NCBI RefSeq assembly: GCF_900129815.1
Contig: NZ_FQWX01000002.1
Coordinates: 62,001-126,000 of the forward strand
Origin: Asaccharospora irregularis DSM 2635
Lineage (GTDB): Bacteria; Bacillota; Clostridia; Peptostreptococcales; Peptostreptococcaceae
DNA length: 64,000 nucleotides
Reading direction: 5' to 3'
Part shown: in pieces, positions 1-64,000 of the stretch
Layout of the letters: the number at the start of each line of letters is the position of its first letter
How positions within the stretch are numbered: the stretch's first letter is position 1
The notes under the pieces: model-generated
What the model was told of the DNA's origin: nothing
Databases searched by the model: none
Seen by the model: only the letters and a program-made list of their open reading frames with translations
Made by a program: the position numbers and the translations under genes

Positions 1-128
1 ATAAGGGAATAAATGTAGTGGTAAACAAAGAGTCGCTGGATAAAAAAGATGCAGCAAAGATTTTTGATTTAGTGGCTCAACAATCTGGAGCAAAATATGA
101 AAATATAAAATTAACTAATAACAAATAA
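1..128 (+). CDS. spoIIIAH: Stage III sporulation protein AH, C-terminal fragment
   Basis: Only the last 41 codons are present, read in the frame starting at base 3 and ending at the TAA at 126-128. The visible residues run from a beta-strand (NVVVNKESL) through a helix containing AAKIFDLVAQQSG to the end IKLTNNK. This resembles the C-terminal ring-building domain of SpoIIIAH, the mother-cell membrane protein that joins forespore SpoIIQ in the engulfment channel. The downstream order asp23-nusB-xseA fits the end of the spoIIIA operon in Clostridia. The call rests on a short tail plus context, so it is probable rather than certain. Confidence 0.7.
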   Translation, partial: KGINVVVNKESLDKKDAAKIFDLVAQQSGAKYENIKLTNNK

Positions 129-183
129 ACTCTTTGTGTGTAAAAAATATTATACTGGATAAAATAGTAGTATACTATTTAAA

Positions 184-216
184 AAAATAACCTTAGTATT
201 AACTAAGGTTATTTTC
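184..216 (+). terminator. Rho-independent terminator after spoIIIAH
   Basis: A perfect 13-bp stem (184-196 with 203-215) has a 6-nt loop. The 3' arm ends in TTTT and the 5' arm begins with A residues, so it could work in both directions. It separates the spoIIIA operon from the asp23-like gene. Confidence 0.75.
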
Positions 217-245
217 TTGCAAAGTGGAGCTGCATTTGGTATTAT
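217..245 (+). promoter_or_regulatory. Putative sigma-A promoter of the asp23-like gene
   Basis: TTGCAA (217-222) and TATTAT (240-245) are separated by exactly 17 nt. They lie directly after the spoIIIAH terminator and about 40 nt before the Asp23 start codon. Sequence match only. Confidence 0.5.
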
Positions 246-286
246 AGTTATAAAAATAGTTCCTTAAATAGGGGGTAGTATTTATC

Positions 287-661
287 ATGGAAAATAATAA
301 CTTTGGACAAGTGAAGATATCTAATGATGTAATAGCTACTATAGCTGGACTTGCAGCTTTAGAAGTTGAAGGCATAGAAACGACAACAACATTAACAGAT
401 AAATTACTTAAAAATAACGGTGTAAAAATACAAATAGAAGAAGAGGAAGTTAACTTAGATGTAATGGTTATGATAAAGTATGGAATATCTATACCAGATA
501 CTGCTTTTAAAGTACAAGAAAATGTAAAAAATACTGTTGAAACAATGACAGGATTGAAAGTTTCTCAAGTGAATATACATATTCAAGGAATCAGCTTTAA
601 GAAAGAAAAAGCTGAAAAAGAAGAAACTAAGCAGACTAAACAACAATCTAAAAAAAGTTAA
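287..661 (+). CDS. Asp23/Gls24 family envelope stress response protein
   Basis: This 124-residue protein has the Asp23/Gls24 fold signature: NGxVxIxxxVIATIAGLAALEVEGI near residues 5-30, then a VKIQIEEEEVNLDVMV strand and an IPDTAFKVQENVKNTVE helix. The C-terminal 25 residues are a Lys/Glu/Gln-rich tail. Family members in staphylococci sit at the membrane and respond to alkaline or envelope stress, but the biochemical role is not settled. The gene is monocistronic by appearance, with its own promoter, a GGGGG-type ribosome site 13 nt before the ATG, and a terminator right after the stop. The position between spoIIIAH and nusB is typical of Clostridia and of Bacillus (yqhY). Confidence 0.9.
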   Translation: MENNNFGQVKISNDVIATIAGLAALEVEGIETTTTLTDKLLKNNGVKIQIEEEEVNLDVMVMIKYGISIPDTAFKVQENVKNTVETMTGLKVSQVNIHIQGISFKKEKAEKEETKQTKQQSKKS

Positions 662-667
662 TATAAG

Positions 668-693
668 CCCTCTGAAAACTCAGAGGGTTTTTT
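668..693 (+). terminator. Rho-independent terminator after the asp23-like gene
   Basis: The stem CCCTCTGA/TCAGAGGG has a short A-rich loop and is followed by TTTTTT. It lies 6 nt after the Asp23 stop codon and isolates that gene from nusB. Confidence 0.85.
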
Positions 694-734
694 GTGTTAA
701 CACTGACATAACAAACTAAGGAGGATTACAGCTA

Positions 735-1244
735 ATGAAAAATGATAAAGCCAAAAAAGTTACTACGAGAGAATTTATGATGAAATTAATCTATCAAGTA
801 GATATAAACAAAGAAGGGATGGAAAGTTTAGAAGGTATGATAGAGAGTTTTTTAGAAGACAATTTAGAATACATTCAAGCTAGATATCAAGAATTAAGAC
901 TACAATACTCTAATAATCCAAACATAAAATTAGATAGCTTAACTTTAGAGGATATAGTAGATAAAGAATATATGAAAAAGATAAGTTCTTATCTAAAAGA
1001 CAATAGTGAAGAGGTGGATGGATTAATAGACAAATACGCAAAAAATTGGTCGGTAAGTAGAATGCCAAGAGTAGACATATCTATACTAAGACTATCTTTG
1101 TGCGAGATGTTATGCTTGGAAGATATCCCTAAAAGAGTTTCTGTAAATGAGGCTGTAGAATTAGCAAAAATATATTGTGATGATAAGGCTCCTAAGTTTA
1201 TAAATGGAATACTAGGAAGTGTTATTGATGAGATCGGAGAATAA
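735..1244 (+). CDS. nusB: Transcription antitermination factor NusB
   Basis: NusB is the small all-helical RNA-binding protein that, with NusE (S10), forms the boxA-binding complex for rRNA antitermination. The N-terminus carries the family pattern [16 protein letters not shown]. The C-terminal half has the characteristic [17 protein letters not shown] and [29 protein letters not shown] segments. At 169 residues it is slightly longer than the E. coli protein, owing to a longer linker around residues 45-80. A strong AAGGAGG precedes the ATG. The stop overlaps the next gene by 17 nt, implying co-translation. It heads a run nusB-tsaD-like-xseA-xseB-ispA with tiny gaps, so probably one operon. 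Confidence 0.95.
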
Positions 1245-2193
1245 TATAATAATTGGAATAGATACTAGCTGCTATACTACTTCTATAGCAGCTATATCTT
1301 TAGATGAAAAAGTCTTGTTTAATGAAAGAATAGTTTTAGATGTAAAAGAGAACTCCAAAGGTCTAAGACAGAGTGAGGCAGTTTTTCAACATATAAATAA
1401 CATAAGCAAGATAAGTGAGAAAATAGAAAAGCTAATAGAAAATTATAACATTAAGGGTATATGTGCATCAAAAAGACCTAGGCCGGTAGAAGGGTCTTAT
1501 ATGCCAGTATTTAATGTAGGCTATAATGTCGGCAAATTAATGTCGACTATTTCAAAATGTCCTTTTTATGAAACGAGCCACCAGGAAAATCATATTGAGG
1601 CAAGTTTATTTGAACATAAATTAAAAGATAAAAATAAGTTTTTGTCAGTTCATATGTCGGGAGGGACAATGGAGGTTCTTTTGGTATCAAAGGATATAAA
1701 TGCTTACAATATAGATATAGTTGGAGGAAGTCGTGATATAAGCTTTGGACAACTTATAGATAGGGTTGGAGTAAGCATGGGATATAAGTTTCCTGCTGGA
1801 AGATATATAGATGAAAACGCTTTAAATTGCACTGAAAAAATACTTCAAGGGCTAAAAACTTCCGTAAAAGATGGATATATGAATCTCTCAGGTCTTGAAA
1901 ATCAAGTCAATAGAATAATAGATAAAAATACAAAGGAATATATATCTAAATTAGTTTTAGACTCAGTTGTTAGAAATATGTTTAAAGTACTAGTGTATTT
2001 ATCTAAAGAGTATAGTATAAATGAGGTTGTTTTCGCAGGAGGAGTGGCTGCTAGTAAGTATATATCAAAGGAATTGACATATAAGTTAGAAAAGAACAAT
2101 ATAAAGGCATATTTTTGTAGACCAGAATATTCAACAGACAATGCGGTTGGCTGTGCTATAATAGGTTTAAATAAAAATAAAATACAAGAGTAG
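1228..2193 (+). CDS. TsaD/Kae1-like (Gcp-fold) protein, paralogue of unknown role
   Basis: The 321-residue protein has the ASKHA-type fold of the TsaD/Kae1/Gcp family. It opens with a phosphate loop [15 protein letters not shown], has the metal-binding HxxxH pair at H118 and H122 (SHQENH), and shows late nucleotide-binding segments [16 protein letters not shown] and [13 protein letters not shown]. It is shorter and more divergent than a housekeeping TsaD, and the neighbourhood (nusB/xseA) is not the usual tsaD locus, so it is probably a paralogue rather than the tRNA t6A synthase. An upstream GTG at 1219 is possible, but ATG 1228 has AGGAAG at the better distance. Family evidence is good; the specific function is unknown. 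Confidence 0.75.
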
Positions 2194-2209
2194 TTTTAGG
2201 AGAAGAAAT

Positions 2210-3415
2210 ATGAAAATAAGAGCTTTAGAAGTAAGTGAAGCAAATTCATATATAAAAAGGATTCTTATTAATGATCCTATACTTTACAACCTTAAGGTAA
2301 GAGGTGAAATATCAAATTTTAAGGTACATAGTAGTGGCAATGTTTATTTATCGCTTAAGGATCAAAATTCAAAATTAAACTGCGTTATTTTCAAAAGTAA
2401 TTACGATAAAAAATTAGATTTAGAAGATGGAGTAAAAATAATAGCAGATGGATATATATCTGTTTATGAAAGAGATGGATCATATCAACTTTATATTAAC
2501 AATATTGAGATTCAGGGAATAGGTAACTTATATATTGAGTTTAATAGATTAAAAGAAAAGCTAGATAAAGAAGGACTTTTTGATAGAAAATATAAAAAAA
2601 TAATACCCCAAATGCCTACTTCAATAGGAGTTGTAACATCAGAAACAGGAGCGGTAATAAGAGATATAATAAATGTAGTAAAGAGAAGGTATCCAAAGAT
2701 AGAGATAAAATTATACCCAGTAACGGTACAGGGAAGTAAGTCTGCAAAAGACATATGTGAAGGGATAAACTTTTTTAATGAAGTACAAAAAGTAGATACT
2801 ATTATAGTTGGAAGAGGTGGGGGATCGATAGAAGAACTTTGGTCTTTTAATGAGGAGATAGTGGCTAGGGCTGTTTTTAACTCAAAAATACCGATAATAT
2901 CTGCGGTAGGTCATGAAACTGATTTTACAATATGTGATTTTGTGGCAGATATGAGAGCGCCAACACCTTCAGCTGCAGCAGAAATAGCGACACCGTCACT
3001 AGATGATATAAATTATAAACTTGACAACTTAAAAAATAGAATGGGTAAATCTTTAATAAATAAAGTTCAAGTTGATTCATATAGGATAAATACTGTGTTC
3101 GAGAGAATAAATAATTATTTAAAGGCCTATATAATAAAAGATAAAATTATACAACTAGATAAGATATATGATAAAATAATTTTTGAGATAAAAAATAATA
3201 TGTCTTCTGAAAATGAAAAATTAAGTAAGCTAGGAGCTATACTTCACAATCTAAGTCCTTTATCTACTATTGACAGAGGATATAGTATAGTACAAAAACA
3301 AGGAGAAATTATAAACAGTATAGAAAATCTAAAGCAAGAGGACTCCATCGATATATTTTTAAAAGATGGAAAACTTGAATGTACAGTAGATAAAATAAAA
3401 AATAAAGAGGTATAA
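2210..3415 (+). CDS. xseA: Exodeoxyribonuclease VII large subunit
   Basis: XseA is the catalytic subunit of the single-strand-specific exonuclease VII, which degrades ssDNA from both ends in mismatch and damage repair. The 401-residue protein has an N-terminal OB fold ([19 protein letters not shown], about residues 28-50). The nuclease core carries [17 protein letters not shown] near 200 and [17 protein letters not shown] plus [10 protein letters not shown] near 230-260. A helical C-terminal region for XseB binding follows. It starts 16 nt after the previous gene with GGAG before the ATG, and ends 2 nt before xseB, the normal arrangement for this complex. Confidence 0.97.
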
Positions 3416-3417
3416 GT

Positions 3418-3633
3418 ATGAATTTAACATATGAAGAAGCCTACAGAAAATTAGAAGAAATTTTGTATAAATTAGAATCCAAAAGTACAAGCCTAGATGA
3501 GTCGTTGGGTCTGTATGAAGAGGGAATAGCACTTTATAAACACTGTAATAAGTTATTAGAAAATGCTGAACTTAAAATAAACAAATTTAATCAGTTAGGA
3601 TTAAAAGAGGAATTTAGTATTAGGGAGGAGTAA
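3418..3633 (+). CDS. xseB: Exodeoxyribonuclease VII small subunit
   Basis: XseB is a 71-residue helical-hairpin protein, the usual size for the family. It begins [18 protein letters not shown] and continues through [23 protein letters not shown], the two amphipathic helices by which several XseB copies decorate the XseA helical arms. It is placed immediately after xseA and 2 nt before ispA, so translation of the three is probably coupled. Confidence 0.95.
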
Positions 3634-3635
3634 TA

Positions 3636-4523
3636 GTGGAATTCAAAATATTATTGAAAGAAAAAATTGATTATATAGAAGAATTATTACGCTTATATAT
3701 GCCAAAAGAAGAGGGATATCAAAAAACTGTAATAGAGGCAATGAACTATAGTTTAAATGCAGGAGGAAAGCGACTAAGACCAATACTAGCCCTAGAAGCG
3801 TGCAGGGTAGTAGGAGGAAATGAAAAAGATGCTATACCTTTTGCTATTGCAATAGAAATGATACACACATACTCTTTAATACATGATGATCTACCAGCAC
3901 TTGATAATGATGATTTTAGAAGGGGAAAACCATCCAACCACAAGGTATATGGAGAGGCTATGGGTATATTAGCAGGAGATGCTCTTTTAAATTATGCATT
4001 TGAAGTAATGCTATCAAATTCTGTAGACAAAGAGGATCCAGGAAAATATTTAAAGGCAATAAATGAAGTTGCAAAAGGGTCAGGAATATATGGAATGATA
4101 GGTGGACAGGTGGTAGATGTTGAAAGTGAAAACCAACAAATACCAAAAGAAAAGCTAGACTATATCCATATGAATAAAACAGCAGCTATGATAGTTGGAG
4201 CTATGAGAGCTGGGGCTATTGTTGGTGGTGCTAATAGTGAACAATTAGAAGATATAACTAATTATGCCAAGAATATAGGGTTATCATTCCAAATAGTAGA
4301 TGATATATTAGACATAGTTGGAGATGAGAAAAAGCTAGGCAAAAAAGTTGGAAGTGATATAGAAAATAATAAATCAACATATCCATCAATATTAGGGTTA
4401 GATAAATCAAAAGAAATAGCGCTTTGTTTAATAAATGAAGCAAAGGATAATATAAGTAAATTATCAGAAGATGTAGCCTTTTTAAATGGATTGGCTGATT
4501 ATATAATAGCCAGAGAATACTAA
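3636..4523 (+). CDS. ispA: Polyprenyl (geranyl/farnesyl) diphosphate synthase
   Basis: This trans-prenyltransferase condenses IPP with DMAPP/GPP to give short-chain prenyl diphosphates, feeding undecaprenyl and quinone synthesis. The first aspartate-rich motif is DDLPALDNDDFRRG (about 88-101) and the second is DDILDIVGD (about 226-234), followed by KKVGSDIENNKSTYPS. LNAGGKRLRP near residue 40 binds IPP. The 295-residue size is normal. The start is GTG at 3636 behind GGGAGGAG. It lies in the xseAB-ispA cluster shared with Bacillus (yqiD), and dxs lies downstream, so two isoprenoid steps are encoded near each other. Chain length cannot be fixed from sequence alone. Confidence 0.93.
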   Translation: MEFKILLKEKIDYIEELLRLYMPKEEGYQKTVIEAMNYSLNAGGKRLRPILALEACRVVGGNEKDAIPFAIAIEMIHTYSLIHDDLPALDNDDFRRGKPSNHKVYGEAMGILAGDALLNYAFEVMLSNSVDKEDPGKYLKAINEVAKGSGIYGMIGGQVVDVESENQQIPKEKLDYIHMNKTAAMIVGAMRAGAIVGGANSEQLEDITNYAKNIGLSFQIVDDILDIVGDEKKLGKKVGSDIENNKSTYPSILGLDKSKEIALCLINEAKDNISKLSEDVAFLNGLADYIIAREY

Positions 4524-4532
4524 GGAGGGAAA

Positions 4533-4970
4533 ATGGACTTTTTTTCGGAAATTTTTAGCAACAAAGTTTTATGGATAAGTATTTTCGCCTGCTTCATGGC
4601 GCAATTCATAAAGATATTCACAGGACATAATTCAAAAATAGAAATTTCGAGAATATTTACCTCTGGGGGAATGCCAAGTTCACATAGTTCATTTGTTACG
4701 AGTTTGGCTACATTAGTAGGATTAGACAGAGGGTTTTCTTCAATCGAATTTGCAATAGTCACTGTATTTGCACTTATAATAATGTATGATGCAGCTGGAG
4801 TTAGACGAGCGGTCGGGAAGCAGGCAACAATATTAAATCAAATAGTAGATGATCTTCATAAGGGAAAACATATAGAACAGAAAAAATTAAAGGAATTAGT
4901 AGGCCATACACCTACTGAGGTATGGTTTGGAGCTATACTCGGTGTTGTAATAGCCATATTAATGTCATAA
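4533..4970 (+). CDS. Divergent PAP2 family (DUF212) membrane protein
   Basis: This 145-residue integral membrane protein belongs to DUF212, a family distantly related to PAP2 acid phosphatases. Visible family marks are the hydrophobic N-terminal helix, FTSGGMPSSHSSFVTSLAT (about 47-65), AGVRRAVGKQATILN (about 88-102) and LVGHTPTEVWFGAILG near the C-terminus. The GMPSSHS and LVGHT histidines correspond to the PAP2 phosphatase motifs. It may act on prenyl or lipid phosphates, which would suit the adjacent ispA and dxs, but no activity is demonstrated here. It follows ispA by 9 nt with AAGGAGG and ends the operon. Confidence 0.85.
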   Translation: MDFFSEIFSNKVLWISIFACFMAQFIKIFTGHNSKIEISRIFTSGGMPSSHSSFVTSLATLVGLDRGFSSIEFAIVTVFALIIMYDAAGVRRAVGKQATILNQIVDDLHKGKHIEQKKLKELVGHTPTEVWFGAILGVVIAILMS

Positions 4971-5026
4971 ATTGAAAAATATAATATTATATGATATAAT
5001 TTCTATGTTTAAAATGTGTTATAGAA

Positions 5027-5067
5027 TGAATATATCTTAGTCAATAATAAGATATATTCATTTTTTT
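5027..5067 (+). terminator. Rho-independent terminator after the DUF212 gene
   Basis: A perfect 13-bp A/T-rich stem (5027-5039 with 5048-5060) with an 8-nt loop is followed by seven T residues. It closes the nusB-to-DUF212 transcription unit. Confidence 0.75.
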
Positions 5068-5115
5068 CTAGTTACTATATAAAGCTACTAGTTCAATATG
5101 AATTTATTTTAAATT

Positions 5116-5138
5116 AGTCTTCTATAGAAGACTTTTTT
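5116..5138 (+). terminator. Second hairpin with T-run upstream of dxs
   Basis: The 18-bp palindrome AGTCTTCTATAGAAGACT is followed by TTTTTT. It could be a back-up terminator or an attenuator in the dxs leader. Between it and the dxs start (5139-5262) I see only A/T-rich sequence. Confidence 0.5.
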
Positions 5139-5262
5139 ATAACATATATATAGAATACTATACTAAATTAAAATTTTTAGATAAGTATAACACTACTATA
5201 TATGTAGAAAATAATTATTAAAATTATTTTAAAAATCTTATCGAATAAAAGGTGAGGATAAA

Positions 5263-7125
5263 ATGTATAAATATTTAAATAAAGTAAACTCTCCAGAAGA
5301 TATAAAAACTATGAGTACAGAAGAGATAGACTTACTAGCAAAGGATATAAGAAAATTTTTAGTTAAGTCGGTATCTAAAACAGGAGGGCATTTAGCTTCT
5401 AACTTAGGTATAGTAGAATTGACATTAGCATTACATAAGGTATTTGATAGTCCAAAAGACAAAATAGTATGGGATGTAGGTCACCAATCTTACGTACACA
5501 AAATAGTTACGGGTAGGAAAAATGATTTTTCATCATTGAGACAGCTTAATGGATTAAGTGGTTTTCCAAAAGAGAGTGAAAGTCCTCATGATATATTTGA
5601 TACAGGACATAGTTCTACATCAATTTCAGTTGCAACAGGTATTGCTTGTGGTAGGGACATAAAAAATGAAGACTACAGTGTAATAGCAGTAATAGGAGAC
5701 GGATCAATTACCGGGGGATTAGCTTTAGAAGCCTTAAATCACTTAGGTTATATAAATAAAAATGTAATAATCATACTTAATGACAATGAGATGTCTATAG
5801 ATAAAAATGTCGGAGGTATGTCAAGACATCTTTCAAGTATTATAAGAAATTCAACTATAAATAAAATGAAAGATGAGATGGAAAAAATACTGAATGTAAC
5901 ACCAGCAGGAAATATAATATCTAAAACTGCTAACAAGGTAAAAGACAGCATAATAAGCAATTTCACACCACAGAATTGCGAGTTCTTTGATTCTTTGGGT
6001 ATAAAATACTATGGGCCTATAGACGGGCACAATACACAAGAAATAATTGATATGTTAAAAAAGGCAAGAACAAAGGATGGCCCTGTTTTATTACATGTAA
6101 TAACTAAAAAGGGCAAGGGCTATAAATATGCAGAAGAACAACCTGATAAATATCACGGGGTGTCTAAGTTCGATATAAAAACAGGAGTAAAACCTTCAGG
6201 GAAAAAATCTATATCAAGTGCTGTTGGGCAAAAACTAACAGATATGGCATCTAAGGACGATAAAATAGTTGCTATAACAGCAGCTATGCCATCAGGAACG
6301 GGGTTGAATATATTTGAGAAAAAGTATCCAGACAGGTACTATGATGTGGGAATAGCAGAGCAACATGCAACAACATTATCAGCAGGTCTTGCAAAAAACG
6401 GGATGAAACCATACTTTGCAGTATACTCATCTTTTTTACAGAGGGCATATGATCAGCTTATACATGATGTTTGCATAACTAAGAAAGCTGTAACATTCCT
6501 TATAGATAGGGCTGGTATTGTAGGTAATGATGGTGAAACTCATCATGGTATATTTGATTTAAGTTATCTAAATCCAGTTCCAAATATCGTTGTAATGGCG
6601 CCAAAGGATACAAGTGAACTAGAACTGATGATGGATTTATCATTAGAAATAAATCAACCAGTAGCAATTAGATACCCAAGAGGAAATAGTTATTACTTAG
6701 AAAAAGGCAAGTATGATAAAATAAATTTAGGCGAGTATGAAATTATAGATGAAGGAAAAGATATAGCTGTTTTGGCAATAGGAAACATGGTTAAACATGC
6801 TATTGAAGCGAAGGAAATATTATTAAAGGACAGTATAAACCCTACAATAGTAAACTCTAGATTCCTAAAGCCTATAGATGAAGAGTTACTTCATAGGATA
6901 CTAAAGTCTCATAAAAAATTAGTTACAATAGAGGATAATGTGATTGCAGGAGGCTTTGGAAGCGTAATAAATAAATTTATATTAGACAATAATTACAATG
7001 TAGACATAATAAATATCGGAATAGATGGGCAGTTTGTACAGCATGGTAATGCTGATGAACTCTATAAAATATTAGGTTTATCACCGGAATCTATAGCAGC
7101 AAAAATAAAGAATTTTAAGTTATAG
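5263..7125 (+). CDS. dxs: 1-deoxy-D-xylulose-5-phosphate synthase
   Basis: Dxs condenses pyruvate and glyceraldehyde 3-phosphate using thiamine diphosphate (ThDP), the first step of the MEP isoprenoid pathway. The 620-residue protein has [21 protein letters not shown] at the N-terminus, the ThDP motif starting GDGSITGG and ending LNDNEMSI (about 147-175), the GPIDGH loop near 250, and the transketolase-like second domain with [15 protein letters not shown] near 365 and [15 protein letters not shown] near 418. The C-terminal domain closes the protein. GGTGAGG precedes the ATG. It is separated from ispA by terminators, so isoprenoid genes are neighbours but not one operon. Confidence 0.97.
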
Positions 7126-7150
7126 TTTCTATATACTCAAAGAAAATTGG

Positions 7151-7185
7151 TTTATGGAATACTTATTTAATAGGTATTCCATAAA
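7151..7185. repeat. Inverted repeat (hairpin) between dxs and tlyA
   Basis: A perfect 12-bp stem (7151-7162 with 7174-7185) with an 11-nt loop begins 25 nt after the dxs stop. It has no clear T-run, so it could be an mRNA 3' end or processing structure. The following 7186-7270 holds imperfect copies of a TTTTATAGTAAAAG-like repeat and nothing else evident. Confidence 0.5.
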
Positions 7186-7270
7186 AGTTATATTAGTAGA
7201 AATACTGAGTAAAACAAGTTAGTTTTATAGTAAAAGTAAGTCAATTTTGTAGTAAAAGAAAGGTAGTTTT

Positions 7271-8077
7271 ATGAAAAAAAGAATAGATTTATTATTAGTA
7301 GAAAGAGGTTTTTTTGATAGTAGAGAAAAAGCAAAAAAGGCCATAATGGCTGGACTTGTATTTGTTGAGAACCAAAGATGCGACAAAGCAGGTTCAGAAG
7401 TAAAAGAAGAGGCTAAAATAGAAGTAAAGGGAAATCCAATACCTTATGTAAGTAGGGGAGGCTTAAAGCTTGAAAAGGCAATGAAAAACTTTGATATAAC
7501 TTTAAAGGATAAGGTATGCATGGATATAGGTGCCTCTACAGGTGGATTTACTGATTGTATGCTACAAAATGGAGCGACAAAGGTATTTTCAATAGATGTT
7601 GGATATGGACAACTTGCTTGGAAGCTAAGACAAGATGAGAGAGTTATTTGTATGGAGAGAACTAATATAAGACACGTTACCATAGAGCAAATAAAAGAAT
7701 TTGCAGATTTCGCCTCTATAGATGTTTCGTTTATATCTTTGAAGTTAGTACTTCCAAAAGCTAAACAGCTTGTACGCAAGGATGGACATATAGTGGCATT
7801 AATAAAGCCTCAATTTGAAGCAGGAAGAGAAAAGGTTGGTAAAAAAGGAGTAGTTAGAGAAAAGTCTACTCATATAGAAGTTATAAAGATGGTATCTGAG
7901 TTTGCTGTGGAAAATGAATTTGAAATATTAGGACTTGATTTCTCTCCAATAAAGGGACCAGAGGGAAATATAGAATATCTAATTTATTTGAAAAATTCCC
8001 AAAGTAAATGTGAATTTGATAAAGAAGGTTATTATAAGAAAATTGTGGATGTAGTTGAGTTGTCCCATAACTTATAA
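7271..8077 (+). CDS. tlyA: TlyA family rRNA 2'-O-methyltransferase (S4 plus FtsJ-like)
   Basis: The N-terminal 60 residues form an S4 RNA-binding domain (RIDLLLVERGFFDSREKAKK and NPIPYVSRGGLKLEKAM). It is followed by a SAM-dependent methyltransferase domain with motif I DIGASTGGFTDCMLQNGA (about 80-97), FASIDVSFISLKLVLP near 150 and ALIKPQFEAGREKVGKKG near 175. TlyA methylates rRNA riboses and affects capreomycin sensitivity in mycobacteria; older annotation calls it hemolysin A. The length of 268 is typical. It is followed closely by recN, the usual neighbour. Confidence 0.92.
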   Translation: MKKRIDLLLVERGFFDSREKAKKAIMAGLVFVENQRCDKAGSEVKEEAKIEVKGNPIPYVSRGGLKLEKAMKNFDITLKDKVCMDIGASTGGFTDCMLQNGATKVFSIDVGYGQLAWKLRQDERVICMERTNIRHVTIEQIKEFADFASIDVSFISLKLVLPKAKQLVRKDGHIVALIKPQFEAGREKVGKKGVVREKSTHIEVIKMVSEFAVENEFEILGLDFSPIKGPEGNIEYLIYLKNSQSKCEFDKEGYYKKIVDVVELSHNL

Positions 8078-8113
8078 TTTTATTTTAGATATAAAGGCAA
8101 AGGGGGATTTAAC

Positions 8114-9805
8114 TTGATCCTTGAACTATATATGAAAAACTGCGCTTTAGTTGATGAATTAAGATTGAGCGTTGATAATAACTTGAATATATTGACAGGA
8201 GAAACAGGTTCGGGAAAATCTATAATAATAGATGCCCTGGGACTATGTCTAGGAGAAAAATATGATAGATCATTTCTAAGAAAAGGCACTGAAAAAGGTT
8301 TAGTTGAGTGTGTTTTTTATTCTGAAAATAGTCAACTAAAGAAAATATTGGATGAAAATGATATAGATATAGAGGATGATAATCTTTTGGTTATAACTAG
8401 GTTGATATATTCTGATGGTAAAAGTACTGCTAGGGTAAATGGTAGAACTGTCAAAGTATCACTCCTAAAAGAAATATCTTCTACACTTATAGATATTCAC
8501 GGTCAACATCAAAATCAAGCTTTGTTTAATAAAGATACTCACCTAAAGTTTATAGATTTATTTGGAGAAGACAAAATAAAGCCAATAAGGGATGATTACA
8601 GATCTATATACACCAATTATATTGAACTAAAAAAATCCCTTAATACGCTTACAGAAAATAAAGATGATATGCAAATACAGAGAGAAATAGATTTACTTAA
8701 ATTCCAAATAAACGAAATAGAGACTGCTAATTTAGATAGGGATGAATATGAAGAATTACTAAAACAAAGAGAAGTTTATAGAAATGGTGAAAAGATATTT
8801 AATAATCTAAACTTAAGCTATGAGAATTTATATAATGGACAGATAAATGTAGTAGATTTAATTGGTAGTGCATTAAGTGAATTAAATTCAATTTCTAAGT
8901 ACGATAAAATCTTGAGTGATTATAGTGAGAACATTGAGAGAATAATGTATGAGCTTCAGGATATTTCTAGAGATATAAGAAACTATAAAGATAGTATAGA
9001 TTTTGAACCATACCAATTAGAACAAATTGAGCTTAGAGTAGATGAAATAAATAATCTAAGAAGGAAGTATGGAGATAAAATAGAAGATATCTTTACCTAT
9101 TATGAGAATATGAAAGATAGATTAGATGAAATTTTAAATAGAGATGAAAAAGTAGAAGAGTTAAAAAAACAAATCTCAGAAATAGAAAATGTTTTATTAG
9201 AAAAATCAAGTAAATTAACTAAGATTAGAAAAGAAGTTGCATCTGAATTAGAAAGCATTCTACTTATGGAACTAGAAAGCTTGAACATGAAAAACATAGT
9301 TTTCAAGGTGAATTTTGATCAAACTTCATTTACATATAATGGAATAGATAATATAGAGTTTATGATATCTTTTAATTTAGGAGAAGATGTTAAACCTATA
9401 TACAAGGTTGCATCTGGAGGGGAAATGTCTAGGTTTATGTTAGCATTTAAGACTATACTTGCAGATATAGATAATATAGATACCCTTGTATTTGATGAAA
9501 TAGATACGGGGATAAGTGGAATAGCAGCACAAATAGTAGGTGAAAAGTTGAGTAGTATTGCAAGCAAAAAACAAATAATATGTATAACTCACTTACCGCA
9601 AATAGCAGCTCATGCAGATACTCATTATTGTATAGAAAAAAATACCTCAGAGGATAGAACTTTTACTAGTATAAGAAAGCTAGGCGACATACAAAGAAGA
9701 GATGAAATAGCTAGGCTTATAGCAGGAAGCAATATAACCGAAAAAACAATGGAGCATGCTAGTGAAATAATTGAACTTTCAAAAAGAAGCGATACAAATA
9801 AATAA
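8114..9805 (+). CDS. recN: DNA repair protein RecN
   Basis: RecN is an SMC-like ATPase that acts early in double-strand-break repair. The 563-residue protein shows Walker A in NNLNILTGETGSGKSIIIDA (about 21-40), a GQHQNQALF segment near 135, long coiled-coil arms from about 155 to 360, the ABC signature ASGGEMSRFMLAFK (about 434-447), Walker B TLVFDEIDTGISG and a late ITHLPQIAAHAD. The start is TTG at 8114 behind AGGGGG; the family N-terminus (xxLELxxKNxALxDEL) supports it over ATG 8132. Only 36 nt separate it from tlyA, with no argR or nadK between. Confidence 0.96.
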   Translation: MILELYMKNCALVDELRLSVDNNLNILTGETGSGKSIIIDALGLCLGEKYDRSFLRKGTEKGLVECVFYSENSQLKKILDENDIDIEDDNLLVITRLIYSDGKSTARVNGRTVKVSLLKEISSTLIDIHGQHQNQALFNKDTHLKFIDLFGEDKIKPIRDDYRSIYTNYIELKKSLNTLTENKDDMQIQREIDLLKFQINEIETANLDRDEYEELLKQREVYRNGEKIFNNLNLSYENLYNGQINVVDLIGSALSELNSISKYDKILSDYSENIERIMYELQDISRDIRNYKDSIDFEPYQLEQIELRVDEINNLRRKYGDKIEDIFTYYENMKDRLDEILNRDEKVEELKKQISEIENVLLEKSSKLTKIRKEVASELESILLMELESLNMKNIVFKVNFDQTSFTYNGIDNIEFMISFNLGEDVKPIYKVASGGEMSRFMLAFKTILADIDNIDTLVFDEIDTGISGIAAQIVGEKLSSIASKKQIICITHLPQIAAHADTHYCIEKNTSEDRTFTSIRKLGDIQRRDEIARLIAGSNITEKTMEHASEIIELSKRSDTNK

Positions 9806-9845
9806 CATTTTAAAAAGTTAAATATTAATTTAATATTAGTCCCTA

Positions 9846-9893
9846 AGGGCTATAAAATATAGGTTTGAACTCTGTATTTTATAGCCCTTTTTT
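9846..9893 (+). terminator. Rho-independent terminator after recN
   Basis: A 14-bp perfect stem (9846-9859 with 9875-9888) with a 15-nt loop is followed by a T-run. It separates recN from the sporulation gene spoIVB. Confidence 0.8.
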
Positions 9894-9967
9894 AATTTTT
9901 AATGAATAAAAAACTACTCAAAAGGAATTATAAATATATAAAATCATAAAAGTGGAGAAAAAATGAA

Positions 9968-10981
9968 ATGAAGAATAAAAGTGGAAGTAAGTTATATATG
10001 ATAATATTTTTAGTTTTGATAGTAACTTTAGGAATAGGTGTTGGTTATAAAAGAAACTTAGCAACACAAGTTCTTAAGGTTTCAGACGAAAAGAAATACG
10101 TGTATCCACTAGGAAACTTAGTAGGTATAAAGGCAAAAACAGATGGTGCTTTAGTAATTGGATACGAGGAGGATGACATACAATATATAGGGGGGTTACA
10201 AATCGGTGATAATATAGTAGAAGTAGAGGATAAACGAATAAATAGCAGTCAAGATATAACAAAAATGCTAAATAACTTAAAGAAAAAAGAGATAAAGGTA
10301 ACTTTTGAGAGAGATGGAGAATATAAAACAGATACTGTTCAGACAAAGTATGAAAATGGAACATATAGGCTAGGATTATGGGCAAGGGACAAAATTTCAG
10401 GAATAGGAACAATGACATTTTATGACCCATTTCAGTCCGGATTTAGAGCTATTGGTCACTCTATTACAGACAGTGAGACAGAAAAGCTACTAAAAATAAA
10501 AGAAGGTAAAATATATAATCCTGCCAGTGTAGAAATAAAAAGGAGTTCTAATAATCTAGTAGGCAAAATTAAGGCTGATTTTGAGGAAAGTGAATGTATA
10601 GGAAATTTTAAGGACAATAACACTTTTGGTATAAGTGGGAGTTTTAATAGCGAACGCAGAGAAGGACTATCTTTAGTTGAGGTTGGTAAGTTTGAAGATA
10701 TAAAACTAGGAAAAGCCATAATACTTTTTGAAGATAAAAATAGAAATATAACAGCCTATAATATTAGAATAAAAAGTATGGAAAAAGACAAATCCAGCAA
10801 TAAAAATATGATAATAGAAGTAGTAGATGAAAAATTACTGGAATATACTGGAGGAATTGTTCAGGGAATGAGTGGTGCACCTATAATACAAAATAACAAA
10901 ATAATTGGGGCTATAACCCATGTTTTCAAGAATAATCCTAAAAAGGGATATGGTATTTACATAGGTGAGATGATAGAATGA
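9968..10981 (+). CDS. spoIVB: SpoIVB sporulation serine peptidase (S55)
   Basis: SpoIVB is secreted from the forespore into the intermembrane space, where in Bacillus it triggers sigma-K processing. The 337-residue protein has an N-terminal membrane anchor (about 9-27), a PDZ domain (GGLQIGDNIVEVEDKRINSS, about 75-95), then the S55 peptidase domain with IGHSITD (H164) and GMSGAPIIQN (S302), the likely catalytic His and Ser. It starts at ATG 9968 behind GTGGAG. Its place just before spo0A is conserved in spore formers. The sigK gene further on encodes a protein without a pro-sequence, so the substrate logic here must differ from Bacillus. Confidence 0.95.
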   Translation: MKNKSGSKLYMIIFLVLIVTLGIGVGYKRNLATQVLKVSDEKKYVYPLGNLVGIKAKTDGALVIGYEEDDIQYIGGLQIGDNIVEVEDKRINSSQDITKMLNNLKKKEIKVTFERDGEYKTDTVQTKYENGTYRLGLWARDKISGIGTMTFYDPFQSGFRAIGHSITDSETEKLLKIKEGKIYNPASVEIKRSSNNLVGKIKADFEESECIGNFKDNNTFGISGSFNSERREGLSLVEVGKFEDIKLGKAIILFEDKNRNITAYNIRIKSMEKDKSSNKNMIIEVVDEKLLEYTGGIVQGMSGAPIIQNNKIIGAITHVFKNNPKKGYGIYIGEMIE

Positions 10982-11011
10982 GAAAGGACATATTAAAAAG
11001 TTTAATATATA

Positions 11012-11040
11012 GAAGGAATATAATTTAGCGTGTCGAATAA
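11012..11040 (+). promoter_or_regulatory. Sigma-H-type promoter with overlapping 0A box upstream of spo0A
   Basis: GAAGGAATA (11012-11020) and GTCGAATAA (11032-11040) match the sigma-H consensus RnAGGAwWW and RnnGAATww with an 11-nt spacer. TGTCGAA at 11031-11037 is an exact Spo0A box and lies over the -10 element. This suggests sigma-H transcription with Spo0A autoregulation, as known for other spore formers. It is about 67 nt before the spo0A start. Confidence 0.7.
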
Positions 11041-11106
11041 GTTTATAGAAGAAGTAGATTAATGATATATATATATAAGAAAATGTTTTTAATAGGGGGA
11101 ATTTTA

Positions 11107-11919
11107 GTGAGTGAGAAAATTAAAATAGTATTAGCTGACGACAATAAGGATTTTTGTCAGGTACTAAAAGAATATCTGTCAAATGAAGACGACATAGAAA
11201 TATTGGGTATAGCTAAGGATGGAATAGAAGCACTTGATTTAGTGAAAAAAACACAACCTGATTTATTAGTACTAGACGTTATAATGCCTCATCTAGATGG
11301 GTTAGGAGTAATAGAGAAATTAAATGCTATGAATATACCTAAGATGCCTAAGATAATAGTACTTTCTGCGGTAGGTCAAGACAAAATAACTCAGAGTGCT
11401 ATAAACCTAGGAGCTGATTATTATATAGTTAAACCTTTTGATTTTGTTATATTTATAAACAGAATCAGGGAACTAGTATCAAATGTGTCTTCTCATCATG
11501 AACCAAAACAACGAGTAAGTTCAGATGTCCAAATGACAAGAACTGATTTTGTAAAAAATGTAGGAAATATAGAAACTGAAATTACAAACATAATACATGA
11601 AATAGGTGTTCCAGCTCATATAAAGGGATATCTATACCTAAGAGAAGCTATAAAGATGGTTATAGACAATGTAGAGCTTTTAGGTGCCGTTACAAAAGAG
11701 CTTTATCCAAGTATAGCTAAAAAATTTAATACTACTCCAAGTAGGGTAGAAAGAGCTATAAGGCATGCTATAGAAGTTGCATGGAGCAGAGGTAAAGTAG
11801 ACACTATAAACCAACTTTTTGGTTATACAGTTCATAATACAAAAGGAAAACCAACAAACTCTGAGTTTATAGCAATGATTGCAGATAAGCTTAGACTAGA
11901 ACATAGTATGGTAAAATAA
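11107..11919 (+). CDS. spo0A: Sporulation master response regulator Spo0A
   Basis: Spo0A, when phosphorylated, binds 0A boxes and commits the cell to sporulation. The receiver domain (1-125) has the acidic pair D11-D12, the phospho-acceptor D57 in [13 protein letters not shown] and the conserved K109 in IVKPFD. A short linker leads to the C-terminal DNA-binding domain, whose recognition region [19 protein letters not shown] is the Spo0A hallmark. I place the start at GTG 11107, behind AGGGGGA with a 6-nt gap, giving 270 residues; upstream in-frame codons to 11062 have no ribosome site and would add a non-conserved extension. A terminator follows. Confidence 0.97.
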
Positions 11920-11954
11920 ATAATAAAAAACTAAAAAACATATATAAAAGACAG

Positions 11955-11986
11955 AAGCCTTCTACATAACAGAAGGCTTATTTTTT
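11955..11986 (+). terminator. Rho-independent terminator after spo0A
   Basis: The stem AAGCCTTCT/AGAAGGCTT with a 7-nt loop is followed by ATTTTTT. The stretch from here to 12150 is A/T-rich and I see no gene in it. Confidence 0.85.
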
Positions 11987-12153
11987 GAGGTTTATGTTTC
12001 ATATATTTTAAGGAAAATAAAGTTTATTAAATTAAAGTGTAAAATATAGGGGAATATAAGCAATACATATTTAATTTAATGACAGTACTTGAAAAGTCGA
12101 CATAAAACTATTTGTATAGAATGCTGATAAAACCGATAAAAAAAGGTAAAACA

Positions 12154-12182
12154 TTTATTTTATTGATAAATAATGCTATAAT
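12154..12182 (+). promoter_or_regulatory. Putative extended -10 promoter of steA
   Basis: TGCTATAAT (12174-12182) is an extended -10 element. A weak -35 (TTTATT at 12154-12159) lies 17 nt upstream. It is 38 nt before the steA start codon and probably drives the steA-to-nudix run. Confidence 0.5.
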
Positions 12183-12220
12183 GTAATTTGATTTTAAAAA
12201 TGATAGCGGAGGTTTTAAAT

Positions 12221-13342
12221 ATGAGAGTCGAAGCCCCTATAAAGGTAGACCGAAAAACAAAAAAGCTTGCTAAAAGACTTGAGGCTGGGGAGATAGCTGT
12301 TATAAAACATATGGATATTGACGAGGTTGCTGCAAATTCCTTAGTTGAGGCTAAGATAAAATTAGTTATAAATGCAGATAAATCAATAAGTGGAAGATAT
12401 CCAAACAAAGGTCCCGGTATATTGACTGAAAAAAACATTCTTATAATAGATAACGTTGGAGAAGAATTATTTGAGGAGCTAAAAGAAGGACAAATAATTG
12501 AGGTTATAGATGGAAAAATATACAGAGATGGCGAACTTTTAGGACAGGGAGAAGTACTAGGAAGACAAGAAGTAGAACAGCAAATAAAAAAAGCATATGA
12601 AAACTTGTCCACTGAGTTAGACAGATTTATAGACAATACAATCGAGTATGCCAAAAAAGAAAAGGGATTTATATTAGGTGAAGTAGAGGTACCAAAGGTA
12701 AATACCAATTATGCCAATAAACACGTTCTTATAGTCGTAAGAGGGCAAGATTATAAAGAAGACTTAGGAACGATGTTATCTTACATAGAAGAAGTAAAAC
12801 CTATTTTGGTTGGAGTTGATGGAGGAGCAGATGCTCTAATGGAATTTGGCTATACTCCAGATGTAATAGTGGGTGATATGGATAGTGTAAGTGATGAAGC
12901 ACTTAAAAAGGCAAAGGAAATAGTAGTACACGCGTATACAGATGGAAGAGCTCCAGGATTAAAAAGAGTTCAAGATTTAGGCTTAGATGCAATAGTATTT
13001 CCTGCTCCTGGTACGAGCGAGGATATAGCTATGCTTATAGCTTATGAATATAAAGCTGAACTTATAGTTGCAGTAGGTACTCACTCAAACATGATTGATT
13101 TCCTAGAAAAAGGTAGAAAGGGAATGGCTAGTACATTCTTAGTTAGATTAAAAATAGGTTCAAAGCTTATAGATGCCAAAGGTGTTAATTTACTATATAG
13201 AAGCAAGTTAAAAATAAAATATATATGGGCATTAATAGCAACCGCTTTATTCCCTGTAATGATACTTGTTTCCTATTCACCAAGTGTTAGACAGTTTATA
13301 CAGTTAATGCAGTTAAAGTTAAAGCTATTGCTACAAATGTAA
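12221..13342 (+). CDS. steA: SteA-type membrane protein with thiamine-pyrophosphokinase-like domain
   Basis: The 373-residue protein has a conserved N-terminal domain (KKLAKRLEAGEIAVIKHMDI, about 12-31). A TPK-like fold follows, with VGVDGGADALMEFG and TPDVIVGDMDSVSDEA (about 195-225) and PGTSEDIAMLIAYEY near 265. One C-terminal membrane helix lies near residues 327-348. In Corynebacterium the homologue SteA works with SteB at the division site. TPK activity is not implied. The start is ATG 12221 behind GCGGAGG; the in-frame codons from 12188 lack a ribosome site. Two nt separate the stop from the next possible start codon, and the SteB-like gene is adjacent. Confidence 0.8.
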   Translation: MRVEAPIKVDRKTKKLAKRLEAGEIAVIKHMDIDEVAANSLVEAKIKLVINADKSISGRYPNKGPGILTEKNILIIDNVGEELFEELKEGQIIEVIDGKIYRDGELLGQGEVLGRQEVEQQIKKAYENLSTELDRFIDNTIEYAKKEKGFILGEVEVPKVNTNYANKHVLIVVRGQDYKEDLGTMLSYIEEVKPILVGVDGGADALMEFGYTPDVIVGDMDSVSDEALKKAKEIVVHAYTDGRAPGLKRVQDLGLDAIVFPAPGTSEDIAMLIAYEYKAELIVAVGTHSNMIDFLEKGRKGMASTFLVRLKIGSKLIDAKGVNLLYRSKLKIKYIWALIATALFPVMILVSYSPSVRQFIQLMQLKLKLLLQM

Positions 13343-13358
13343 CTTGAGGAGGATTAGT

Positions 13359-14234
13359 ATGCATATAAATATGAAATATTATATAGTAACAATAGGTGCT
13401 ATATTCATAGCTTTAGGAATAGGTATAATGGTAGGGTTTAATCTTAACTATGATCAGCAACTTAGCAAACAACAAGCTAAGTTAATAAGCGATTTAGATG
13501 AGAAGTTTGAAGACTTGAAAGATATCAACAAAAGCTTAGAGTTAGATTTAAAAGCATCAGATGAAAAGTTTGAAAAAACTGTAGATTTTCTTAATCAAAA
13601 TGTAGATAAAATAGTAACTGATATGTTAATAGATAAAAATATAGGAATATTATCTACTAATGATCATAATGATCAAACAGAAGACATAGAAAATATTATA
13701 AAAAAGGCAAATGGAAAGGTATCATTTAATATAGTTTTAAAGAAAGCTGCAACAGAAAAAAATAAATTAGATGAATTATCAGCTAAACTAGGTAAAGAAA
13801 TCAAAACTTCAAATGATTTTGTAGAATACTTATCTAGTATATTAAAAGATGGTAATGCTAATGATAAATTAAAAACTCTTGAAGAAGTAGGGTTTATAAA
13901 ATTAAATTCACTTGCCGATAATTATATGTCTTGTGAGAATATAGTTATATCAGGTGACAATGATTATAAGGATGGAGCAAAAGAGTTTGAGAAGCTAGAT
14001 GGTGTTTTATTATCTAAGTTAAAAGAAGAAAACAAGTATGTGGTAGGAGTTCAAAGATCAGATGCAAAGTTTTCTTATGTGGATTTATACTCTAAGAGTA
14101 AGATTGCTACAGTGGATAATATAGACGAAGGTGTTGGTAATATATCTTTAGTTTTACTATTACAAGAAGCGAACAGAGTAGGTAATTTTGGAAGATTAGA
14201 TAGCGCAGAAGCACTATTGCCATATGAGAAATAA
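13359..14234 (+). CDS. steB: SteB/MctB-like (DUF3186) membrane coiled-coil protein
   Basis: The 291-residue protein has a short cytoplasmic tip and one N-terminal membrane helix (about 6-26, YIVTIGAIFIALGIGIMVGF). A coiled coil follows, rich in K, E, D and L (about 30-75), then an extracytoplasmic alpha/beta domain. This is the DUF3186 layout of mycobacterial MctB and corynebacterial SteB. Database names such as copper transporter come from MctB and are not supported here. It starts at ATG 13359 with GAGGAGG; an in-frame TTG at 13344 lies inside that ribosome site. The tight coupling to steA supports a two-protein complex. Confidence 0.75.
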   Translation: MHINMKYYIVTIGAIFIALGIGIMVGFNLNYDQQLSKQQAKLISDLDEKFEDLKDINKSLELDLKASDEKFEKTVDFLNQNVDKIVTDMLIDKNIGILSTNDHNDQTEDIENIIKKANGKVSFNIVLKKAATEKNKLDELSAKLGKEIKTSNDFVEYLSSILKDGNANDKLKTLEEVGFIKLNSLADNYMSCENIVISGDNDYKDGAKEFEKLDGVLLSKLKEENKYVVGVQRSDAKFSYVDLYSKSKIATVDNIDEGVGNISLVLLLQEANRVGNFGRLDSAEALLPYEK

Positions 14235-14251
14235 ATAAAGGAGATGGGATA

Positions 14252-14944
14252 ATGCATCCTTATATAAGTATAATAATACCAGCTTATAATGAAGAAGGAA
14301 GAATAAAGGATACGCTGGATAGTATAGTAGACATAAAAGAGATAAATGAAATAGTTGTTGTAGATGACGGTTCAAGCGATGATACTTATAAAATAGCATC
14401 AGAAATAAAAAATGACAAGCTAAAGGTATTTAAGCTAGATAAAAATAGAGGTAAGGGATATGCTTTAAATTATGGTTTGAGGATATCTATGAAAAATGCC
14501 GATATTATAGGATTTTTGGATGGAGACTTAGGTAAGTCAGCTAAAGAAATAAGAAAGCTGATAGTTCCTATCTTAGATGGAGAAGCTGATGTAACTATAG
14601 CTAAGTTTCCGCCAGCTAAGAAAAAAGGTGGCTTAGGATTTGTTAAGGGATTGGCTAAGCAATCTGTTCTTGAAATGACGGGCGTTGAACTAGATTCGAC
14701 CCTATCAGGACAAAGAATATTCAAAAAAGAGGTTTTAGAAAAATTTGATGAAATACCATTTGGGTATGGTGTTGAAGTTGGAATGACTATAGATATATTG
14801 AAATATGGATATACAATAAAAGAAGTTTTAGTAAATATGACACATAATGAAACTGGAAGAGACTTAAAAGGTTTTATCCATAGAGGAAAACAATACTACC
14901 ATATAAAAAAGGTTTTAGGACAGAAAAAAAAGGAATGGAGGTAG
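14252..14944 (+). CDS. Family 2 glycosyltransferase, GpgS-like
   Basis: This is a soluble-looking GT-A fold enzyme of 230 residues. It begins ISIIIPAYNEEGRIKDTLDS, has VVVDDGSSDDTYKIA (about 34-48), NRGKGYALNYGL near 70, the metal-binding FLDGDLG (about 88-94), SGQRIFKKEVLEKF near 152 and a GYGVEVGMTIDILKYGY acceptor region. The pattern resembles glucosyl-3-phosphoglycerate synthases and polyprenyl-phosphate sugar transferases. Donor and acceptor are unknown. It lies 17 nt after steB with AAGGAGA before the ATG, and a MraY/WecA-like gene follows by 7 nt, suggesting a role in an envelope saccharide. Confidence 0.8.
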   Translation: MHPYISIIIPAYNEEGRIKDTLDSIVDIKEINEIVVVDDGSSDDTYKIASEIKNDKLKVFKLDKNRGKGYALNYGLRISMKNADIIGFLDGDLGKSAKEIRKLIVPILDGEADVTIAKFPPAKKKGGLGFVKGLAKQSVLEMTGVELDSTLSGQRIFKKEVLEKFDEIPFGYGVEVGMTIDILKYGYTIKEVLVNMTHNETGRDLKGFIHRGKQYYHIKKVLGQKKKEWR

Positions 14945-14951
14945 TATGTAG

Positions 14952-15776
14952 ATGAACAATTATATACTTTACGCCATTATAGCACTTGCTGGGGTTATAG
15001 GAACCTACTCTGTAATACCTTTATTTAAAAATTTATTGGTAAATAGTAACATAGTTAAGCCTAACTATAAGGGAGATATGATTCCAGTTAGCATGGGACT
15101 TGTATTTTTACCTATGGTTGTTTTAAATGGTATATTACTAGCGTTTGTTACAAATGAAATAGAAAATTTATTGTACTTATTTATGTTCTTGTTTGGTACC
15201 ATAAGTATGTTTTTTGCTGGAATACTAGACGATATAATAGGGAATAGAGATGTAAGTGGACTTAAGGGTCATTTTAAAAGCATGTTCAAAGGAGATCTTA
15301 CTACAGGTGGTTTTAAGGCATTGTTTGGAGGCTTTGTTGGGCTTATAATATCTATAACTATATCTAAGAATTTAGGAGATATAGTTATAAATACTTTAAT
15401 AGTTGCACTGTCTACAAACTTGATGAATCTTTTAGACTTAAGACCAGGAAGAGCTATAAAGGGATATTTATTAATAACTTCAATAATATTTCTAACAATA
15501 ACAGGATATGTTAAAGTTTTACCTCTTCTTATACTACCAAATGTTCTTGCATATTTTAATTATGATTTAAAGGCAAAAGCAATGATGGGAGATGCAGGAT
15601 CAAATGTTCTTGGAATATCAATAGGAATACTTATGATTTTTGGCTATTCTATAAAAGTAAGATTAGGATGGTTAGTGTTTTTAGTTCTTATACATATATT
15701 GACCGAGAAATATTCTTTGACTAAAATAATAGAAAAAAATAAATTCTTAAATTTTATAGATAAATTGGGAAGGTAG
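14952..15776 (+). CDS. MraY/WecA-like (family 4) membrane phosphoglycosyl transferase
   Basis: The 274-residue polytopic membrane protein has around eight to nine hydrophobic helices. The family markers are GILDDIIGNRDVSGLKGHFK (about 90-109, the DDxxG catalytic region), STNLMNLLDLRPGRAIKGY (about 154-172, compare NAxNxxDGLDGLA) and AMMGDAGSNVLGISIGILM (about 209-227, compare FMGDTGS). It is therefore probably a polyprenyl-phosphate sugar-1-phosphate transferase. It is shorter than MraY, and the usual cytoplasmic HIH loop is not obvious. Together with the GT2 gene it could build a lipid-linked sugar. The substrate is not predictable from sequence. Confidence 0.75.
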   Translation: MNNYILYAIIALAGVIGTYSVIPLFKNLLVNSNIVKPNYKGDMIPVSMGLVFLPMVVLNGILLAFVTNEIENLLYLFMFLFGTISMFFAGILDDIIGNRDVSGLKGHFKSMFKGDLTTGGFKALFGGFVGLIISITISKNLGDIVINTLIVALSTNLMNLLDLRPGRAIKGYLLITSIIFLTITGYVKVLPLLILPNVLAYFNYDLKAKAMMGDAGSNVLGISIGILMIFGYSIKVRLGWLVFLVLIHILTEKYSLTKIIEKNKFLNFIDKLGR

Positions 15777-15780
15777 AATT

Positions 15781-16878
15781 ATGATAAGTAAAAGGATTGG
15801 AATTGTAGAAGATATAGTAGATAAATCTGAAAATCTAGACGATATAAGAGTAAATATAAATGGAGAAGTTCAGAGGGCATATAATTTTCCGAAAATGACA
15901 GGAAAAATAAATATAGGCGACAAAGTACTTTTAAATACTACTGCTGTAGAACTTAGTTTAGGAACAGGTGGGTATCATTTTGTAATATCTAATTTAGATA
16001 ATATGGAATCTAGTCTAACTGAGGGTGGTCATATTATGAAGTTAAGGTATACACCACTACAAGTTAAAGTTGATTCTGTAGAAGAACAGGGAAGTATCTA
16101 TCATGATGAATTTGAAAAATTTGAAAGCCTAGATAATATGCCAGTTGTGGTGGGTACGCTTCATAGTATGTTGACACCGTTTGTAGCATCTTATAAAAGA
16201 AATAATCCAAATAAAAAATTAGTCTACATAATGACTGATGGAGCTGCTCTTCCTATATATTTAAGTAAAAATGTAGAGACTTTAAAAAATAAAGGTTTAA
16301 TAGATAGTACAATTACTATAGGAAATGCCTTTGGTGGAGATTACGAGTGTATAAATATATACACAGCACTTATTACTGCAAAGGAAATTATAAAAGCTGA
16401 CGCTGTATTTGTAGGAATGGGACCGGGAATTGCTGGTACAGGTACTAAATATGGATTTACTGGAATAGAACAAGGTCCAATATTAGATGCTGTAGACAAA
16501 TTAGGAGGAATACCGATAGCTATACCAAGGATGAGTTTTGCAGATAAAAGAGATAGACATAGAGGAATCTCTCACCATAGTTTAACAATACTAGGAGATA
16601 TTGTTAATGTAGCAGTTAATATTCCTATAACATTATATGACGGCGAAAATATGGAAGTAATAAATAGACAAATTAAGGAAAATAAATTAGAAGAAAAACA
16701 TAATGTAAAATATTTAGAGAATTTAAATACAAAAAAAGATTTAGACTACTTCGGACTTAAAGTTAAGAGCATGGGGAGAAATTACGATCAGGATGCGGAA
16801 TTTTTTGAAGCTGCTAGTACAGCTGCATATTACTTAATGGAGGTTTGTGATGATAGTAGAAGAGAAAACAATCAGTAG
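15781..16878 (+). CDS. DUF3866 family protein, unknown function
   Basis: The 365-residue soluble protein starts 4 nt after the previous stop. Conserved-looking blocks are GGHIMKLRYTPLQVKVDSVE (about 80-99), VVVGTLHSMLTPFVASYK, GNAFGGDYECINIYTAL, VFVGMGPGIAGTGTKYGFTG and RMSFADKRDRHRGISHHSL (about 250-270). Several Gly-rich loops and the HRGISHHS block look like an enzyme active site, but no activity is known to me. The gene overlaps the NUDIX gene by 29 nt, so the two are probably co-translated. Assignment to DUF3866 is from pattern memory. Confidence 0.75.
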   Translation: MISKRIGIVEDIVDKSENLDDIRVNINGEVQRAYNFPKMTGKINIGDKVLLNTTAVELSLGTGGYHFVISNLDNMESSLTEGGHIMKLRYTPLQVKVDSVEEQGSIYHDEFEKFESLDNMPVVVGTLHSMLTPFVASYKRNNPNKKLVYIMTDGAALPIYLSKNVETLKNKGLIDSTITIGNAFGGDYECINIYTALITAKEIIKADAVFVGMGPGIAGTGTKYGFTGIEQGPILDAVDKLGGIPIAIPRMSFADKRDRHRGISHHSLTILGDIVNVAVNIPITLYDGENMEVINRQIKENKLEEKHNVKYLENLNTKKDLDYFGLKVKSMGRNYDQDAEFFEAASTAAYYLMEVCDDSRRENNQ

Positions 16879-17395
16879 TGATAAGATATATACAGGTAAA
16901 GTAGTTAGCCTTAGATTAGACACTGTTGAAATCCCTGGGAAGGGATACCAAAAGAGAGAAATAGTAGAACATGGTGGGGCTGTAGGTATAGTGGCTTTGA
17001 CAGAGGATAAAAAGTTAATACTAGTAAAACAATTTAGAAAACCAATTGAAAAGGTAATCTGGGAGTTGCCAGCAGGTAAACTAGAAATAGGAGAAAATCC
17101 TAAGGAATGTGCAATAAGAGAACTAAAAGAAGAGACTGGATATAGTGCTGAAAATATAAAACTAATACACAAATTCTTTACATCTGCAGGTTTCTCAAAT
17201 GAGAAGCTTTATATTTACTTGGCAACTGGATTAATAAAGGGAGATACTCATTTTGATGAAGATGAGTTTTTAGATATTTTTGAAGTTGATTTTAACGAGG
17301 CATATGATTTAGTTTTAAACAATGAAGTCGAAGATGCCAAGACATCTATAGGAATTTTACTTGCTAAGGAATTGATTGAAAAAGAACTTGTATAA
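16850..17395 (+). CDS. nudF: NUDIX hydrolase, ADP-ribose pyrophosphatase type
   Basis: The protein has a complete Nudix box, G-x5-E-x7-REL-x-EE-x-GY, running from the G of PAGKLEIGE to the Y of ETGY (about residues 80-102). Upstream are VEHGGAVGIVAL and VKQFRKPIEKVIWELPAG, typical of ADP-ribose pyrophosphatases that clear free ADP-ribose. Length is 181 from ATG 16850, which has TGGAGG at 6 nt; GTG 16847 is too close to that site. The gene overlaps DUF3866. The same NUDIX-xerD pairing occurs in actinobacteria. Confidence 0.9.
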   Translation: MIVEEKTISSDKIYTGKVVSLRLDTVEIPGKGYQKREIVEHGGAVGIVALTEDKKLILVKQFRKPIEKVIWELPAGKLEIGENPKECAIRELKEETGYSAENIKLIHKFFTSAGFSNEKLYIYLATGLIKGDTHFDEDEFLDIFEVDFNEAYDLVLNNEVEDAKTSIGILLAKELIEKELV

Positions 17396-17414
17396 CTTAT
17401 ATAAACTAAGATGA

Positions 17415-17484
17415 ATAACCTCTCCTTTTTTCACATATTATTTATAACACATATGAAATAATAGGTGGACAAGGAGGAGGTTAT
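17415..17484 (+). promoter_or_regulatory. Hairpin that pairs with the spoIIM ribosome-binding site
   Basis: ATAACCTCTCCTT (17415-17427) is complementary, with one bulge, to AAGGAGGAGGTTAT (17471-17484), which contains the Shine-Dalgarno of spoIIM. In a transcript reading from nudF this could mask the ribosome site. Confidence 0.4.
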
Positions 17485-17488
17485 AAAT

Positions 17489-18094
17489 TTGAGAAGAACA
17501 TACAGAAAAAATAATTTTAGAGAACTGGACAAACCGATAGTAATACTGGGCTTAATTTTTGTAGCGACGGCTATTCTAGGTGCATACCTCAATAAAGTAT
17601 TTATTAATTCAGAAAACACTATATTAGAAGTTATTAATCCAATAGTAAACTACTATAATGGCGATATAAATTTAAAAGAAGCGGTACTATCCAACTTAAA
17701 ATCTGATATAATTTTTATTGTATCTATATGCATATCTACATTATTCGTTGTAACAATTCCTATTTTAATTATCATTTTTATATTAAAAGGAATGTCCGTA
17801 GGATATACTATAAATAGTGCTATAATAACTTTAAAGTTGAAAAGTATAAAGGTAATTTCGTTAATTTTTATTAAAAATATATTTATTATTCCGGCTATGA
17901 TTATACTGACATTGATATCTATAAATTATGCGAAGGAAGTAATTTATGCTTTGAAAAAAAATCGTAAAGATAATATAATATCTTTAATAAAGAGATACTT
18001 ATTAAATGCAACAATTATATTATTAATATCGGTATCGGGGCAAATGATATTAAATACAATAAGTATTGGTATTATTAAGTTGTTAGTCAAATAA
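17489..18094 (+). CDS. spoIIM: Stage II sporulation protein M
   Basis: SpoIIM belongs to the SpoIID-SpoIIM-SpoIIP peptidoglycan machine that drives engulfment; M is the membrane scaffold. The protein of about 201 residues is basic at the N-terminus (RRTYRKNNFR) and has five or so hydrophobic helices: near 20-38, 75-105, 115-145 and 170-200. A GMSVGYTINSAI loop resembles the SpoIIM family. The start is TTG 17489 behind AAGGAGGAGG; the in-frame GTG at 17465 would place that ribosome site inside the gene. It sits between nudF and a xerD-like gene, as in related spore formers. Confidence 0.85.
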   Translation: MRRTYRKNNFRELDKPIVILGLIFVATAILGAYLNKVFINSENTILEVINPIVNYYNGDINLKEAVLSNLKSDIIFIVSICISTLFVVTIPILIIIFILKGMSVGYTINSAIITLKLKSIKVISLIFIKNIFIIPAMIILTLISINYAKEVIYALKKNRKDNIISLIKRYLLNATIILLISVSGQMILNTISIGIIKLLVK

Positions 18095-18105
18095 AGGAGT
18101 TTAGT

Positions 18106-18990
18106 ATGCAGGTCTTAGAAGACTATATAAATTACATAAAAAACAAAAAAAGATTATCTGAAAATACCGTTTTATCGTATTTGACAGATATCAAGAAGTA
18201 TCTAGAATATTTAAATCTAAAAAACATAAAACTAAGTGATATAAGAGAAAATGATATTATAGGCTATCTAATAGAGTTAGAAAAAGCAGATACATCAGTA
18301 GCGACAATTTCTAGAATGATTTCTTCAATAAAATCATTTCATGACTACTTGTTTTTGAGTAATATATGCAGTTCTAACTTGGCAAAAGATATAAAAAAGC
18401 CTAAGGTAAAAAAGGAAGAAGTAGATATTTTGACAGAAGATGAGATAGAGTCACTGTTAAATTTTCCTAAGTTAGATACACCAAAGTTAATAAGAGATAA
18501 GGCTATATTTGAACTTTTATATGGAACAGGAATAAAAGTTTCAGAGCTAGTAAAAATGGATATAAATGATGTAAACCTAGATATGGATTATATTTATTGC
18601 AATAGTGAAAAAAGTAAAAGGATTATACCTATTTCTAATGTAACCAAGTTTTATCTAGAAAAATATATAAATGAATCTAGAGGTGAATTAGTAGGTAAAG
18701 ATGAACATTCACTATTTGTAAGTTCTCTAGGTAAGAGATTTACAAGGCAAGGACTTTGGAAAGTTATAAAAAAATATGCAAGTTTAGCAAATATAAATAA
18801 GAATATAAATCCAAATATGATTAGACATTCATTTGCAATCCATTTATTAAATAAAGGAGCTAATATTTCTGTTGTGAGTAAAATATTAGGGAATACTAAT
18901 TTATCTAGCTTGCAGGTGTACTTGAATCATATAGATCAAAACATCCGAAAGGAAATAAAAGAAAAGCATCCTAGAAAAGATACAATTTAA
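18106..18990 (+). CDS. xerD: XerD-like tyrosine recombinase with altered catalytic residues
   Basis: The 294-residue protein has the SAM-like N-terminal core-binding domain (about 1-85) and the phage-integrase catalytic domain. By alignment to E. coli XerD, the catalytic Arg148 is Lys144 (GTGIKVSEL), His244 is Asn237 (NPNMIRHSF) and His270 is Asn263 (ILGNTN). Arg240 and Tyr272 (QVYLNH) are kept. Three of the conserved catalytic residues are thus replaced, while the rest of the domain is intact and in frame. Position after spoIIM and before deoB matches xerD in relatives. It may be a weak or inactive recombinase, or an accessory partner; a normal Xer protein would then be needed elsewhere. Confidence 0.85.
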   Translation: MQVLEDYINYIKNKKRLSENTVLSYLTDIKKYLEYLNLKNIKLSDIRENDIIGYLIELEKADTSVATISRMISSIKSFHDYLFLSNICSSNLAKDIKKPKVKKEEVDILTEDEIESLLNFPKLDTPKLIRDKAIFELLYGTGIKVSELVKMDINDVNLDMDYIYCNSEKSKRIIPISNVTKFYLEKYINESRGELVGKDEHSLFVSSLGKRFTRQGLWKVIKKYASLANINKNINPNMIRHSFAIHLLNKGANISVVSKILGNTNLSSLQVYLNHIDQNIRKEIKEKHPRKDTI

Positions 18991-19004
18991 AGGAGGTCAT
19001 CAAT

Positions 19005-20177
19005 TTGAGTAGAGTAGTGTGGATGATAATTGACAGTGTAGGAATAGGAGAATTACCTGATGCTCAAGCATTTGGAGACAAAGGTGTTAATACACTAGGA
19101 AACATAGTTAAAAACCATAAAGATATCAAAATACCAAATTTAAGAAAATTGGGTATAGGTAATATAGATGGTGTAGATTTTCTAGAAAATGTAGAAAATC
19201 CGACTGGTGCATTTGGTAAATGTCTTGAGATATCTAAAGGTAAAGATACTACTACAGGCCATTGGGAGATGACAGGGGTTTTAGTTGAGACTCCTTTTAA
19301 GACTTTTGAAAATGGTTTTCCAAAAGAAGTTATAGAAGAATTTGAAAAGAGAGTTGGAAGAAAGGTAGTAGGAAATAAACCTGCATCAGGTACTGTTATA
19401 ATAGATGAATATGGAGAGCATCAAATGAAAACTGGAGATGTTATAGTGTATACATCGGCTGACAGTGTGTTCCAAATAGCAGCACATGAAGAAATAATAC
19501 CATTAGATGAATTATATAAGATGTGTGAAATTGCTAGGGAAATAATGATGGGCGACAACGCAGTGGCTAGAATAATAGCTAGACCATTTATAGGAAAAAA
19601 GACTGGAGAATTTGTAAGAACATCAAATAGAAGAGATTACTCTTTAAGTCCTTTTGAAAAAACAGTTTTAGACAATATAAAAGAGGAAGGGTTAGATGTT
19701 ATAGGCGTTGGAAAAATAGAAGATATATTTAATAAACAAGGTATAACTGAGGCAGTCCATACCAAGGATAATATGGATGGAGTGGATGAAACTATAAAAT
19801 ATATCAAACAAGAAAACAAAGGTCTTATATTCACAAACTTAGTTGATTTTGATTCTAAATACGGGCATAGAAGAGATGTTAAGGGCTACAAGGAAGCATT
19901 AGAGGAGTTTGACAGTAGAATACCAGAGATAATAGCTTCTATGAAAGACGAAGACATCTTAATAATAAATGCAGATCATGGAAATGATCCTACGTATAAG
20001 GGAACAGACCATACAAGAGAATATATACCGGTACTAGTATATGGAAAACAAATAAAAGAAAATACTAACCTAGGAATAAGAGATAGTTTTGCTGATATAG
20101 GAGCAACTGTTGCAGATATACTAGGAGTTAAAATAACTAAAAATGGTACTAGTTTTAAATCACAAATAATGAAATAA
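19005..20177 (+). CDS. deoB: Phosphopentomutase
   Basis: DeoB interconverts (deoxy)ribose 1- and 5-phosphate, linking nucleoside phosphorolysis to central metabolism. The 390-residue alkaline-phosphatase-superfamily enzyme shows the metal ligands in VVWMIIDSVGIGELPDA at the N-terminus, KDTTTGHWEMTG (Thr phosphorylation region, about 83-94), NLVDFDSKYGHRRD near 285 and INADHGNDPTYKGTDHTRE near 325. The start is TTG 19005 behind AAAGGAGGTCATC. It begins a deoB-punA-pdp salvage group; punA follows by 16 nt. Confidence 0.97.
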   Translation: MSRVVWMIIDSVGIGELPDAQAFGDKGVNTLGNIVKNHKDIKIPNLRKLGIGNIDGVDFLENVENPTGAFGKCLEISKGKDTTTGHWEMTGVLVETPFKTFENGFPKEVIEEFEKRVGRKVVGNKPASGTVIIDEYGEHQMKTGDVIVYTSADSVFQIAAHEEIIPLDELYKMCEIAREIMMGDNAVARIIARPFIGKKTGEFVRTSNRRDYSLSPFEKTVLDNIKEEGLDVIGVGKIEDIFNKQGITEAVHTKDNMDGVDETIKYIKQENKGLIFTNLVDFDSKYGHRRDVKGYKEALEEFDSRIPEIIASMKDEDILIINADHGNDPTYKGTDHTREYIPVLVYGKQIKENTNLGIRDSFADIGATVADILGVKITKNGTSFKSQIMK

Positions 20178-20193
20178 TTTGGAGGAGACATCG

Positions 20194-21015
20194 ATGAAGA
20201 ATATGTTTGACAAAATAGAAGAAAGTGCAAAGTTTATAAACTCAAAAATAAAAAATAAACCTGAAATTGGTTTAATACTTGGGTCAGGATTAGGTGTATT
20301 GGCAGATGAAATAGAAAACCCTGTAAAAATAAATTATAGTGATATACCTAATTTCCCGGTTTCTACTGTAGAAGGGCATGATGGATGTTTAGTTATAGGA
20401 ACTCTACAAGGCAAAGAAGTAGTGGCTATGAAGGGTAGATTCCATTATTACGAGGGCTACTCTCAACAAGAAACTACTTTCCCTGTAAGAGTTATGAAAA
20501 GTTTAGGTGTAGATAAGCTTATAGTTACTAATGCTGCAGGAGGATCTAATAAAAACTTCAAACCAGGAAATTTAATGTTGATAAAAGATCATATAAACTT
20601 TAGTGGAAACAATCCTTTAATGGGACCAAATGATAATAGATTAGGTGATAGATTCCCTGATATGTCTAGCGCATATTCACCTAAATATTTAGATTTAGTT
20701 AGAGACTGTGCTAAAGAATTAAATATAGAATTAAAAGAAGGTGTTTATATGTTCTTTAGTGGGCCAACATATGAAACACCAGCAGAAGTAAAATTAGCTC
20801 AAATATTAGGAGCAGATGCTGTAGGTATGTCTACTGCACCTGAAGTGATAGTTGCATCTCATTCTAAAATGGATGTTATAGGTATATCTTGTATAACTAA
20901 TATGGCAGCTGGAATACTTGATCAGCCTTTAAATCATGAAGAGGTTATTGAAACTACTACAAGAGTTAAGTCAGAATTCTTGAGTTTAGTAAAAAATATA
21001 GTAGAGAAATTATAA
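20194..21015 (+). CDS. punA: Purine nucleoside phosphorylase
   Basis: This trimeric-type PNP cleaves inosine and guanosine with phosphate. Motifs are IGLILGSGLGVLADEIEN (about 27-44), GRFHYYEGYSQQE near 85, TNAAGGSNKNFKPGNLM near 115, FFSGPTYETPAEVKLAQILG near 190 and GMSTAPEVIVASH near 213. The length from ATG 20194 is 273. GGAGGAG lies 7 nt before that ATG; TTG 20179 lies upstream of the ribosome site and is unlikely. Operon with deoB. Confidence 0.96.
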   Translation: MKNMFDKIEESAKFINSKIKNKPEIGLILGSGLGVLADEIENPVKINYSDIPNFPVSTVEGHDGCLVIGTLQGKEVVAMKGRFHYYEGYSQQETTFPVRVMKSLGVDKLIVTNAAGGSNKNFKPGNLMLIKDHINFSGNNPLMGPNDNRLGDRFPDMSSAYSPKYLDLVRDCAKELNIELKEGVYMFFSGPTYETPAEVKLAQILGADAVGMSTAPEVIVASHSKMDVIGISCITNMAAGILDQPLNHEEVIETTTRVKSEFLSLVKNIVEKL

Positions 21016-21034
21016 ACTTAGATAAGATTAAATT

Positions 21035-21070
21035 CAAAATAAGCTTAATATAAATATTAAGCTTATTTTG
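21035..21070 (+). terminator. Long perfect hairpin after punA
   Basis: A 17-bp perfect stem (21035-21051 with 21054-21070) has almost no loop. The right arm ends TTATTTTG with no longer T-run, so it may be a terminator or an mRNA end-protecting structure. Confidence 0.6.
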
Positions 21071-21094
21071 GATAGATAGTAGTTTAAAAAGACA

Positions 21095-21188
21095 TTACTT
21101 AGAAGAGAGGCGGGTGAAAATCGTTAAAAGCATCCTAAAACATTTTTAGACATAGGGTTTTCATGCTTTATAAACGGTTTATAGATTT
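21095..21188 (+). promoter_or_regulatory. Structured leader before pdp, possible cis-regulatory RNA
   Basis: Several pairings can form: GTGAAAATC (21114-21122) with GGTTTTCAT (21156-21164); CTAAAA (21135-21140) with TTTTAG (21144-21149); and AAAGCAT (21127-21133) with ATGCTTT (21163-21169). The first and third overlap at 21163-21164 and so compete. A palindrome TATAAAC-G-GTTTATA (21169-21183) sits just before the start codon. No Shine-Dalgarno is visible. I do not recognise a known riboswitch class. Confidence 0.4.
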
Positions 21189-22514
21189 ATGAGAATTTAC
21201 GATATAATAAAAAAGAAAAGAGATAACCATCAGTTAACTAAAGAGGAAATAGAATTTTTTGTACAAAAATACTCAAAAAATGAAATTCCAGACTACCAGG
21301 TATCAGCTTTACTTATGGCAATATATTTAAATAAAATGACAAAAGAAGAGACAGCATACCTTACAGAGGCTATGATGAATTCAGGAGATGTCATAGATTT
21401 ATCAAAAATAGATGGTATAAAAGTTGATAAACATAGTACGGGTGGGGTAGGAGATAAGACTACAATAGCATTAGCACCATTAGTAGCAGCTTGTAATGCA
21501 CCTGTTGCAAAAATGTCTGGAAGAGGACTTGGACATACTGGTGGGACATTGGATAAGCTAGAGTCTATACCAGGATTTTCTATAGATATGGAAGTAGATG
21601 ATTTCATAGACGCCGTAAATAAACATAAGATAGCAGTTTGCGGTCAGACTGCAAAAATAGCAGTTGCAGATAAAAAAATGTATGCGTTAAGAGACGTTAC
21701 AGCTACAGTAGATAATATATCCCTTATAGCTGCTAGTATAATGTGTAAAAAATTAGCATCAGGAGCAAATTCAATAGTATTAGATGTTAAGACTGGTGAT
21801 GGTGCCTTTATGAAAACACTAGATGACTCATTTAAACTAGCTAAGGCTATGGTTGATATAGGAACTGAAATGGGTAGAGAAACGGTAGGTCTAATTACCG
21901 ATATGAATGAACCTTTAGGACATGCTGTTGGAAACTCTTTAGAGGTTATTGAAGCTATAGAGACATTAAAGGGAAGAGGGCCAAGTGATTTGGTAGAACT
22001 GTGTGAAACACTTGGATCATACATGTTAGTTTTAGCTAAGGTAGCAGATGATTTTGATGATGGAGTAGACAAAATTAGAGACGCAATATCATCAGGTAGA
22101 GCGCTAGAGAAACTAAAGGTATTTATAGAAAACCAAGGTGGAGATAAAAATATAGTAGATGATTATACACTTCTTCCTCAGGCAAGTGAAATAATACCTG
22201 TGAAATCGGAAAAATCAGGATATGTAAGCAAGATAGAAGCGGAAGAAGTTGGAATAGCAGCTATGATTTTAGGTGCAGGAAGAGAAACTAAAGAAGACGA
22301 ATTAGATTTATCTGTTGGTATAGTGCTAAATAAAAAAGTTGGAGACTATGTAAATAAAGACGATGTTTTAGCATATATACATTTAAATAATATGGAAAAA
22401 TATAAATCATCTGAAGAAAAATTAAAAAATGCATATAAAATAACAGATGAAAAGGTAGAAAACAGCAAGTTAATATACGGTGTTGTAACTCAAGACGAAA
22501 TAAAAAAATTCTAA
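21189..22514 (+). CDS. pdp: Pyrimidine-nucleoside (thymidine) phosphorylase
   Basis: The enzyme splits uridine and thymidine with phosphate to base and pentose 1-phosphate, which DeoB then isomerises. The 441-residue protein starts [20 protein letters not shown]. It has [20 protein letters not shown] (about 81-100), the signature [17 protein letters not shown] (about 111-127), [17 protein letters not shown] near 177 and [12 protein letters not shown] near 200. Specificity for uridine versus thymidine is not decided here. The ATG at 21189 has no clear ribosome site, and the leader is structured, so translation may be controlled. Confidence 0.95.
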
Positions 22515-22528
22515 AAATATGATTACAA

Positions 22529-22562
22529 ATAGCCTAACATGTAAACAATAGTGTTAGGCTAT
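22529..22562 (+). terminator. Hairpin after pdp
   Basis: A perfect 10-bp stem (22529-22538 with 22553-22562) with a 14-nt loop lies 15 nt after the pdp stop codon. The T-run is poor (ATATCC follows), so terminator strength is uncertain. Confidence 0.5.
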
Positions 22563-22585
22563 ATCCAGTTGTTCGACAAATTTTA

Positions 22586-22614
22586 TTGAAAAATTTCATT
22601 CTTAGACTTATAAT
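22586..22614 (+). promoter_or_regulatory. Putative sigma-A promoter of mltG operon
   Basis: TTGAAA (22586-22591) and TATAAT (22609-22614) are separated by exactly 17 nt, 38 nt before the mltG start codon. This is one of the best housekeeping promoter matches in the window. Confidence 0.7.
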
Positions 22615-22652
22615 ATAGAGGATATAAATATACATAAGGAGTAGATAACCCT

Positions 22653-23696
22653 ATGAGTTTTAAAAATAATAAGTACAAGATTATAGGACTGATTTTTGCT
22701 ATAGTTCTAATTTCTCTTGGCGTGTTCGTGGCCATGCAGATAGGACCATATAACAAAAACAATAAAAAGGACATAATAGTGGACATTCCATCTGGCTCAA
22801 CTATAAATAGTATATCCAATATATTATATGAAAATGAATTGATAAAAAATAAAACTATGTTTAAGGCATTAGTTAAAGTTAGCAACAAAGCTTCTTCTAT
22901 AAAGGCAGGAAAGTACTTGCTTAATCAATCTTATTCAAACAGTGGGATAATAGATTTGTTGGCATCTGGTAAAATATATCAGGACGGTGTAAAAATAACA
23001 ATTCCAGAAGGTTCTACATCAAAAGAGATTGTATCTATTCTTGTAAATAAAAAATTAGGAGAAAAGAGTAGATATGATGAGTTGATTAATAAACCCGAGG
23101 AATTTAAAGCGGAATTTGAATTTTTGAATGATAAAGGAATAAATTCACTAGAAGGCTTTTTATATCCAGATACGTATTATTTTAATGAAGAAGACTCGGA
23201 AGATGAGATATTATTAGCTATGCTAAAAAGATTTTCTGACGAATGCGTTGGAAAAGTCCAAGAAGATATAGAAAAATCCGATAAAAGCCTTCAGGAGATT
23301 ATTACTATGGCATCTATAGTAGAAAAAGAAGCTGTTTTGGATGAGGACAGGCCTCTAATAGCTAGTGTATTTTATAATAGAATTAAAATAGGAATGCCTC
23401 TTCAATCCGATGCGACAATACAATATATTTTTGAGAAAAGAAAAAAAATAGTGACATATAAGGACCTAAAGATTGATTCTCCTTATAATAGTTATAAAAA
23501 TAAAGGCTTACCACCCACACCAATTGCTAATCCAGGGATAAAGTCTATTGAAGCAGTTTTAAATCCTGCGGATACAGATTACTTATACTTTGTAGCGAAA
23601 ATGGATGGTGGAAATAACTATAGTACAAATTATCAGGATCATTTAAAGTATGTAAAAGAGTACAAAGATGAGAGAGATAAACTAAATAAGAAATAG
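22653..23696 (+). CDS. mltG: Endolytic murein transglycosylase MltG
   Basis: MltG (YceG) is an inner-membrane lytic transglycosylase that cuts nascent glycan strands. The 347-residue protein has one N-terminal membrane helix (about 10-28), a LysM-like segment (VDIPSGSTINSISNILYENE, about 43-62), and the catalytic domain with IPEGSTSKEIVSIL. IVEKEAVLDEDRPLIASVFYNR (about 221-242) contains the catalytic Glu, followed by LQSDATIQYIF and LPPTPIANPGIKSIEAVLNP. The end has the family YFVAKMDGGNNYSTNYQDH. Order mltG-methyltransferase-U32-udk matches Bacillus yrrL-yrrM-yrrN/O-udk. Confidence 0.94.
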   Translation: MSFKNNKYKIIGLIFAIVLISLGVFVAMQIGPYNKNNKKDIIVDIPSGSTINSISNILYENELIKNKTMFKALVKVSNKASSIKAGKYLLNQSYSNSGIIDLLASGKIYQDGVKITIPEGSTSKEIVSILVNKKLGEKSRYDELINKPEEFKAEFEFLNDKGINSLEGFLYPDTYYFNEEDSEDEILLAMLKRFSDECVGKVQEDIEKSDKSLQEIITMASIVEKEAVLDEDRPLIASVFYNRIKIGMPLQSDATIQYIFEKRKKIVTYKDLKIDSPYNSYKNKGLPPTPIANPGIKSIEAVLNPADTDYLYFVAKMDGGNNYSTNYQDHLKYVKEYKDERDKLNKK

Positions 23697-23714
23697 ATAG
23701 CAAGCAAAGAGATA

Positions 23715-23738
23715 AAAAATTGGTGAAACTGATTTTTT
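23715..23738 (+). terminator. Hairpin with T-run after mltG
   Basis: A 9-bp stem with wobble pairs (AAAAATTGG with CTGATTTTT) has a TGAAA loop and T residues at its 3' side. It is 18 nt past the mltG stop. Confidence 0.5.
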
Positions 23739-23758
23739 AATCTAGAGATTTAAACTAT

Positions 23759-23791
23759 GGATTATGCCTTGAGATCACTAAGGTGTAATCC
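23759..23791 (+). repeat. 12-bp hairpin in the methyltransferase leader
   Basis: GGATTATGCCTT (23759-23770) pairs with AAGGTGTAATCC (23780-23791), two G-U pairs included, across a 9-nt loop. It lies 35 nt before the next start codon. The wobble pairs make an RNA role more likely than a DNA operator. Confidence 0.4.
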
Positions 23792-23826
23792 TATATTAAT
23801 TTTGCAAGAAATTGAGGAGTGATTCT

Positions 23827-24495
23827 ATGAGCAATATAGTAAATGATTTAGTAGAAGGATATATAAGAGATACATTAAAAGAAAAAGAAGGTCTCCTAAA
23901 AGATATGGAAATCTATGCCGAGGAAAACAATGTTCCTATAATACATAAAGAAGTATCCGAGCTATTAAGGGTATTATTAAAAATGAAAAAACCAAAAAGG
24001 ATATTAGAGGTTGGATGTGCAATAGGTTATTCTTCTATATTTTTTGCAACTGTAGCTGGGGATGATGTAGAAGTTATAACTGTAGAGAGAAGCGAAAAAA
24101 TGATAGAAAAGGCTAAGAATAATATCAAATTATCAGGACTTGAAAATAATATAACTATACTAGAAGGCGATGCAGAGGAAATATTAAGCAGAGTTGAAGG
24201 AGAATTTGATATTATATTTATAGATGCAGCAAAAGGTCAGTATAAACTATTTTATGATATGGTAATAGATAAACTAAAGATAGGAGGACTTTTAATCTCT
24301 GATAATATTTTATACAAAGGCATGGTAGCACATGATGACTTTGTAATAAGAAGAAAGAAAACTATAGTTAAAAGAATGAGAAGCTACTTAGACTATATAT
24401 GTAGTGCAGATTATTTAAGTACATCCATTATACCTATAGGAGATGGTGTAGCACTTAGTTATAAGGAAAAGAAAGGTAGTGAGATAAATGAATAG
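23827..24495 (+). CDS. Class I SAM-dependent O-methyltransferase (YrrM-like)
   Basis: The 222-residue protein is of the caffeoyl-CoA/catechol O-methyltransferase fold. Motif I is RILEVGCAIGYSSIFFATVA (about 59-78), the post-I acidic region is EVITVERSEKMIEKAKNN, and DIIFIDAAKGQYKLFYD (about 133-149) holds the metal-binding Asp. GGLLISDNILYKGMV (about 159-173) completes the pattern. In Bacillus and Staphylococcus the YrrM/TrmR homologue methylates 5-hydroxyuridine in tRNA, so a tRNA role is a reasonable guess. ATG 23827 has GAGGAGTG. The end overlaps the U32 gene by 8 nt. Confidence 0.85.
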   Translation: MSNIVNDLVEGYIRDTLKEKEGLLKDMEIYAEENNVPIIHKEVSELLRVLLKMKKPKRILEVGCAIGYSSIFFATVAGDDVEVITVERSEKMIEKAKNNIKLSGLENNITILEGDAEEILSRVEGEFDIIFIDAAKGQYKLFYDMVIDKLKIGGLLISDNILYKGMVAHDDFVIRRKKTIVKRMRSYLDYICSADYLSTSIIPIGDGVALSYKEKKGSEINE

Positions 24496-25420
24496 AGTAG
24501 AGCTATCAATATTAGTAGGTGATTTAGAAAAATTAAAAATAGCTATAGATTCTGGGGCGGATGCAGTTTATATAGGTGGAGAGTTTTTTGGAACTAAATC
24601 ATTGGCAAAAAATTTTACTAAAAAAGATCTAGAAGATGGAGTTAACTATACACATCAAAATGGAAAAAAGATTTATGCCACAATAAATGTAATGCCTCAT
24701 AACGATGATTTTAAAAACTTAGAGGAATACTTACTGTATTTAGAAAGGATTGGAATAGATGCAGTTATTTTAGCTGATCCTGGAGTGCTTACAGTAGTGA
24801 AAAAAGTAATTCCTAATATGGATATACATTTAAATACCCAAGCAAACACTACGAACTATGTTAGTGCTAACTTCTGGTATGATCAGGGTGTAAAAAGGGT
24901 TATTGTTTCTAAGGAATTATCTTTTGAAGAAGTGTCTCAGATAAGGGAGAAAACCCCTTCGAATCTGGAGATAGAAGCTCTTGTTCATGGTGCTATGTGT
25001 ATATCATATTCTGGAAGATGCTTAATAACCAACTACATGACTGGAAAAAATGGAGATAAAAATTTATCTGATGGATCTGATGAATGGAAATACTACTTAG
25101 AGGAGGAAAAAAGGCCTGGGGAGTATTTCCCTATATACGAGGATGAAAAAGGTACATTTTTCTTTAATTCTAAGGATTTATGCCTAATAGAGTACATACC
25201 TGAACTGATTAAATCAGGTATAACAAGCTTGAAAATAGAGAGCAGAAAGCAGACTAATGACTATATAAAAGCAGTTGTAGAGGCATACAAAGATGCAATA
25301 GACGAATTTTATAGAAACTCTAGTGACTGGAAAGTAAATCCAAGTTGGATAGAAGAAATGAAAAAAGTAGGTAATAGAGATTTTACTACTGGATTCTACG
25401 TAGACGGACTAGATATCTAA
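24488..25420 (+). CDS. U32 family protein (YrrN/TrhP-like), lacking one usual Cys ligand
   Basis: U32 proteins hydroxylate RNA bases or quinone precursors using an Fe-S cluster; TrhP is the tRNA 5-hydroxyuridine enzyme. The 310-residue protein has a TIM-barrel start ([16 protein letters not shown]), the signature [16 protein letters not shown] (about 165-180) with two Cys, and [20 protein letters not shown]. The region that in long U32 proteins carries CAQPC reads [16 protein letters not shown], so the third cluster Cys is missing, and the usual EGRMKS is ESRKQT. It is a short, diverged form. Coupling to the O-methyltransferase by overlap fits tRNA uridine modification. Confidence 0.8.
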
Positions 25421-25475
25421 AAATATAAAGTTAGAATTATACTACAAGATAAAAGTATTAAGGAGAGAAGAGACT

Positions 25476-26102
25476 ATGAAAGGGAAAAGACCTCTTATAA
25501 TAGGCATAACAGGAGGAACAGGATCAGGTAAAAGTACGGTTTGCAAAGCAATAATGGAGAATATACCTGAGGAAAATATAGCAGTATTAGAGCAAGATGC
25601 ATATTACAAAGATCAAGGACATTTAAGTATGGAGGAAAGATTCAAAACTAATTATGATCATCCTTTAGCATTTGATAACAAGCTTCTTATAAAGCATATA
25701 GAGGACTTGAGCAAAATGAAGCCTGTAGAAAAACCAGTATATGACTACGAGCTTCATACTAGAAAAACAGATCAAACTATAACTGTAACTCCTAAGGATA
25801 TAATTATAGTTGAAGGTATAATGATACTCGAAGATGAAGAATTAAGGGATAGGCTAGATATAAAAATTTATGTAGATACTGAGGATGATATAAGAATACT
25901 TAGAAGAATTCAAAGAGATATTAAAGAGAGAGGTAGAACTGTAGATTCTGTTATAGAGCAGTACTTAAATACAGTAAAACCAGCACACGATCAATTTATA
26001 GAACCATATAAAAAATATGCAGATATAATAATGCCTGAAGGTGGTAAAAATGAAGTTGCAATAGACATAGTTATATCTAAAATCAGAACTCAATTAAGTT
26101 AA
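25476..26102 (+). CDS. udk: Uridine kinase
   Basis: Udk phosphorylates uridine and cytidine with GTP/ATP. The 208-residue P-loop protein has [19 protein letters not shown] (about 8-26), [18 protein letters not shown] (about 37-54, substrate loop), [27 protein letters not shown] and [16 protein letters not shown] (about 107-122). The C-terminal half has [24 protein letters not shown] precedes the ATG. It closes the mltG-YrrM-U32-udk group seen also in Bacillus. Confidence 0.96.
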
Positions 26103-26124
26103 TATAATATAAAAATAGTATTAT

Positions 26125-26162
26125 CCCCTTAGATATTGTTAATAATTAGAATATCTAAGGGG
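26125..26162 (+). promoter_or_regulatory. Hairpin between udk and the PBP gene, containing the PBP ribosome site
   Basis: A perfect 13-bp stem (26125-26137 with 26150-26162) has a 12-nt loop. The right arm contains AAGGGG, the start of the Shine-Dalgarno for the gene at 26170. It has no T-run, so it is more likely to block translation of read-through mRNA than to terminate. Confidence 0.45.
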
Positions 26163-26169
26163 TGATTTT

Positions 26170-27834
26170 ATGTCTAGAAAAAAAGAATCTACATCAAATA
26201 AAATAGGGAAAAGAGCATATAGTATGATGGTGATTTTTTTATCTATATATGCTTTTTTAACATATAGGTTAGTAGATATTCAAGTTTTAAAAAGCGATAA
26301 ATACAAACAAAATGTAGAAAATCAAAGTACGGAAAAAATAGCATTAAATAGCGGAAGAGGTATTATATACGATAGGGATAATAGGCCTCTGACAGATATC
26401 GATAAAAAACAAGTAATAGCAGTAAAAAAAGATAAACTTAGTAATGATAATAAAATATTGGACTTGATAAAAAGATCGACAAAAATGAATGAAAAGGAAA
26501 TATACAAAGTGGTTCAAAAGCAAATTTCGTCGCAAACAATAAAATTTGAAACAGATGCCATAGAACCGACTATAAAAAAAGAGCTAGAAGACAACGAAAT
26601 AATAGTAGAGGAAAAAACATTGAGATATTCTAAGGATGGAATGTTATCACATACAATAGGATATATAAATAGTTATGATGGTTGTGGAAAACTAGGTATA
26701 GAAAAAGGGATGGACGATATCTTAAAAAAGTCAAATGAAAAATATGTAAGTGTATTTAAGGCTGGACAGGCAGGTAATAGCCATGATTTAGATGTTTTAA
26801 AAGGTAGTATAAAAACGGTTAAATCAAGTGAAAATGATATACATCTGAGATTAACTATAGATCAGAAAATACAAAAAATAGTAGAAAAAATTTTAGATAA
26901 AGAAGAAAATCCAACGGCTGTGGTTATTTCGGACGTGGACACAGGAGAAATACTCTCTATATGCTCTAGACCAAATTTTGACCCAAACAATGTGTATAAA
27001 AGCTTAAGTGGAGAAAGAGGAGAGTTAGAAAATAGAGCAGTTAAATTTACATACCCTCCAGGTTCTGTATTTAAAATGGTGGTGTTATTTGCAGCCTTAG
27101 AAAATGGAGTGATTGATGAAAATTACACTTACAATTGCACAGGAAAAACAAAAATTGGAAATTCAGGTGAAGTGTTGAGATGTCACAAGGCCAATGGTCA
27201 TGGCGTGGAGAGTTTGGAAGATGCATTTTCTAATTCGTGTAATACAGCATTTTTAGATATAGCAATGAAAGTTGGAAAAGAGAAAATATTAGATTCAGCA
27301 AAAAAGCTGCACTTATATGAAAAGGTTAATTTGGGATTAGAGGAAGAAGGTTGTGAACAAGTTCCTAAAAAAATATCAATACGTAATCTAGCTATAGGTC
27401 AGGGAAGTGTGGAATTTACACCTCTACAAATAAATCAAATGACTCAGATAGTAGCTAACAACGGGACATATAAGCCGCTTAGATTGTATGATAGTCTAAT
27501 AGATAACAATAGAAGTATAGTTAAAACATTTAGAACAACAAAAAAAGAGGACTTAATATCACCTTACTCAATAACACAGATTAAGGAAATGATGAAGTCT
27601 GTTTCAAAAAATGGTACAGGAAGAGAACTAAATGATTTAGAGGGAGGTTGTGGTGTAAAAACTGGTACGGCCCAAAGTAGTTTAGATAATAAACCTATAA
27701 GTCATGGTTGGGTTACAGGTTTTTATCCAGAGGAATATCCAAAATATGCGATCACAGTTTTAGTCGAGGGAACAGTTGGAAATAGCAAGTCGGCGGTACC
27801 TATATTTAAAGAGATATGCAAAAGAATATATTAA
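26170..27834 (+). CDS. Class B penicillin-binding protein (transpeptidase)
   Basis: The 554-residue protein has a basic cytoplasmic tip, one membrane helix (about 17-36) and the PBP dimerisation domain (SGRGIIYDRDNRPLTDIDKK, about 61-80). Its transpeptidase domain contains SVFK (S299, K302), SCN (S356) and KTGT (K497), the three penicillin-binding motifs. No PASTA domain is present, unlike SpoVD. It should cross-link peptidoglycan with a SEDS partner encoded elsewhere. Its place directly before sigK in this group suggests, but does not prove, a sporulation link. The ribosome site lies within a hairpin. Confidence 0.93.
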   Translation: MSRKKESTSNKIGKRAYSMMVIFLSIYAFLTYRLVDIQVLKSDKYKQNVENQSTEKIALNSGRGIIYDRDNRPLTDIDKKQVIAVKKDKLSNDNKILDLIKRSTKMNEKEIYKVVQKQISSQTIKFETDAIEPTIKKELEDNEIIVEEKTLRYSKDGMLSHTIGYINSYDGCGKLGIEKGMDDILKKSNEKYVSVFKAGQAGNSHDLDVLKGSIKTVKSSENDIHLRLTIDQKIQKIVEKILDKEENPTAVVISDVDTGEILSICSRPNFDPNNVYKSLSGERGELENRAVKFTYPPGSVFKMVVLFAALENGVIDENYTYNCTGKTKIGNSGEVLRCHKANGHGVESLEDAFSNSCNTAFLDIAMKVGKEKILDSAKKLHLYEKVNLGLEEEGCEQVPKKISIRNLAIGQGSVEFTPLQINQMTQIVANNGTYKPLRLYDSLIDNNRSIVKTFRTTKKEDLISPYSITQIKEMMKSVSKNGTGRELNDLEGGCGVKTGTAQSSLDNKPISHGWVTGFYPEEYPKYAITVLVEGTVGNSKSAVPIFKEICKRIY

Positions 27835-27861
27835 AAATAAAATAGTAATATTTAAAGAGTA

Positions 27862-27891
27862 GTCAACTTAACGCACCCTAATTCATATAAT
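27862..27891 (+). promoter_or_regulatory. Putative sigma-E promoter of sigK
   Basis: GTCAACTT (27862-27869) and CATATAAT (27884-27891) are spaced by 14 nt and resemble the sigma-E consensus GKCATATT and CATACAMT. It lies 35 nt before the sigK start, consistent with mother-cell expression of sigK known in related species. Confidence 0.5.
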
Positions 27892-27925
27892 TTAAAATGA
27901 CATGTGAAAAAGAGGGGGTGGTCTG

Positions 27926-28576
27926 TTGACTGTTCTTAAATCATTCGAAAAACCATTAACCCCTGAAGAGGAGATTAAATATCTAACTGACTTTAAAGTA
28001 GAAAAAGATGAAGTGGCAAAAGAAATTTTAATACAAAGGAACATGAGATTAGTAGCTCATATAGCAAAAAAATACAACAATTCTAGTCAAGATCAAGATG
28101 ATCTTATATCTATAGGTACTATAGGTTTAATAAAGGCCATAGAAACTTATAATGTGGATAAAGGCACTAGATTGGCGACATACGCGTCTAGATGTATAGA
28201 AAATGAAATTTTAATGAATATAAGGGCTAATAAAAAGAACAGGGTTCAGGTATCTCTTCAAGATCCTATTGGTACTGATAAGGAAGGAAATGAGATTAGT
28301 TTAATCGATATACTGGGAACGGATATTGATTATATAATTGATCAGGTTGAGCTTAAGGTCCAAATTAGTAAACTTTATGAACAACTAGAGAAAACTCTGA
28401 CTGACAGGGAAAAAGAAATTGTTAAGCTAAGGTATGGTCTAACAACATCGGGTTATAAAACACAAAGGGAAATCGCTCAAAAACTAGATATATCTAGGTC
28501 CTATGTTTCTAGAATTGAAAAAAGAGCTCTAAAAAAACTAAAAAAAGAACTTAACTCAGAGAGAAGTCCTGTATAG
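27926..28576 (+). CDS. sigK: RNA polymerase sporulation sigma factor sigma-K, intact and without pro-sequence
   Basis: Sigma-K directs late mother-cell genes (coat, cortex maturation, lysis). The 216-residue protein has region 2 LIQRNMRLVAHIAKKYNN, DLISIGTIGLIKAIETYN and TRLATYASRCIENEILM (about 33-95), and region 4 LTDREKEIVKLRYGL and TQREIAQKLDISRSYVSRIEKRA (about 155-205). It begins MTVLKSFEKPLTPEEE, so the roughly 20-residue pro-peptide of Bacillus is absent, as described in C. difficile. Unlike C. difficile, no skin element interrupts it. The start is TTG 27926 behind GGGGGTGG. Confidence 0.95.
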   Translation: MTVLKSFEKPLTPEEEIKYLTDFKVEKDEVAKEILIQRNMRLVAHIAKKYNNSSQDQDDLISIGTIGLIKAIETYNVDKGTRLATYASRCIENEILMNIRANKKNRVQVSLQDPIGTDKEGNEISLIDILGTDIDYIIDQVELKVQISKLYEQLEKTLTDREKEIVKLRYGLTTSGYKTQREIAQKLDISRSYVSRIEKRALKKLKKELNSERSPV

Positions 28577-28585
28577 GACTTCTTT
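28562..28585 (+). terminator. Terminator overlapping the end of sigK
   Basis: AGAAGTCCT (28562-28570) pairs with AGGACTTCT (28575-28583), and T residues follow. The stem includes the sigK stop codon. Confidence 0.6.
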
Positions 28586-28610
28586 CTGCGTACAAGTTTT
28601 ATGTTAGGAA

Positions 28611-28638
28611 TTGACAATTTATTTTAATATAATATAAC
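28611..28638 (+). promoter_or_regulatory. Putative promoter of aroE
   Basis: Perfect TTGACA (28611-28616) is followed by TATAAC (28633-28638) after 16 nt. It is about 106 nt before the aroE start, in an otherwise gene-free gap. Confidence 0.55.
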
Positions 28639-28743
28639 ATAGGAATTAAAAGGTTTATAAATTGAACATAATATTTAAAATATTTAAATTAATAGGTATA
28701 AATTTATTGATATATGATAATAAAATTAGAGGGGGTAATTAGT

Positions 28744-29610
28744 GTGAATATAGATGGAAAAACTAAATTAATATGTCTTTTAGGGCACCCGGTAAGCCAT
28801 AGTTTCTCTCCAAGCATACATAACTACTTAATTAGCAGATACAAAAGAAATAATGTATATGTGTGTTTTGATGTAAAGCCAGAAAAACTAGGAGAGGTTG
28901 TATCTAATGTTAAAACACTAAAAATGCAAGGGTGCAATGTTACGATACCACACAAAGTAGATGTCATGAAATATCTAGATGAAATAGATGAAAAAGCAAA
29001 GATAATAGGAGCAGTAAATACTATAAAAAATGAAGGAGGCGTTTTAAAAGGATATAATACAGATGGTATAGGTTTTGTAAAGTCAGTACTAGACAAGGGT
29101 TATACGTTAAAAGATAAGAAGGTAATGATATTAGGAGCTGGAGGGGCATGCAGAAGTATAGCTATTGAAATGGCTTCAAACAATATATCTTCTTTACAAA
29201 TCAGAAATAGAAGTAAAAGTAAAGCCGAGGATATAATCAAGACAGTAAAAAAACATTTCAATATAAGTGCATCTTATTCCATAGATGAAATTACTAAGGA
29301 AGATTTAAAAGATATAGACATACTTATAAATACAACCCCAATAGGTATGGAAACAGATGAATGTCCGATTGATGATAGCATAAATCCAAATCCTGATTTA
29401 CTGGTTTGTGATATAGTCTATAAGCCACATGAAACAAGGTTTATAAGATGGGCTAAGGATAATAATCTAGATGTTGTATATGGTATTAATATGCTTATAA
29501 ATCAAGGGTTACATGCGTTTTACATATGGACTGGAATAAAAGCTGATAATGGTGATGTAGAGTACATAAAAAGTTTATACGAGAGTTTATACGAGAAGAG
29601 TATAAAGTAA
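28744..29610 (+). CDS. aroE: Shikimate dehydrogenase
   Basis: AroE reduces 3-dehydroshikimate to shikimate with NADPH for aromatic amino acid synthesis. The protein shows LLGHPVSHSFSPSIHN (about 10-25, shikimate-binding Ser pair), GCNVTIPHKVDVMKYLDE (catalytic Lys, about 64-81), GAVNTIKNEGG and GYNTDGIGFV, the Rossmann motif MILGAGGACRSIAIEM (about 127-142) and INTTPIGM. GTG 28744 behind AGAGGGGG gives 288 residues; the ATG at 28714 precedes that ribosome site. It is followed by pilin-like genes, not by other aro genes. Confidence 0.95.
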   Translation: MNIDGKTKLICLLGHPVSHSFSPSIHNYLISRYKRNNVYVCFDVKPEKLGEVVSNVKTLKMQGCNVTIPHKVDVMKYLDEIDEKAKIIGAVNTIKNEGGVLKGYNTDGIGFVKSVLDKGYTLKDKKVMILGAGGACRSIAIEMASNNISSLQIRNRSKSKAEDIIKTVKKHFNISASYSIDEITKEDLKDIDILINTTPIGMETDECPIDDSINPNPDLLVCDIVYKPHETRFIRWAKDNNLDVVYGINMLINQGLHAFYIWTGIKADNGDVEYIKSLYESLYEKSIK

Positions 29611-29679
29611 TAAAACAAGTAAATAAGCAATCAATCTAATTGTTTAGGTTAAATTTTATTGTGTGAAAGGAAATTGATA

Positions 29680-30063
29680 TTGAAAGGTAGAAGTAGAAAG
29701 AGTGAGTTTATACAAAATGGATTTATTTCTATTGAATGTATAGTTAGCCTATCTATTATATGCGTAATATCTTATTTAATATCGACTACTTTGAATAATA
29801 GCTACAATCTTATAAATAAGAACGGTAAAAATATAGAAATGCTAAGCATAGCAAAAAAGTACTTAGAAGATGAAAAATACAACGTACAAAATGACAATGA
29901 GCAAATTGAAGATAGTGTTTATGATAAAGTAAGTTTAGATGGTTATACTATAGAAACTAAATTAGACAAGGATAAAGATCATTATGAGTGTTATAGGGTT
30001 AGTGTAAGTGTAGAAGATAATAAGAAGAAGGTGGAACTTAGTAGTTATGTCACGAAAAAATAG
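29680..30063 (+). CDS. Prepilin-like protein with type IV N-terminus (first of four)
   Basis: The protein has a basic leader (GRSRKSEFIQNG) followed by a cleavage-type sequence G/FISIECIVSLSIICVISYL, with Glu at +5 and a hydrophobic helix: the class III signal of type IV pilins and pseudopilins. The mature part (about 110 residues) is polar and short. I place the start at TTG 29680 because GAAAGG lies 8-10 nt upstream; TTG 29659 is the other option. It heads four small genes with class III or similar N-termini, overlapping each other, between aroE and efp. Confidence 0.65.
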   Translation: MKGRSRKSEFIQNGFISIECIVSLSIICVISYLISTTLNNSYNLINKNGKNIEMLSIAKKYLEDEKYNVQNDNEQIEDSVYDKVSLDGYTIETKLDKDKDHYECYRVSVSVEDNKKKVELSSYVTKK

Positions 30064-30640
30064 AGGATCTATACTTATAACCACATTAATGATACTTTCT
30101 ATAATAGCAGTCATATGTGTAAGTTGTTTAGGGCTGGCATATAGCAATGGAAATGTGTTTTGCCTAGAGTACAAATATAGAGTATTGAAAGAAAACTCTC
30201 TAAGTGGAGTAGAGATTACTAGGAGTAATATATTATCAGAAGTAAAAAATGCATTATTAAAGTGTAAAAATAAAGAAGAGTTTTCGAGTTATTTCTTAGG
30301 AAATAACCAAAAAACCTTTTGTGATAGAATAACAAATTTAAATAAAAGTGAACTCTCTAATGTCAATGTTAGGGTAGATAAGAACAATATATATGAAGAA
30401 GATGGTTCTTTGAATTTTCAAGTTATAAGTGATGCAAAGGATAATAATTATTCTAGAAAAGTCAAAGTAAGTGTAAAAATTATAAATCCATTTAAACAAC
30501 CATCAATAGAAGAAGATAATATAAGTAACGAAGAAAGTAATTTAAATAGTGAAGAAATCAATATAAGCAATAAAGAAAATAACAGCCAGCAATTAAATGA
30601 AAAAGATCTTGTTATTATAGAAAACTATAGGGAGATGTAA
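30047..30640 (+). CDS. PilX/GspK-like pilus assembly protein (second of four)
   Basis: The 197-residue protein begins MSRKNRGSILITTLMILSII, a pilin-like helix with GS in place of the usual GF and no +5 Glu, as in PilX and other minor pilins. The rest is polar, and the C-terminal third is rich in Asn, Glu and Ser (EEDNISNEESNLNSEEI region), so low complexity. ATG 30047 overlaps the previous gene by 17 nt, indicating translational coupling. Function in a type IV pilus or DNA-uptake pseudopilus is inferred from context only. Confidence 0.6.
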   Translation: MSRKNRGSILITTLMILSIIAVICVSCLGLAYSNGNVFCLEYKYRVLKENSLSGVEITRSNILSEVKNALLKCKNKEEFSSYFLGNNQKTFCDRITNLNKSELSNVNVRVDKNNIYEEDGSLNFQVISDAKDNNYSRKVKVSVKIINPFKQPSIEEDNISNEESNLNSEEINISNKENNSQQLNEKDLVIIENYREM

Positions 30641-30642
30641 TT

Positions 30643-31079
30643 ATGAAAAGTGAAGGAATGTGACTATAATAGAATTATTAGTAGGAATGAGTCTGATTTT
30701 AATAATAGCAACTCTTAGTTTTCCTAGACAGAGCATTGAAAAGTATGAGATAAGTTTGTTTACAAAACAGCTTTGTTCTGATATGAGGTATATCAGGAGA
30801 GCGAATATGCTAAGTGATTGCAACACATGTATAGTTTTTATACAGGAGAATGGAAAAAATGGCTATATGCTAAGAGAAAAAGGAGAATCTATAAAGAAAG
30901 TTTTTCTTCCTAAGCAGGTGAATTTAGAGTACTATACACCTAAAGTACTATTTAAAGTAGATGGACTTCCTGCTACACCAGGAGGTACAATAAAGATATA
31001 CAATAACAAATTTAAGAAAGATATAACTGTAGTGCCTACAAGTGGAAGAATACTCTTGAAAGAAGGAAAATATGAATAA
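30643..31079 (+). CDS. GspH-like pseudopilin with a frameshift in the leader (third of four)
   Basis: ATG 30643 has AGGGAG at 8 nt and reads MKSEGM, then TGA. The long reading frame begins at GTG 30660 (VTIIELLVGMSLIL) and has no usable ribosome site. Removing one TG from the TGTG at 30659-30662 would join them as MKSEG/MTIIELLVGM, a perfect class III prepilin signal with Glu at +5. So this is probably a two-base duplication or a sequencing error. The body resembles GspH/FimT: hydrophobic helix, RYIRRANMLSDCN, then GTIKIYNNKFKKDITVVPTSGRI near the end. The gene end overlaps the next by 8 nt. Confidence 0.65.
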
Positions 31080-31590
31080 TCAAAAAGGGTATTTGTTACT
31101 GGAAAGTGTAGTATCTTTATTGGTTATTTCAATACTGATATTACTTATGTACTCTCTGCTTGTGTTTAGTATTAATTTAAAAGAAACAGCAGAGGATAGA
31201 GTTGAATTGCAACAACAGGCAATAGAGGTATCTAAGAAGATAGAGGATATCATTGAAAACTCAGTAAAGATAGAAAATATAGGCTGTAATAGCGGAGAAT
31301 TTTCAAGCGTCAAGTCTATTAAGTGCAAGTATATATATAGAGGAGATGTGAAATTTAAAGAGGGAACAAAGGAAATTATATTAAAAGACTCTAGGAGTAA
31401 ATTATTTATAAATTCATTTAGTCCGACAACAGGTGAAATGGGAGAATATGAAATAGGTGATTATGTAGACGAAATGAGGGTAGCTATTAGTAATAACGGA
31501 GCTTGTGCTAACGTTATTTTAAAGTTATCAAAGAATAAACAAAAATATGAGACTAGACTTACTATCTATTTAAAAAGCCTTCATGCATAA
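31072..31590 (+). CDS. Prepilin-like protein, ComGF/GspJ type (fourth of four)
   Basis: MNNQKG/YLLLESVVSLLVISILI is a class III leader with Gly before the cut and Glu at +5, followed by a hydrophobic helix (about 7-30). The mature 166 residues are mostly beta, with RVELQQQAIEVSKKIEDIIEN early and IKCKYIYRGDVKFKEGTKEIILKD later. Resemblance to ComGF or GspJ minor pilins is loose. It starts inside the end of the previous gene, supporting one operon. No prepilin peptidase, ATPase or platform protein is in the window. Confidence 0.65.
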   Translation: MNNQKGYLLLESVVSLLVISILILLMYSLLVFSINLKETAEDRVELQQQAIEVSKKIEDIIENSVKIENIGCNSGEFSSVKSIKCKYIYRGDVKFKEGTKEIILKDSRSKLFINSFSPTTGEMGEYEIGDYVDEMRVAISNNGACANVILKLSKNKQKYETRLTIYLKSLHA

Positions 31591-31863
31591 AAAATAAAAA
31601 TATATTTTAGTATATATTATCCAATAAAAAATGTATAATAAGTAGAGGGTCAAATACTTGTTTGTAATAGATAAGTTATGCTATTATTATAGTAGCAAAA
31701 TTTGTAATCCGTGATCGTAGTTTATATAATGTATTTGTATAACTTATGTAATGTTACGAGTTAATATAGTTTAACAAGATTGCAATAATATATCCTTGAA
31801 GGATTCGGTAATAATAAAGTTATTGCCAAAACGAGAAATTTATTTTTTAATGGAGGGACAAAT
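31591..31863 (+). promoter_or_regulatory. Gene-free leader region upstream of efp with two hairpins
   Basis: The 273-nt gap is A/T-rich. Two stems are visible: ATCCT/AGGAT near 31792-31804, and GGTAATAA/TTATTGCC near 31807-31828. They lie 35-70 nt before the efp start. I see no known riboswitch consensus and no convincing -35/-10 pair. Confidence 0.3.
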
Positions 31864-32421
31864 ATGGTATCAGCAAGTGATTTTAGAAAAGGTGTTACAT
31901 TTGAAAAAGAAGGTCAACCATGCTTAATAGTTGATTTCCAACATGTTAAGCCAGGAAAAGGGGCTGCTTTTGTTAGAACTAAATACAAAAATTTAAAAAC
32001 AGGAGCAATAAGAGAAGAAGCTTTCAATCCAAGTGATAAATTCCCTAAAGCGCATATAGAAACTAGACAAATGCAATATCTATACAATGATGGTGAGTTA
32101 TATTACTTTATGGACGAAGAAACTTATGATCAAATACCATTAAACTATGACCAAGTTGAGGACGCTATAAAGTTCTTAAAAGAAAATGAAGTTGCTACAA
32201 TAAGATTTTATCAAGGACAAGCTTTCCAAGTTGAAGCTCCTAACTTTGCAGAATTAGAAGTTGTAGAAACAGAACCAGGAATAAAAGGAGATACAGCAAG
32301 TAATGTTACTAAAGCAGCTACAGTAGAAACAGGTGCAGTAGTACAGGTTCCTTTATTTATAAATACTGGAGATAAAGTTAAGATAGATACGAGAACTGGA
32401 GAATATTTATCAAGAGTTTAA
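31864..32421 (+). CDS. efp: Translation elongation factor P
   Basis: EF-P rescues ribosomes stalled at proline runs. The 185-residue protein has the KOW-like domain I ([20 protein letters not shown]), with the modification loop [15 protein letters not shown] (about 29-43, conserved Lys at the tip), followed by two OB domains. [21 protein letters not shown] and [20 protein letters not shown] are the family signature at the C-terminus. TGGAGGGAC precedes the ATG. Expected length and no oddities. Terminator follows. Confidence 0.97.
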
Positions 32422-32438
32422 GAAATTTATATGTATAT

Positions 32439-32479
32439 AAAAGCTTATATGTCTCAATAATATAGATATATGGGCTTTT
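32439..32479 (+). terminator. Terminator after efp
   Basis: A 12-bp stem with two G-U pairs (AAAAGCTTATAT with ATATGGGCTTTT, 32439-32450 and 32468-32479) has a T-rich 3' end. Confidence 0.65.
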
Positions 32480-32512
32480 AATTTATATAAACAAAGAAAG
32501 AGAGGGGTATCT

Positions 32513-32938
32513 ATGAAATACTTATATGAAGAAGTTGCATACCTAAAAGGTCTAGCAGAAGGATTAGAAATAAGCAATGAAAGTAAAGAAGGAAAGATAA
32601 TACATAAAATAGTATCAACATTAGAAACATTTGCTGATGCTATAGTGGACCTATCAGAGGAGCAAGAAGATCTTATAGAATATGTAGAGTCTATAGACGA
32701 AGACTTAGCAGATGTAGAGGATGATATCTACGAAGATGAAGATGAAGAAGATGACGACGATGAGTTTAGTTATATAGAAATGGAATGCCCAAATTGTGGA
32801 GACTTGGTAGAGATAGATGAAGATTTATTATATGATGACGAAGTGGATGTTGTTTGCCCTAATTGTCAAGCTATAATATTATCATCTGAGGATGAAGAAG
32901 GATGTATATGTTCTGATTGTGATTGTGATCATGAATAA
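32513..32938 (+). CDS. CD1247-type protein with acidic linker and zinc-ribbon-like C-terminus
   Basis: The 141-residue protein has a helical N-terminal domain (EVAYLKGLAEGLEISNESKE, about 6-25) that matches what I know as the CD1247 N-terminal domain. A very acidic Asp/Glu linker follows (about 70-90). Two CxxC pairs (MECPNCGDL and VVCPNCQAI) probably bind zinc, and a Cys-rich tail reads GCICSDCDCDHE. Function is unknown. The acidic linker and zinc ribbon suggest a regulatory or RNA polymerase-associated protein, which is speculation. Own terminator, so monocistronic. Confidence 0.8.
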   Translation: MKYLYEEVAYLKGLAEGLEISNESKEGKIIHKIVSTLETFADAIVDLSEEQEDLIEYVESIDEDLADVEDDIYEDEDEEDDDDEFSYIEMECPNCGDLVEIDEDLLYDDEVDVVCPNCQAIILSSEDEEGCICSDCDCDHE

Positions 32939-32953
32939 TAACTAAATAAAAAC

Positions 32954-32994
32954 AAAAAACTACCTATAAGCCTTAGTCTTGTAGGTAGTTTTTT
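32954..32994 (+). terminator. Rho-independent terminator after the CD1247-type gene
   Basis: AAAAAACTACCTA (32954-32966) pairs with TAGGTAGTTTTTT (32982-32994). The A-run and T-run on either side would make it bidirectional. Beyond it, 32995-33136 is A/T-rich with only a TATAAT at 33102-33107 as a promoter hint. Confidence 0.8.
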
Positions 32995-33136
32995 GTTTAT
33001 TATATTAAGAATTAGTTGAAATTTTGAGTATATAAATAATAAAATTTTAAATTATATAAATATAATTTTAGTTTTGCAATACTTATAGAAAAATAGTACA
33101 CTATAATCTAGAGATAATTAACTCGGAGGTAAGATT

Positions 33137-33874
33137 ATGAAGATAAATAAAAACATATTGGCTAATATAGAAAAGTTTGAGGAAATAATAGACTATAAAT
33201 TTGAAAATAAAGAATATATACTAGAGGCTCTCACTCATAGTTCATATTCTAATGAAAATAGAAAGTATAACTTTAATGAGCGTTTAGAATTCCTAGGAGA
33301 TTCTGTTTTAGGGATTATAATAAGTGACTATTTATTTAACGCAGAAAAGAAATTACCAGAAGGTGAACTTACAAAGTTAAGAGCAAATATAGTATGTGAA
33401 GAATCTCTGAGTGATGTTGCAAAAGAAATCCAATTAGGCAATTATATGTTATTGGGAAAAGGTGAAGAGTCCACAGGTGGAAGAAAAAGAATATCTATAC
33501 TAGCAGATGCTTTTGAAGCTGTTATAGCCGCTATATATTTAGATGGTGGAATAGAAAATGCTAGAAAGTTTATATTGAAGTATATGGAAAAAATAATTTG
33601 TGATTCAAGAAGAGGAAAAATATTTAGAGATTATAAAACTCACCTTCAAGAAGTTCTCCAAGAAAAAGGTGAAAATAGTATAAACATATGGTATAAGTTA
33701 GTAGAAGAAAAAGGACCAGACCATAATAAAATATTTATAATGCAAGTTGGTATGAATGAAGATATTTTAGGTGTAGGCGAGGGTAAAAGTAAAAAAGAAG
33801 CAGAACAATTAGCAGCTAGAATTGCATTAAGCAACATACTAGGAGATAACTTAAGGGAAGATGATATAATATGA
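33137..33874 (+). CDS. rnc: Ribonuclease III
   Basis: RNase III cuts double-stranded RNA in rRNA and mRNA processing. The 245-residue protein has the catalytic signature ERLEFLGDSVLGIIIS (about 50-65), EGELTKLRANIV near 75, ILADAFEAVIAAIYLDGG near 120 (second acidic site), and a C-terminal dsRNA-binding domain (KTHLQEVLQEKGENSINIWY to KSKKEAEQLAARIAL). CTCGGAGGT precedes the ATG. It overlaps the next gene by 4 nt (ATGA) and is close to smc, as in Bacillus. Confidence 0.96.
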   Translation: MKINKNILANIEKFEEIIDYKFENKEYILEALTHSSYSNENRKYNFNERLEFLGDSVLGIIISDYLFNAEKKLPEGELTKLRANIVCEESLSDVAKEIQLGNYMLLGKGEESTGGRKRISILADAFEAVIAAIYLDGGIENARKFILKYMEKIICDSRRGKIFRDYKTHLQEVLQEKGENSINIWYKLVEEKGPDHNKIFIMQVGMNEDILGVGEGKSKKEAEQLAARIALSNILGDNLREDDII

Positions 33875-34941
33875 AGAAAAGAATAATACCGATTTTTGTT
33901 CCACATAAGGGCTGCCCTCACGATTGTATATTTTGCAATCAAAAGAAAATAACAGGAGTGAGCACCGACGTTACAAGTGAAGATGCGAGAAGTATTATAG
34001 AAGAATATTTACCTACTATAGACAAAGATGCAGAGGTAGAGATAGCATTTTTTGGAGGTAGTTTTACAGCTATAGATATTGATATACAAAAGAGCCTATT
34101 GTCAGTGGCGAAAGAATACGTAGACAGAGGACTTGTTAAGGATATTAGAATGTCTACAAGGCCAGACTGTATAGATGATGAAATACTGTCGATGCTAAAA
34201 GAATATAAAGCAAGCATAATAGAATTGGGAGTTCAATCACTTGATTCAAATGTGCTAATAGATAGTATTAGAGGTCATGAGGCTGATGTAGTTTATAATA
34301 GTTCTAAGCTTATTAAGGAATATGGAATTAAACTTGGTCTTCAGATGATGGTAGGACTACCTTCAGATTCTGAAGAAAAGTGCATATATACAGCAAAACA
34401 ATTTATAAAAATGAATCCTGACTGTGTCAGAATATACCCAACTTTAGTTGTAAAAGAAACTGGTCTTGAAAAGCTATTAAATAAAAATGAATATATTCCG
34501 TTTACTTTAGATGAAAGTATACAAATAGTTAAAAAACTTTTGGTTTTATTTTATGTAAATAATATAAATGTAATAAGAGTAGGCCTTCAGGCAACAGATG
34601 ATATACAACTAGGTAGAGCGGTTGTAAGTGGACCTTATCACCCTGCTTTTAGGGAATTAGTAGAATCAGAGATGATAAAGGATTATTTAGAGAGTTTAGT
34701 ATCGGAAAATATAGTAAAAAAAGAAGTAACAGTTAGAGTTAATAAGAGGAATATATCTAAAATTATAGGTAATAAAAAGTCAAATACTACTTATATGAAG
34801 GACAAGTTAAATTTAGTTTTAAAGGTTAAAGAAATAGACATTGATATAGATACTTTAGAAATTATGTTAGATGAGGAAAAAGTCATTACTATTAATATCA
34901 AAGATATTTATAAAAATTTATATGATATCTACAACCTTTAG
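33871..34941 (+). CDS. Radical SAM protein, Elp3/MiaB/NifB fold
   Basis: The 356-residue protein carries the radical SAM Cys motif CPHDCIFC (about 15-22, CxxxCxxC), followed by the Elp3-family features FFGGSFTAIDIDIQ (about 62-75), STRPDCIDDEILSML near 100, IELGVQSLDSNVLI near 118 and YPTLVVKETGLE near 190. It is shorter than true Elp3 and lacks the acetyltransferase domain, so the substrate is unknown. The position between rnc and smc is standard for Clostridia. Start by ATGA overlap with rnc; end 26 nt before smc. Confidence 0.85.
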   Translation: MKKRIIPIFVPHKGCPHDCIFCNQKKITGVSTDVTSEDARSIIEEYLPTIDKDAEVEIAFFGGSFTAIDIDIQKSLLSVAKEYVDRGLVKDIRMSTRPDCIDDEILSMLKEYKASIIELGVQSLDSNVLIDSIRGHEADVVYNSSKLIKEYGIKLGLQMMVGLPSDSEEKCIYTAKQFIKMNPDCVRIYPTLVVKETGLEKLLNKNEYIPFTLDESIQIVKKLLVLFYVNNINVIRVGLQATDDIQLGRAVVSGPYHPAFRELVESEMIKDYLESLVSENIVKKEVTVRVNKRNISKIIGNKKSNTTYMKDKLNLVLKVKEIDIDIDTLEIMLDEEKVITINIKDIYKNLYDIYNL

Positions 34942-34967
34942 TTTTAGCATTGAAGGGAGAGAACAAG

Positions 34968-37900
34968 TTGTATCTAAAAAGATTGGAATTAAAAGGCTTT
35001 AAATCCTTTCCTACAAAAACAGATATTATTTTTAAAGAAGGAATAACGGCTATAGTTGGCCCTAATGGTAGTGGGAAAAGTAATATCTCTGATGCTGTCA
35101 GATGGGTACTAGGAGAACAAAGTATAAAAAGTCTTAGAGGTGATAAGCTAGAAGATGTAATATTTGCAGGAACGGATAATAAGAAACCTATGAATTACTG
35201 CGAAGTTGCACTTACAATAGATAATCAAAACAATGAACTAGGTTTAGAATTTAGCGAAGTAACTATAAAAAGAAGAGCTTACAGAAATGGAGAGAGTGAG
35301 TTTTTTTTAAACAACAAAAGTTGTAGATTAAAAGATATAAAGGAAATATTTTTAGATACAGGTATAGGAAAAGATGGGTACTCCATTATAGAACAGGGTA
35401 AGGTTGATGAAATTCTTAGCAATAACCCTGCGAATAGAAGAAAGGTTTTTGATGAAGCCTGTGGCATATCTAAATATAGGTATAAAAAACAGGAGGCAGA
35501 GAGAAACTTAAAAAATACAAAAGAGAACTTAGAGAGAATTGATGATATATATATAGAAATAGAAAATCAATTAAAACCTCTTTTTAATCAACAGACAAAA
35601 GCGAAAAAATACTTGGATCTTAGTGAAAAACTTAAGGTGATAGAGGTAAACAGTTTTATTAGAGAAATTGAAGCCTTAGAAAAAGAGGTAGAAGAAGTAA
35701 ATAAACATATAGAACTTTTGAATAGAGACTTAACAGAAACAGAAAAGCAAAAAAATGATATAGATAATAAGTTTAGTTTAACTAATAAAGATATAGAGGA
35801 TATAGATGAAGTTATAAGTAAGTCCATAGACTATATAAACTCTATCAAGTCAATAATATCCCAAAAAGAAGGGCAGCTAAATTTAATAAACGAAAGATTA
35901 AAAAACTATAATAATGAAATAGATAGAAAAAATCAGGAAATTTTATCTATAAAAGAAAAAATAAAAAATAATCAATTAGAAATCGAAAGGTTAGATGAAG
36001 ATAAAAATAGCAAAAAAAGTAATATAGATATTCTACAGGAAAAGATAGGAAATATAGAAGAAGGTAATTCTTCTAAGAGAATTGAGATAGAAAAATTAAA
36101 TGAAAGAGTGGAATTTCTAAAAGACGATGTTATAAGAATCTTAAATAAAAAGCAAGAGTTGAGCAACAAGATATCAGCACTAGACGCGAACAAAGAAAAT
36201 ATAAAATCAAGGGTAAATAGTATAAATCAAGAGATAAAAGATATAAATAATGATAAACAGGAAAAAAATAATACTTTAAGCAGTATTGAACTTGACTTTA
36301 AATCCAAACAAGAAAACTTAAATAATCTGAATATAAAGAATAATAATCTTAAAGAAAGCTTAGAAAATTTCGTTTATGAAAACAGCAGAATTGAAAAAAA
36401 TATTCAAGATACAAAGTATACTTTAAATGATTTACAATCAAAACTTAATATATACATAGAGATGGAAAATCATTATGAAGGGTTTAATCGTGGTGTTAAA
36501 GAAGTATTAAAAAATAAAAGCTTAAATGGAATACATGGGGCTGTAGGACAGATTATAAATGTATCTTCAAAGTATGAAAAAGCAGTAGAGGCAGCTCTTG
36601 GTGCTACTATGCAAAATGTTATAACAGATGATGAACAAAGTGCAAAAGTGGCGATAAACTATCTAAAGAAAAATAATTTAGGAAGAGTGACGTTTTTACC
36701 AGTAAATATAATAAAGGGAAATAAAATAGATAAAAAAACTATAAAATCTAACGCCAAGTATATAGGTTTGGCCAGTGACTTAGTATCCTTTAATGATAAA
36801 TACAAAAACATTATAGATAGTATATTAGGCAGAACAATTATAATAGAAAATATAGATGAGGCAATAAAGTTTGCTAGAGAGACAAACCATAGGTTTAAAG
36901 TTGTAACCTTAGATGGGGAAATATTAAATCCAGGAGGGGCTTTAACTGGTGGAAGTCTAAAGGCAAGTGGAAATATATTATCTAGAAAAAGACTTATAGG
37001 TGAATACACAGATAATATAAAGACTTTAAAAGAAAAGGGAAATTGTCTTTTAGAGGAAAAAGAGATAATAAGTAACAATATAAACAATGTAAATACGGAA
37101 TTAAAGGTAATAGATCAAGAGTTAAAAGAATCTGAAAAGCTTATAATTATGCAAAACTCTAATATCCAAAGACTAAAAGACGAAATAGAATCATTGGATA
37201 ATGTTTTGGTTAAGCTAGAAAATGAAAAAAAAGGACTAGACTCAAACTTAAGTTACACATTAGAAAAGATAGAAGTTGTTAATAATCAAGTGACAGATAT
37301 AGAAGATAAACACAAGGAAAACCAGGAGAATATACAGAATTTAAGTGAAAAACTTAAAGAGTTAAACAAGGTATATGAAGATGAAAAGTCTAATTTTGAT
37401 GGGTTAAATCTTGAATTAGTTAAAAGTAAACAAATATATGAAGGCTTGATAAAGGAAAAAGAGAGAATAGAGACTGAGACTAACGATTTACAAGAAAGAT
37501 TGACAAACTATGAAAAATCTTTGGTTAGTAAAAGGTTAGATATAGCAAAGCTTGAGGAAGAGTTAGTTATTGAAACTACTGAAAAAGAAAACTTAAAGGA
37601 ACAGTTAGGTCACAACAATAGCAATTTGGAAACTAAGAAGGTCGTAAAAGAGGATTTAAAATCTAGATTGGAAGATTTCAATAAAAACTTAAAGTCTATA
37701 GATAGACAGTATATGGAACTAAAAGAAAGCTTATTCAAGGTAGAAGGAAAACTAGAGAGATTAAGATCAAACCAAGAAACTTACATTAATAAGCTTTTTG
37801 AAAAATATCAAATGACTTTTGTTCAGGCTATAGAAATTAGAGAAGATAAGTTAGAAATAGACAAGAAGCAATTAGAGCGCCTAAGAATGGAAATAAGAAG

Positions 37901-38522
37901 CTTAGGAAATGTAAACATAGATTCTATAAAAGAATATGAAGAAGTAAAAGAAAGATATGACTTCTATAGTGAACAAAAACAGGATTTAGAAGAGTCTATA
38001 CAAGCTATAGAGCGAATAATAAGTGAATTAGAAGAGAGTATGAAATCCGAATTTAAGATTCAATTCAATGCAATAAATGAAAACTTCAAATATGTATACA
38101 AAAGATTATTTGGAGGGGGATGTGGAGAACTGACTATTTTAGATGAGGAAAATATACTAGAAAGTGATATCGAAATAACAGCCCAACCACCTGGTAAGAA
38201 GATGAAGAACTTGAATTTATTATCAGGAGGAGAAAAAGCTCTTACTGCTATAAGCGTATTATTTTCAATACTTTTGGCTAAGCCTACCCCGTTTTGTATA
38301 TTAGATGAAATTGAGGCTCCGCTTGATGATGTAAATATATTTAGGTTTGGTGAATTTTTAAGAGAGTTATCAGAGGATACTCAGTTTATATCTGTAACGC
38401 ATAGGAGAGGTACTATGGAGGTTGCAGACTATATATACGGTGTTACTATGCAGGAAAAAGCAATATCGAAGGTTATAAGTTTAAAACTAAAAGAAGCTCA
38501 AGAGATTACGGATGTTATATAG
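34968..38522 (+). CDS. smc: Chromosome segregation protein SMC
   Basis: SMC forms the ring-shaped condensin with ScpA and ScpB. The 1184-residue protein has Walker A VGPNGSGKSNISDAVRWVLG (about 31-50), a Q-loop, and IEQGKVDEILSN near 144. Two long coiled coils flank the hinge (about 500-660; GAVGQIINVSSKYEKAVEAA and TLDGEILNPGGALTGGS). The C-terminal head has LLSGGEKALTAISVLF (about 1084-1099) and Walker B FCILDEIEAPLDD. TTG 34968 behind AAGGGAGAG is the likely start; the TTG at 34950 precedes the ribosome site. scpAB are not in this window. Confidence 0.97.
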   Translation: MYLKRLELKGFKSFPTKTDIIFKEGITAIVGPNGSGKSNISDAVRWVLGEQSIKSLRGDKLEDVIFAGTDNKKPMNYCEVALTIDNQNNELGLEFSEVTIKRRAYRNGESEFFLNNKSCRLKDIKEIFLDTGIGKDGYSIIEQGKVDEILSNNPANRRKVFDEACGISKYRYKKQEAERNLKNTKENLERIDDIYIEIENQLKPLFNQQTKAKKYLDLSEKLKVIEVNSFIREIEALEKEVEEVNKHIELLNRDLTETEKQKNDIDNKFSLTNKDIEDIDEVISKSIDYINSIKSIISQKEGQLNLINERLKNYNNEIDRKNQEILSIKEKIKNNQLEIERLDEDKNSKKSNIDILQEKIGNIEEGNSSKRIEIEKLNERVEFLKDDVIRILNKKQELSNKISALDANKENIKSRVNSINQEIKDINNDKQEKNNTLSSIELDFKSKQENLNNLNIKNNNLKESLENFVYENSRIEKNIQDTKYTLNDLQSKLNIYIEMENHYEGFNRGVKEVLKNKSLNGIHGAVGQIINVSSKYEKAVEAALGATMQNVITDDEQSAKVAINYLKKNNLGRVTFLPVNIIKGNKIDKKTIKSNAKYIGLASDLVSFNDKYKNIIDSILGRTIIIENIDEAIKFARETNHRFKVVTLDGEILNPGGALTGGSLKASGNILSRKRLIGEYTDNIKTLKEKGNCLLEEKEIISNNINNVNTELKVIDQELKESEKLIIMQNSNIQRLKDEIESLDNVLVKLENEKKGLDSNLSYTLEKIEVVNNQVTDIEDKHKENQENIQNLSEKLKELNKVYEDEKSNFDGLNLELVKSKQIYEGLIKEKERIETETNDLQERLTNYEKSLVSKRLDIAKLEEELVIETTEKENLKEQLGHNNSNLETKKVVKEDLKSRLEDFNKNLKSIDRQYMELKESLFKVEGKLERLRSNQETYINKLFEKYQMTFVQAIEIREDKLEIDKKQLERLRMEIRSLGNVNIDSIKEYEEVKERYDFYSEQKQDLEESIQAIERIISELEESMKSEFKIQFNAINENFKYVYKRLFGGGCGELTILDEENILESDIEITAQPPGKKMKNLNLLSGGEKALTAISVLFSILLAKPTPFCILDEIEAPLDDVNIFRFGEFLRELSEDTQFISVTHRRGTMEVADYIYGVTMQEKAISKVISLKLKEAQEITDVI

Positions 38523-38555
38523 AAAGAAATATATTAGCATAGGAGGATATTAGTA

Positions 38556-39752
38556 GTGTTAAAAAAACTATTTAAATTTAATCAGAAAAAAGAAGCACAA
38601 AAAGAAGTTGAAAATCAGCAAATTAAAGAAAAACAAAATGATGAAGAACAAGTTATTCCACAAGAAAATACTGAAGAACTAGATAACATAGATGAAGAAC
38701 TAGATACCATAGATGAAGAATTAGATAAAGAAGAAGTTTTAGATGACTCAAGTAAAGTAAATGAATTAGATAAAGCGGAAGTTTCAGATAGCTCAAATAA
38801 AGTAAATGAAGAAGACTCAGAAGATTCAGCTCAAATAAAAGTAGGATTGTTTGATAAGTTAAAACAAGGGCTTACTAAAGCTAAGCAAGGAATAACAGAT
38901 AAAATAGACGAGGTTTTAAAGTCGTACACTAAAGTAGATGAGGAATTATTAGAAGAGTTAGAAGAAATATTAATCACTGCTGATGTAGGTGTAAATACTA
39001 CTATGGATATAATTGACAAGCTAAGAGATAAAATAAAGGAAAAAGGAATTACAAATCCAATGGATGTAAGAGATGAGCTTAAAAGTATAGTAGAAGACAT
39101 ACTATGTAGTGAGAACTCTCAATTAGATACAGACCATTCTCCTACTATAATACTTATGGTTGGGGTAAATGGGGTTGGTAAAACTACGACTATAGGTAAA
39201 TTAGCTTATAAGTACAAAAAAGAAGGAAAGAAAGTTTTATTGGCAGCTGGTGATACATTTAGAGCGGCAGCAGCAGAGCAACTAGAGATATGGGCCAAAA
39301 GGAGTAATGTAGATATAATAAAACATCAAGAAGGTGCAGACCCAGGAGCGGTAGTATTTGATGCTATAAAGGCAGCAAAGGCTAGAAATACAGATTTATT
39401 AATTTGTGATACGGCTGGTAGACTACATAATAAGGCTAACCTTATGAATGAACTTGGAAAAGTATTTAAAATAGTTGATAGAGAATTTCCAGAGGCCAAA
39501 AAAGAGGTTCTTTTGGTAGTAGATGCAACGACTGGACAAAATGCTGTAGTCCAGGCTAAAACTTTTAAAGAAGTGGCAAATATTACAGGCATAGTGCTTA
39601 CTAAATTAGATGGGACAGCAAAAGGTGGAGTTGTGCTAGCTGTTAAGTCTGAAGTAGATGTTCCTGTTAAGCTTATAGGTGTTGGAGAAAAGGTAGAAGA
39701 CTTACAGAATTTTGATGCTAAATTATTCTCAGAGGCATTGTTTGGTAATTAG
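38556..39752 (+). CDS. ftsY: SRP receptor FtsY
   Basis: FtsY is the membrane-associated GTPase that receives ribosome-SRP complexes. The first 95 residues are acidic and repetitive (EELDNIDEELDTIDEELD, then two SSKVNE/SSNKVNE copies), a variable A domain. The NG domain follows: a helical bundle, then VGVNGVGKTTTIGKLA (about 198-213), AAGDTFRAAAAEQLEIWA, CDTAGRLHNKANLM and LTKLDGTAKGG, ending PVKLIGVGEKVEDLQ. GTG 38556 has AGGAGG. It lies 33 nt after smc and is followed by ylxM-ffh, the expected SRP cluster. Confidence 0.97.
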   Translation: MLKKLFKFNQKKEAQKEVENQQIKEKQNDEEQVIPQENTEELDNIDEELDTIDEELDKEEVLDDSSKVNELDKAEVSDSSNKVNEEDSEDSAQIKVGLFDKLKQGLTKAKQGITDKIDEVLKSYTKVDEELLEELEEILITADVGVNTTMDIIDKLRDKIKEKGITNPMDVRDELKSIVEDILCSENSQLDTDHSPTIILMVGVNGVGKTTTIGKLAYKYKKEGKKVLLAAGDTFRAAAAEQLEIWAKRSNVDIIKHQEGADPGAVVFDAIKAAKARNTDLLICDTAGRLHNKANLMNELGKVFKIVDREFPEAKKEVLLVVDATTGQNAVVQAKTFKEVANITGIVLTKLDGTAKGGVVLAVKSEVDVPVKLIGVGEKVEDLQNFDAKLFSEALFGN

Positions 39753-39773
39753 ATAGCTTTTTAAAATAAATGT

Positions 39774-39809
39774 TGACATTGTATTCTATATGATATAAAA
39801 TACAATGTG
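39774..39809 (+). promoter_or_regulatory. Promoter of ylxM-ffh overlapped by a 10-bp inverted repeat
   Basis: TTGACA (39774-39779) is followed by TATAAA (39795-39800, spacer 15) or TAAAAT (39797-39802, spacer 17). ACATTGTATT (39777-39786) and AATACAATGT (39800-39809) form a perfect inverted repeat that covers the -35 and -10, an operator-like arrangement. Confidence 0.6.
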
Positions 39810-39852
39810 TAAAGTAAATAACCTTTACAGTATATCACGGGAAGTGTGAGAT

Positions 39853-40221
39853 ATGAATATAGAGAAAATGGTTGAGATTGGCTTATTGTTTGAACAATAC
39901 AAAGAACTACTTACAAGTAAACAAAGAGAGATTGTGAGCTTATATTATGATGAAGATTACTCTTTGGGTGAGATTAGTGAAAACTTAAGTGTATCTAGAC
40001 AGAGTGTTTACGATACCTTGAAACGTTCTGAGAAGATACTAAGAGAATATGAAGATAAATTACATTTAGTCTCTAGAATCCAAGAACAAGAGTCAAAAAT
40101 AAAACTTATAAATGATAAAGTACTCGATATTAAAAAAGATTTGTTGCGCAATGTGGATTGTGCTGATTTAATCCCTAAGCTAAAAAATATAGAAGATTTA
40201 TGTAGGGAGATGATAAAATGA
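39853..40221 (+). CDS. ylxM: YlxM/p13 family DNA-binding-like protein
   Basis: The 122-residue protein has a sigma-70 region 4-like helix-turn-helix: LTSKQREIVSLYYDEDYSLG and ISENLSVSRQSVYDTLKRSE (about 20-55). Two long helices follow. YlxM homologues are found next to ffh and associate with SRP in streptococci (YlxM stimulates Ffh/FtsY GTPase). ATG 39853 has GGGAAGTG. It overlaps ffh by 4 nt, so the two are co-translated. It is preceded by the promoter-operator described above. Confidence 0.9.
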   Translation: MNIEKMVEIGLLFEQYKELLTSKQREIVSLYYDEDYSLGEISENLSVSRQSVYDTLKRSEKILREYEDKLHLVSRIQEQESKIKLINDKVLDIKKDLLRNVDCADLIPKLKNIEDLCREMIK

Positions 40222-41570
40222 TATTTGAAGGATTATCCGATAAGCTACAAAGTGCTCTTGGTAAGTTAAAGTCAAAAGGAAAGCTTACAGAAAAAGATGT
40301 AAAAGATGCTATGAGAGAAGTCAAGCTTGCACTTCTTGAGGCTGATGTAAACTTTAAAGTAGTAAAGGATTTTATAAAAAAAGTTCAAGAGAGATGTGTT
40401 GGACAAGAAGTTATGGAGAGTTTAACTCCGGCCCAACATGTTATAAAAATAGTAAATGAAGAACTTACAAGTTTAATGGGAGATGTCCAAAGTAAGATAA
40501 TGATATCTTCTAAACCTCCTACTGTTATAATGATGGTGGGGCTTCAAGGTGCAGGGAAAACTACTACATCTGGTAAGCTTGGAGGTTACTTCAAAAAACA
40601 GGGAAAGAGACCTTTGCTCGTAGCCTGTGACGTTTACAGACCAGCAGCCATAAAACAATTACAGGTTGTTGGAGAAAAGTTAGATATACCTGTGTTTAAT
40701 ATGGGAGATAAAGAAAGTCCCGTTAATATAGCAAAAGCGGCATTAAGTCATGCAATTAAAAATAACAATGATCTTGTTATTATAGATACAGCTGGTAGAT
40801 TACATATAGATGAAACTCTAATGGATGAGCTAAAGTCTGTGAAATCAGAGGTAAAGCCACATGAAATACTTTTAGTTGTAGACTCTATGACAGGTCAAGA
40901 TGCAGTAAATGTATCTGAAAGTTTTAATGAAGCTCTTGGTATAGATGGAGTAGTATTAACTAAGTTAGATGGTGATACTAGAGGTGGGGCAGCACTTTCA
41001 ATTAGATCTGTTACAAAAAAACCTATTAAATTCATAGGTATGGGAGAAAAGCTAGATGACTTAGAGCCTTTCCATCCAGATAGGATGGCGTCTAGAATAT
41101 TAGGAATGGGAGATATCCTAAGCTTAATAGAAAAGGCTCAAGAAAATATAGATATAGAAAAAGCTAAGGAACTTGAACAAAAAATCAAGAAACAAGATTT
41201 GGATCTTGAAGATTTCTTAGAACAAATGGAACAAATACAGAATATGGGCCCTCTTGACAAGATATTAGGAATGATGCCAGGTATGGGGAATATAAAAGAC
41301 CAGCTTGGTGATGTTGATATGAATGGCAAGGAAATAAAAAGAACAAAAGCTATCGTACAAGCGATGACAATTGAGGAAAGAAGAAATCCAAGTATATTGA
41401 ACGCTTCTAGAAAGAAGAGAGTAGCTAGAGGTAGTGGGACTAGTGTTCAAGATGTAAATAGACTTCTAAAACAATTTAATGAAATGAAGAAAATGATGAA
41501 GATGTTTACGGGTTCGCAAAAAAGTATGAAGAAAAGGGGCGGTTTCGCCGGACTTCCTTTCTTTAAATAA
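40218..41570 (+). CDS. ffh: Signal recognition particle GTPase Ffh
   Basis: Ffh binds 4.5S/6S RNA and signal sequences on the ribosome. The 450-residue protein has the N domain (MIFEGLSDKLQSALGKLKSK), the G domain with MMVGLQGAGKTTTSGKLGGY (about 104-123), ACDVYRPAAIKQL, IIDTAGRLHIDETLM and VLTKLDGDTRGGAA, then the Met-rich M domain (about 300-450; MPGMGNIKDQLG, RKKRVARGSGTSVQDVNRLL, KKMMKMFTG). Starts with a 4-nt overlap with ylxM. Standard length. Confidence 0.98.
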   Translation: MIFEGLSDKLQSALGKLKSKGKLTEKDVKDAMREVKLALLEADVNFKVVKDFIKKVQERCVGQEVMESLTPAQHVIKIVNEELTSLMGDVQSKIMISSKPPTVIMMVGLQGAGKTTTSGKLGGYFKKQGKRPLLVACDVYRPAAIKQLQVVGEKLDIPVFNMGDKESPVNIAKAALSHAIKNNNDLVIIDTAGRLHIDETLMDELKSVKSEVKPHEILLVVDSMTGQDAVNVSESFNEALGIDGVVLTKLDGDTRGGAALSIRSVTKKPIKFIGMGEKLDDLEPFHPDRMASRILGMGDILSLIEKAQENIDIEKAKELEQKIKKQDLDLEDFLEQMEQIQNMGPLDKILGMMPGMGNIKDQLGDVDMNGKEIKRTKAIVQAMTIEERRNPSILNASRKKRVARGSGTSVQDVNRLLKQFNEMKKMMKMFTGSQKSMKKRGGFAGLPFFK

Positions 41571-41610
41571 ATAAAAACAAAAAGACAAAAATTATTCGGA
41601 GGTGACTGTA

Positions 41611-41880
41611 ATGGCAGTTAAAATAAGATTAAAAAGAATGGGATCAAATAAAAAGCCTTTCTACAGAATAGTAGTAGCTGATTCAAGATCTCCAAGAGAT
41701 GGAAAATTCATAGAGGAAATAGGATTCTACAATCCAATTTCTCAACCTAAGCAAGTAAAAATAAACGACGAAAAAGCTGTAAAATGGTTATCAACTGGTG
41801 CTCAACCAACTGAAACAGTAAAAACTTTATTTGCTAAAAATGGAGTAATGGAAAAATTCGAAGCTTCTAAGCAAAAATAA
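41611..41880 (+). CDS. rpsP: 30S ribosomal protein S16
   Basis: S16 (89 residues from ATG 41611) begins [20 protein letters not shown], with [20 protein letters not shown] and [16 protein letters not shown], the full family pattern. CGGAGGTGAC gives a strong ribosome site at 41611; the in-frame codons from 41602 precede it and are not part of the gene. It begins the rpsP-khpA-rimM-trmD-rplS cluster common to bacteria. Confidence 0.98.
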
Positions 41881-41906
41881 TTTTGGAACTTTAGGAGATG
41901 AAATAT

Positions 41907-42134
41907 ATGAAAGAGCTAGTGGTAGATATAGCTAAAGCTCTAGTAGATAATCCTGAAGAAGTTGTAGTTGAAGAAATTGAAGACAAAGATGGACTAATCT
42001 TAAAACTTACAGTTTCTAAAGATGACATGGGAAAGGTTATCGGTAAGCAGGGAAGAATAGCTAAAGCTATAAGAACTGTTGTAAAATCTGCTGCAAACAA
42101 AGAGAAAATAAAAGTTTCTCTTGAAATAGTATAA
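41907..42134 (+). CDS. khpA: KH-domain RNA-binding protein KhpA (YlqC)
   Basis: The 75-residue protein is one small KH domain with the GxxG loop in KVIGKQGRIAKAIRTVV (about 47-63), after LILKLTVSKDDMG. KhpA forms a dimer with KhpB and binds small RNAs in Gram-positive bacteria. TTAGGAG lies 9 nt before ATG 41907; the ATG at 41898 is too close to that site. Located between rpsP and rimM as usual. Confidence 0.93.
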   Translation: MKELVVDIAKALVDNPEEVVVEEIEDKDGLILKLTVSKDDMGKVIGKQGRIAKAIRTVVKSAANKEKIKVSLEIV

Positions 42135-42163
42135 AAGGATTAGGTATATACCTAATCCTTTTT
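42133..42163 (+). terminator. Terminator after khpA
   Basis: A near-perfect palindrome centred on TATA (AAAAGGATTAGGTA with TACCTAATCCTTTT) starts in the khpA stop codon and ends in a T-run. It splits rpsP-khpA from rimM-trmD. Confidence 0.75.
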
Positions 42164-42239
42164 GTATATAATAGGTACTAAATTTATAGTTCGAAAAAGC
42201 TTATTTAAAAAATAATTTAACTAAATAGAAGGTGATAAT

Positions 42240-42755
42240 ATGAATGAAAAGATAAGTCATTTTAAAATAGGAGAAATTGTAAATACACAGGGCTTAAGAG
42301 GAGAAGTAAGGGTATACCCTTTTACAGGAGATATAAATAGATTTGATGAGTTAGAGAGTTTTTATTTAGGTAAAGATTTAGAAACTAAATGGTTCGTGGA
42401 GAAAGTTAGATACAAAGGTAATATGGTAATAATGAAAATAAAAGGTATAGACACAGTTGAGGCAGCGGAAAAATTAAAAAATAAGTTTATGTATATATCT
42501 AGGGAAGAGAGTAGAGAACTTGAAGACGGAGAATTCTTTATAGCGGATATGATTGGAATGAAAGTATTCACAGTAGGCGGAGAGTATGTAGGTGAATTAA
42601 AAGAAGTTCTTCAATACTCAGCTAATGATGTGTATGTTATAAAAGGAGAAGAAGAAAAGGAATATACAATCCCAGCGATAATGAAATTTGTTCCTACTAT
42701 AGACATTGAAGAGAGAAAAATGATAATAGACCCTATTAAGGGAATGTTGGATTAG
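42240..42755 (+). CDS. rimM: Ribosome maturation factor RimM
   Basis: RimM assists 30S head assembly and binds S19. The 171-residue protein has the N-terminal RimM domain (FKIGEIVNTQGLRGEVRVYP, about 8-27) and a C-terminal PRC barrel with FFIADMIGMKVFTVGGEYVG and YTIPAIMKFVPTIDIEERKM. AAGGTGA is the ribosome site. trmD follows by 8 nt, so the two are coupled, as in most bacteria. Confidence 0.96.
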   Translation: MNEKISHFKIGEIVNTQGLRGEVRVYPFTGDINRFDELESFYLGKDLETKWFVEKVRYKGNMVIMKIKGIDTVEAAEKLKNKFMYISREESRELEDGEFFIADMIGMKVFTVGGEYVGELKEVLQYSANDVYVIKGEEEKEYTIPAIMKFVPTIDIEERKMIIDPIKGMLD

Positions 42756-42763
42756 GTGATGAT

Positions 42764-43456
42764 ATGAGATTTCATATAATGACACTTTTCCCAGATATAT
42801 TCAATTCTTATATGGGCGAGAGTATAATGAAAAGAGGAGTAGAAAAAGGTATTATAGAGGTCAATGTATATAATATTAGAGATTTCTCTAACAACAAACA
42901 TAAAAAAGTTGATGATTATCCTTTTGGAGGGGGAGCTGGTATGGTGATGACCCCTCAACCTATATATGATACATATAAACATATAATAGAAACTAATAAT
43001 ATAGAAAAACCGAGAGTTATTTATTTAACACCAAAAGGAAAGGTATACAAACAATCAATAGCACAGGATATATCTAAAGAAGAAGATATAATACTACTAT
43101 GCGGTCATTATGAAGGTATAGATGAGAGAATACTTGAATTAATAGTTACAGATGAAGTTTCTATAGGGGACTATGTCCTTACAGGAGGAGAGCTTCCTGC
43201 TCTTATATTAATTGATTCTATCTCTAGACTTATCCCCGGTGTTTTAAATCAAAATGAGTCTTTTGAGGAGGAGTCATTTAAGGATAATTTGCTTGAATAC
43301 CCTCAATATACTAGGCCCAGAGAATTTATGGGGTTAGAAGTACCCGAAGTTTTGTTGTCAGGAAATCATAAGAATATAGATGAGTGGAGACACAATGAAT
43401 CCATTAAAATTACCAAAGAAAGAAGACCTGATTTGTACAAAAAAGCTTGTAAATAG
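42764..43456 (+). CDS. trmD: tRNA (guanine-N1)-methyltransferase TrmD
   Basis: TrmD makes m1G37 in tRNAs, preventing frameshifts. The 230-residue SPOUT enzyme shows MRFHIMTLFPDIFNSYMGES, DDYPFGGGAGMVM (about 49-61), the trefoil-knot motifs LLCGHYEGIDERI (about 110-122) and SIGDYVLTGGELPALILID (about 131-149), and a C-terminal RPREFMGLEVPEVLLSGNH. The ribosome site is weak (TAGGTGAT), suggesting coupling to rimM. The -35 of the rplS promoter lies in its 3' end. Confidence 0.97.
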   Translation: MRFHIMTLFPDIFNSYMGESIMKRGVEKGIIEVNVYNIRDFSNNKHKKVDDYPFGGGAGMVMTPQPIYDTYKHIIETNNIEKPRVIYLTPKGKVYKQSIAQDISKEEDIILLCGHYEGIDERILELIVTDEVSIGDYVLTGGELPALILIDSISRLIPGVLNQNESFEEESFKDNLLEYPQYTRPREFMGLEVPEVLLSGNHKNIDEWRHNESIKITKERRPDLYKKACK

Positions 43457-43475
43457 TGTACAAATATAGTATAAT
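43447..43475 (+). promoter_or_regulatory. Promoter of rplS inside the end of trmD
   Basis: TTGTAA (43447-43452) and TATAAT (43470-43475) are separated by 17 nt. The -35 overlaps the trmD stop region, giving rplS its own start downstream of the trmD gene. Confidence 0.6.
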
Positions 43476-43481
43476 AAAAGC

Positions 43482-43555
43482 TGTTGAAAATACGGGCGTT
43501 CCTCTGTTTACACTGGTCAAGTAGTTAAGAACGTCTATGATATTAGGAGGAAAAA
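43482..43555 (+). ncRNA. Structured 5' leader of rplS, L19-leader-like
   Basis: Between the promoter and the start codon, GGGCGTTC (43494-43501) can pair with GAACGTCT (43529-43536) across an internal 27-nt loop. An 80-nt structured leader before rplS is reminiscent of the ribosomal protein L19 leader of Firmicutes, which would allow autoregulation. The match is by context and one stem only. Confidence 0.4.
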
Positions 43556-43906
43556 ATGAACGAAATATTAAGATCATTAGAGCAAGAACAATTAAAGAAC
43601 GAAGTTCCTAATTTTGGACCTGGGGACACAGTAAAAGTACACGTTAGAATAATAGAAGGAAAAAGAGAAAGAATACAAATATTCGAAGGTGTAGTAATAA
43701 AGAGACAAGGTGGAGGAGCAAGAGAAACTTTCACTGTTAGAAAAATGTCTTTCAACGTAGGAGTAGAGAGAACTTTCCCTGTTCATTCTCCAAAACTAGA
43801 AAAGATAGAAGTAACTAGAAGAGGTAAAGTAAGAAGAGCTAAACTAAACTACTTAAGAGGTAGAGTAGGTAAAGCTGCTAAAATAAAAGAAGCTAGAAAT
43901 AAGTAA
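43556..43906 (+). CDS. rplS: 50S ribosomal protein L19
   Basis: The 116-residue protein has the complete L19 pattern: [20 protein letters not shown] (about 21-40), [40 protein letters not shown] and [26 protein letters not shown] lies 8 nt before ATG 43556. A terminator ends the cluster. Confidence 0.98.
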
Positions 43907-43922
43907 TTTTTACTTTATAGAT

Positions 43923-43955
43923 AAAAGGACTGGTAAACTATCAGTCCTTTTAAAT
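43923..43955 (+). terminator. Terminator after rplS
   Basis: AAAAGGACTG (43923-43932) pairs perfectly with CAGTCCTTTT (43942-43951), followed by TAAATT. The converging manA gene ends at 44056, so 43956-44055 is intergenic only. Confidence 0.8.
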
Positions 43956-44055
43956 TATAATAATTTAAGTGCAAATCATAAAAATAAGTAGATTAAAGCC
44001 CTGTTTTTATGATGGAATTATATTAATATAGATTGTACCTACTATATGTGAGAGC

Positions 44056-45000
44056 TTATATATGAGAGCATATAATCTCCATATTTCCACTGAATGTAAA
44101 TTCATCAATATCATATGGTAGTATAAAATGAACGCCTTTAATTAGATTATATTCACTTGTACCATGAACAAGTTTTCCACTACCTTCTATTACACTATAT
44201 AAAGAAAATGGTTTATTATGTTTAAATTTACACTCACCAAATATATCAAGTTTATGGACACTAAAAAACTCATTAGATACAAAAGTAGTGCACCTAAAAT
44301 TATCCTTTAGTACAACCGTATATACCCTGTCAAAATTGGCATCAGGGACATTGGTACAAGCTATGGCCTTTTCTATATTTAATTGACGTTTACTGCCTGT
44401 ACTATCCAATCTATCGTAATCATAAAGCCTATATGTCGTATCTGAGTTTTGTTGAGTTTCTAAAATCAATGCACCTTTACGTATAGCATGAATTGTTCCA
44501 CTTGGAACATAGAAAAAATCACCCTTTTTAATTTTAACTATTTTAAGAAGTTTTTCCCACTGGTTTTTATTTACCATGGATTCTAATTCTTCTCTGGACT
44601 TTGCATTATGCCCTAGGATTATTTCGGAGTCTTCATTACAATCTATTATATACCAACATTCGGATTTTCCTAATTCACCATTTTCATTATTCTTAGCGTA
44701 TTCATCATTAGGATGAACTTGAACTGATAAATTTTCATTAGCATCTAGTATTTTTGTAAGTAGAGGGAATTTATCACCAGGAGTATTACCGAATAACTCC
44801 TTATTTTCATTCCATAATTGAGATAATCTCTTACCTTTATATATTCCACTAGAGATAACGCAGTCTCCGTGCTCGTGGGAGCTTATAGCCCAACACTCTC
44901 CAGTAGTAGGAGATGTTATATTATAATTAAATTTGTCCTTTAATAGAGACCCACCCCATATTCTATCCATGAATATAGGTTCTAAAAACAATGGTTCCAT
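44056..45000 (-). CDS. manA: Mannose-6-phosphate isomerase, class I
   Basis: ManA interconverts mannose 6-phosphate and fructose 6-phosphate. The 314-residue cupin-type zinc enzyme shows RIWGGSLLKDKFNY, GECWAISSHEHGDCVISSG, the zinc-site VQVHPNDEYA (about 93-102), LGKSECWYIIDC and VPSGTIHAIRKGALILETQQ (about 158-177). A perfect AGGAGGTGAT precedes the start codon on the minus strand. It is the only minus-strand gene in 64 kb and lies opposite to and between rplS and rbgA, so it may be a later insertion into the cluster. Codon and base usage look like its neighbours. Confidence 0.94.
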   Translation of the reverse strand: MEPLFLEPIFMDRIWGGSLLKDKFNYNITSPTTGECWAISSHEHGDCVISSGIYKGKRLSQLWNENKELFGNTPGDKFPLLTKILDANENLSVQVHPNDEYAKNNENGELGKSECWYIIDCNEDSEIILGHNAKSREELESMVNKNQWEKLLKIVKIKKGDFFYVPSGTIHAIRKGALILETQQNSDTTYRLYDYDRLDSTGSKRQLNIEKAIACTNVPDANFDRVYTVVLKDNFRCTTFVSNEFFSVHKLDIFGECKFKHNKPFSLYSVIEGSGKLVHGTSEYNLIKGVHFILPYDIDEFTFSGNMEIICSHI

Positions 45001-45042
45001 ATTGATATCACCTCCTATGATGTTAAATTAGCTATACAAATA

Positions 45043-45070
45043 ATTATATAACAATAGTATTGAAAAGCAA
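45043..45070 (-). promoter_or_regulatory. Putative promoter of manA
   Basis: On the minus strand, TTGCTT (45070-45065) and TATAAT (45048-45043) are separated by 16 nt, 42 nt before the manA start codon. Confidence 0.5.
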
Positions 45071-45156
45071 TAAAAAAATATATCTTAATTAAAAATTAAT
45101 ATAGCTTTAGTTGTAAGGTACATTAATTAAACATAAGCTTTATTTTAACATATATA

Positions 45157-45211
45157 TAACATTGTTATAAAAAATTAAAATTTAGATTTTTAATATAATA
45201 CAACAATGTTA
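45157..45211. repeat. Long inverted repeat in the manA-rbgA divergent gap
   Basis: TAACATTGTT (45157-45166) and AACAATGTTA (45202-45211) form a 10-bp stem, with further A/T pairing in the 35-nt interior. No T-run follows on either strand. The full 496-nt gap (45001-45496) is very A/T-rich; besides the manA promoter and a TATAAT at 45389-45394 for rbgA, I see no gene. Confidence 0.4.
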
Positions 45212-45496
45212 AAAAAATAACTCTAAGATTTATGTCGATAAAATACATTATAATGTATTTTAACTGTTTTTAGTTTAAATTAGACAATATTATTCAAAAG
45301 ATTTATTTTAAAGAATTAGTTTAGCTAGACAAGTTACAAATCAATTTAATCATTTATAGTTATATTTTTATAAAAAAGGTAAATATGGTATAATTATAAA
45401 AATAAAAAGGAAATAATATAAAAGATATAAAAAAAATTTTAAAATATAAATAGACCTTTTTAAAATATATGAGAAAACTGGTTAGGAGGAATAAAT

Positions 45497-46390
45497 ATGA
45501 GTACGGAATATGATGAATATCTTATGGATGATAATTTACATATAAATTGGTACCCTGGGCATATGAAGAAAACTAAGGATTTACTTAGAGACAATTTAAA
45601 ACTAGTAGATGTTGTAGTTGAACTTTTAGATTCTAGGATACCATTTAGCAGTAAAAATCCAGATATAGACAAATTTGTAGGAGATAAACCAAGAGTAGTA
45701 GTGCTAAACAAGAGTGATTTAGCGGACAAAGAAAAATTAGATAAGTGGGTAGAGTATTATAAACAGCAAGGTATAAGAGCTATCCCTGTTGACACATCAA
45801 AGGGTGTAGGTTTAAATAAAATAATAAGTGAATGTAAAAATGTAACTAAAGATAAGATGGAAAGCCTAAAAGAAAAAGGTAGAAAAGAAAGAGCTATTAG
45901 AATGATGATAGTTGGTGTTCCAAATGTAGGGAAGTCATCTATAATAAATAAATTAACAGGAAGAAGGAGTGCCCAAACAGGAGACAAGCCAGGAGTGACA
46001 AAAGGGAAGCAGTGGGTAAGGTTAAAGGGAGACTTAGAGTTATTAGATACACCAGGTATACTTTGGCCTAAATTTGAAGACCAAGAGGTTGCCTTGAATT
46101 TAGCTTTTACTAGAGCTATAAAAGATGAAATTTTGGACATAGAAACTTTAGCATTAAAACTTATAGAAAGACTTATGAAAATAGAACCAGAAAAGTTAAA
46201 GGCTAGATACAAATTAGAATCATTAGGTGAACATCCTCTTGAAACTATGGATATGATAGGTAGAAAAAGAGGATTTATAACTGGAAGAAAAGAGCTTGAT
46301 TATACTCGTATAGCAACAACTGTTCTAAATGAATTTAGAGATGGTAAGATTGGTAATATAACTTTAGAAATTCCAGATGATATAAAATAA
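45497..46390 (+). CDS. rbgA: Ribosome biogenesis GTPase RbgA (YlqF)
   Basis: RbgA is the circularly permuted GTPase needed for late 50S assembly. The 297-residue protein has IDxD-type N-terminus with HINWYPGHMKKTKDLLRD (about 11-28). The permuted G motifs follow: VVVLNKSDLAD (G4, about 70-80), then MIVGVPNVGKSSIINKLTG (G1, about 137-155) and LLDTPGILWPKFEDQ (G3, about 186-200). The RbgA C-terminal domain closes it. GGAGGAATA precedes ATG 45497. In Bacillus the rbgA-rnhB pair is adjacent; here brnQ lies between them. Confidence 0.96.
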   Translation: MSTEYDEYLMDDNLHINWYPGHMKKTKDLLRDNLKLVDVVVELLDSRIPFSSKNPDIDKFVGDKPRVVVLNKSDLADKEKLDKWVEYYKQQGIRAIPVDTSKGVGLNKIISECKNVTKDKMESLKEKGRKERAIRMMIVGVPNVGKSSIINKLTGRRSAQTGDKPGVTKGKQWVRLKGDLELLDTPGILWPKFEDQEVALNLAFTRAIKDEILDIETLALKLIERLMKIEPEKLKARYKLESLGEHPLETMDMIGRKRGFITGRKELDYTRIATTVLNEFRDGKIGNITLEIPDDIK

Positions 46391-46397
46391 GAAAGTT

Positions 46398-46431
46398 AAA
46401 ATAGACTAACATTAATCGTTAGTCTATTTTT
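46398..46431 (+). terminator. Terminator after rbgA
   Basis: AAAATAGACTAAC (46398-46410) pairs perfectly with GTTAGTCTATTTT (46418-46430), ending in a T-run. The following 46432-46671 is A/T-rich and I see no convincing gene in it. Confidence 0.85.
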
Positions 46432-46671
46432 GTAAATAACTATTATTTTTAAAAAAGTTTTTCAAGAATAGTCTGTCTAACGAAACTTTCAAAAAAAAGA
46501 CCAAATTAGTTCAATGTATAAATGATTTTTTGCGGAGAATATAGAGATAATTAAAAAAAATGATAAAAAAATTTTACGAGGTGGTTTTGTGTGAATGAGT
46601 AATTGCAACGACTCTTATATATATTTTGAATATTTTTTATATTAAGAATATTTTGTATATTTAAAATATTA

Positions 46672-46738
46672 TTGACGGATAAAATTCAAAAAAGTATAAT
46701 TAAAGAAATTATCTAATTATATAAAAAATTCAAAAAAG
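46672..46738 (+). promoter_or_regulatory. Promoter of brnQ with two copies of a CodY-box-like repeat
   Basis: TTGACG (46672-46677) and TATAAT (46695-46700) are exactly 17 nt apart. The 13-mer AAATTCAAAAAAG occurs in the spacer (46682-46694) and again downstream (46726-46738). It resembles the CodY box AATTTTCWGAAAATT, with four to five mismatches per copy. BrnQ-type genes are usual CodY targets and codY is in this window, but the match is weak. Confidence 0.5.
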
Positions 46739-46767
46739 ATTCGCAATTGAGATAAGGAGGTCTTTAA

Positions 46768-48069
46768 ATGGGGAAAAAAATGAAGGATACAGTGGTAGTA
46801 GGGTTTGCATTATTTGCAATGTTCTTCGGAGCAGGAAATTTAATATTTCCACCATATTTAGGTGTTATATCGGGTCAGAACTGGTTAACATCGTTTTCGG
46901 GGTTTGTATTAGCAGACGTAGGTTTAGCTTTGTTGGCGATATTGGCTGCTACTAAGTTTAATGGTGATGTCAATAAGATGTTTTCAAGAGCAGGAAATAA
47001 GTTGAATATAATTTTGGGATCGGCGATAGTAATTTGTATAGGGCCACTTTTAGCAATACCAAGAACTGCTGCAACAACTTTTGAAATGGGTATACAACCT
47101 ATTTTTGGCAATTTTAATACAATTATATTTTCTATTATATTCTTTGCAGTAACTTTAGTACTTACAATAAAACCTTCAAAAGTTGTAGATATAGTGGGTA
47201 GTTTTTTAACTCCCGCACTACTTGTGGCATTGGCAATATTAATTATAAAGGGTATAATGTCTCCTTTAGGAAATATAAATCCACAACCTGCTATAGATAA
47301 CTTATTCTCAGAAGGTGTGGCACAGGGATATCAAACCATGGATACTTTGGGAGCGGTAGTATTTGCAACGGTAATAATATTATCTATAACTAATAAAGGC
47401 TATACTACTGAAAAAGAAAAAGTAAGCATGAGTTTAAAATCTGGATTAGTTGCAGCGGTAGGTTTATGCCTAGTTTACGGAGGTCTATGCTATCTTGGTG
47501 CAACAGTATCTGAGATGTACGGTAAAGATGTAAACCAAACAGCATTGATAGTTAGTATAACTGAAGGGCTATTAGGAAGTACTGGTAAAGTTATACTTGC
47601 ATTAATAGTTTCTCTAGCTTGTTTAACGACATCAATAGGTCTTACATCTGCAGCAGGACAGTATTTCTCAGGTCTTACAAAAGGGAAATTAAAATATGAG
47701 CATATAGTTATTGGTATTTGTGTATTTAGTGCAGTTGTATCTAATTTAGGTGTAAGTAATATAATAAAATACTCAGCTCCTATATTAAGTATGGTGTATC
47801 CAGCAACAGTAACATTAATAATATTAGCTTTATTTGGAGAGAAAATAAGCAATGATAATGTATTCAAAGCTGCGACATACATGGCACTTTTCATAAGTAT
47901 ATTAACAGTTATAGACAGTATGAGTGTAAAGATACCTGCAATACATCTATTACCACTAGATTCATTAGGATTTAACTGGATTGTACCAGTTCTTATTGCA
48001 GGAATTATAGGAAACTTTATACCATCAGGAAGTAAGGAAGCCCTAGAATACAGCAAGAAATTAGGTTAA
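46768..48069 (+). CDS. brnQ: Branched-chain amino acid carrier (LIVCS family)
   Basis: BrnQ imports leucine, isoleucine and valine using a sodium or proton gradient. The 433-residue protein has 12 hydrophobic helices. The N-terminal pattern is VVVGFALFAMFFGAGNLIFPPYLG (partly at 8-31), followed by GPLLAIPRTAATTFEMGIQP (about 92-111) and TSIGLTSAAGQYFSGLTKGK (about 290-309), all LIVCS marks. AAGGAGGTC precedes the ATG. It is monocistronic between its own promoter and a strong hairpin, and separates rbgA from rnhB. Confidence 0.95.
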   Translation: MGKKMKDTVVVGFALFAMFFGAGNLIFPPYLGVISGQNWLTSFSGFVLADVGLALLAILAATKFNGDVNKMFSRAGNKLNIILGSAIVICIGPLLAIPRTAATTFEMGIQPIFGNFNTIIFSIIFFAVTLVLTIKPSKVVDIVGSFLTPALLVALAILIIKGIMSPLGNINPQPAIDNLFSEGVAQGYQTMDTLGAVVFATVIILSITNKGYTTEKEKVSMSLKSGLVAAVGLCLVYGGLCYLGATVSEMYGKDVNQTALIVSITEGLLGSTGKVILALIVSLACLTTSIGLTSAAGQYFSGLTKGKLKYEHIVIGICVFSAVVSNLGVSNIIKYSAPILSMVYPATVTLIILALFGEKISNDNVFKAATYMALFISILTVIDSMSVKIPAIHLLPLDSLGFNWIVPVLIAGIIGNFIPSGSKEALEYSKKLG

Positions 48070-48094
48070 TAAAATATAGAAGATAAAATCCATA

Positions 48095-48145
48095 ACATAA
48101 ATAAAATCGCTGATTGCCTTGTGTAATCAGCGATTTTATTTATGT
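48095..48145 (+). terminator. Very long perfect terminator hairpin after brnQ
   Basis: A 21-bp perfect stem (48095-48115 with 48125-48145) has a 9-nt loop (GCCTTGTGT). The tail is TTA after the stem, but the stem arms are A/T-rich at the base, so termination in either direction is likely. Confidence 0.75.
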
Positions 48146-48300
48146 TTACAATTATGATATATACAATCATAGAGTTTAAGTTGTAAATAAGATTGATTAA
48201 AGTTAGAAACAATAATAAAATATTACTATACAAAAATAATAAAATAGAATTAATAAAATTATATAAAAATCACGGTAGAGTGTTAATAATAGGAGAATTT

Positions 48301-49068
48301 ATGAATAATAAAAGTGTAAAGGATATAAAGAATATAATAGAAAGTTTAGATACAACCCAGTACTTAGAGTATATAGAGCTACTTAAAAATGATAATAGAA
48401 AGTCAGTAAAAGCTTTGGCTTTAAAACTTGCAAAAAAATTAGACAATATAAGAAGGGAAGAAGAGAGATTAGAAAAAATCAATATATATGAAAACGAAGG
48501 ATACAATAATGGCTATCTATGCATTGGTGGTATAGATGAGGCAGGAAGAGGTCCACTTGCTGGCCCTGTTGTAGCCGCTGTAGTCGTTTTTAAGAGGGAT
48601 ACTAAGATCAATGGTGTAAATGATTCTAAGAAACTAAGCGAGGCTAGAAGAGAGGAATTATTCGATATTATAAAGGAAGAAGCTGTAGATTATGGGATTG
48701 GAATAGTAAATAATGAAGAGATTGACGAATTTAATATTTTAAATGCTACTTATATGGCTATGAAGAAAGCCTTAAACTGCTTAAAAGACAAACCTGATTA
48801 TCTATTAATAGATGCAACAACTATACCCGGGGTAGATATAGAACAAAATCCAATAGTTAAGGGAGATTCAAAATCTATATCAATAGCAGCTGCAAGTATA
48901 TTGGCTAAGGTAACAAGGGACAATATAATGTATAGTTACGATGAAATTTATCCAGAGTATGGTTTTAAGTCTCACAAGGGGTATGGAACAAAAGAGCATT
49001 ATGAGGCTATAGAAAGACATGGAATAACACCAATACATAGGAAAAGTTTCCTAAAGAATGTGTTATAA
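48301..49068 (+). CDS. rnhB: Ribonuclease HII
   Basis: RNase HII removes ribonucleotides from DNA and RNA-DNA hybrids. The 255-residue protein (ATG 48301, with TAGGAGA) has an N-terminal substrate-recognition extension typical of Bacillus-type RNase HII. The catalytic core has CIGGIDEAGRGPLAGPVVAA (about 75-94), NDSKKLSEARREEL, LLIDATTIPG (about 170) and KGDSKSISIAAASILAKVTR. Upstream in-frame codons reach 48193 but lack a ribosome site. Confidence 0.96.
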   Translation: MNNKSVKDIKNIIESLDTTQYLEYIELLKNDNRKSVKALALKLAKKLDNIRREEERLEKINIYENEGYNNGYLCIGGIDEAGRGPLAGPVVAAVVVFKRDTKINGVNDSKKLSEARREELFDIIKEEAVDYGIGIVNNEEIDEFNILNATYMAMKKALNCLKDKPDYLLIDATTIPGVDIEQNPIVKGDSKSISIAAASILAKVTRDNIMYSYDEIYPEYGFKSHKGYGTKEHYEAIERHGITPIHRKSFLKNVL

Positions 49069-49112
49069 TAAATTAGAAAAGGTATAAATTTAAATTAATT
49101 AGGGGTGTTAGT

Positions 49113-50132
49113 ATGGATTATAAAGAAATGCTTAAAAATGCTAGAGAAAATCTAAATGGAAGTTGTAGAGTATGTAAAGTATGTGATGGAATAGTCTGTT
49201 CTGGTGAAGTTCCTGGTATGGGAGGAAAAGGAAGCGGATCTTCTTTTTTAGAGAACCGTAAAAGCTTGGATAATGTAAAAATAAATATGAGAGTAATACA
49301 TAATGTATCTAATCCAGATACTTCTATAGAATTGTTTGGTAAAAAGATGAATTCTCCTATATTTGCAGCGCCTGTTACAGGGACTACCTTAAATATGGGG
49401 GGAAAAATCACTGAAAGAGAATACATAACAGCTGTGGTAGAGGGATGTCTGAAAGCTGGAATTTATCCGATGGTTGGAGATACGGCAGTAGACGCTTTCT
49501 TGATGGAAAATTTAACTGTGCTTAAAGAAAATGATGGACAAGGAATAGTATTTATAAAGCCTTGGGAAAATGAAGATATAAAAAGAAAAATTAAATTAGC
49601 AGAAGAATCAGGAGCATTTGCGGTTGGTGTGGATATTGATGCCTGTGGCCTTGTAACTTTATCAATGCATGGAAAGACTGTAGTTCCTAAAAATGTAGAG
49701 GAGATAAAAGAACTTAAGGCTTCTACGAAATTACCGTTTATAGTAAAAGGAATAATGACTGTTGAGGATGCTTTAATGGCAGTAGAGGCTGGAGTTGATG
49801 CTATAGTTGTATCAAACCATGGCGGAAGAGTTCTTGACTGCACTCCAGGGGCAGCAGATGTTCTACCAGAAATAGCAGAGGCTGTAAAAGGCAAAGTTAT
49901 AATACTAGCAGATGGTGGTGTTAGAACTGGTGTAGATGTATTAAAAATGATAGGTCTTGGAGCGGATGCAGTATTAATAGGAAGACCTTTTGTAACAGCA
50001 TCTTTTGGTGGAGGAACTGAAGGTGTAGAAACTTATATAAATAAGTTAAATTCAGAATTAGTTGCGACAATGAGATTAACAGGATGTCAAACTGTTAAAG
50101 ATATAGACTCAAAGGTTATATATAAAAAATAA
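49113..50132 (+). CDS. FMN-dependent alpha-hydroxy-acid oxidase/dehydrogenase-like protein with N-terminal Cys cluster
   Basis: The 339-residue TIM-barrel flavoprotein shows SPIFAAPVTGTTLNMGGKIT (about 86-105), FIVKGIMTVEDALMAVEAGV (Lys contacting FMN, about 209-228) and IVVSNHGGRVLD (about 232-243, active-site His). These are marks of lactate and glycolate oxidase relatives. The N-terminus carries CRVCKVCDGIVC (Cys at 18, 21, 24 and 29), unusual for these enzymes and suggestive of a metal or Fe-S site. The substrate is unknown; lactate is a common one. It stands between rnhB and yraN with its own ribosome site. Confidence 0.85.
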   Translation: MDYKEMLKNARENLNGSCRVCKVCDGIVCSGEVPGMGGKGSGSSFLENRKSLDNVKINMRVIHNVSNPDTSIELFGKKMNSPIFAAPVTGTTLNMGGKITEREYITAVVEGCLKAGIYPMVGDTAVDAFLMENLTVLKENDGQGIVFIKPWENEDIKRKIKLAEESGAFAVGVDIDACGLVTLSMHGKTVVPKNVEEIKELKASTKLPFIVKGIMTVEDALMAVEAGVDAIVVSNHGGRVLDCTPGAADVLPEIAEAVKGKVIILADGGVRTGVDVLKMIGLGADAVLIGRPFVTASFGGGTEGVETYINKLNSELVATMRLTGCQTVKDIDSKVIYKK

Positions 50133-50202
50133 AATATTAAATATAAATTAGCGAAAATCTATTTTGATATATTAAATTTTAAATATATAAGATTATAAAT
50201 TG

Positions 50203-50249
50203 AGAAGCTATGAATGCAGATAATAAAATCTGTTTTCATAGCTTCTTTT
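50203..50249 (+). terminator. Terminator after the FMN oxidase gene
   Basis: AGAAGCTATGAA (50203-50214) pairs with TTCATAGCTTCT (50235-50246), with further pairing inside, and TTTT follows. 50250-50390 is A/T-rich with no gene seen. Confidence 0.75.
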
Positions 50250-50390
50250 ATGCTAGAGGTAAATATATATATAAGTTTAATGTGTTTTATCATATATTTG
50301 TATATTTGATGAACTCTATGACAATAATTACAAAAAGAAAATATAATTTGACTTTAGTATATAACTTTAATATATAGTAGGAGAAATATA

Positions 50391-50735
50391 ATGAATAATA
50401 AGAGAAAAGGTGAGATAGGAGAGAAGATTGCAACGGAGTACCTATTATCAAGAGGAGCAGAAATATTAGAATCTAACTATAGAATAAAATTGGGAGAAAT
50501 AGATATAATCACTAAGATAAATGATGAATTAGTATTTGTAGAGGTAAAGTCACGAAGTAATATAAACTATGGTTATCCTTCGGAAGCTGTTAATTATAAA
50601 AAAAGATCAAAAATAACTTCAGTAGCTAAATACTATATTCTAAAAAACAAGCTAAATAATATTCCTATCAGATTTGATGTAATAGAGATATACCTAAAGG
50701 AAAATAGGGTAAATCACATCACAAATGCCTTTTAG
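50391..50735 (+). CDS. YraN family (UPF0102) nuclease-fold protein
   Basis: The 114-residue protein has the Holliday-junction-resolvase-like pattern: GEIGEKIATEYLLSRGAEIL (about 6-25), KLGEIDIITKINDELVFVEVK (about 34-54, catalytic Asp, Glu and Lys set) and EAVNYKKRSKITSVAKYY. Its role is not settled. It precedes a ComM-like gene by 11 nt and dprA, so a DNA-uptake or recombination link is likely. AGGAGAAAT is the ribosome site. Confidence 0.92.
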   Translation: MNNKRKGEIGEKIATEYLLSRGAEILESNYRIKLGEIDIITKINDELVFVEVKSRSNINYGYPSEAVNYKKRSKITSVAKYYILKNKLNNIPIRFDVIEIYLKENRVNHITNAF

Positions 50736-50746
50736 AAAGGAAAGAA

Positions 50747-52294
50747 ATGATAAGCATTATTAATTCTAGTAATATAATTGGAATAGAAAGTTTTTTGATA
50801 AAAGTAGAGGTTGACATAACCAATGGCATACCTAGCTTTAGTATAGTTGGCTTAGCAGGAACAGAGATAAAGGAGTCAAGAGAGAGAGTTAAATCTGCAA
50901 TAATAAATAGTGGTTATAAATTCCCAAACTCTAGAATCGTTGTAAATCTATCTCCTGCAGATATGAAAAAAGAGGGTTCTTTTTTTGATTTACCTATATC
51001 CATAGGTTTGTTAAGAAATCTCATAAAAAGGGAGGATTCTTATCTAGAAGAAACTGTATTTGTAGGGGAACTGTCCTTAGATGGAAGAATACAGAGAATT
51101 AGAGGTATATTGCCAATAATTATAGGTGCAAAAGAGCAGGGAATAAAGCGAATTTTCATACCTACAGAGAACATAAAAGAAGCTTCATTTATAGAAGGTG
51201 TAGATGTGGTAGCAGTAAGAACACTTAACGAATGTATATCTTATTTGAATGGAGATCTAAGTGCAAGCCAAGAGCAGGAAATTTCAACTAAAAAACTTAG
51301 TATAAATAGTAATAAAGATGGAAAATCTGAATACGAAGAGGATTTTGAGGATGTAAAAGGCAATTATTTTGTCAAAAGAGGTGCTGAAATATCTGCAGCA
51401 GGAAACCATAATTTACTTATGATAGGACCACCAGGTTCAGGTAAAACCATGATTGCAAAAAGGATTAGGACTATATTGCCGAATATAAGCAAAAAAGATA
51501 TGATAGAGATTAGCAAAATCTATAGTGTATCGGGACTAATTGATGAACATATAGGGATAATTGATAAGATGCCATTTAGATCTCCGCATCATACAGCTAC
51601 AAAACAGGCATTAATTGGCGGTGGAAGTGATGCAAAACCTGGAGAAGTTGTTTTGTCTCACAAAGGGGTTTTGTTTTTAGATGAGATAGCAGAGTTCGAT
51701 AGAAAGATACTAGAAACATTGAGGCAGCCTATAGAGGATAAATATATTAATATTTCTAGAGTGAGATACAACATAAAATATCCGTGTAATTTTCTTCTAA
51801 TCGCGGCGATGAATCCATGTCCGTGTGGGTATTACATGTCAAATACAGAGTGTAAATGTAGAGCATATGAAATAAACAGATACCTAAATAAAATTTCGGG
51901 ACCATTATTAGATAGATTTGACATTTTTGTCGAAGTAAATCCTGTCTCATATGATGATTTAAACACATTTAAAAGATCAGAAACATCTGAGGAAATAAAA
52001 TATAGAGTAGAGAATTCTAGGAAAATACAGTCAAAGAGATTCAAAAAAGATACTATAGAAACCAACAGCGATATAAAGTCATCAAGCCTACTTAAGTATT
52101 GTAGTTTGGATAAAGATGCTTCATCTACAGTAGAGTTGATATTTAATAAATATAGACTAAGTAATAGAAGTTATACAAAACTATTAAAAGTGGCAAGGAC
52201 GATAGCGGATTTAGACGACAGTGAGTTTATAAATTCAAATAATATTATAGAAGCTTTTTCTTTTAGAAAGGCTTATTATAATTATTTTAAATAG
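50747..52294 (+). CDS. comM: ComM/YifB-like AAA ATPase (Mg-chelatase type)
   Basis: ComM is a hexameric helicase-like AAA protein used in branch migration during natural transformation. The 515-residue protein has the N-terminal domain (GLAGTEIKESRERVKSAIIN, VVNLSPADMKKEGSFFDLPI, about 34-90). Walker A LMIGPPGSGKTMIAKRI lies near 225, PFRSPHHTATKQALIGGG near 280, Walker B VLFLDEIAEFDRK near 307, and the Cys-rich NPCPCGYYMSNTECKC segment near 357. Between yraN and dprA, matching a DNA-processing group in many clostridia. Confidence 0.94.
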   Translation: MISIINSSNIIGIESFLIKVEVDITNGIPSFSIVGLAGTEIKESRERVKSAIINSGYKFPNSRIVVNLSPADMKKEGSFFDLPISIGLLRNLIKREDSYLEETVFVGELSLDGRIQRIRGILPIIIGAKEQGIKRIFIPTENIKEASFIEGVDVVAVRTLNECISYLNGDLSASQEQEISTKKLSINSNKDGKSEYEEDFEDVKGNYFVKRGAEISAAGNHNLLMIGPPGSGKTMIAKRIRTILPNISKKDMIEISKIYSVSGLIDEHIGIIDKMPFRSPHHTATKQALIGGGSDAKPGEVVLSHKGVLFLDEIAEFDRKILETLRQPIEDKYINISRVRYNIKYPCNFLLIAAMNPCPCGYYMSNTECKCRAYEINRYLNKISGPLLDRFDIFVEVNPVSYDDLNTFKRSETSEEIKYRVENSRKIQSKRFKKDTIETNSDIKSSSLLKYCSLDKDASSTVELIFNKYRLSNRSYTKLLKVARTIADLDDSEFINSNNIIEAFSFRKAYYNYFK

Positions 52295-52303
52295 AGGTGT
52301 GTC

Positions 52304-53404
52304 ATGGAAAAAAATGATGTCTATTTATGGTTAAAATCTATAAGTGGAGTAACAGATAAAACAATAGAAAAGATAGAGGATAGTATAGAAGATATAGAGG
52401 ATTTAATCTACTTTTCTGATAAGGAAATTTATAATTTGCAAAATATAAATTTAAATATAAAGGAAAATATAGTAAAATATAAAAGTCGTGCTTACCTAGA
52501 TAATATAAAGGAAAAATTATATAAGAAATCTGTTAAGTACGTTTGCAAGAATCATGATGATTACCCAGAGAAGTTAAGGAATATATATAATCCACCTAAG
52601 GTATTATTTTACAAGGGGGATATAAGCTTACTTAAAAAGAATTTTAATATAGCTATGGTTGGCTCTAGAAAGCCATCTTCATATGGCATAAATTGTGCAA
52701 AAACAATAAGTAAAAAACTCTCTAATGATGGAGTAGGTATAATTAGTGGCTTGGCCCTTGGAATAGACTCATATTCCCATTTGGGATGTTTAGAAGGTAT
52801 GTCAAAAACTATAGCAGTATTAGGTTCTGGAGTTGACAATCCACTTCCAAAACAAAACATAGGACTTTCGGATAAAATATTAGCTGATGGAGGACTTATA
52901 TTATCTGAATATGGTATTGATTCAAAAGTATTTCCTTATAATTTTTCAAATAGAAATAGAATAATAAGTGGCTTAAGTGAAGGAGTAATAGTAGTAGAAG
53001 CAGCTATGAAAAGTGGTGCGCTTATTACCGTTGACTTTGCTTTGGAACAAGGAAAGATGGTGTTTGCAGTACCTGGCAATATAAATTCAGAGATGAGTAG
53101 GGGATGTCATAAAATAATAAAAGATGGAGCCAAATTAATAGAAAATATAGATGATATATTAAATGAGTACAACTTGATTACAATTAATAATGTTGAAAAT
53201 AATAATAATTGTGATAATATAGTTTTAAATGCTGAATACAAAAAAATAATTGAACTTATAAAAAAAGAAGGTAGCTTGCATATAGATAAGATTTGTGATT
53301 ATACTGGTATAGAAATAAAATATATCAATTCAATTTTAAATGAATTAGAACTAAAAGACCTGATAATAGAGATGAATAATAAAACTTATAGTTTAAATTT
53401 ATAA
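52304..53404 (+). CDS. dprA: DNA processing protein DprA
   Basis: DprA loads RecA onto incoming single-stranded DNA. The 366-residue protein has an N-terminal SAM-like region (about 1-60). The Rossmann core includes MVGSRKPSSYGINCAKTISK (about 118-137), ISGLALGIDSYSHLGCL (about 147-163), AVLGSGVDNPLPKQN (about 170-184), NRIISGLSEGVIVVEA and GCHKIIKDGAKLIENIDDIL. A C-terminal winged-helix domain follows (about 305-366). Overlap-free 9-nt gap after comM. Confidence 0.95.
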   Translation: MEKNDVYLWLKSISGVTDKTIEKIEDSIEDIEDLIYFSDKEIYNLQNINLNIKENIVKYKSRAYLDNIKEKLYKKSVKYVCKNHDDYPEKLRNIYNPPKVLFYKGDISLLKKNFNIAMVGSRKPSSYGINCAKTISKKLSNDGVGIISGLALGIDSYSHLGCLEGMSKTIAVLGSGVDNPLPKQNIGLSDKILADGGLILSEYGIDSKVFPYNFSNRNRIISGLSEGVIVVEAAMKSGALITVDFALEQGKMVFAVPGNINSEMSRGCHKIIKDGAKLIENIDDILNEYNLITINNVENNNNCDNIVLNAEYKKIIELIKKEGSLHIDKICDYTGIEIKYINSILNELELKDLIIEMNNKTYSLNL

Positions 53405-53426
53405 TATATAGTGGGGGTGTGGTGTT

Positions 53427-55493
53427 ATGGCCAAAACATTAGTCATCGTAGAATCGCCTGCAAAAGCAAAGACCATAGAGAAGTTTTTGGGAAAGAGCCA
53501 TTATACGGTTAAGGCTTCAGTAGGGCATGTAAGAGATTTACCTAAAAGTAAATTAGGTGTGGATATAGAAAACAACTTTGAACCTAAGTATATAAACATA
53601 AGGGGAAAAGGTGATGTAATAAAGGGGCTTAAGAAAGAAGCAAAAAAGGCCAAGCGTGTGTATTTAGCAACTGACCCTGATAGAGAGGGAGAAGCTATAT
53701 CTTGGCATTTAGCTCATATATTAAGCTTAGATGAAAATGAAAACTGTAGGATAGAATTTAACGAAATAACAAAAGAAGCTATTAAAAAGGCAATAAAGAA
53801 TCCTAGAAATATAGATATAAACCTGGTAGATGCACAACAAGCAAGAAGGGTACTTGATAGATTACTGGGATATCAGATAAGTCCAATATTATGGCAAAAA
53901 GTTAGAAAGGGTCTAAGTGCAGGAAGGGTTCAATCAGTAACTACAAAACTAATATGTGATAGAGAAAAAGAAATAAATGAATTTATACCAAAAGAATATT
54001 GGACAATAGATTTAGGTGCGAAAACTGAGAGTGGAGAAGGAATCAACTTAAAGTTTTATGGAAAAAACAATAAAAAGATGGACCTTGAAAATGAGTCTGA
54101 TGTAAATAATATTTTAGAGCACATAAAAGATAAGGACTTATTTGTAGAAAGCATGGAATCTAAAACAAGAAGAAAATCAGCACCTAAGCCATTTACAACA
54201 AGTATGTTACAACAGGAAAGTGCAAATAAACTTTCTTTTACAACTAAAAAGACAATGATGATAGCCCAAGAGCTATATGAAGGTATAGATATAGATGGTG
54301 AAGGTACTGTAGGTCTTATATCATACATAAGAACTGATTCAAAAAGAATATCAGAAGAAGCTAAGGAAAAGGCTAAAAGCTATATTTTAGATGAATTAGG
54401 AGACAAGTATTACAAAAATAATTCTGAAAAGAAAGAAAGTAAAAACAATAAAAAAGTTCAGGATGCTCATGAGGCTATAAGACCGACATCAGTTGAGAGA
54501 ACACCTGATAGTATAAAAGCTTCACTGAGTAAAGATCAGTACAAGTTATATAACTTGATTTGGAGAAGATTTGTTGCAAGTCAAATGGAGGATTCAGTTT
54601 TTGATATTATAAATATAAATTGCAATATGGGCGAGGTTATATTTAAGGCAACTGGTTCAACTATGAAGTTTGATGGGTATACGAAAGTATATAACTTTAC
54701 AGAGAGAGAAGATAAGATATTGCCTAAAATAGAAAAAGGTGATATTTTAAATGTTGAAGATATAATCCCAGACCAACATTTTACTCAACCTCCAGCAAGA
54801 TATACAGAGGCCAGTTTGGTAAAAACATTGGAAGAACTAGGTATAGGAAGACCAAGTACATATGCTCCTACCATAGCTACTATATTAAATAGGGAATATG
54901 TAGAAAAGCAAGGAACAAGTCTTCATCCGACTGAACTTGGGATAGTTGTAACCAATATTCTAGAGAGCAACTTCCAAAAATTTATAGATGTTGATTTTAC
55001 GGCTAATATGGAAAACCAATTAGATGCCATAGAGGAAGGCAATACAAATTGGAAAGATGTAGTGTCTGAGGCTTATGAACCTCTAAAAGAGGCTATAGAG
55101 GTAGCGATTGAAAGTATAGAAAAAATAAATATGGATGAAGAAACCGATGAGATCTGTGAGAACTGTGGCGAAAACATGGTCATAAAATACGGAAGATTTG
55201 GTAAGTTTATGGCGTGCAAAAACTATCCTGAATGTAAAACAACTAAGCCTTTAGTAAATAAAATTGGAGTTAAATGTCCAAAGTGTGAAGAAGGAGACAT
55301 AATACTTAGAAAGTCTAAAAAAGGTAAAGCTTTTTATGGATGTTCTAATTATCCAGAATGTGACTTTATTTCTTGGAATAAACCAACTGGAGAAAAGTGT
55401 AAAATATGTGGAGCGTACACTGTAGAAAAGACTACTAAGGCTGGTACTGAATTTGTATGTTCTGATAAAGAGTGTAATAAATCTAATAAATAG
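53427..55493 (+). CDS. topA: DNA topoisomerase I
   Basis: TopA relaxes negative supercoils. The 688-residue protein starts with the Toprim domain KTLVIVESPAKAKTIEKFLG and LATDPDREGEAISWHL (about 80-95). The catalytic region ISYIRTDSKRIS has the active-site Tyr at about 300. The region ends with ARYTEASLVKTLEELGIGRP (about 455-474). Three C-terminal zinc fingers follow: CENCGENMVIKYGRFGKF, CPKCEEGDIILRKSKKGK and CKICGAYTVEKTTKAGTE. In Bacillus topA is also between dprA and codY. Ribosome site GGGGGTG. Confidence 0.98.
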   Translation: MAKTLVIVESPAKAKTIEKFLGKSHYTVKASVGHVRDLPKSKLGVDIENNFEPKYINIRGKGDVIKGLKKEAKKAKRVYLATDPDREGEAISWHLAHILSLDENENCRIEFNEITKEAIKKAIKNPRNIDINLVDAQQARRVLDRLLGYQISPILWQKVRKGLSAGRVQSVTTKLICDREKEINEFIPKEYWTIDLGAKTESGEGINLKFYGKNNKKMDLENESDVNNILEHIKDKDLFVESMESKTRRKSAPKPFTTSMLQQESANKLSFTTKKTMMIAQELYEGIDIDGEGTVGLISYIRTDSKRISEEAKEKAKSYILDELGDKYYKNNSEKKESKNNKKVQDAHEAIRPTSVERTPDSIKASLSKDQYKLYNLIWRRFVASQMEDSVFDIININCNMGEVIFKATGSTMKFDGYTKVYNFTEREDKILPKIEKGDILNVEDIIPDQHFTQPPARYTEASLVKTLEELGIGRPSTYAPTIATILNREYVEKQGTSLHPTELGIVVTNILESNFQKFIDVDFTANMENQLDAIEEGNTNWKDVVSEAYEPLKEAIEVAIESIEKINMDEETDEICENCGENMVIKYGRFGKFMACKNYPECKTTKPLVNKIGVKCPKCEEGDIILRKSKKGKAFYGCSNYPECDFISWNKPTGEKCKICGAYTVEKTTKAGTEFVCSDKECNKSNK

Positions 55494-55671
55494 TGAAATT
55501 ACATAAAATACGGAAAATTGGAAAAAATCAAAAAGTTATATTGAAAAAAAAGGTAAGATATGATAACATGACAATTGTGTGACTTTGTTAAAATTAAAAA
55601 TCATTGTAGATAATATTTTGAAAATATAAAAAATAGTAAATCAGCCGAAATTTCATAAGGAGATGATTAGT

Positions 55672-56457
55672 ATGGCAAGTGAAGTATTACAAAAGACGAG
55701 AAAGATAAATAGAACATTACAAACTAGTGGGGGAAGTAATGTTTCATTTGATTTGTTAGCAGGTTCGTTGAGCGAGGTTTTAAACTCTAATGTTTATGTT
55801 ATTAGCGCTAAAGGAAAAGTACTAGGTTTTCATCTTAGTGATGTTGAGGATAGCTCAGTTATAGAGGATGAAACTACAAAGCAAAAGAGATTCCCTAAAG
55901 AATATACAGAAAATATGCTTAAAGGTGATGAAACACTAGATAATTTAACAGGTCAAACATTGCTAGATGTATTTCCTTTCGAACACGATAGATTAGAAAA
56001 GTACACTACAATAGTTCCTATACTTGGAAGCGGGCAAAGACTAGGAAGTCTTGTGCTTTCGAGATATAATGACAAATTTAATGATGATGATTTAGTAATA
56101 GCAGAGTATAGTGCAACAGTTGTCGGTATAGAAATATTGAGATCTATTGGCGAAGAATTAGAAATCGAAATGAGAAAGAAAGCTGTTGTTCAGATGGCAA
56201 TAGGAACACTATCATATTCTGAATTAGAAGCAGTTGAGCACATATTTAATGAGCTAGATGGTAAGGAAGGACTTTTAGTTGCAAGCAAGATTGCCGATAG
56301 AGTTGGGATAACTAGATCAGTTATAGTTAATGCTCTTAGAAAATTTGAAAGTGCGGGAGTAATAGAATCTAGATCATTAGGAATGAAAGGAACTCATATA
56401 AGAATCTTAAATGATAAGCTTATAGATGAGCTAGATAAGTTAAAAAATAATCAATAA
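55672..56457 (+). CDS. codY: GTP- and branched-chain-amino-acid-sensing repressor CodY
   Basis: CodY represses nutrient, virulence and sporulation genes in rich conditions. The 261-residue protein has the N-terminal GAF domain with [40 protein letters not shown] and [20 protein letters not shown]. The C-terminal winged helix has [20 protein letters not shown] and [23 protein letters not shown] 55672 has AAGGAGATGA; the in-frame codons from 55663 overlap that site. Its gap after topA (55494-55671) shows no clear promoter. Confidence 0.98.
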
Positions 56458-56502
56458 TAAAATAACAATCTAATTATATTGAAAATAAAATAACAATCTA
56501 AT
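56456..56502. repeat. 19-bp direct repeat starting in the codY stop codon
   Basis: AATAAAATAACAATCTAAT occurs at 56456-56474 and again at 56484-56502, a period of 28. It looks like a recent local duplication of the sequence just after codY. Confidence 0.6.
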
Positions 56503-56540
56503 CATAAAAAGTATCTATAACAATAGATACTTTTTATGAT
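56501..56540 (+). terminator. Terminator after codY
   Basis: A 17-bp perfect stem (56501-56517 with 56524-56540) with a 6-nt loop (TAACAA) contains a run of T residues in its 3' arm. 56541-56679 has no gene I can support apart from the rarA ribosome site. Confidence 0.7.
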
Positions 56541-56679
56541 GTTTGGAAAGATTTATTAATATACAATCAAATCACCTAATGACGGATGGATGCATATAAA
56601 ATTAGAGGTTTCAAAAAAGATAAAAGGCTATATAATAATTACTATAATGATTAAACAAATTAACGTTAGGAGGAGCTAT

Positions 56680-57954
56680 ATGCAACCACTAGCAGATAGA
56701 TTGCGACCAAAGAAAATAGAAGAGATGATAGGTCAAACGCATATAATTGGAAAAGGAAAGATAATTAATAAGCTTATAGAAAATAAGAATATCCCGAATA
56801 TGATTTTATATGGACCTCCTGGTACTGGTAAAACAACATTGGCCAATATAGTGGCAGATGTTACCGGCAAAAAATATGTAAAGTTAAATGCTGTAAACTG
56901 CGGAGTAAAAGATATCAAAGAAGTTATTGATTCTGCTAAAAGAGATTTATTTTCCTATAATGGAATAATTCTTATGTTAGATGAGATTCAGGCATTAAAT
57001 AGAAAACAACAACAGTCGCTGCTTGAGGTTATTGAAGACGGATCTGTAACTTTAATAGCTAGTACTGCAGATAATCCGTATTTTGTAGTTTACAAGGCTA
57101 TTTTAAGTAGAAGTACTATATTTGAGTTTAAGACTATAGAAAAGCAGGATATATTAAGAGGGCTTAAGAGAGCTGTCAAAAAGCTTGAATTAGACTCTAA
57201 TTATGAATCTATAAATGTAGAAGAGAAAGCCTTAGAGTATATATCAGAGACATGCAATGGCGATATGAGAAGTGCACTTAACAAGTTAGAACTGGTATTT
57301 AATATAGGGATAGATATTGGTCTAAACCTTGTAAATATAACTTTAGATAATACAATTGAATGTTCTAGTATAAAAATACTTAATTACGATAAAGGTGGAG
57401 ACGACGGATATTCAATACTATCAGCATTTCATAAATCATTAAGAGGATCGGATGCTGATGCGTCTATACATTATTTGGCTAGACTAATTAAGGCAGGTGA
57501 CATTCAAGGTATAACTAGAAGATTGTTATGTGTTGCCAGTGAGGATGTAGGATTGGCTGTTCCACAAGCTATAACAATAACTGAAGCCTGTGTTCAGGCT
57601 GCACTTCAGCTAGGATTTCCTGAGGCTAGGATACCACTTGCACAAGCTACAATATATTTAGCGCAATGTCCTAAATCAAACTCGGCGATTAATGCTATAG
57701 ATCAAGCACTATCAGATTTAGATAATATAGAGACAGGAGATATACCTCTGCACCTAAAAGACTCACATTATGCAGGAGCTAAGGATTTAGGGAGGGGGAG
57801 TGAATATAAATATCCTCATGATTATGTAAACCACTATATAAATCAGCAATATTTACCTGATCCTATAAAGGATAAGAAGTATTACATTCCAGCAGAGAAT
57901 AAAAATGAAATTGCATTTGATAGGTATTGGAAGAATTTAAAGAATATTAAATAA
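56680..57954 (+). CDS. rarA: Replication-associated recombination protein A (RarA/MgsA)
   Basis: RarA is an AAA ATPase related to clamp loaders that acts at stalled forks. The 424-residue protein begins MQPLADRLRPKKIEEMIGQ. It has Walker A ILYGPPGTGKTTLANIVA (about 43-60), Walker B ILMLDEIQALNRKQQQSLLE (about 94-113), sensor ASTADNPYFVVYKAILSRS and a C-terminal MgsA domain (KSLRGSDADASIHYLARLI, EDVGLAVPQAITITEACVQA). ATG 56680 has AGGAGGAG; the in-frame codons from 56590 lack a ribosome site. Confidence 0.94.
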   Translation: MQPLADRLRPKKIEEMIGQTHIIGKGKIINKLIENKNIPNMILYGPPGTGKTTLANIVADVTGKKYVKLNAVNCGVKDIKEVIDSAKRDLFSYNGIILMLDEIQALNRKQQQSLLEVIEDGSVTLIASTADNPYFVVYKAILSRSTIFEFKTIEKQDILRGLKRAVKKLELDSNYESINVEEKALEYISETCNGDMRSALNKLELVFNIGIDIGLNLVNITLDNTIECSSIKILNYDKGGDDGYSILSAFHKSLRGSDADASIHYLARLIKAGDIQGITRRLLCVASEDVGLAVPQAITITEACVQAALQLGFPEARIPLAQATIYLAQCPKSNSAINAIDQALSDLDNIETGDIPLHLKDSHYAGAKDLGRGSEYKYPHDYVNHYINQQYLPDPIKDKKYYIPAENKNEIAFDRYWKNLKNIK

Positions 57955-57963
57955 TAAATTGTA

Positions 57964-57999
57964 TTTTAATTAGTTATAAACCTTTTAATTAGTTATAAA
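57964..57999. repeat. Short tandem repeat before the GNAT gene
   Basis: TTTTAATTAGTTATAAA occurs at 57964-57980 and 57983-57999, a period of 19. It lies in the 184-nt gap between rarA and the next gene, which also has a TATAAT at 58027-58032 as a possible promoter element. Confidence 0.6.
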
Positions 58000-58138
58000 T
58001 TCTTTATTTATGTTAAATGTTTGGTGTATAATTTATATAAATAGTAATTATTTATGCATTATTATCTATATAATATATAGAATTTCCAGTTAAAAATAGT
58101 ATATATCTACATAAGGCGTTATATATTGGAGGGGGATT

Positions 58139-58921
58139 ATGCTTATAAAGATTGATAGTAGTTATAATGATAAGGTTATAAACTATTTAAAAAGAGAGAG
58201 AGAATATAATTTAACACCAATTAATGACATAAATAAGTATGGATATGACCAAATGTTTTTTAATGTATGGGCTCAGGTCAATAGTAGAGGAGATATAAAG
58301 GCTATAATATTAAGGTATTTTAATATCATCAATCTATATTCTTATGGGGAATGTGATATACGTGAGATTTATAACTTAATTAAGTACTTTGATTACACAG
58401 AAATTACAGGAAAATATAGTACATTGAAACAATTACAAGACTATATTAATTTTCAAAAAAGTAGAACTGTCAACCTTTGCAAATTAGATACTGAGAAGTT
58501 TTTTGATATGATGAAAAATATAGAAAATAAAGGTACTAAAGTAAAAAGGGTGAAATATAGGAATCTAAATAAGATAGTTAAGTTATATGAAGCTATAGAT
58601 GAATTTGAGAATACTACTATAGAAAATATAAGGTATGGATTAAAATCTGGAAGAGGTTATTACATAGATGACAATAAAAAAATTGTGTCTATGGCAAAGA
58701 GCACATCAGAAGGCAATGGTTATGCAATGGTAATAGGAGTAGGAACAGATCCTGAATATAGAAATAAGGGGCTTGCCACAAAGTGTATGGCTAGACTTTG
58801 TTTGGATCTTATTAATGAGGGGAAAATACCCTGCCTGTTATATGATAATGAAGTAGCTGGAAAAATGTACAAAAAACTAGGATTTGAAGAAATTGGGAAA
58901 TGGAGTATATGTTATAGGTAA
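58139..58921 (+). CDS. GNAT family N-acetyltransferase
   Basis: The 260-residue protein has a variable N-terminal half and a C-terminal GNAT domain with MVIGVGTDPEYRNKGLATKC (about 199-218, acetyl-CoA pyrophosphate loop R/Q-x-x-G-x-A type) and YDNEVAGKMYKKLGFEEIGK (about 238-257). The first half may be a second, degenerate acyltransferase fold. Substrate is unknown. A GGAGGGGG ribosome site precedes the ATG. Isolated between rarA and the isc operon, with a terminator downstream. Confidence 0.8.
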   Translation: MLIKIDSSYNDKVINYLKREREYNLTPINDINKYGYDQMFFNVWAQVNSRGDIKAIILRYFNIINLYSYGECDIREIYNLIKYFDYTEITGKYSTLKQLQDYINFQKSRTVNLCKLDTEKFFDMMKNIENKGTKVKRVKYRNLNKIVKLYEAIDEFENTTIENIRYGLKSGRGYYIDDNKKIVSMAKSTSEGNGYAMVIGVGTDPEYRNKGLATKCMARLCLDLINEGKIPCLLYDNEVAGKMYKKLGFEEIGKWSICYR

Positions 58922-59029
58922 GCACAATGTAACAAATTAAAAGTATATTAATTATGTTATATTACAAAATTAAAATTTAAGATCATAAAATTAGTTTATT
59001 GAATTTAATTATTATCCAAATTTATTAAG

Positions 59030-59076
59030 GTAGAGCAGGAATTAGCAACATATTATTTCTTGTTCTACTTTTTTTA
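59030..59076 (+). terminator. Terminator after the GNAT gene
   Basis: GTAGAGCAGGAA (59030-59041) pairs with TTCTTGTTCTAC (59057-59068), two G-U pairs included, and an eight-T run follows. 59077-59200 is A/T-rich with no gene seen. Confidence 0.8.
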
Positions 59077-59208
59077 TAATGTATGGGAAATTATATTCAT
59101 TTCAAAAAATTATTATTTTAAAAGTTTTAGGTAGAAAATTTTTTTTGTTTATATAAATTTAATTCTAAGTTTAGGCTTATAATATCGGGGTATAAATATC
59201 TTATATTC

Positions 59209-59233
59209 AATTCATACAAAAATAGTATGAATT
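59209..59233. promoter_or_regulatory. Inverted repeat upstream of the iscR operator
   Basis: AATTCATAC (59209-59217) and GTATGAATT (59225-59233) form a 9-bp perfect inverted repeat. The half-site GTATGAATT recurs at 59296-59304, beyond the promoter. This spacing suggests a second DNA-binding protein or a cooperative array. Confidence 0.4.
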
Positions 59234-59234
59234 A

Positions 59235-59267
59235 AATCTTGACAAAAATAGTCGGGTATAATAAAAT
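59235..59267 (+). promoter_or_regulatory. iscR promoter overlapped by an IscR type 1-like operator
   Basis: TTGACA (59239-59244) and TAAAAT (59262-59267) are 17 nt apart. The 25-nt segment 59235-59259 matches E. coli type 1 IscR consensus ATASYYGACTRWWWYAGTCRRSTAT at 22 of 25 positions, including the AGTCGGGTAT arm. It covers the -35 and spacer, so cluster-bound IscR probably represses its own operon. Confidence 0.7.
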
Positions 59268-59330
59268 AAATTTGAAAGTAATTACTACTGAAATAGTATG
59301 AATTAGATTTAGGTATAGAGGGTGATAAAT

Positions 59331-59777
59331 ATGAAGCTGTCAACTAAGGGCAGATATGGTTTAAAAGCTATATTTGAATTATCACTTAATCAAGATGATG
59401 GACCGATTCCTTTAAAATTAATTGCCAAGAGGCAAAACATATCGGATCAGTATTTAGAACAGATATTTTTAACATTAAAAAAGGCTGGTTTGGTAAAAGG
59501 TGTGAGAGGAGCTCAAGGAGGATATTTGCTCGGCAAAGATGCTAAGGAAATAACCGTGGGTGATATACTTACAGCATTAGAAGGTCCAGTTTCTTTATCT
59601 GATTGTGTGTTAAATGAAGATGTATGTGAGAATTCAAATACATGTGTAACAAAAATTGTTTGGGAAAAAATCAAAAATGGTATAGATGAAGTAATAAGTT
59701 CTATTACTCTTCAAGACATGATAAACGATTACAACAAAAATAAATTAGAAAACGATATAACTAATATAAAAAAATAG
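59331..59777 (+). CDS. iscR: Fe-S cluster-sensing repressor IscR (Rrf2 family)
   Basis: IscR represses the isc operon when holding a [2Fe-2S] cluster. The 148-residue protein has the Rrf2 winged helix (MKLSTKGRYGLKAIFELSLN, NISDQYLEQIFLTLKKAGLV, GVRGAQGGYLLGKDAKEITV). Three likely cluster Cys lie at 92, 99 and 105 (SDCVLNEDVCENSNTC). The first gap is one residue longer than in E. coli. ATG 59331 has AGAGGGTGAT; GTG 59322 sits in that site. iscS starts 14 nt after the stop. Confidence 0.93.
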   Translation: MKLSTKGRYGLKAIFELSLNQDDGPIPLKLIAKRQNISDQYLEQIFLTLKKAGLVKGVRGAQGGYLLGKDAKEITVGDILTALEGPVSLSDCVLNEDVCENSNTCVTKIVWEKIKNGIDEVISSITLQDMINDYNKNKLENDITNIKK

Positions 59778-59791
59778 ATATGGAGATGAAT

Positions 59792-60973
59792 ATGATGGAA
59801 AAAAGAAGATTATATATGGATTACTCTGCAACCACTCCTGTTAAAAAGGAAGTATTAGATGAAATGATGCCTTACTTAACAGATTATTTCGGAAATGCAT
59901 CTAGCTTCCATACATTCGGAAGAGAAGCTAAAAGTGCTTTAGATAAGGCAAGAGAGCAAGTTGCAAGTCTTATAAATGCAAAGCCAAATGAAATCTATTT
60001 TACAGCTGGTGGTTCAGAAAGTGATAACTGGGCTTTAGAAGGAATAGCTTATGCCAATAGAAACAAAGGAAATCACATAATAACATCAAAAATAGAACAT
60101 CATGCGATACTTCATACATGTGAGTACTTAGAAAAACATCATGGTTTTGAAGTAACTTACTTAGATGTAGATGGCGAAGGTAGAATAAGATTAGAAGATT
60201 TAAAAAATGCTATAAAAGATACAACTATACTAATAAGTATAATGTTTGCAAATAACGAAATAGGTACTATACAACCTATAAAAGAAATAGGACAAATAGC
60301 AAAAGAGCACAATATAGTATTCCATACAGATGCAGTTCAAGCAGCTGGAAATATACCAGTAGATGTTAAAGAATTAGAAGTAGATTTAATGAGTATGTCT
60401 TCTCATAAAATATATGGACCAAAAGGTGTAGGAGCTTTATATATAAAAACAGGAACAAAACTTCATAACTTTGTTCATGGTGGAGCTCAAGAGAGAAGAA
60501 GAAGAGCTGGTACTGAGAATATACCAGCAATAGTTGGATATGGTAAAGCTGCTGAATTAGCAAAGGCTAATATGGACAACCATATATCTACTCTTACAAG
60601 ACTTAGAAATAGATTAATGAATGAAATATTAGAGAGAATACCAAACACTAGAGTTAATGGTAGTGTAGAAAATAGATTACCAGGGAACATAAACTTCTCA
60701 TTTGAGTTTATCGAAGGAGAGGGAATATTATTACTACTAGATATGTTAGGTATAGCAGCATCAAGTGGTTCAGCTTGTACGTCTGGTTCATTAGATCCTT
60801 CTCATGTTCTTATGGCAATAGGTCTACCACATGAGATAGCTCATGGGTCTTTAAGACTTACAGTAGGAGATTTTACAACTGAAGATGATATAGATTATAT
60901 AGTAGAAAATTTACCGGGAGTTATAGAGAGATTAAGAAGTATGTCACCTCTTTATAACGAATCAAAAAAATAA
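59792..60973 (+). CDS. iscS: Cysteine desulfurase IscS
   Basis: IscS takes sulfur from cysteine for Fe-S clusters and tRNA thiolation (MnmA is in the same operon). The PLP enzyme shows YMDYSATTPVKKEVLDEM, FTAGGSESDNWALEG (about 70-85), HTDAVQAAGNIPVDV, the PLP-Lys site SMSSHKIYGPKGVGALYI and the catalytic-Cys loop SSGSACTSGSLDPSHVLM (about 324-342). I place the start at 59792 or 59795 after TGGAGATG; ATG 59780 overlaps the ribosome site. About 393 residues. Confidence 0.96.
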   Translation: MMEKRRLYMDYSATTPVKKEVLDEMMPYLTDYFGNASSFHTFGREAKSALDKAREQVASLINAKPNEIYFTAGGSESDNWALEGIAYANRNKGNHIITSKIEHHAILHTCEYLEKHHGFEVTYLDVDGEGRIRLEDLKNAIKDTTILISIMFANNEIGTIQPIKEIGQIAKEHNIVFHTDAVQAAGNIPVDVKELEVDLMSMSSHKIYGPKGVGALYIKTGTKLHNFVHGGAQERRRRAGTENIPAIVGYGKAAELAKANMDNHISTLTRLRNRLMNEILERIPNTRVNGSVENRLPGNINFSFEFIEGEGILLLLDMLGIAASSGSACTSGSLDPSHVLMAIGLPHEIAHGSLRLTVGDFTTEDDIDYIVENLPGVIERLRSMSPLYNESKK

Positions 60974-61010
60974 ATTCAACAAAATATTGTATTTACAGGA
61001 GGGAAAGATT

Positions 61011-61451
61011 ATGCAATACAGTGATAAAGTAATGGAGCACTTCATGAACCCTAGAAACATAGGAGAAATAGAAAATGCAAGTGGAGTAGGCGAAGTAGGA
61101 AATGCTAAATGTGGAGATATAATGAAAATATTCTTAGATATAGATGGAGATATAATAAAGGATGTTAAGTTCAAAACATTTGGATGTGGTTCAGCAATAG
61201 CTAGTTCTTCTATGGCTACAGAAATGATAAAAGGAAAAACAATACAAGAAGCTTTAGAATTAACTAATAAAGCAGTTGCAGAAGCCCTAGACGGCTTACC
61301 ACCAGTAAAAATGCACTGTTCAGTATTAGCAGAACAAGCAGTAAAAGCAGCATTAATAGATTATTCTAAAAAGAATAATATACACATACCAGAATTAGAC
61401 GATGTGGTTATAGATGATGATCATCATCATGATATAGAAGAAGAAGCATAA
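61011..61451 (+). CDS. iscU: Fe-S cluster scaffold IscU
   Basis: IscU assembles nascent clusters on three Cys. The 146-residue protein has HFMNPRNIGEIENASGVGEV, then NAKCGDIMKIFLDIDGD, FGCGSAIASSSMATEMI and KMHCSVLAEQAVKAAL, containing the three conserved Cys. It ends with a short Asp/His/Glu tail (DDDHHHDIEEEA), not usual in IscU and possibly a metal-binding addition. ATG 61011 has ACAGGAGGG. No hscA, hscB or fdx follow, so this is the short Firmicutes-type isc operon. Confidence 0.95.
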   Translation: MQYSDKVMEHFMNPRNIGEIENASGVGEVGNAKCGDIMKIFLDIDGDIIKDVKFKTFGCGSAIASSSMATEMIKGKTIQEALELTNKAVAEALDGLPPVKMHCSVLAEQAVKAALIDYSKKNNIHIPELDDVVIDDDHHHDIEEEA

Positions 61452-61456
61452 ATTAT

Positions 61457-61496
61457 AAAAATCTTCGGGGTGGATTGTTCTCCCCGAAGATTTTTT
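61457..61496 (+). terminator. Terminator after iscU
   Basis: AAAAATCTTCGGGG (61457-61470) pairs perfectly with CCCCGAAGATTTTT (61482-61495), then a T. A strong G/C-rich stem. Read-through into mnmA is possible but probably reduced. Confidence 0.85.
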
Positions 61497-61562
61497 AATA
61501 ATGTGACAACTTTTACTTTTAAAAAAATGACAAAATATATATAATATATAAGACGAGGTGAT

Positions 61563-62654
61563 ATGATGAGCAAGAAAAAAGTAATGATAGGTATGAGCGG
61601 GGGAGTAGATAGTTCAGTAGCAGCATATCTTCTAAAAGAGCAAGGATATGATGTTATCGGAGTAACTATGAAATTATGGCAAGATGATGACGATGATTTA
61701 ATAGAAAATGAAGGTGGTTGTTGTTCTCTAGCAGCTGTAGAAGATGCTAGACGTGTTGCAGACAATATAGGTATACCATTTTATGTTTTAAATTTTAGGG
61801 AAGTTTTTAAAGATAAAGTTATAGATTATTTTATAGATGAATATTTAAATGGGAGAACACCTAACCCATGCATAGCTTGTAATAAGCATATAAAATTTGA
61901 TGATTTTTATAAAAAAGCGAGACAAATAGGCTGTGACTATGTTGCTACAGGTCATTATGCAAAAATAGAAAAGGATGAAGAAAAAGGTAGATATTTACTA
62001 AAAAAATCAGTTACGGATAAAAAAGACCAAACTTATGCACTTTATAATATGACTCAAGAACAATTAGAACACACATTGCTTCCTATAGGTAATTATGAGA
62101 AAGACAAGGTACGTGAAATAGCAAAAGAAATGGGTATGAACGTCCATAATAAACCTGATAGTCAAGAAATATGCTTTGTAAAAGATAATGACTATGCAAA
62201 TTACGTTAAAAGACATTCAAATAAACGTATTGAGGAAGGATTTTTTGTAGATACTAAAGGCAAGGTATTAGGAAAACATAAGGGTATAATAAATTATACA
62301 ATAGGCCAAAGAAAAGGTTTAGGAATAGCATTTGGTAAACCTATGTTTGTTGTAGATATAGATCCTAATAGAAATACAGTTATTCTTGGAGAAAATGATG
62401 ATATATTTAGTAAGGAACTTATAGCTAAACAAGTCAACTTCATACCTTTTGATGATATAAAAGAGCCTATAAGGGTACAAGCTAAGATAAGATATTCAGC
62501 AAAACCATCTCCTGCTACAGTATATAAATGCGGTGAGGATAGTATAAAAATAGTATTTGACGAACCACAAAGGGCCATAACAAAGGGTCAATCAGTTGTT
62601 ATGTATGATGGAGATGTAGTCATAGGTGGAGGAGTAATAGACGAAAGACTATAA
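61563..62654 (+). CDS. mnmA: tRNA 2-thiouridylase MnmA (TrmU)
   Basis: MnmA adds sulfur from IscS to U34 of Lys, Glu and Gln tRNAs. The 363-residue protein has the PP-loop [20 protein letters not shown] (about 7-26), [18 protein letters not shown] (catalytic Cys, about 96-113), the ATGHYAKIE segment and [13 protein letters not shown] (second Cys, about 200), followed by the C-terminal beta-domain with [20 protein letters not shown]. The GAGGTGAT site serves ATG 61563 or 61566. Location after iscRSU connects sulfur supply with tRNA thiolation. Confidence 0.96.
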
Positions 62655-62661
62655 TAAGCTA

Positions 62662-62690
62662 TTGATTAATTATTAAAAATCTAGTAATAT
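62662..62690 (+). promoter_or_regulatory. Putative promoter of the alaS T-box transcript
   Basis: TTGATT (62662-62667) and TAATAT (62685-62690) are 17 nt apart, about 20-40 nt before the first paired part of the T-box. A fair sequence match. Confidence 0.45.
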
Positions 62691-62711
62691 AACTATATAA
62701 AATTTAAATAA

Positions 62712-62956
62712 AAATGCAATGATTAGGAGTAGTAAACTATTTGATGTATTACAGAGAGAGGAACCCGGTGAGAAGCCTTATAAGTAAGATAGTTGAAGCA
62801 GCCTTTGAGCAATAGCCTTGAAATTAAGTAGGGGTTATCGTTAGCCACGTTATAGCTGAGGTTTTCCAAAGATGTCATGATTATTCATGATAATTAGGGT
62901 GGTACCGCGAAATTTATACTCGCCCCTATATTTATTATAGGCGCGAGTTTTTTATA
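62712..62956 (+). promoter_or_regulatory. T-box riboswitch controlling alaS
   Basis: The T-box sequence AGGGTGGTACCGCG (62896-62909) is complete. Stem I begins near 62725 with the AGAGAGAGGAACC/GGTGAGAAG features. The likely specifier codon is GCC (Ala, 62815-62817) just before TTGAAATTAAGTAGG. The antiterminator is followed by a terminator hairpin (about 62928-62950, with GCGAG and a TTTTTT run). Uncharged tRNA-Ala binding should open transcription of alaS downstream. Confidence 0.85.
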
Positions 62957-63088
62957 TGCATAGGAAATTATATTTATTTTCAAACTTGCTTATAAGTATA
63001 ATTTAAATATACGCATCTTACCAAACATTTATTATTAAAAAGTTTAATTATATTATAAATAATATGTAAACATTAAGGAGGAAACAAA

Positions 63089-64000
63089 ATGCAAAAGATG
63101 GGATTAAACGAAATAAGAAGCAGATTTTTAAAATTCTTTGAATCTAAGGATCACTATGTTAGAGAGAGTTATTCACTAATACCAAATAACGATAAGAGTT
63201 TATTACTTGTGAGTGCTGGAATGGCTCCTTTAAAAAATTATTTTTCAGGGGTTGAGGTTCCACCTAGTAAAAGAATGAGTACATGCCAAAAGTGTATAAG
63301 AACAGGTGATATAGAGAACGTAGGGATAACAGCTAGACACGCTACATTTTTTGAAATGTTAGGTAACTTCTCATTTGGAGATTATTTTAAGAGAGAATCT
63401 ATAAAGTGGGGATGGGAGTTTGTAACAGAACATCTAAACATGCCAGTAGATAAAATATGGGTAACTGTATATGAAAATGACGACGAAGCTTATGATATAT
63501 GGTCAAATGAAATGAATTTTCCAAAAGAAAGAATAGTGAAGCTAGGAAAAGATGATAATTTCTGGGAAATAGGTATAGGACCTTGTGGTCCATGTTCAGA
63601 GATGTACTTTGATAGGGGAGAAGAATATGGATGTGACAACCCAGACTGTAAACCAGGTTGTGATTGCGATAGATACCTAGAGTTTTGGAATCACGTATTT
63701 ACTCAATTTAATAGAGATGAAGAAGGAAACTACAACCAATTAGAAAATAAAAATATAGATACAGGAATGGGACTAGAGAGAATAGGTTGCATAATGCAAG
63801 GGGTAGACACAATATTTGAAGTAGATACTATAAAATCTATACTAAATGCTGTAGAAAAAGTTGCTAATGTAGAATATGGTAAAAACCCTAAAAATGATAT
63901 GTCAATAAGAGTAATTACAGATCATATAAGAGCAGTTAGTTTCTTAGTAGGAGATGGAGTATTGCCTTCAAATGAAGGAAGAGGGTATGTGTTAAGAAGA
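63089..64000 (+). CDS. alaS: Alanyl-tRNA synthetase, N-terminal part (runs off the window)
   Basis: The first 304 codons of AlaRS are present and in frame to the last base of the window. They show [36 protein letters not shown], the class II motifs [20 protein letters not shown] (about 90-109) and [18 protein letters not shown] (about 167-184), and [12 protein letters not shown], the class II catalytic part. ATG 63089 has TAAGGAGGAAAC. Preceded by the Ala T-box, which supports the identity. The editing and C-Ala domains lie outside. Confidence 0.96.

Follow-up and report, generated by a model that had tools for sequence, protein, structure and literature searches.

XerD is widely annotated as, and assumed to be, a recombinase for chromosome dimer resolution. 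Among the described systems, it is a partner in XerCD–dif of Escherichia coli and Bacillus subtilis; XerS/difSL, XerH/difH, and archaeal XerA each use one protein with a full active site and a near-palindromic site. The recombinase fold is also that of MrpR/YopR, the master repressor of phage SPbeta. In B. subtilis, XerD unloads SMC at the terminus, as stated in the passages of PMC12322038, PMC8357415, PMC8242196, and PMC11898615 that refer to Karaboja et al. 2021. For the XerCD system, Kono et al. 2011 (PMC3025954) give a predicted dif in 97 of 100 Firmicutes, with failed predictions for Clostridium perfringens, C. beijerinckii, and Lactobacillus helveticus; the word "difficile" is absent from the main text.

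The window analyzed here—a stretch of 64,000 nucleotides from Asaccharospora irregularis DSM 2635—carries a xerD orthologue with a degenerate active site and the following further genes:

16847..17395, + strand: NUDIX hydrolase gene of the conserved xerD neighbourhood (PF00293, synteny)
17465..18094, + strand: spoIIM, 11 bp upstream of xerD (PF01944, synteny)
18106..18990, + strand: xerD orthologue with degenerate active site, 294 aa, ATG start (PF02899 and PF00589, alignment)
19005..20177, + strand: deoB (presumed name), 14 bp downstream of xerD (PF01676 metalloenzyme, synteny)
20179..21015, + strand: purine nucleoside phosphorylase (presumably punA), end of the syntenic block (PF01048, synteny)
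34950..38522, + strand: smc, the condensin on which an SMC-unloading XerD would act (PF02463 and the PF06470 hinge)

Locus identity and active site of the window XerD

The window XerD occupies the orthologous position in nudix–spoIIM–xerD–deoB–punA, a gene order which we take, from B. subtilis, to be the ancestral xerD locus. This identity is supported by the deoB and nudix neighbours found in other families. By Pfam, the protein consists of an N-terminal SAM-like domain and a C-terminal tyrosine-recombinase domain. Its score of 282.8 bits for TIGR02225, the NCBIfam XerD equivalog, lies below the cut-off of 329.6 bits, which is exceeded in just 4 of 14 control genomes. Across 79 loci of the family Peptostreptococcaceae—named and unnamed records with flanks of mostly 1.5 to 3 kb—spoIIM adjoins xerD in 69, and all four neighbours are present in 47. 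A first-pass annotation of this DNA had suggested a protein "repurposed next to spoIIM"; repurposing fits the data presented below, but spoIIM is the usual neighbour of xerD in this family and, hence, the adjacency by itself is no pointer to sporulation.

By sequence, the closest solved relative is E. coli XerD (1a0p, E 1.1e-44), to which the motifs align ungapped. The positions of the active site are as follows:

18535..18537, + strand: Lys144 codon, at the position of E. coli XerD Arg148 (GLRVSEL to GIKVSEL)
18604..18606, + strand: Ser167 codon, at the position of the beta-hairpin Lys172 (sequence and alignment)
18814..18816, + strand: Asn237 codon, at the position of His244 (SPHVLRH to NPNMIRH)
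18823..18825, + strand: Arg240 codon, at the position of Arg247, kept (SPHVLRH to NPNMIRH)
18892..18894, + strand: Asn263 codon, at the position of His270 (LGHSDL to LGNTNL)
18919..18921, + strand: Tyr272 codon, at the position of the nucleophile, kept (QIYTH to QVYLN)

Arg240 and Tyr272 are window numbers, whose E. coli counterparts we take to be Arg247 and Tyr279; the beta-hairpin lysine is presumably Lys172 of E. coli. A gap of one residue lies close by in the hairpin alignment; Ser167 also lies five residues before the invariant Arg172 of the window protein, the same distance. Where a complete catalytic set reads R-K-H-R-H-Y, the window XerD reads K-S-N-R-N-Y—a replacement of 4 of 6 positions. 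The first-pass annotation was right and understated in this respect: its substitutions Arg148 to Lys144, His244 to Asn237, and His270 to Asn263, as well as the kept Arg240 and nucleophile Tyr272, are borne out by the alignment to 1a0p, and the fourth replacement, Lys172 to Ser167, had been missed. The frame is intact, as had been stated (ORF 18106–18990, 294 aa).

An AlphaFold model of the window XerD (mean pLDDT 89.1, pTM 0.63) keeps the two-domain tyrosine-recombinase fold, and its nearest fold neighbours among those listed are XerD, XerA, XerH, and other tyrosine recombinases. It superposes on 1a0p with Z 18.6 and an rmsd of 14.1 over 244 residues and on the XerD C-terminal domain alone (5dcf) with Z 18.6 and an rmsd of 2.7 over 157 residues. 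The large rmsd to 1a0p points to a different domain arrangement. As the fold is kept and the motifs are ungapped, it appears unlikely from this model that substitute catalytic residues are supplied from elsewhere in the protein.

Conservation and selection within Peptostreptococcaceae

A search of 71 family genomes recovered a xerD orthologue in 61 of them, with 45 to 76% identity (own copy aside); it was not found in nine genomes of genus g13 and in the incomplete genome G024. Mapping the six catalytic positions in these relatives, as had been proposed, shows both histidines to be missing in 61/61 orthologues. Position 237 is Thr in 32, Ser in 26, Arg in 2, and Asn in 1, and position 263 is Asn in 60 with a single Ser, so neither is ever His. 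Position 144 stays basic (51 Lys, 10 Arg). The hairpin position 167 holds Lys in 4 of 61 and is among the most variable positions of the protein (97th percentile). Arg240 and Glu147 are present in 61/61 and Tyr272 in 60/61, and Arg172 is invariant. Counted over the core R/H/R/H/Y, 50 genomes carry three replacements, 10 carry two, and one carries four. Named records with the same state include Clostridioides difficile (K-C-T-R-N-Y), Romboutsia, Intestinibacter, Terrisporobacter, and Peptacetobacter.

The frames are open over at least 291 aa in 61/61 orthologues, and NG86 omega has a median of 0.093 and a maximum of 0.185 over 238 family pairs (80–98.5% protein identity, dS below 2), which include near-identical species and are not independent of each other. 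Within the family as sampled, neither histidine has been retained, and the gene stands under purifying selection; degeneracy, selection, and synteny are all direct results of the computation. Simple gene decay, against which the intact frame had already been held, is rejected on the basis of the omega median and the conserved synteny.

A strict link to sporulation is rejected as well: genera g7, g10, g11, and g12 keep a degenerate XerD with no SpoIVA found in them, which speaks against a role confined to sporulation. Genus g13, which has no xerD, likewise yielded no SpoIVA.

XerD beyond the family

In xerD loci of other families of the order, R-H/Q-R-H-Y is kept many times (e.g., in families f3, f4, f5, f6, f8, and f11). 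Family f10 shows R-Q-R-F-Y and R-H-R-Y-F—the latter with Phe for the nucleophile—and family f2 shows K-H-R-Y-F, K-H-R-I-Y, and K-S-R-N-Y. The hairpin lysine is kept in 5 of 89 sampled loci of the order outside the family, a sample partly chosen for low scores, so that its frequencies are not rates. On a tree of 141 rows, the family forms one clade (32 rows, SH-aLRT 99), and by parsimony the state of at least two replaced residues of R/H/R/H/Y needs at least nine changes; this tree was quickly built, leaves 47 of 138 inner forks open, and carries long-branch warnings. Seventeen rows were dropped before the final alignments (L139, L141, L145–L149, L151, and L153–L155, together 11, and the 6 of L058–L063), being paralogues without xerD neighbours, outliers, or a fragment. 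Among them, L141 is a partial XerD (R-V-Q-R-H-Y), and L058 (R-D-H-R-H-Y) and L059 (R-K-H-R-H-Y) have one xerD neighbour each.

For other orders of the class, a search of 30 genomes supplied 20 loci from 20 of them; the remaining 10 genomes, whose best hits were weaker (E ~1e-71 or higher), were left out. At least two of the five core residues are replaced in 5 of these 20 XerD loci, and a recognised xerD neighbour is present in 11. Locus L352 reads K-S-N-R-N-Y like the window XerD and has no recognised xerD neighbour. Judging from these alignments, loss of catalytic residues in XerD is recurrent in the class.

The lexA-linked recombinase and other recombinases of the genome

The search for other tyrosine recombinases, likewise proposed earlier, gave six PF00589 matches in the genome (an assembly in 76 contigs), the window XerD included. 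The other five are:

L004:994-2136: lexA-linked recombinase, 380 aa, upstream of lexA (PF01726/PF00717)
L002, on a 7.7-kb contig: recombinase, 328 aa, R-K-H-R-H-Y, beside what reads like a restriction-specificity gene
L003: integrase-like protein (PF00589)
L005:1153-2118 (G000:C39): recombinase-fold protein, 321 aa, downstream of a UvrD_C-domain gene
L006: fragment of 69–77 aa (PF00589)

None of the four that were scanned—the fifth is the fragment of 69–77 aa—reaches the cut-offs of XerC, XerD, or XerS. L002 passes the XerA-type cut-off (247.1 versus 220 bits). In L005, the first Arg is replaced by Leu, the first His by Arg, and the second His by Trp, with Lys and Tyr kept; of 8 complete family genomes, 6 contain PF00589 hits in frames of 306–314 aa with comparable scores.

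The lexA-linked protein is a single recombinase with a complete active site that is conserved across the clade: R-K-H-R-H-Y is found in 30/30 aligned sequences, and the protein is present in 37 of 41 genomes examined, where the 36 other genomes show 57 to 86% identity to the own copy. It reaches 150.6 bits for the XerS equivalog, short of the cut-off of 267 bits. In a PDB profile search, its score is 83.9 bits against E. coli XerD and 25.1 bits against XerH. G034, which is without the lexA-linked gene, encodes a relative of the protein at 35% identity.

A candidate dif site upstream of the lexA-linked gene

De novo comparison of 30 loci revealed a 36-bp near-inverted repeat upstream of the lexA-linked gene in 17 (families f1, f2, f3, f4, f9, and f11); L180 has almost no upstream DNA and could not show a site. 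In the genome under study, it lies outside the window:

C37:118628-118663 (L004:481-516): candidate dif TAACTAGTCTTTAAATGTATATTTAGGGAATAGTTA, 477 bp upstream of the lexA-linked gene
L004:927-941: lone half-site-like stretch AAGGAATAGTTGAAC, possibly autoregulatory, with the start of the lexA-linked recombinase ~50 bp downstream

An order-wide pattern search with at most three mismatches finds the site in 228 of 297 genomes, which represent 106 of 135 genera, mostly once per genome, and the reversed control pattern in 2 of the 297 (counted by eye). The pattern is unmatched in the remaining 69—including G074, which has the lexA-linked gene—and matched in 1 of 5 genomes of family f5. It has no match in the window, and viral contigs have no exact match to one form of the site. 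Outside the order, 20 of 371 genomes match a relaxed pattern versus ~29 for the reversed control (by eye), which is noise; in the draw that included these genomes, 19 of 20 order genomes match.

In 7/7 single-contig genomes from three families, the maximum of the cumulative GC skew lies 278 to 2710 bp from the site, as measured over 200 to 400 kb per genome with the site taken beside the recombinase gene or from the pattern search. The skew changes sign across the site, between values of about +0.16 to +0.20 and −0.15 to −0.20. Dyad symmetry amounts to 14/18 for the own site and 15/17 for the sites of g13 and f10 that were checked, as compared with 9/14 for B. subtilis dif and 8/14 for E. coli dif. 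The lexA-linked system thus has a near-palindromic site at the switch of GC skew. The site occurs in 36 of 37 genomes with the lexA-linked gene and in 0 of 4 without it (a hand count that is not corrected for ancestry). In genus g13, which is without xerD, the site is present in 9/9 genomes and the lexA-linked gene in 3/3 tested. The Firmicutes XerCD dif consensus, searched without a positive control, has no match with at most three mismatches in 36 genomes, two of which match the reversed control.

What comes directly out of this computation is the site, where it lies, and that it co-occurs with the lexA-linked gene. On the strength of its upstream position, order-wide presence, skew switch, symmetry, and gene co-occurrence, and with the XerCD-type dif not found, it is very probably the dif of a single-recombinase system.

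Three observations stand beside this. First, G365, G438, G520, G547, and G563, none of which belongs to the order, carry palindromes akin to the site, AACTATTCGCAAAACTTGTGTTTTGCGAATAGTT among them—near-perfect in G365 and G563—which are possibly the dif of related single-recombinase systems. Second, G028, G040, G051, G200, and G214 match the dif pattern more often than expected for a single site; in G200 and G214, for example, the additional matches are palindromes with different centres and may belong to elements or plasmids that make use of the recombinase. Third, for G081 (family f12, 100% complete), neither the lexA-linked recombinase nor the site was found; its sole TIGR02225 match is a XerD with R-Q-Q-R-H-Y (L327).

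A trace of the site can be recognized in the literature. In a C. difficile one-hybrid study (PMC6222199), ATTTAGGGAATAGTTAGTGATA upstream of the tyrosine recombinase CDR20291_1855 is a predicted RR_1586 site. Its letters match the right arm and flank of the site in L160, and it reads as one arm of the candidate dif. The open-access texts searched yielded no description of the lexA-linked recombinase with its dif, and the pair appears to be undescribed.

What XerD might be retained for

We propose that, in this order, dimers would be resolved by one tyrosine recombinase alone, whose gene adjoins lexA and which would act on a near-palindromic dif of ~34–36 bp at the terminus. XerD at the ancestral locus would therefore have been freed from cutting DNA there. 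Its catalytic set may then have been lost—most deeply in Peptostreptococcaceae and several times elsewhere—with the protein kept as a sequence-specific DNA-binding protein of recombinase fold. The most likely retained job would be the unloading of SMC condensin at the terminus, as for B. subtilis XerD. The parts of this proposal differ in strength. The sequence data lend good support to a degenerate XerD that coexists with a separate single-recombinase dif system. We are highly confident that the lexA-linked protein recombines the candidate dif, and a degenerate XerD that cannot cut is to be expected with nearly the same assurance. That this XerD unloads SMC is a balanced proposition, and we give the explanation as a whole an even chance of being right. 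Its extension to the entire order—dimer resolution by the LexA-linked recombinase and a XerD that repeatedly became a conserved, non-cutting manager of SMC at the terminus—is tentative and falls slightly short of that.

The first-pass annotation had considered a XerD that is inactive or one that acts asymmetrically with a separate Xer partner. Inactivity fits the 4/6 replaced positions. Asymmetry finds no support, as the recombinase whose active site is complete comes with a dyad-symmetric site of its own at the skew switch and genus g13 keeps this site in 9/9 genomes without xerD. XerD is hence not needed for the persistence of the site, which suggests that it is kept for something else. An SMC on which it could act is encoded in the same window (34950–38522).

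Binding sites of XerD around the terminus give a mixed picture, and no convincing cluster emerged, which weighs against the SMC-unloading part. The XerD half-site motif TATTATGT[TA]AA occurs 11 times versus 4.2 expected in 400 kb of G010, 5 times versus 3.2 in G071, and 0 times versus 0.2 in G228. The shorter ATTATGT[TA]AA is found 37 times within 50 kb of dif and 17 times at 50–95 kb in five family genomes, counts which are uneven between genomes and belong to a motif chosen after seeing the data; in two genomes of other families, the corresponding numbers are 4 versus 8. A de novo 10-mer search for XerD sites had a top score of 4.10, no better than the permuted tops of 3.75 to 4.35.

Several findings speak against the proposal. 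Other families of the order keep R-H-R-H-Y despite having the lexA-linked system, and the dif pattern is unmatched in 4 of 5 class genomes with a degenerate XerD (the fifth has one match with three mismatches, at chance level); hence, loss of catalysis does not appear to be tied to the lexA-linked system. The complete absence of xerD from g13 means that its job is dispensable there. L002 is a second recombinase with R-K-H-R-H-Y, and the site pattern is unmatched in 69 of 297 order genomes. Finally, Tyr272 and Asn263 are each kept in 60/61 orthologues, more than expected for a freely drifting pocket, and altered chemistry is therefore possible.

A conserved tyrosine could also belong to a gene-regulatory DNA-binding protein—a repressor like MrpR of SPbeta—or to a general nucleoid protein, a role that we regard as unlikely for the window XerD. 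MrpR/YopR and phi3T SroF are among the fold neighbours of the model (8a0a_A, Z 13.6, rmsd 15.8, 248 aligned), and the window XerD shows the MrpR-like combination of fold, catalytic loss, and kept tyrosine. According to PMC10516654, MrpR has lost the first Arg (to Val/Ser), His (to Asn), and His/Trp (to Val), and its tyrosine, which is kept, is reported there as crucial for DNA binding. Such a role would explain the conserved Tyr272. On the contrary, MrpR is a phage protein with the hairpin lysine kept, whereas xerD resides at an ancestral housekeeping locus.

The altered chemistry would require that the window XerD is still a recombinase, with Lys for Arg and Asn for the second His, and that it acts on an unknown site. 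Arg240, Glu147, and Arg172 are invariant and Tyr272 is nearly so, residue 144 stays basic, and Asn263 is nearly fixed, all of which would suit such an enzyme. With 4/6 catalytic positions replaced, position 167 at the 97th percentile of variability, and Phe for Tyr in related lineages at the same locus, we nevertheless consider it improbable.

Still less credible is a purely architectural XerD that would join the lexA-linked recombinase at dif in a hetero-tetramer in which one subunit type cuts. A non-cutting subunit could in principle bind two of the four arms, and the dif arms are not fully identical (14/18 symmetric in the own site). However, the arms are nearly identical in g13 and f10 (15/17) when compared with B. 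subtilis and E. coli dif, and the g13 genomes retain the site with no xerD at all. A decaying relic can be dismissed: xerD was not found in g13 and has no clear match in several small-genome genera, but the full-length frames in 61/61 orthologues, the low omega, and the conserved synteny contradict decay in this family.

Should the SMC-unloading proposal hold, these XerD proteins would be natural separation-of-function alleles, and the conserved role of XerD at the terminus would not be recombination in this group. Natural variants would then separate XerD recombination from its proposed role in SMC unloading. The reading of XerD as a dimer-resolution recombinase is probably wrong for the whole family, C. 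difficile included. The proposed dif would mark the terminus at kb precision and makes dimer resolution in these anaerobes directly testable.

Comparison with known systems

With XerD of XerCD–dif from E. coli and B. subtilis, the window XerD shares the fold, the length, and the N-terminal domain; it differs in the replaced catalytic residues (4/6) and in its equivalog score (282.8 versus 329.6 bits). The system differs as well, as no XerC was recognised in this genome among the 4 of 5 other recombinases that were scanned. MrpR/YopR resembles the window XerD in the recombinase fold, the replaced catalytic Arg and His, and the kept Tyr, but it is phage-borne and below 25% identical to recombinases (PMC10516654), whereas the window XerD is a chromosomal orthologue. 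The lexA-linked system is similar to XerS/difSL, XerH/difH, and archaeal XerA, with one full-active-site protein and a near-palindromic site that often lies beside its gene and at the skew switch, although the protein itself is not XerS by NCBIfam (150.6 versus 267 bits). For the SMC-unloading XerD of B. subtilis, the window gene is the orthologue and smc is located in the same window—and a nonrecombinational role of this kind would probably tolerate the loss of catalysis.
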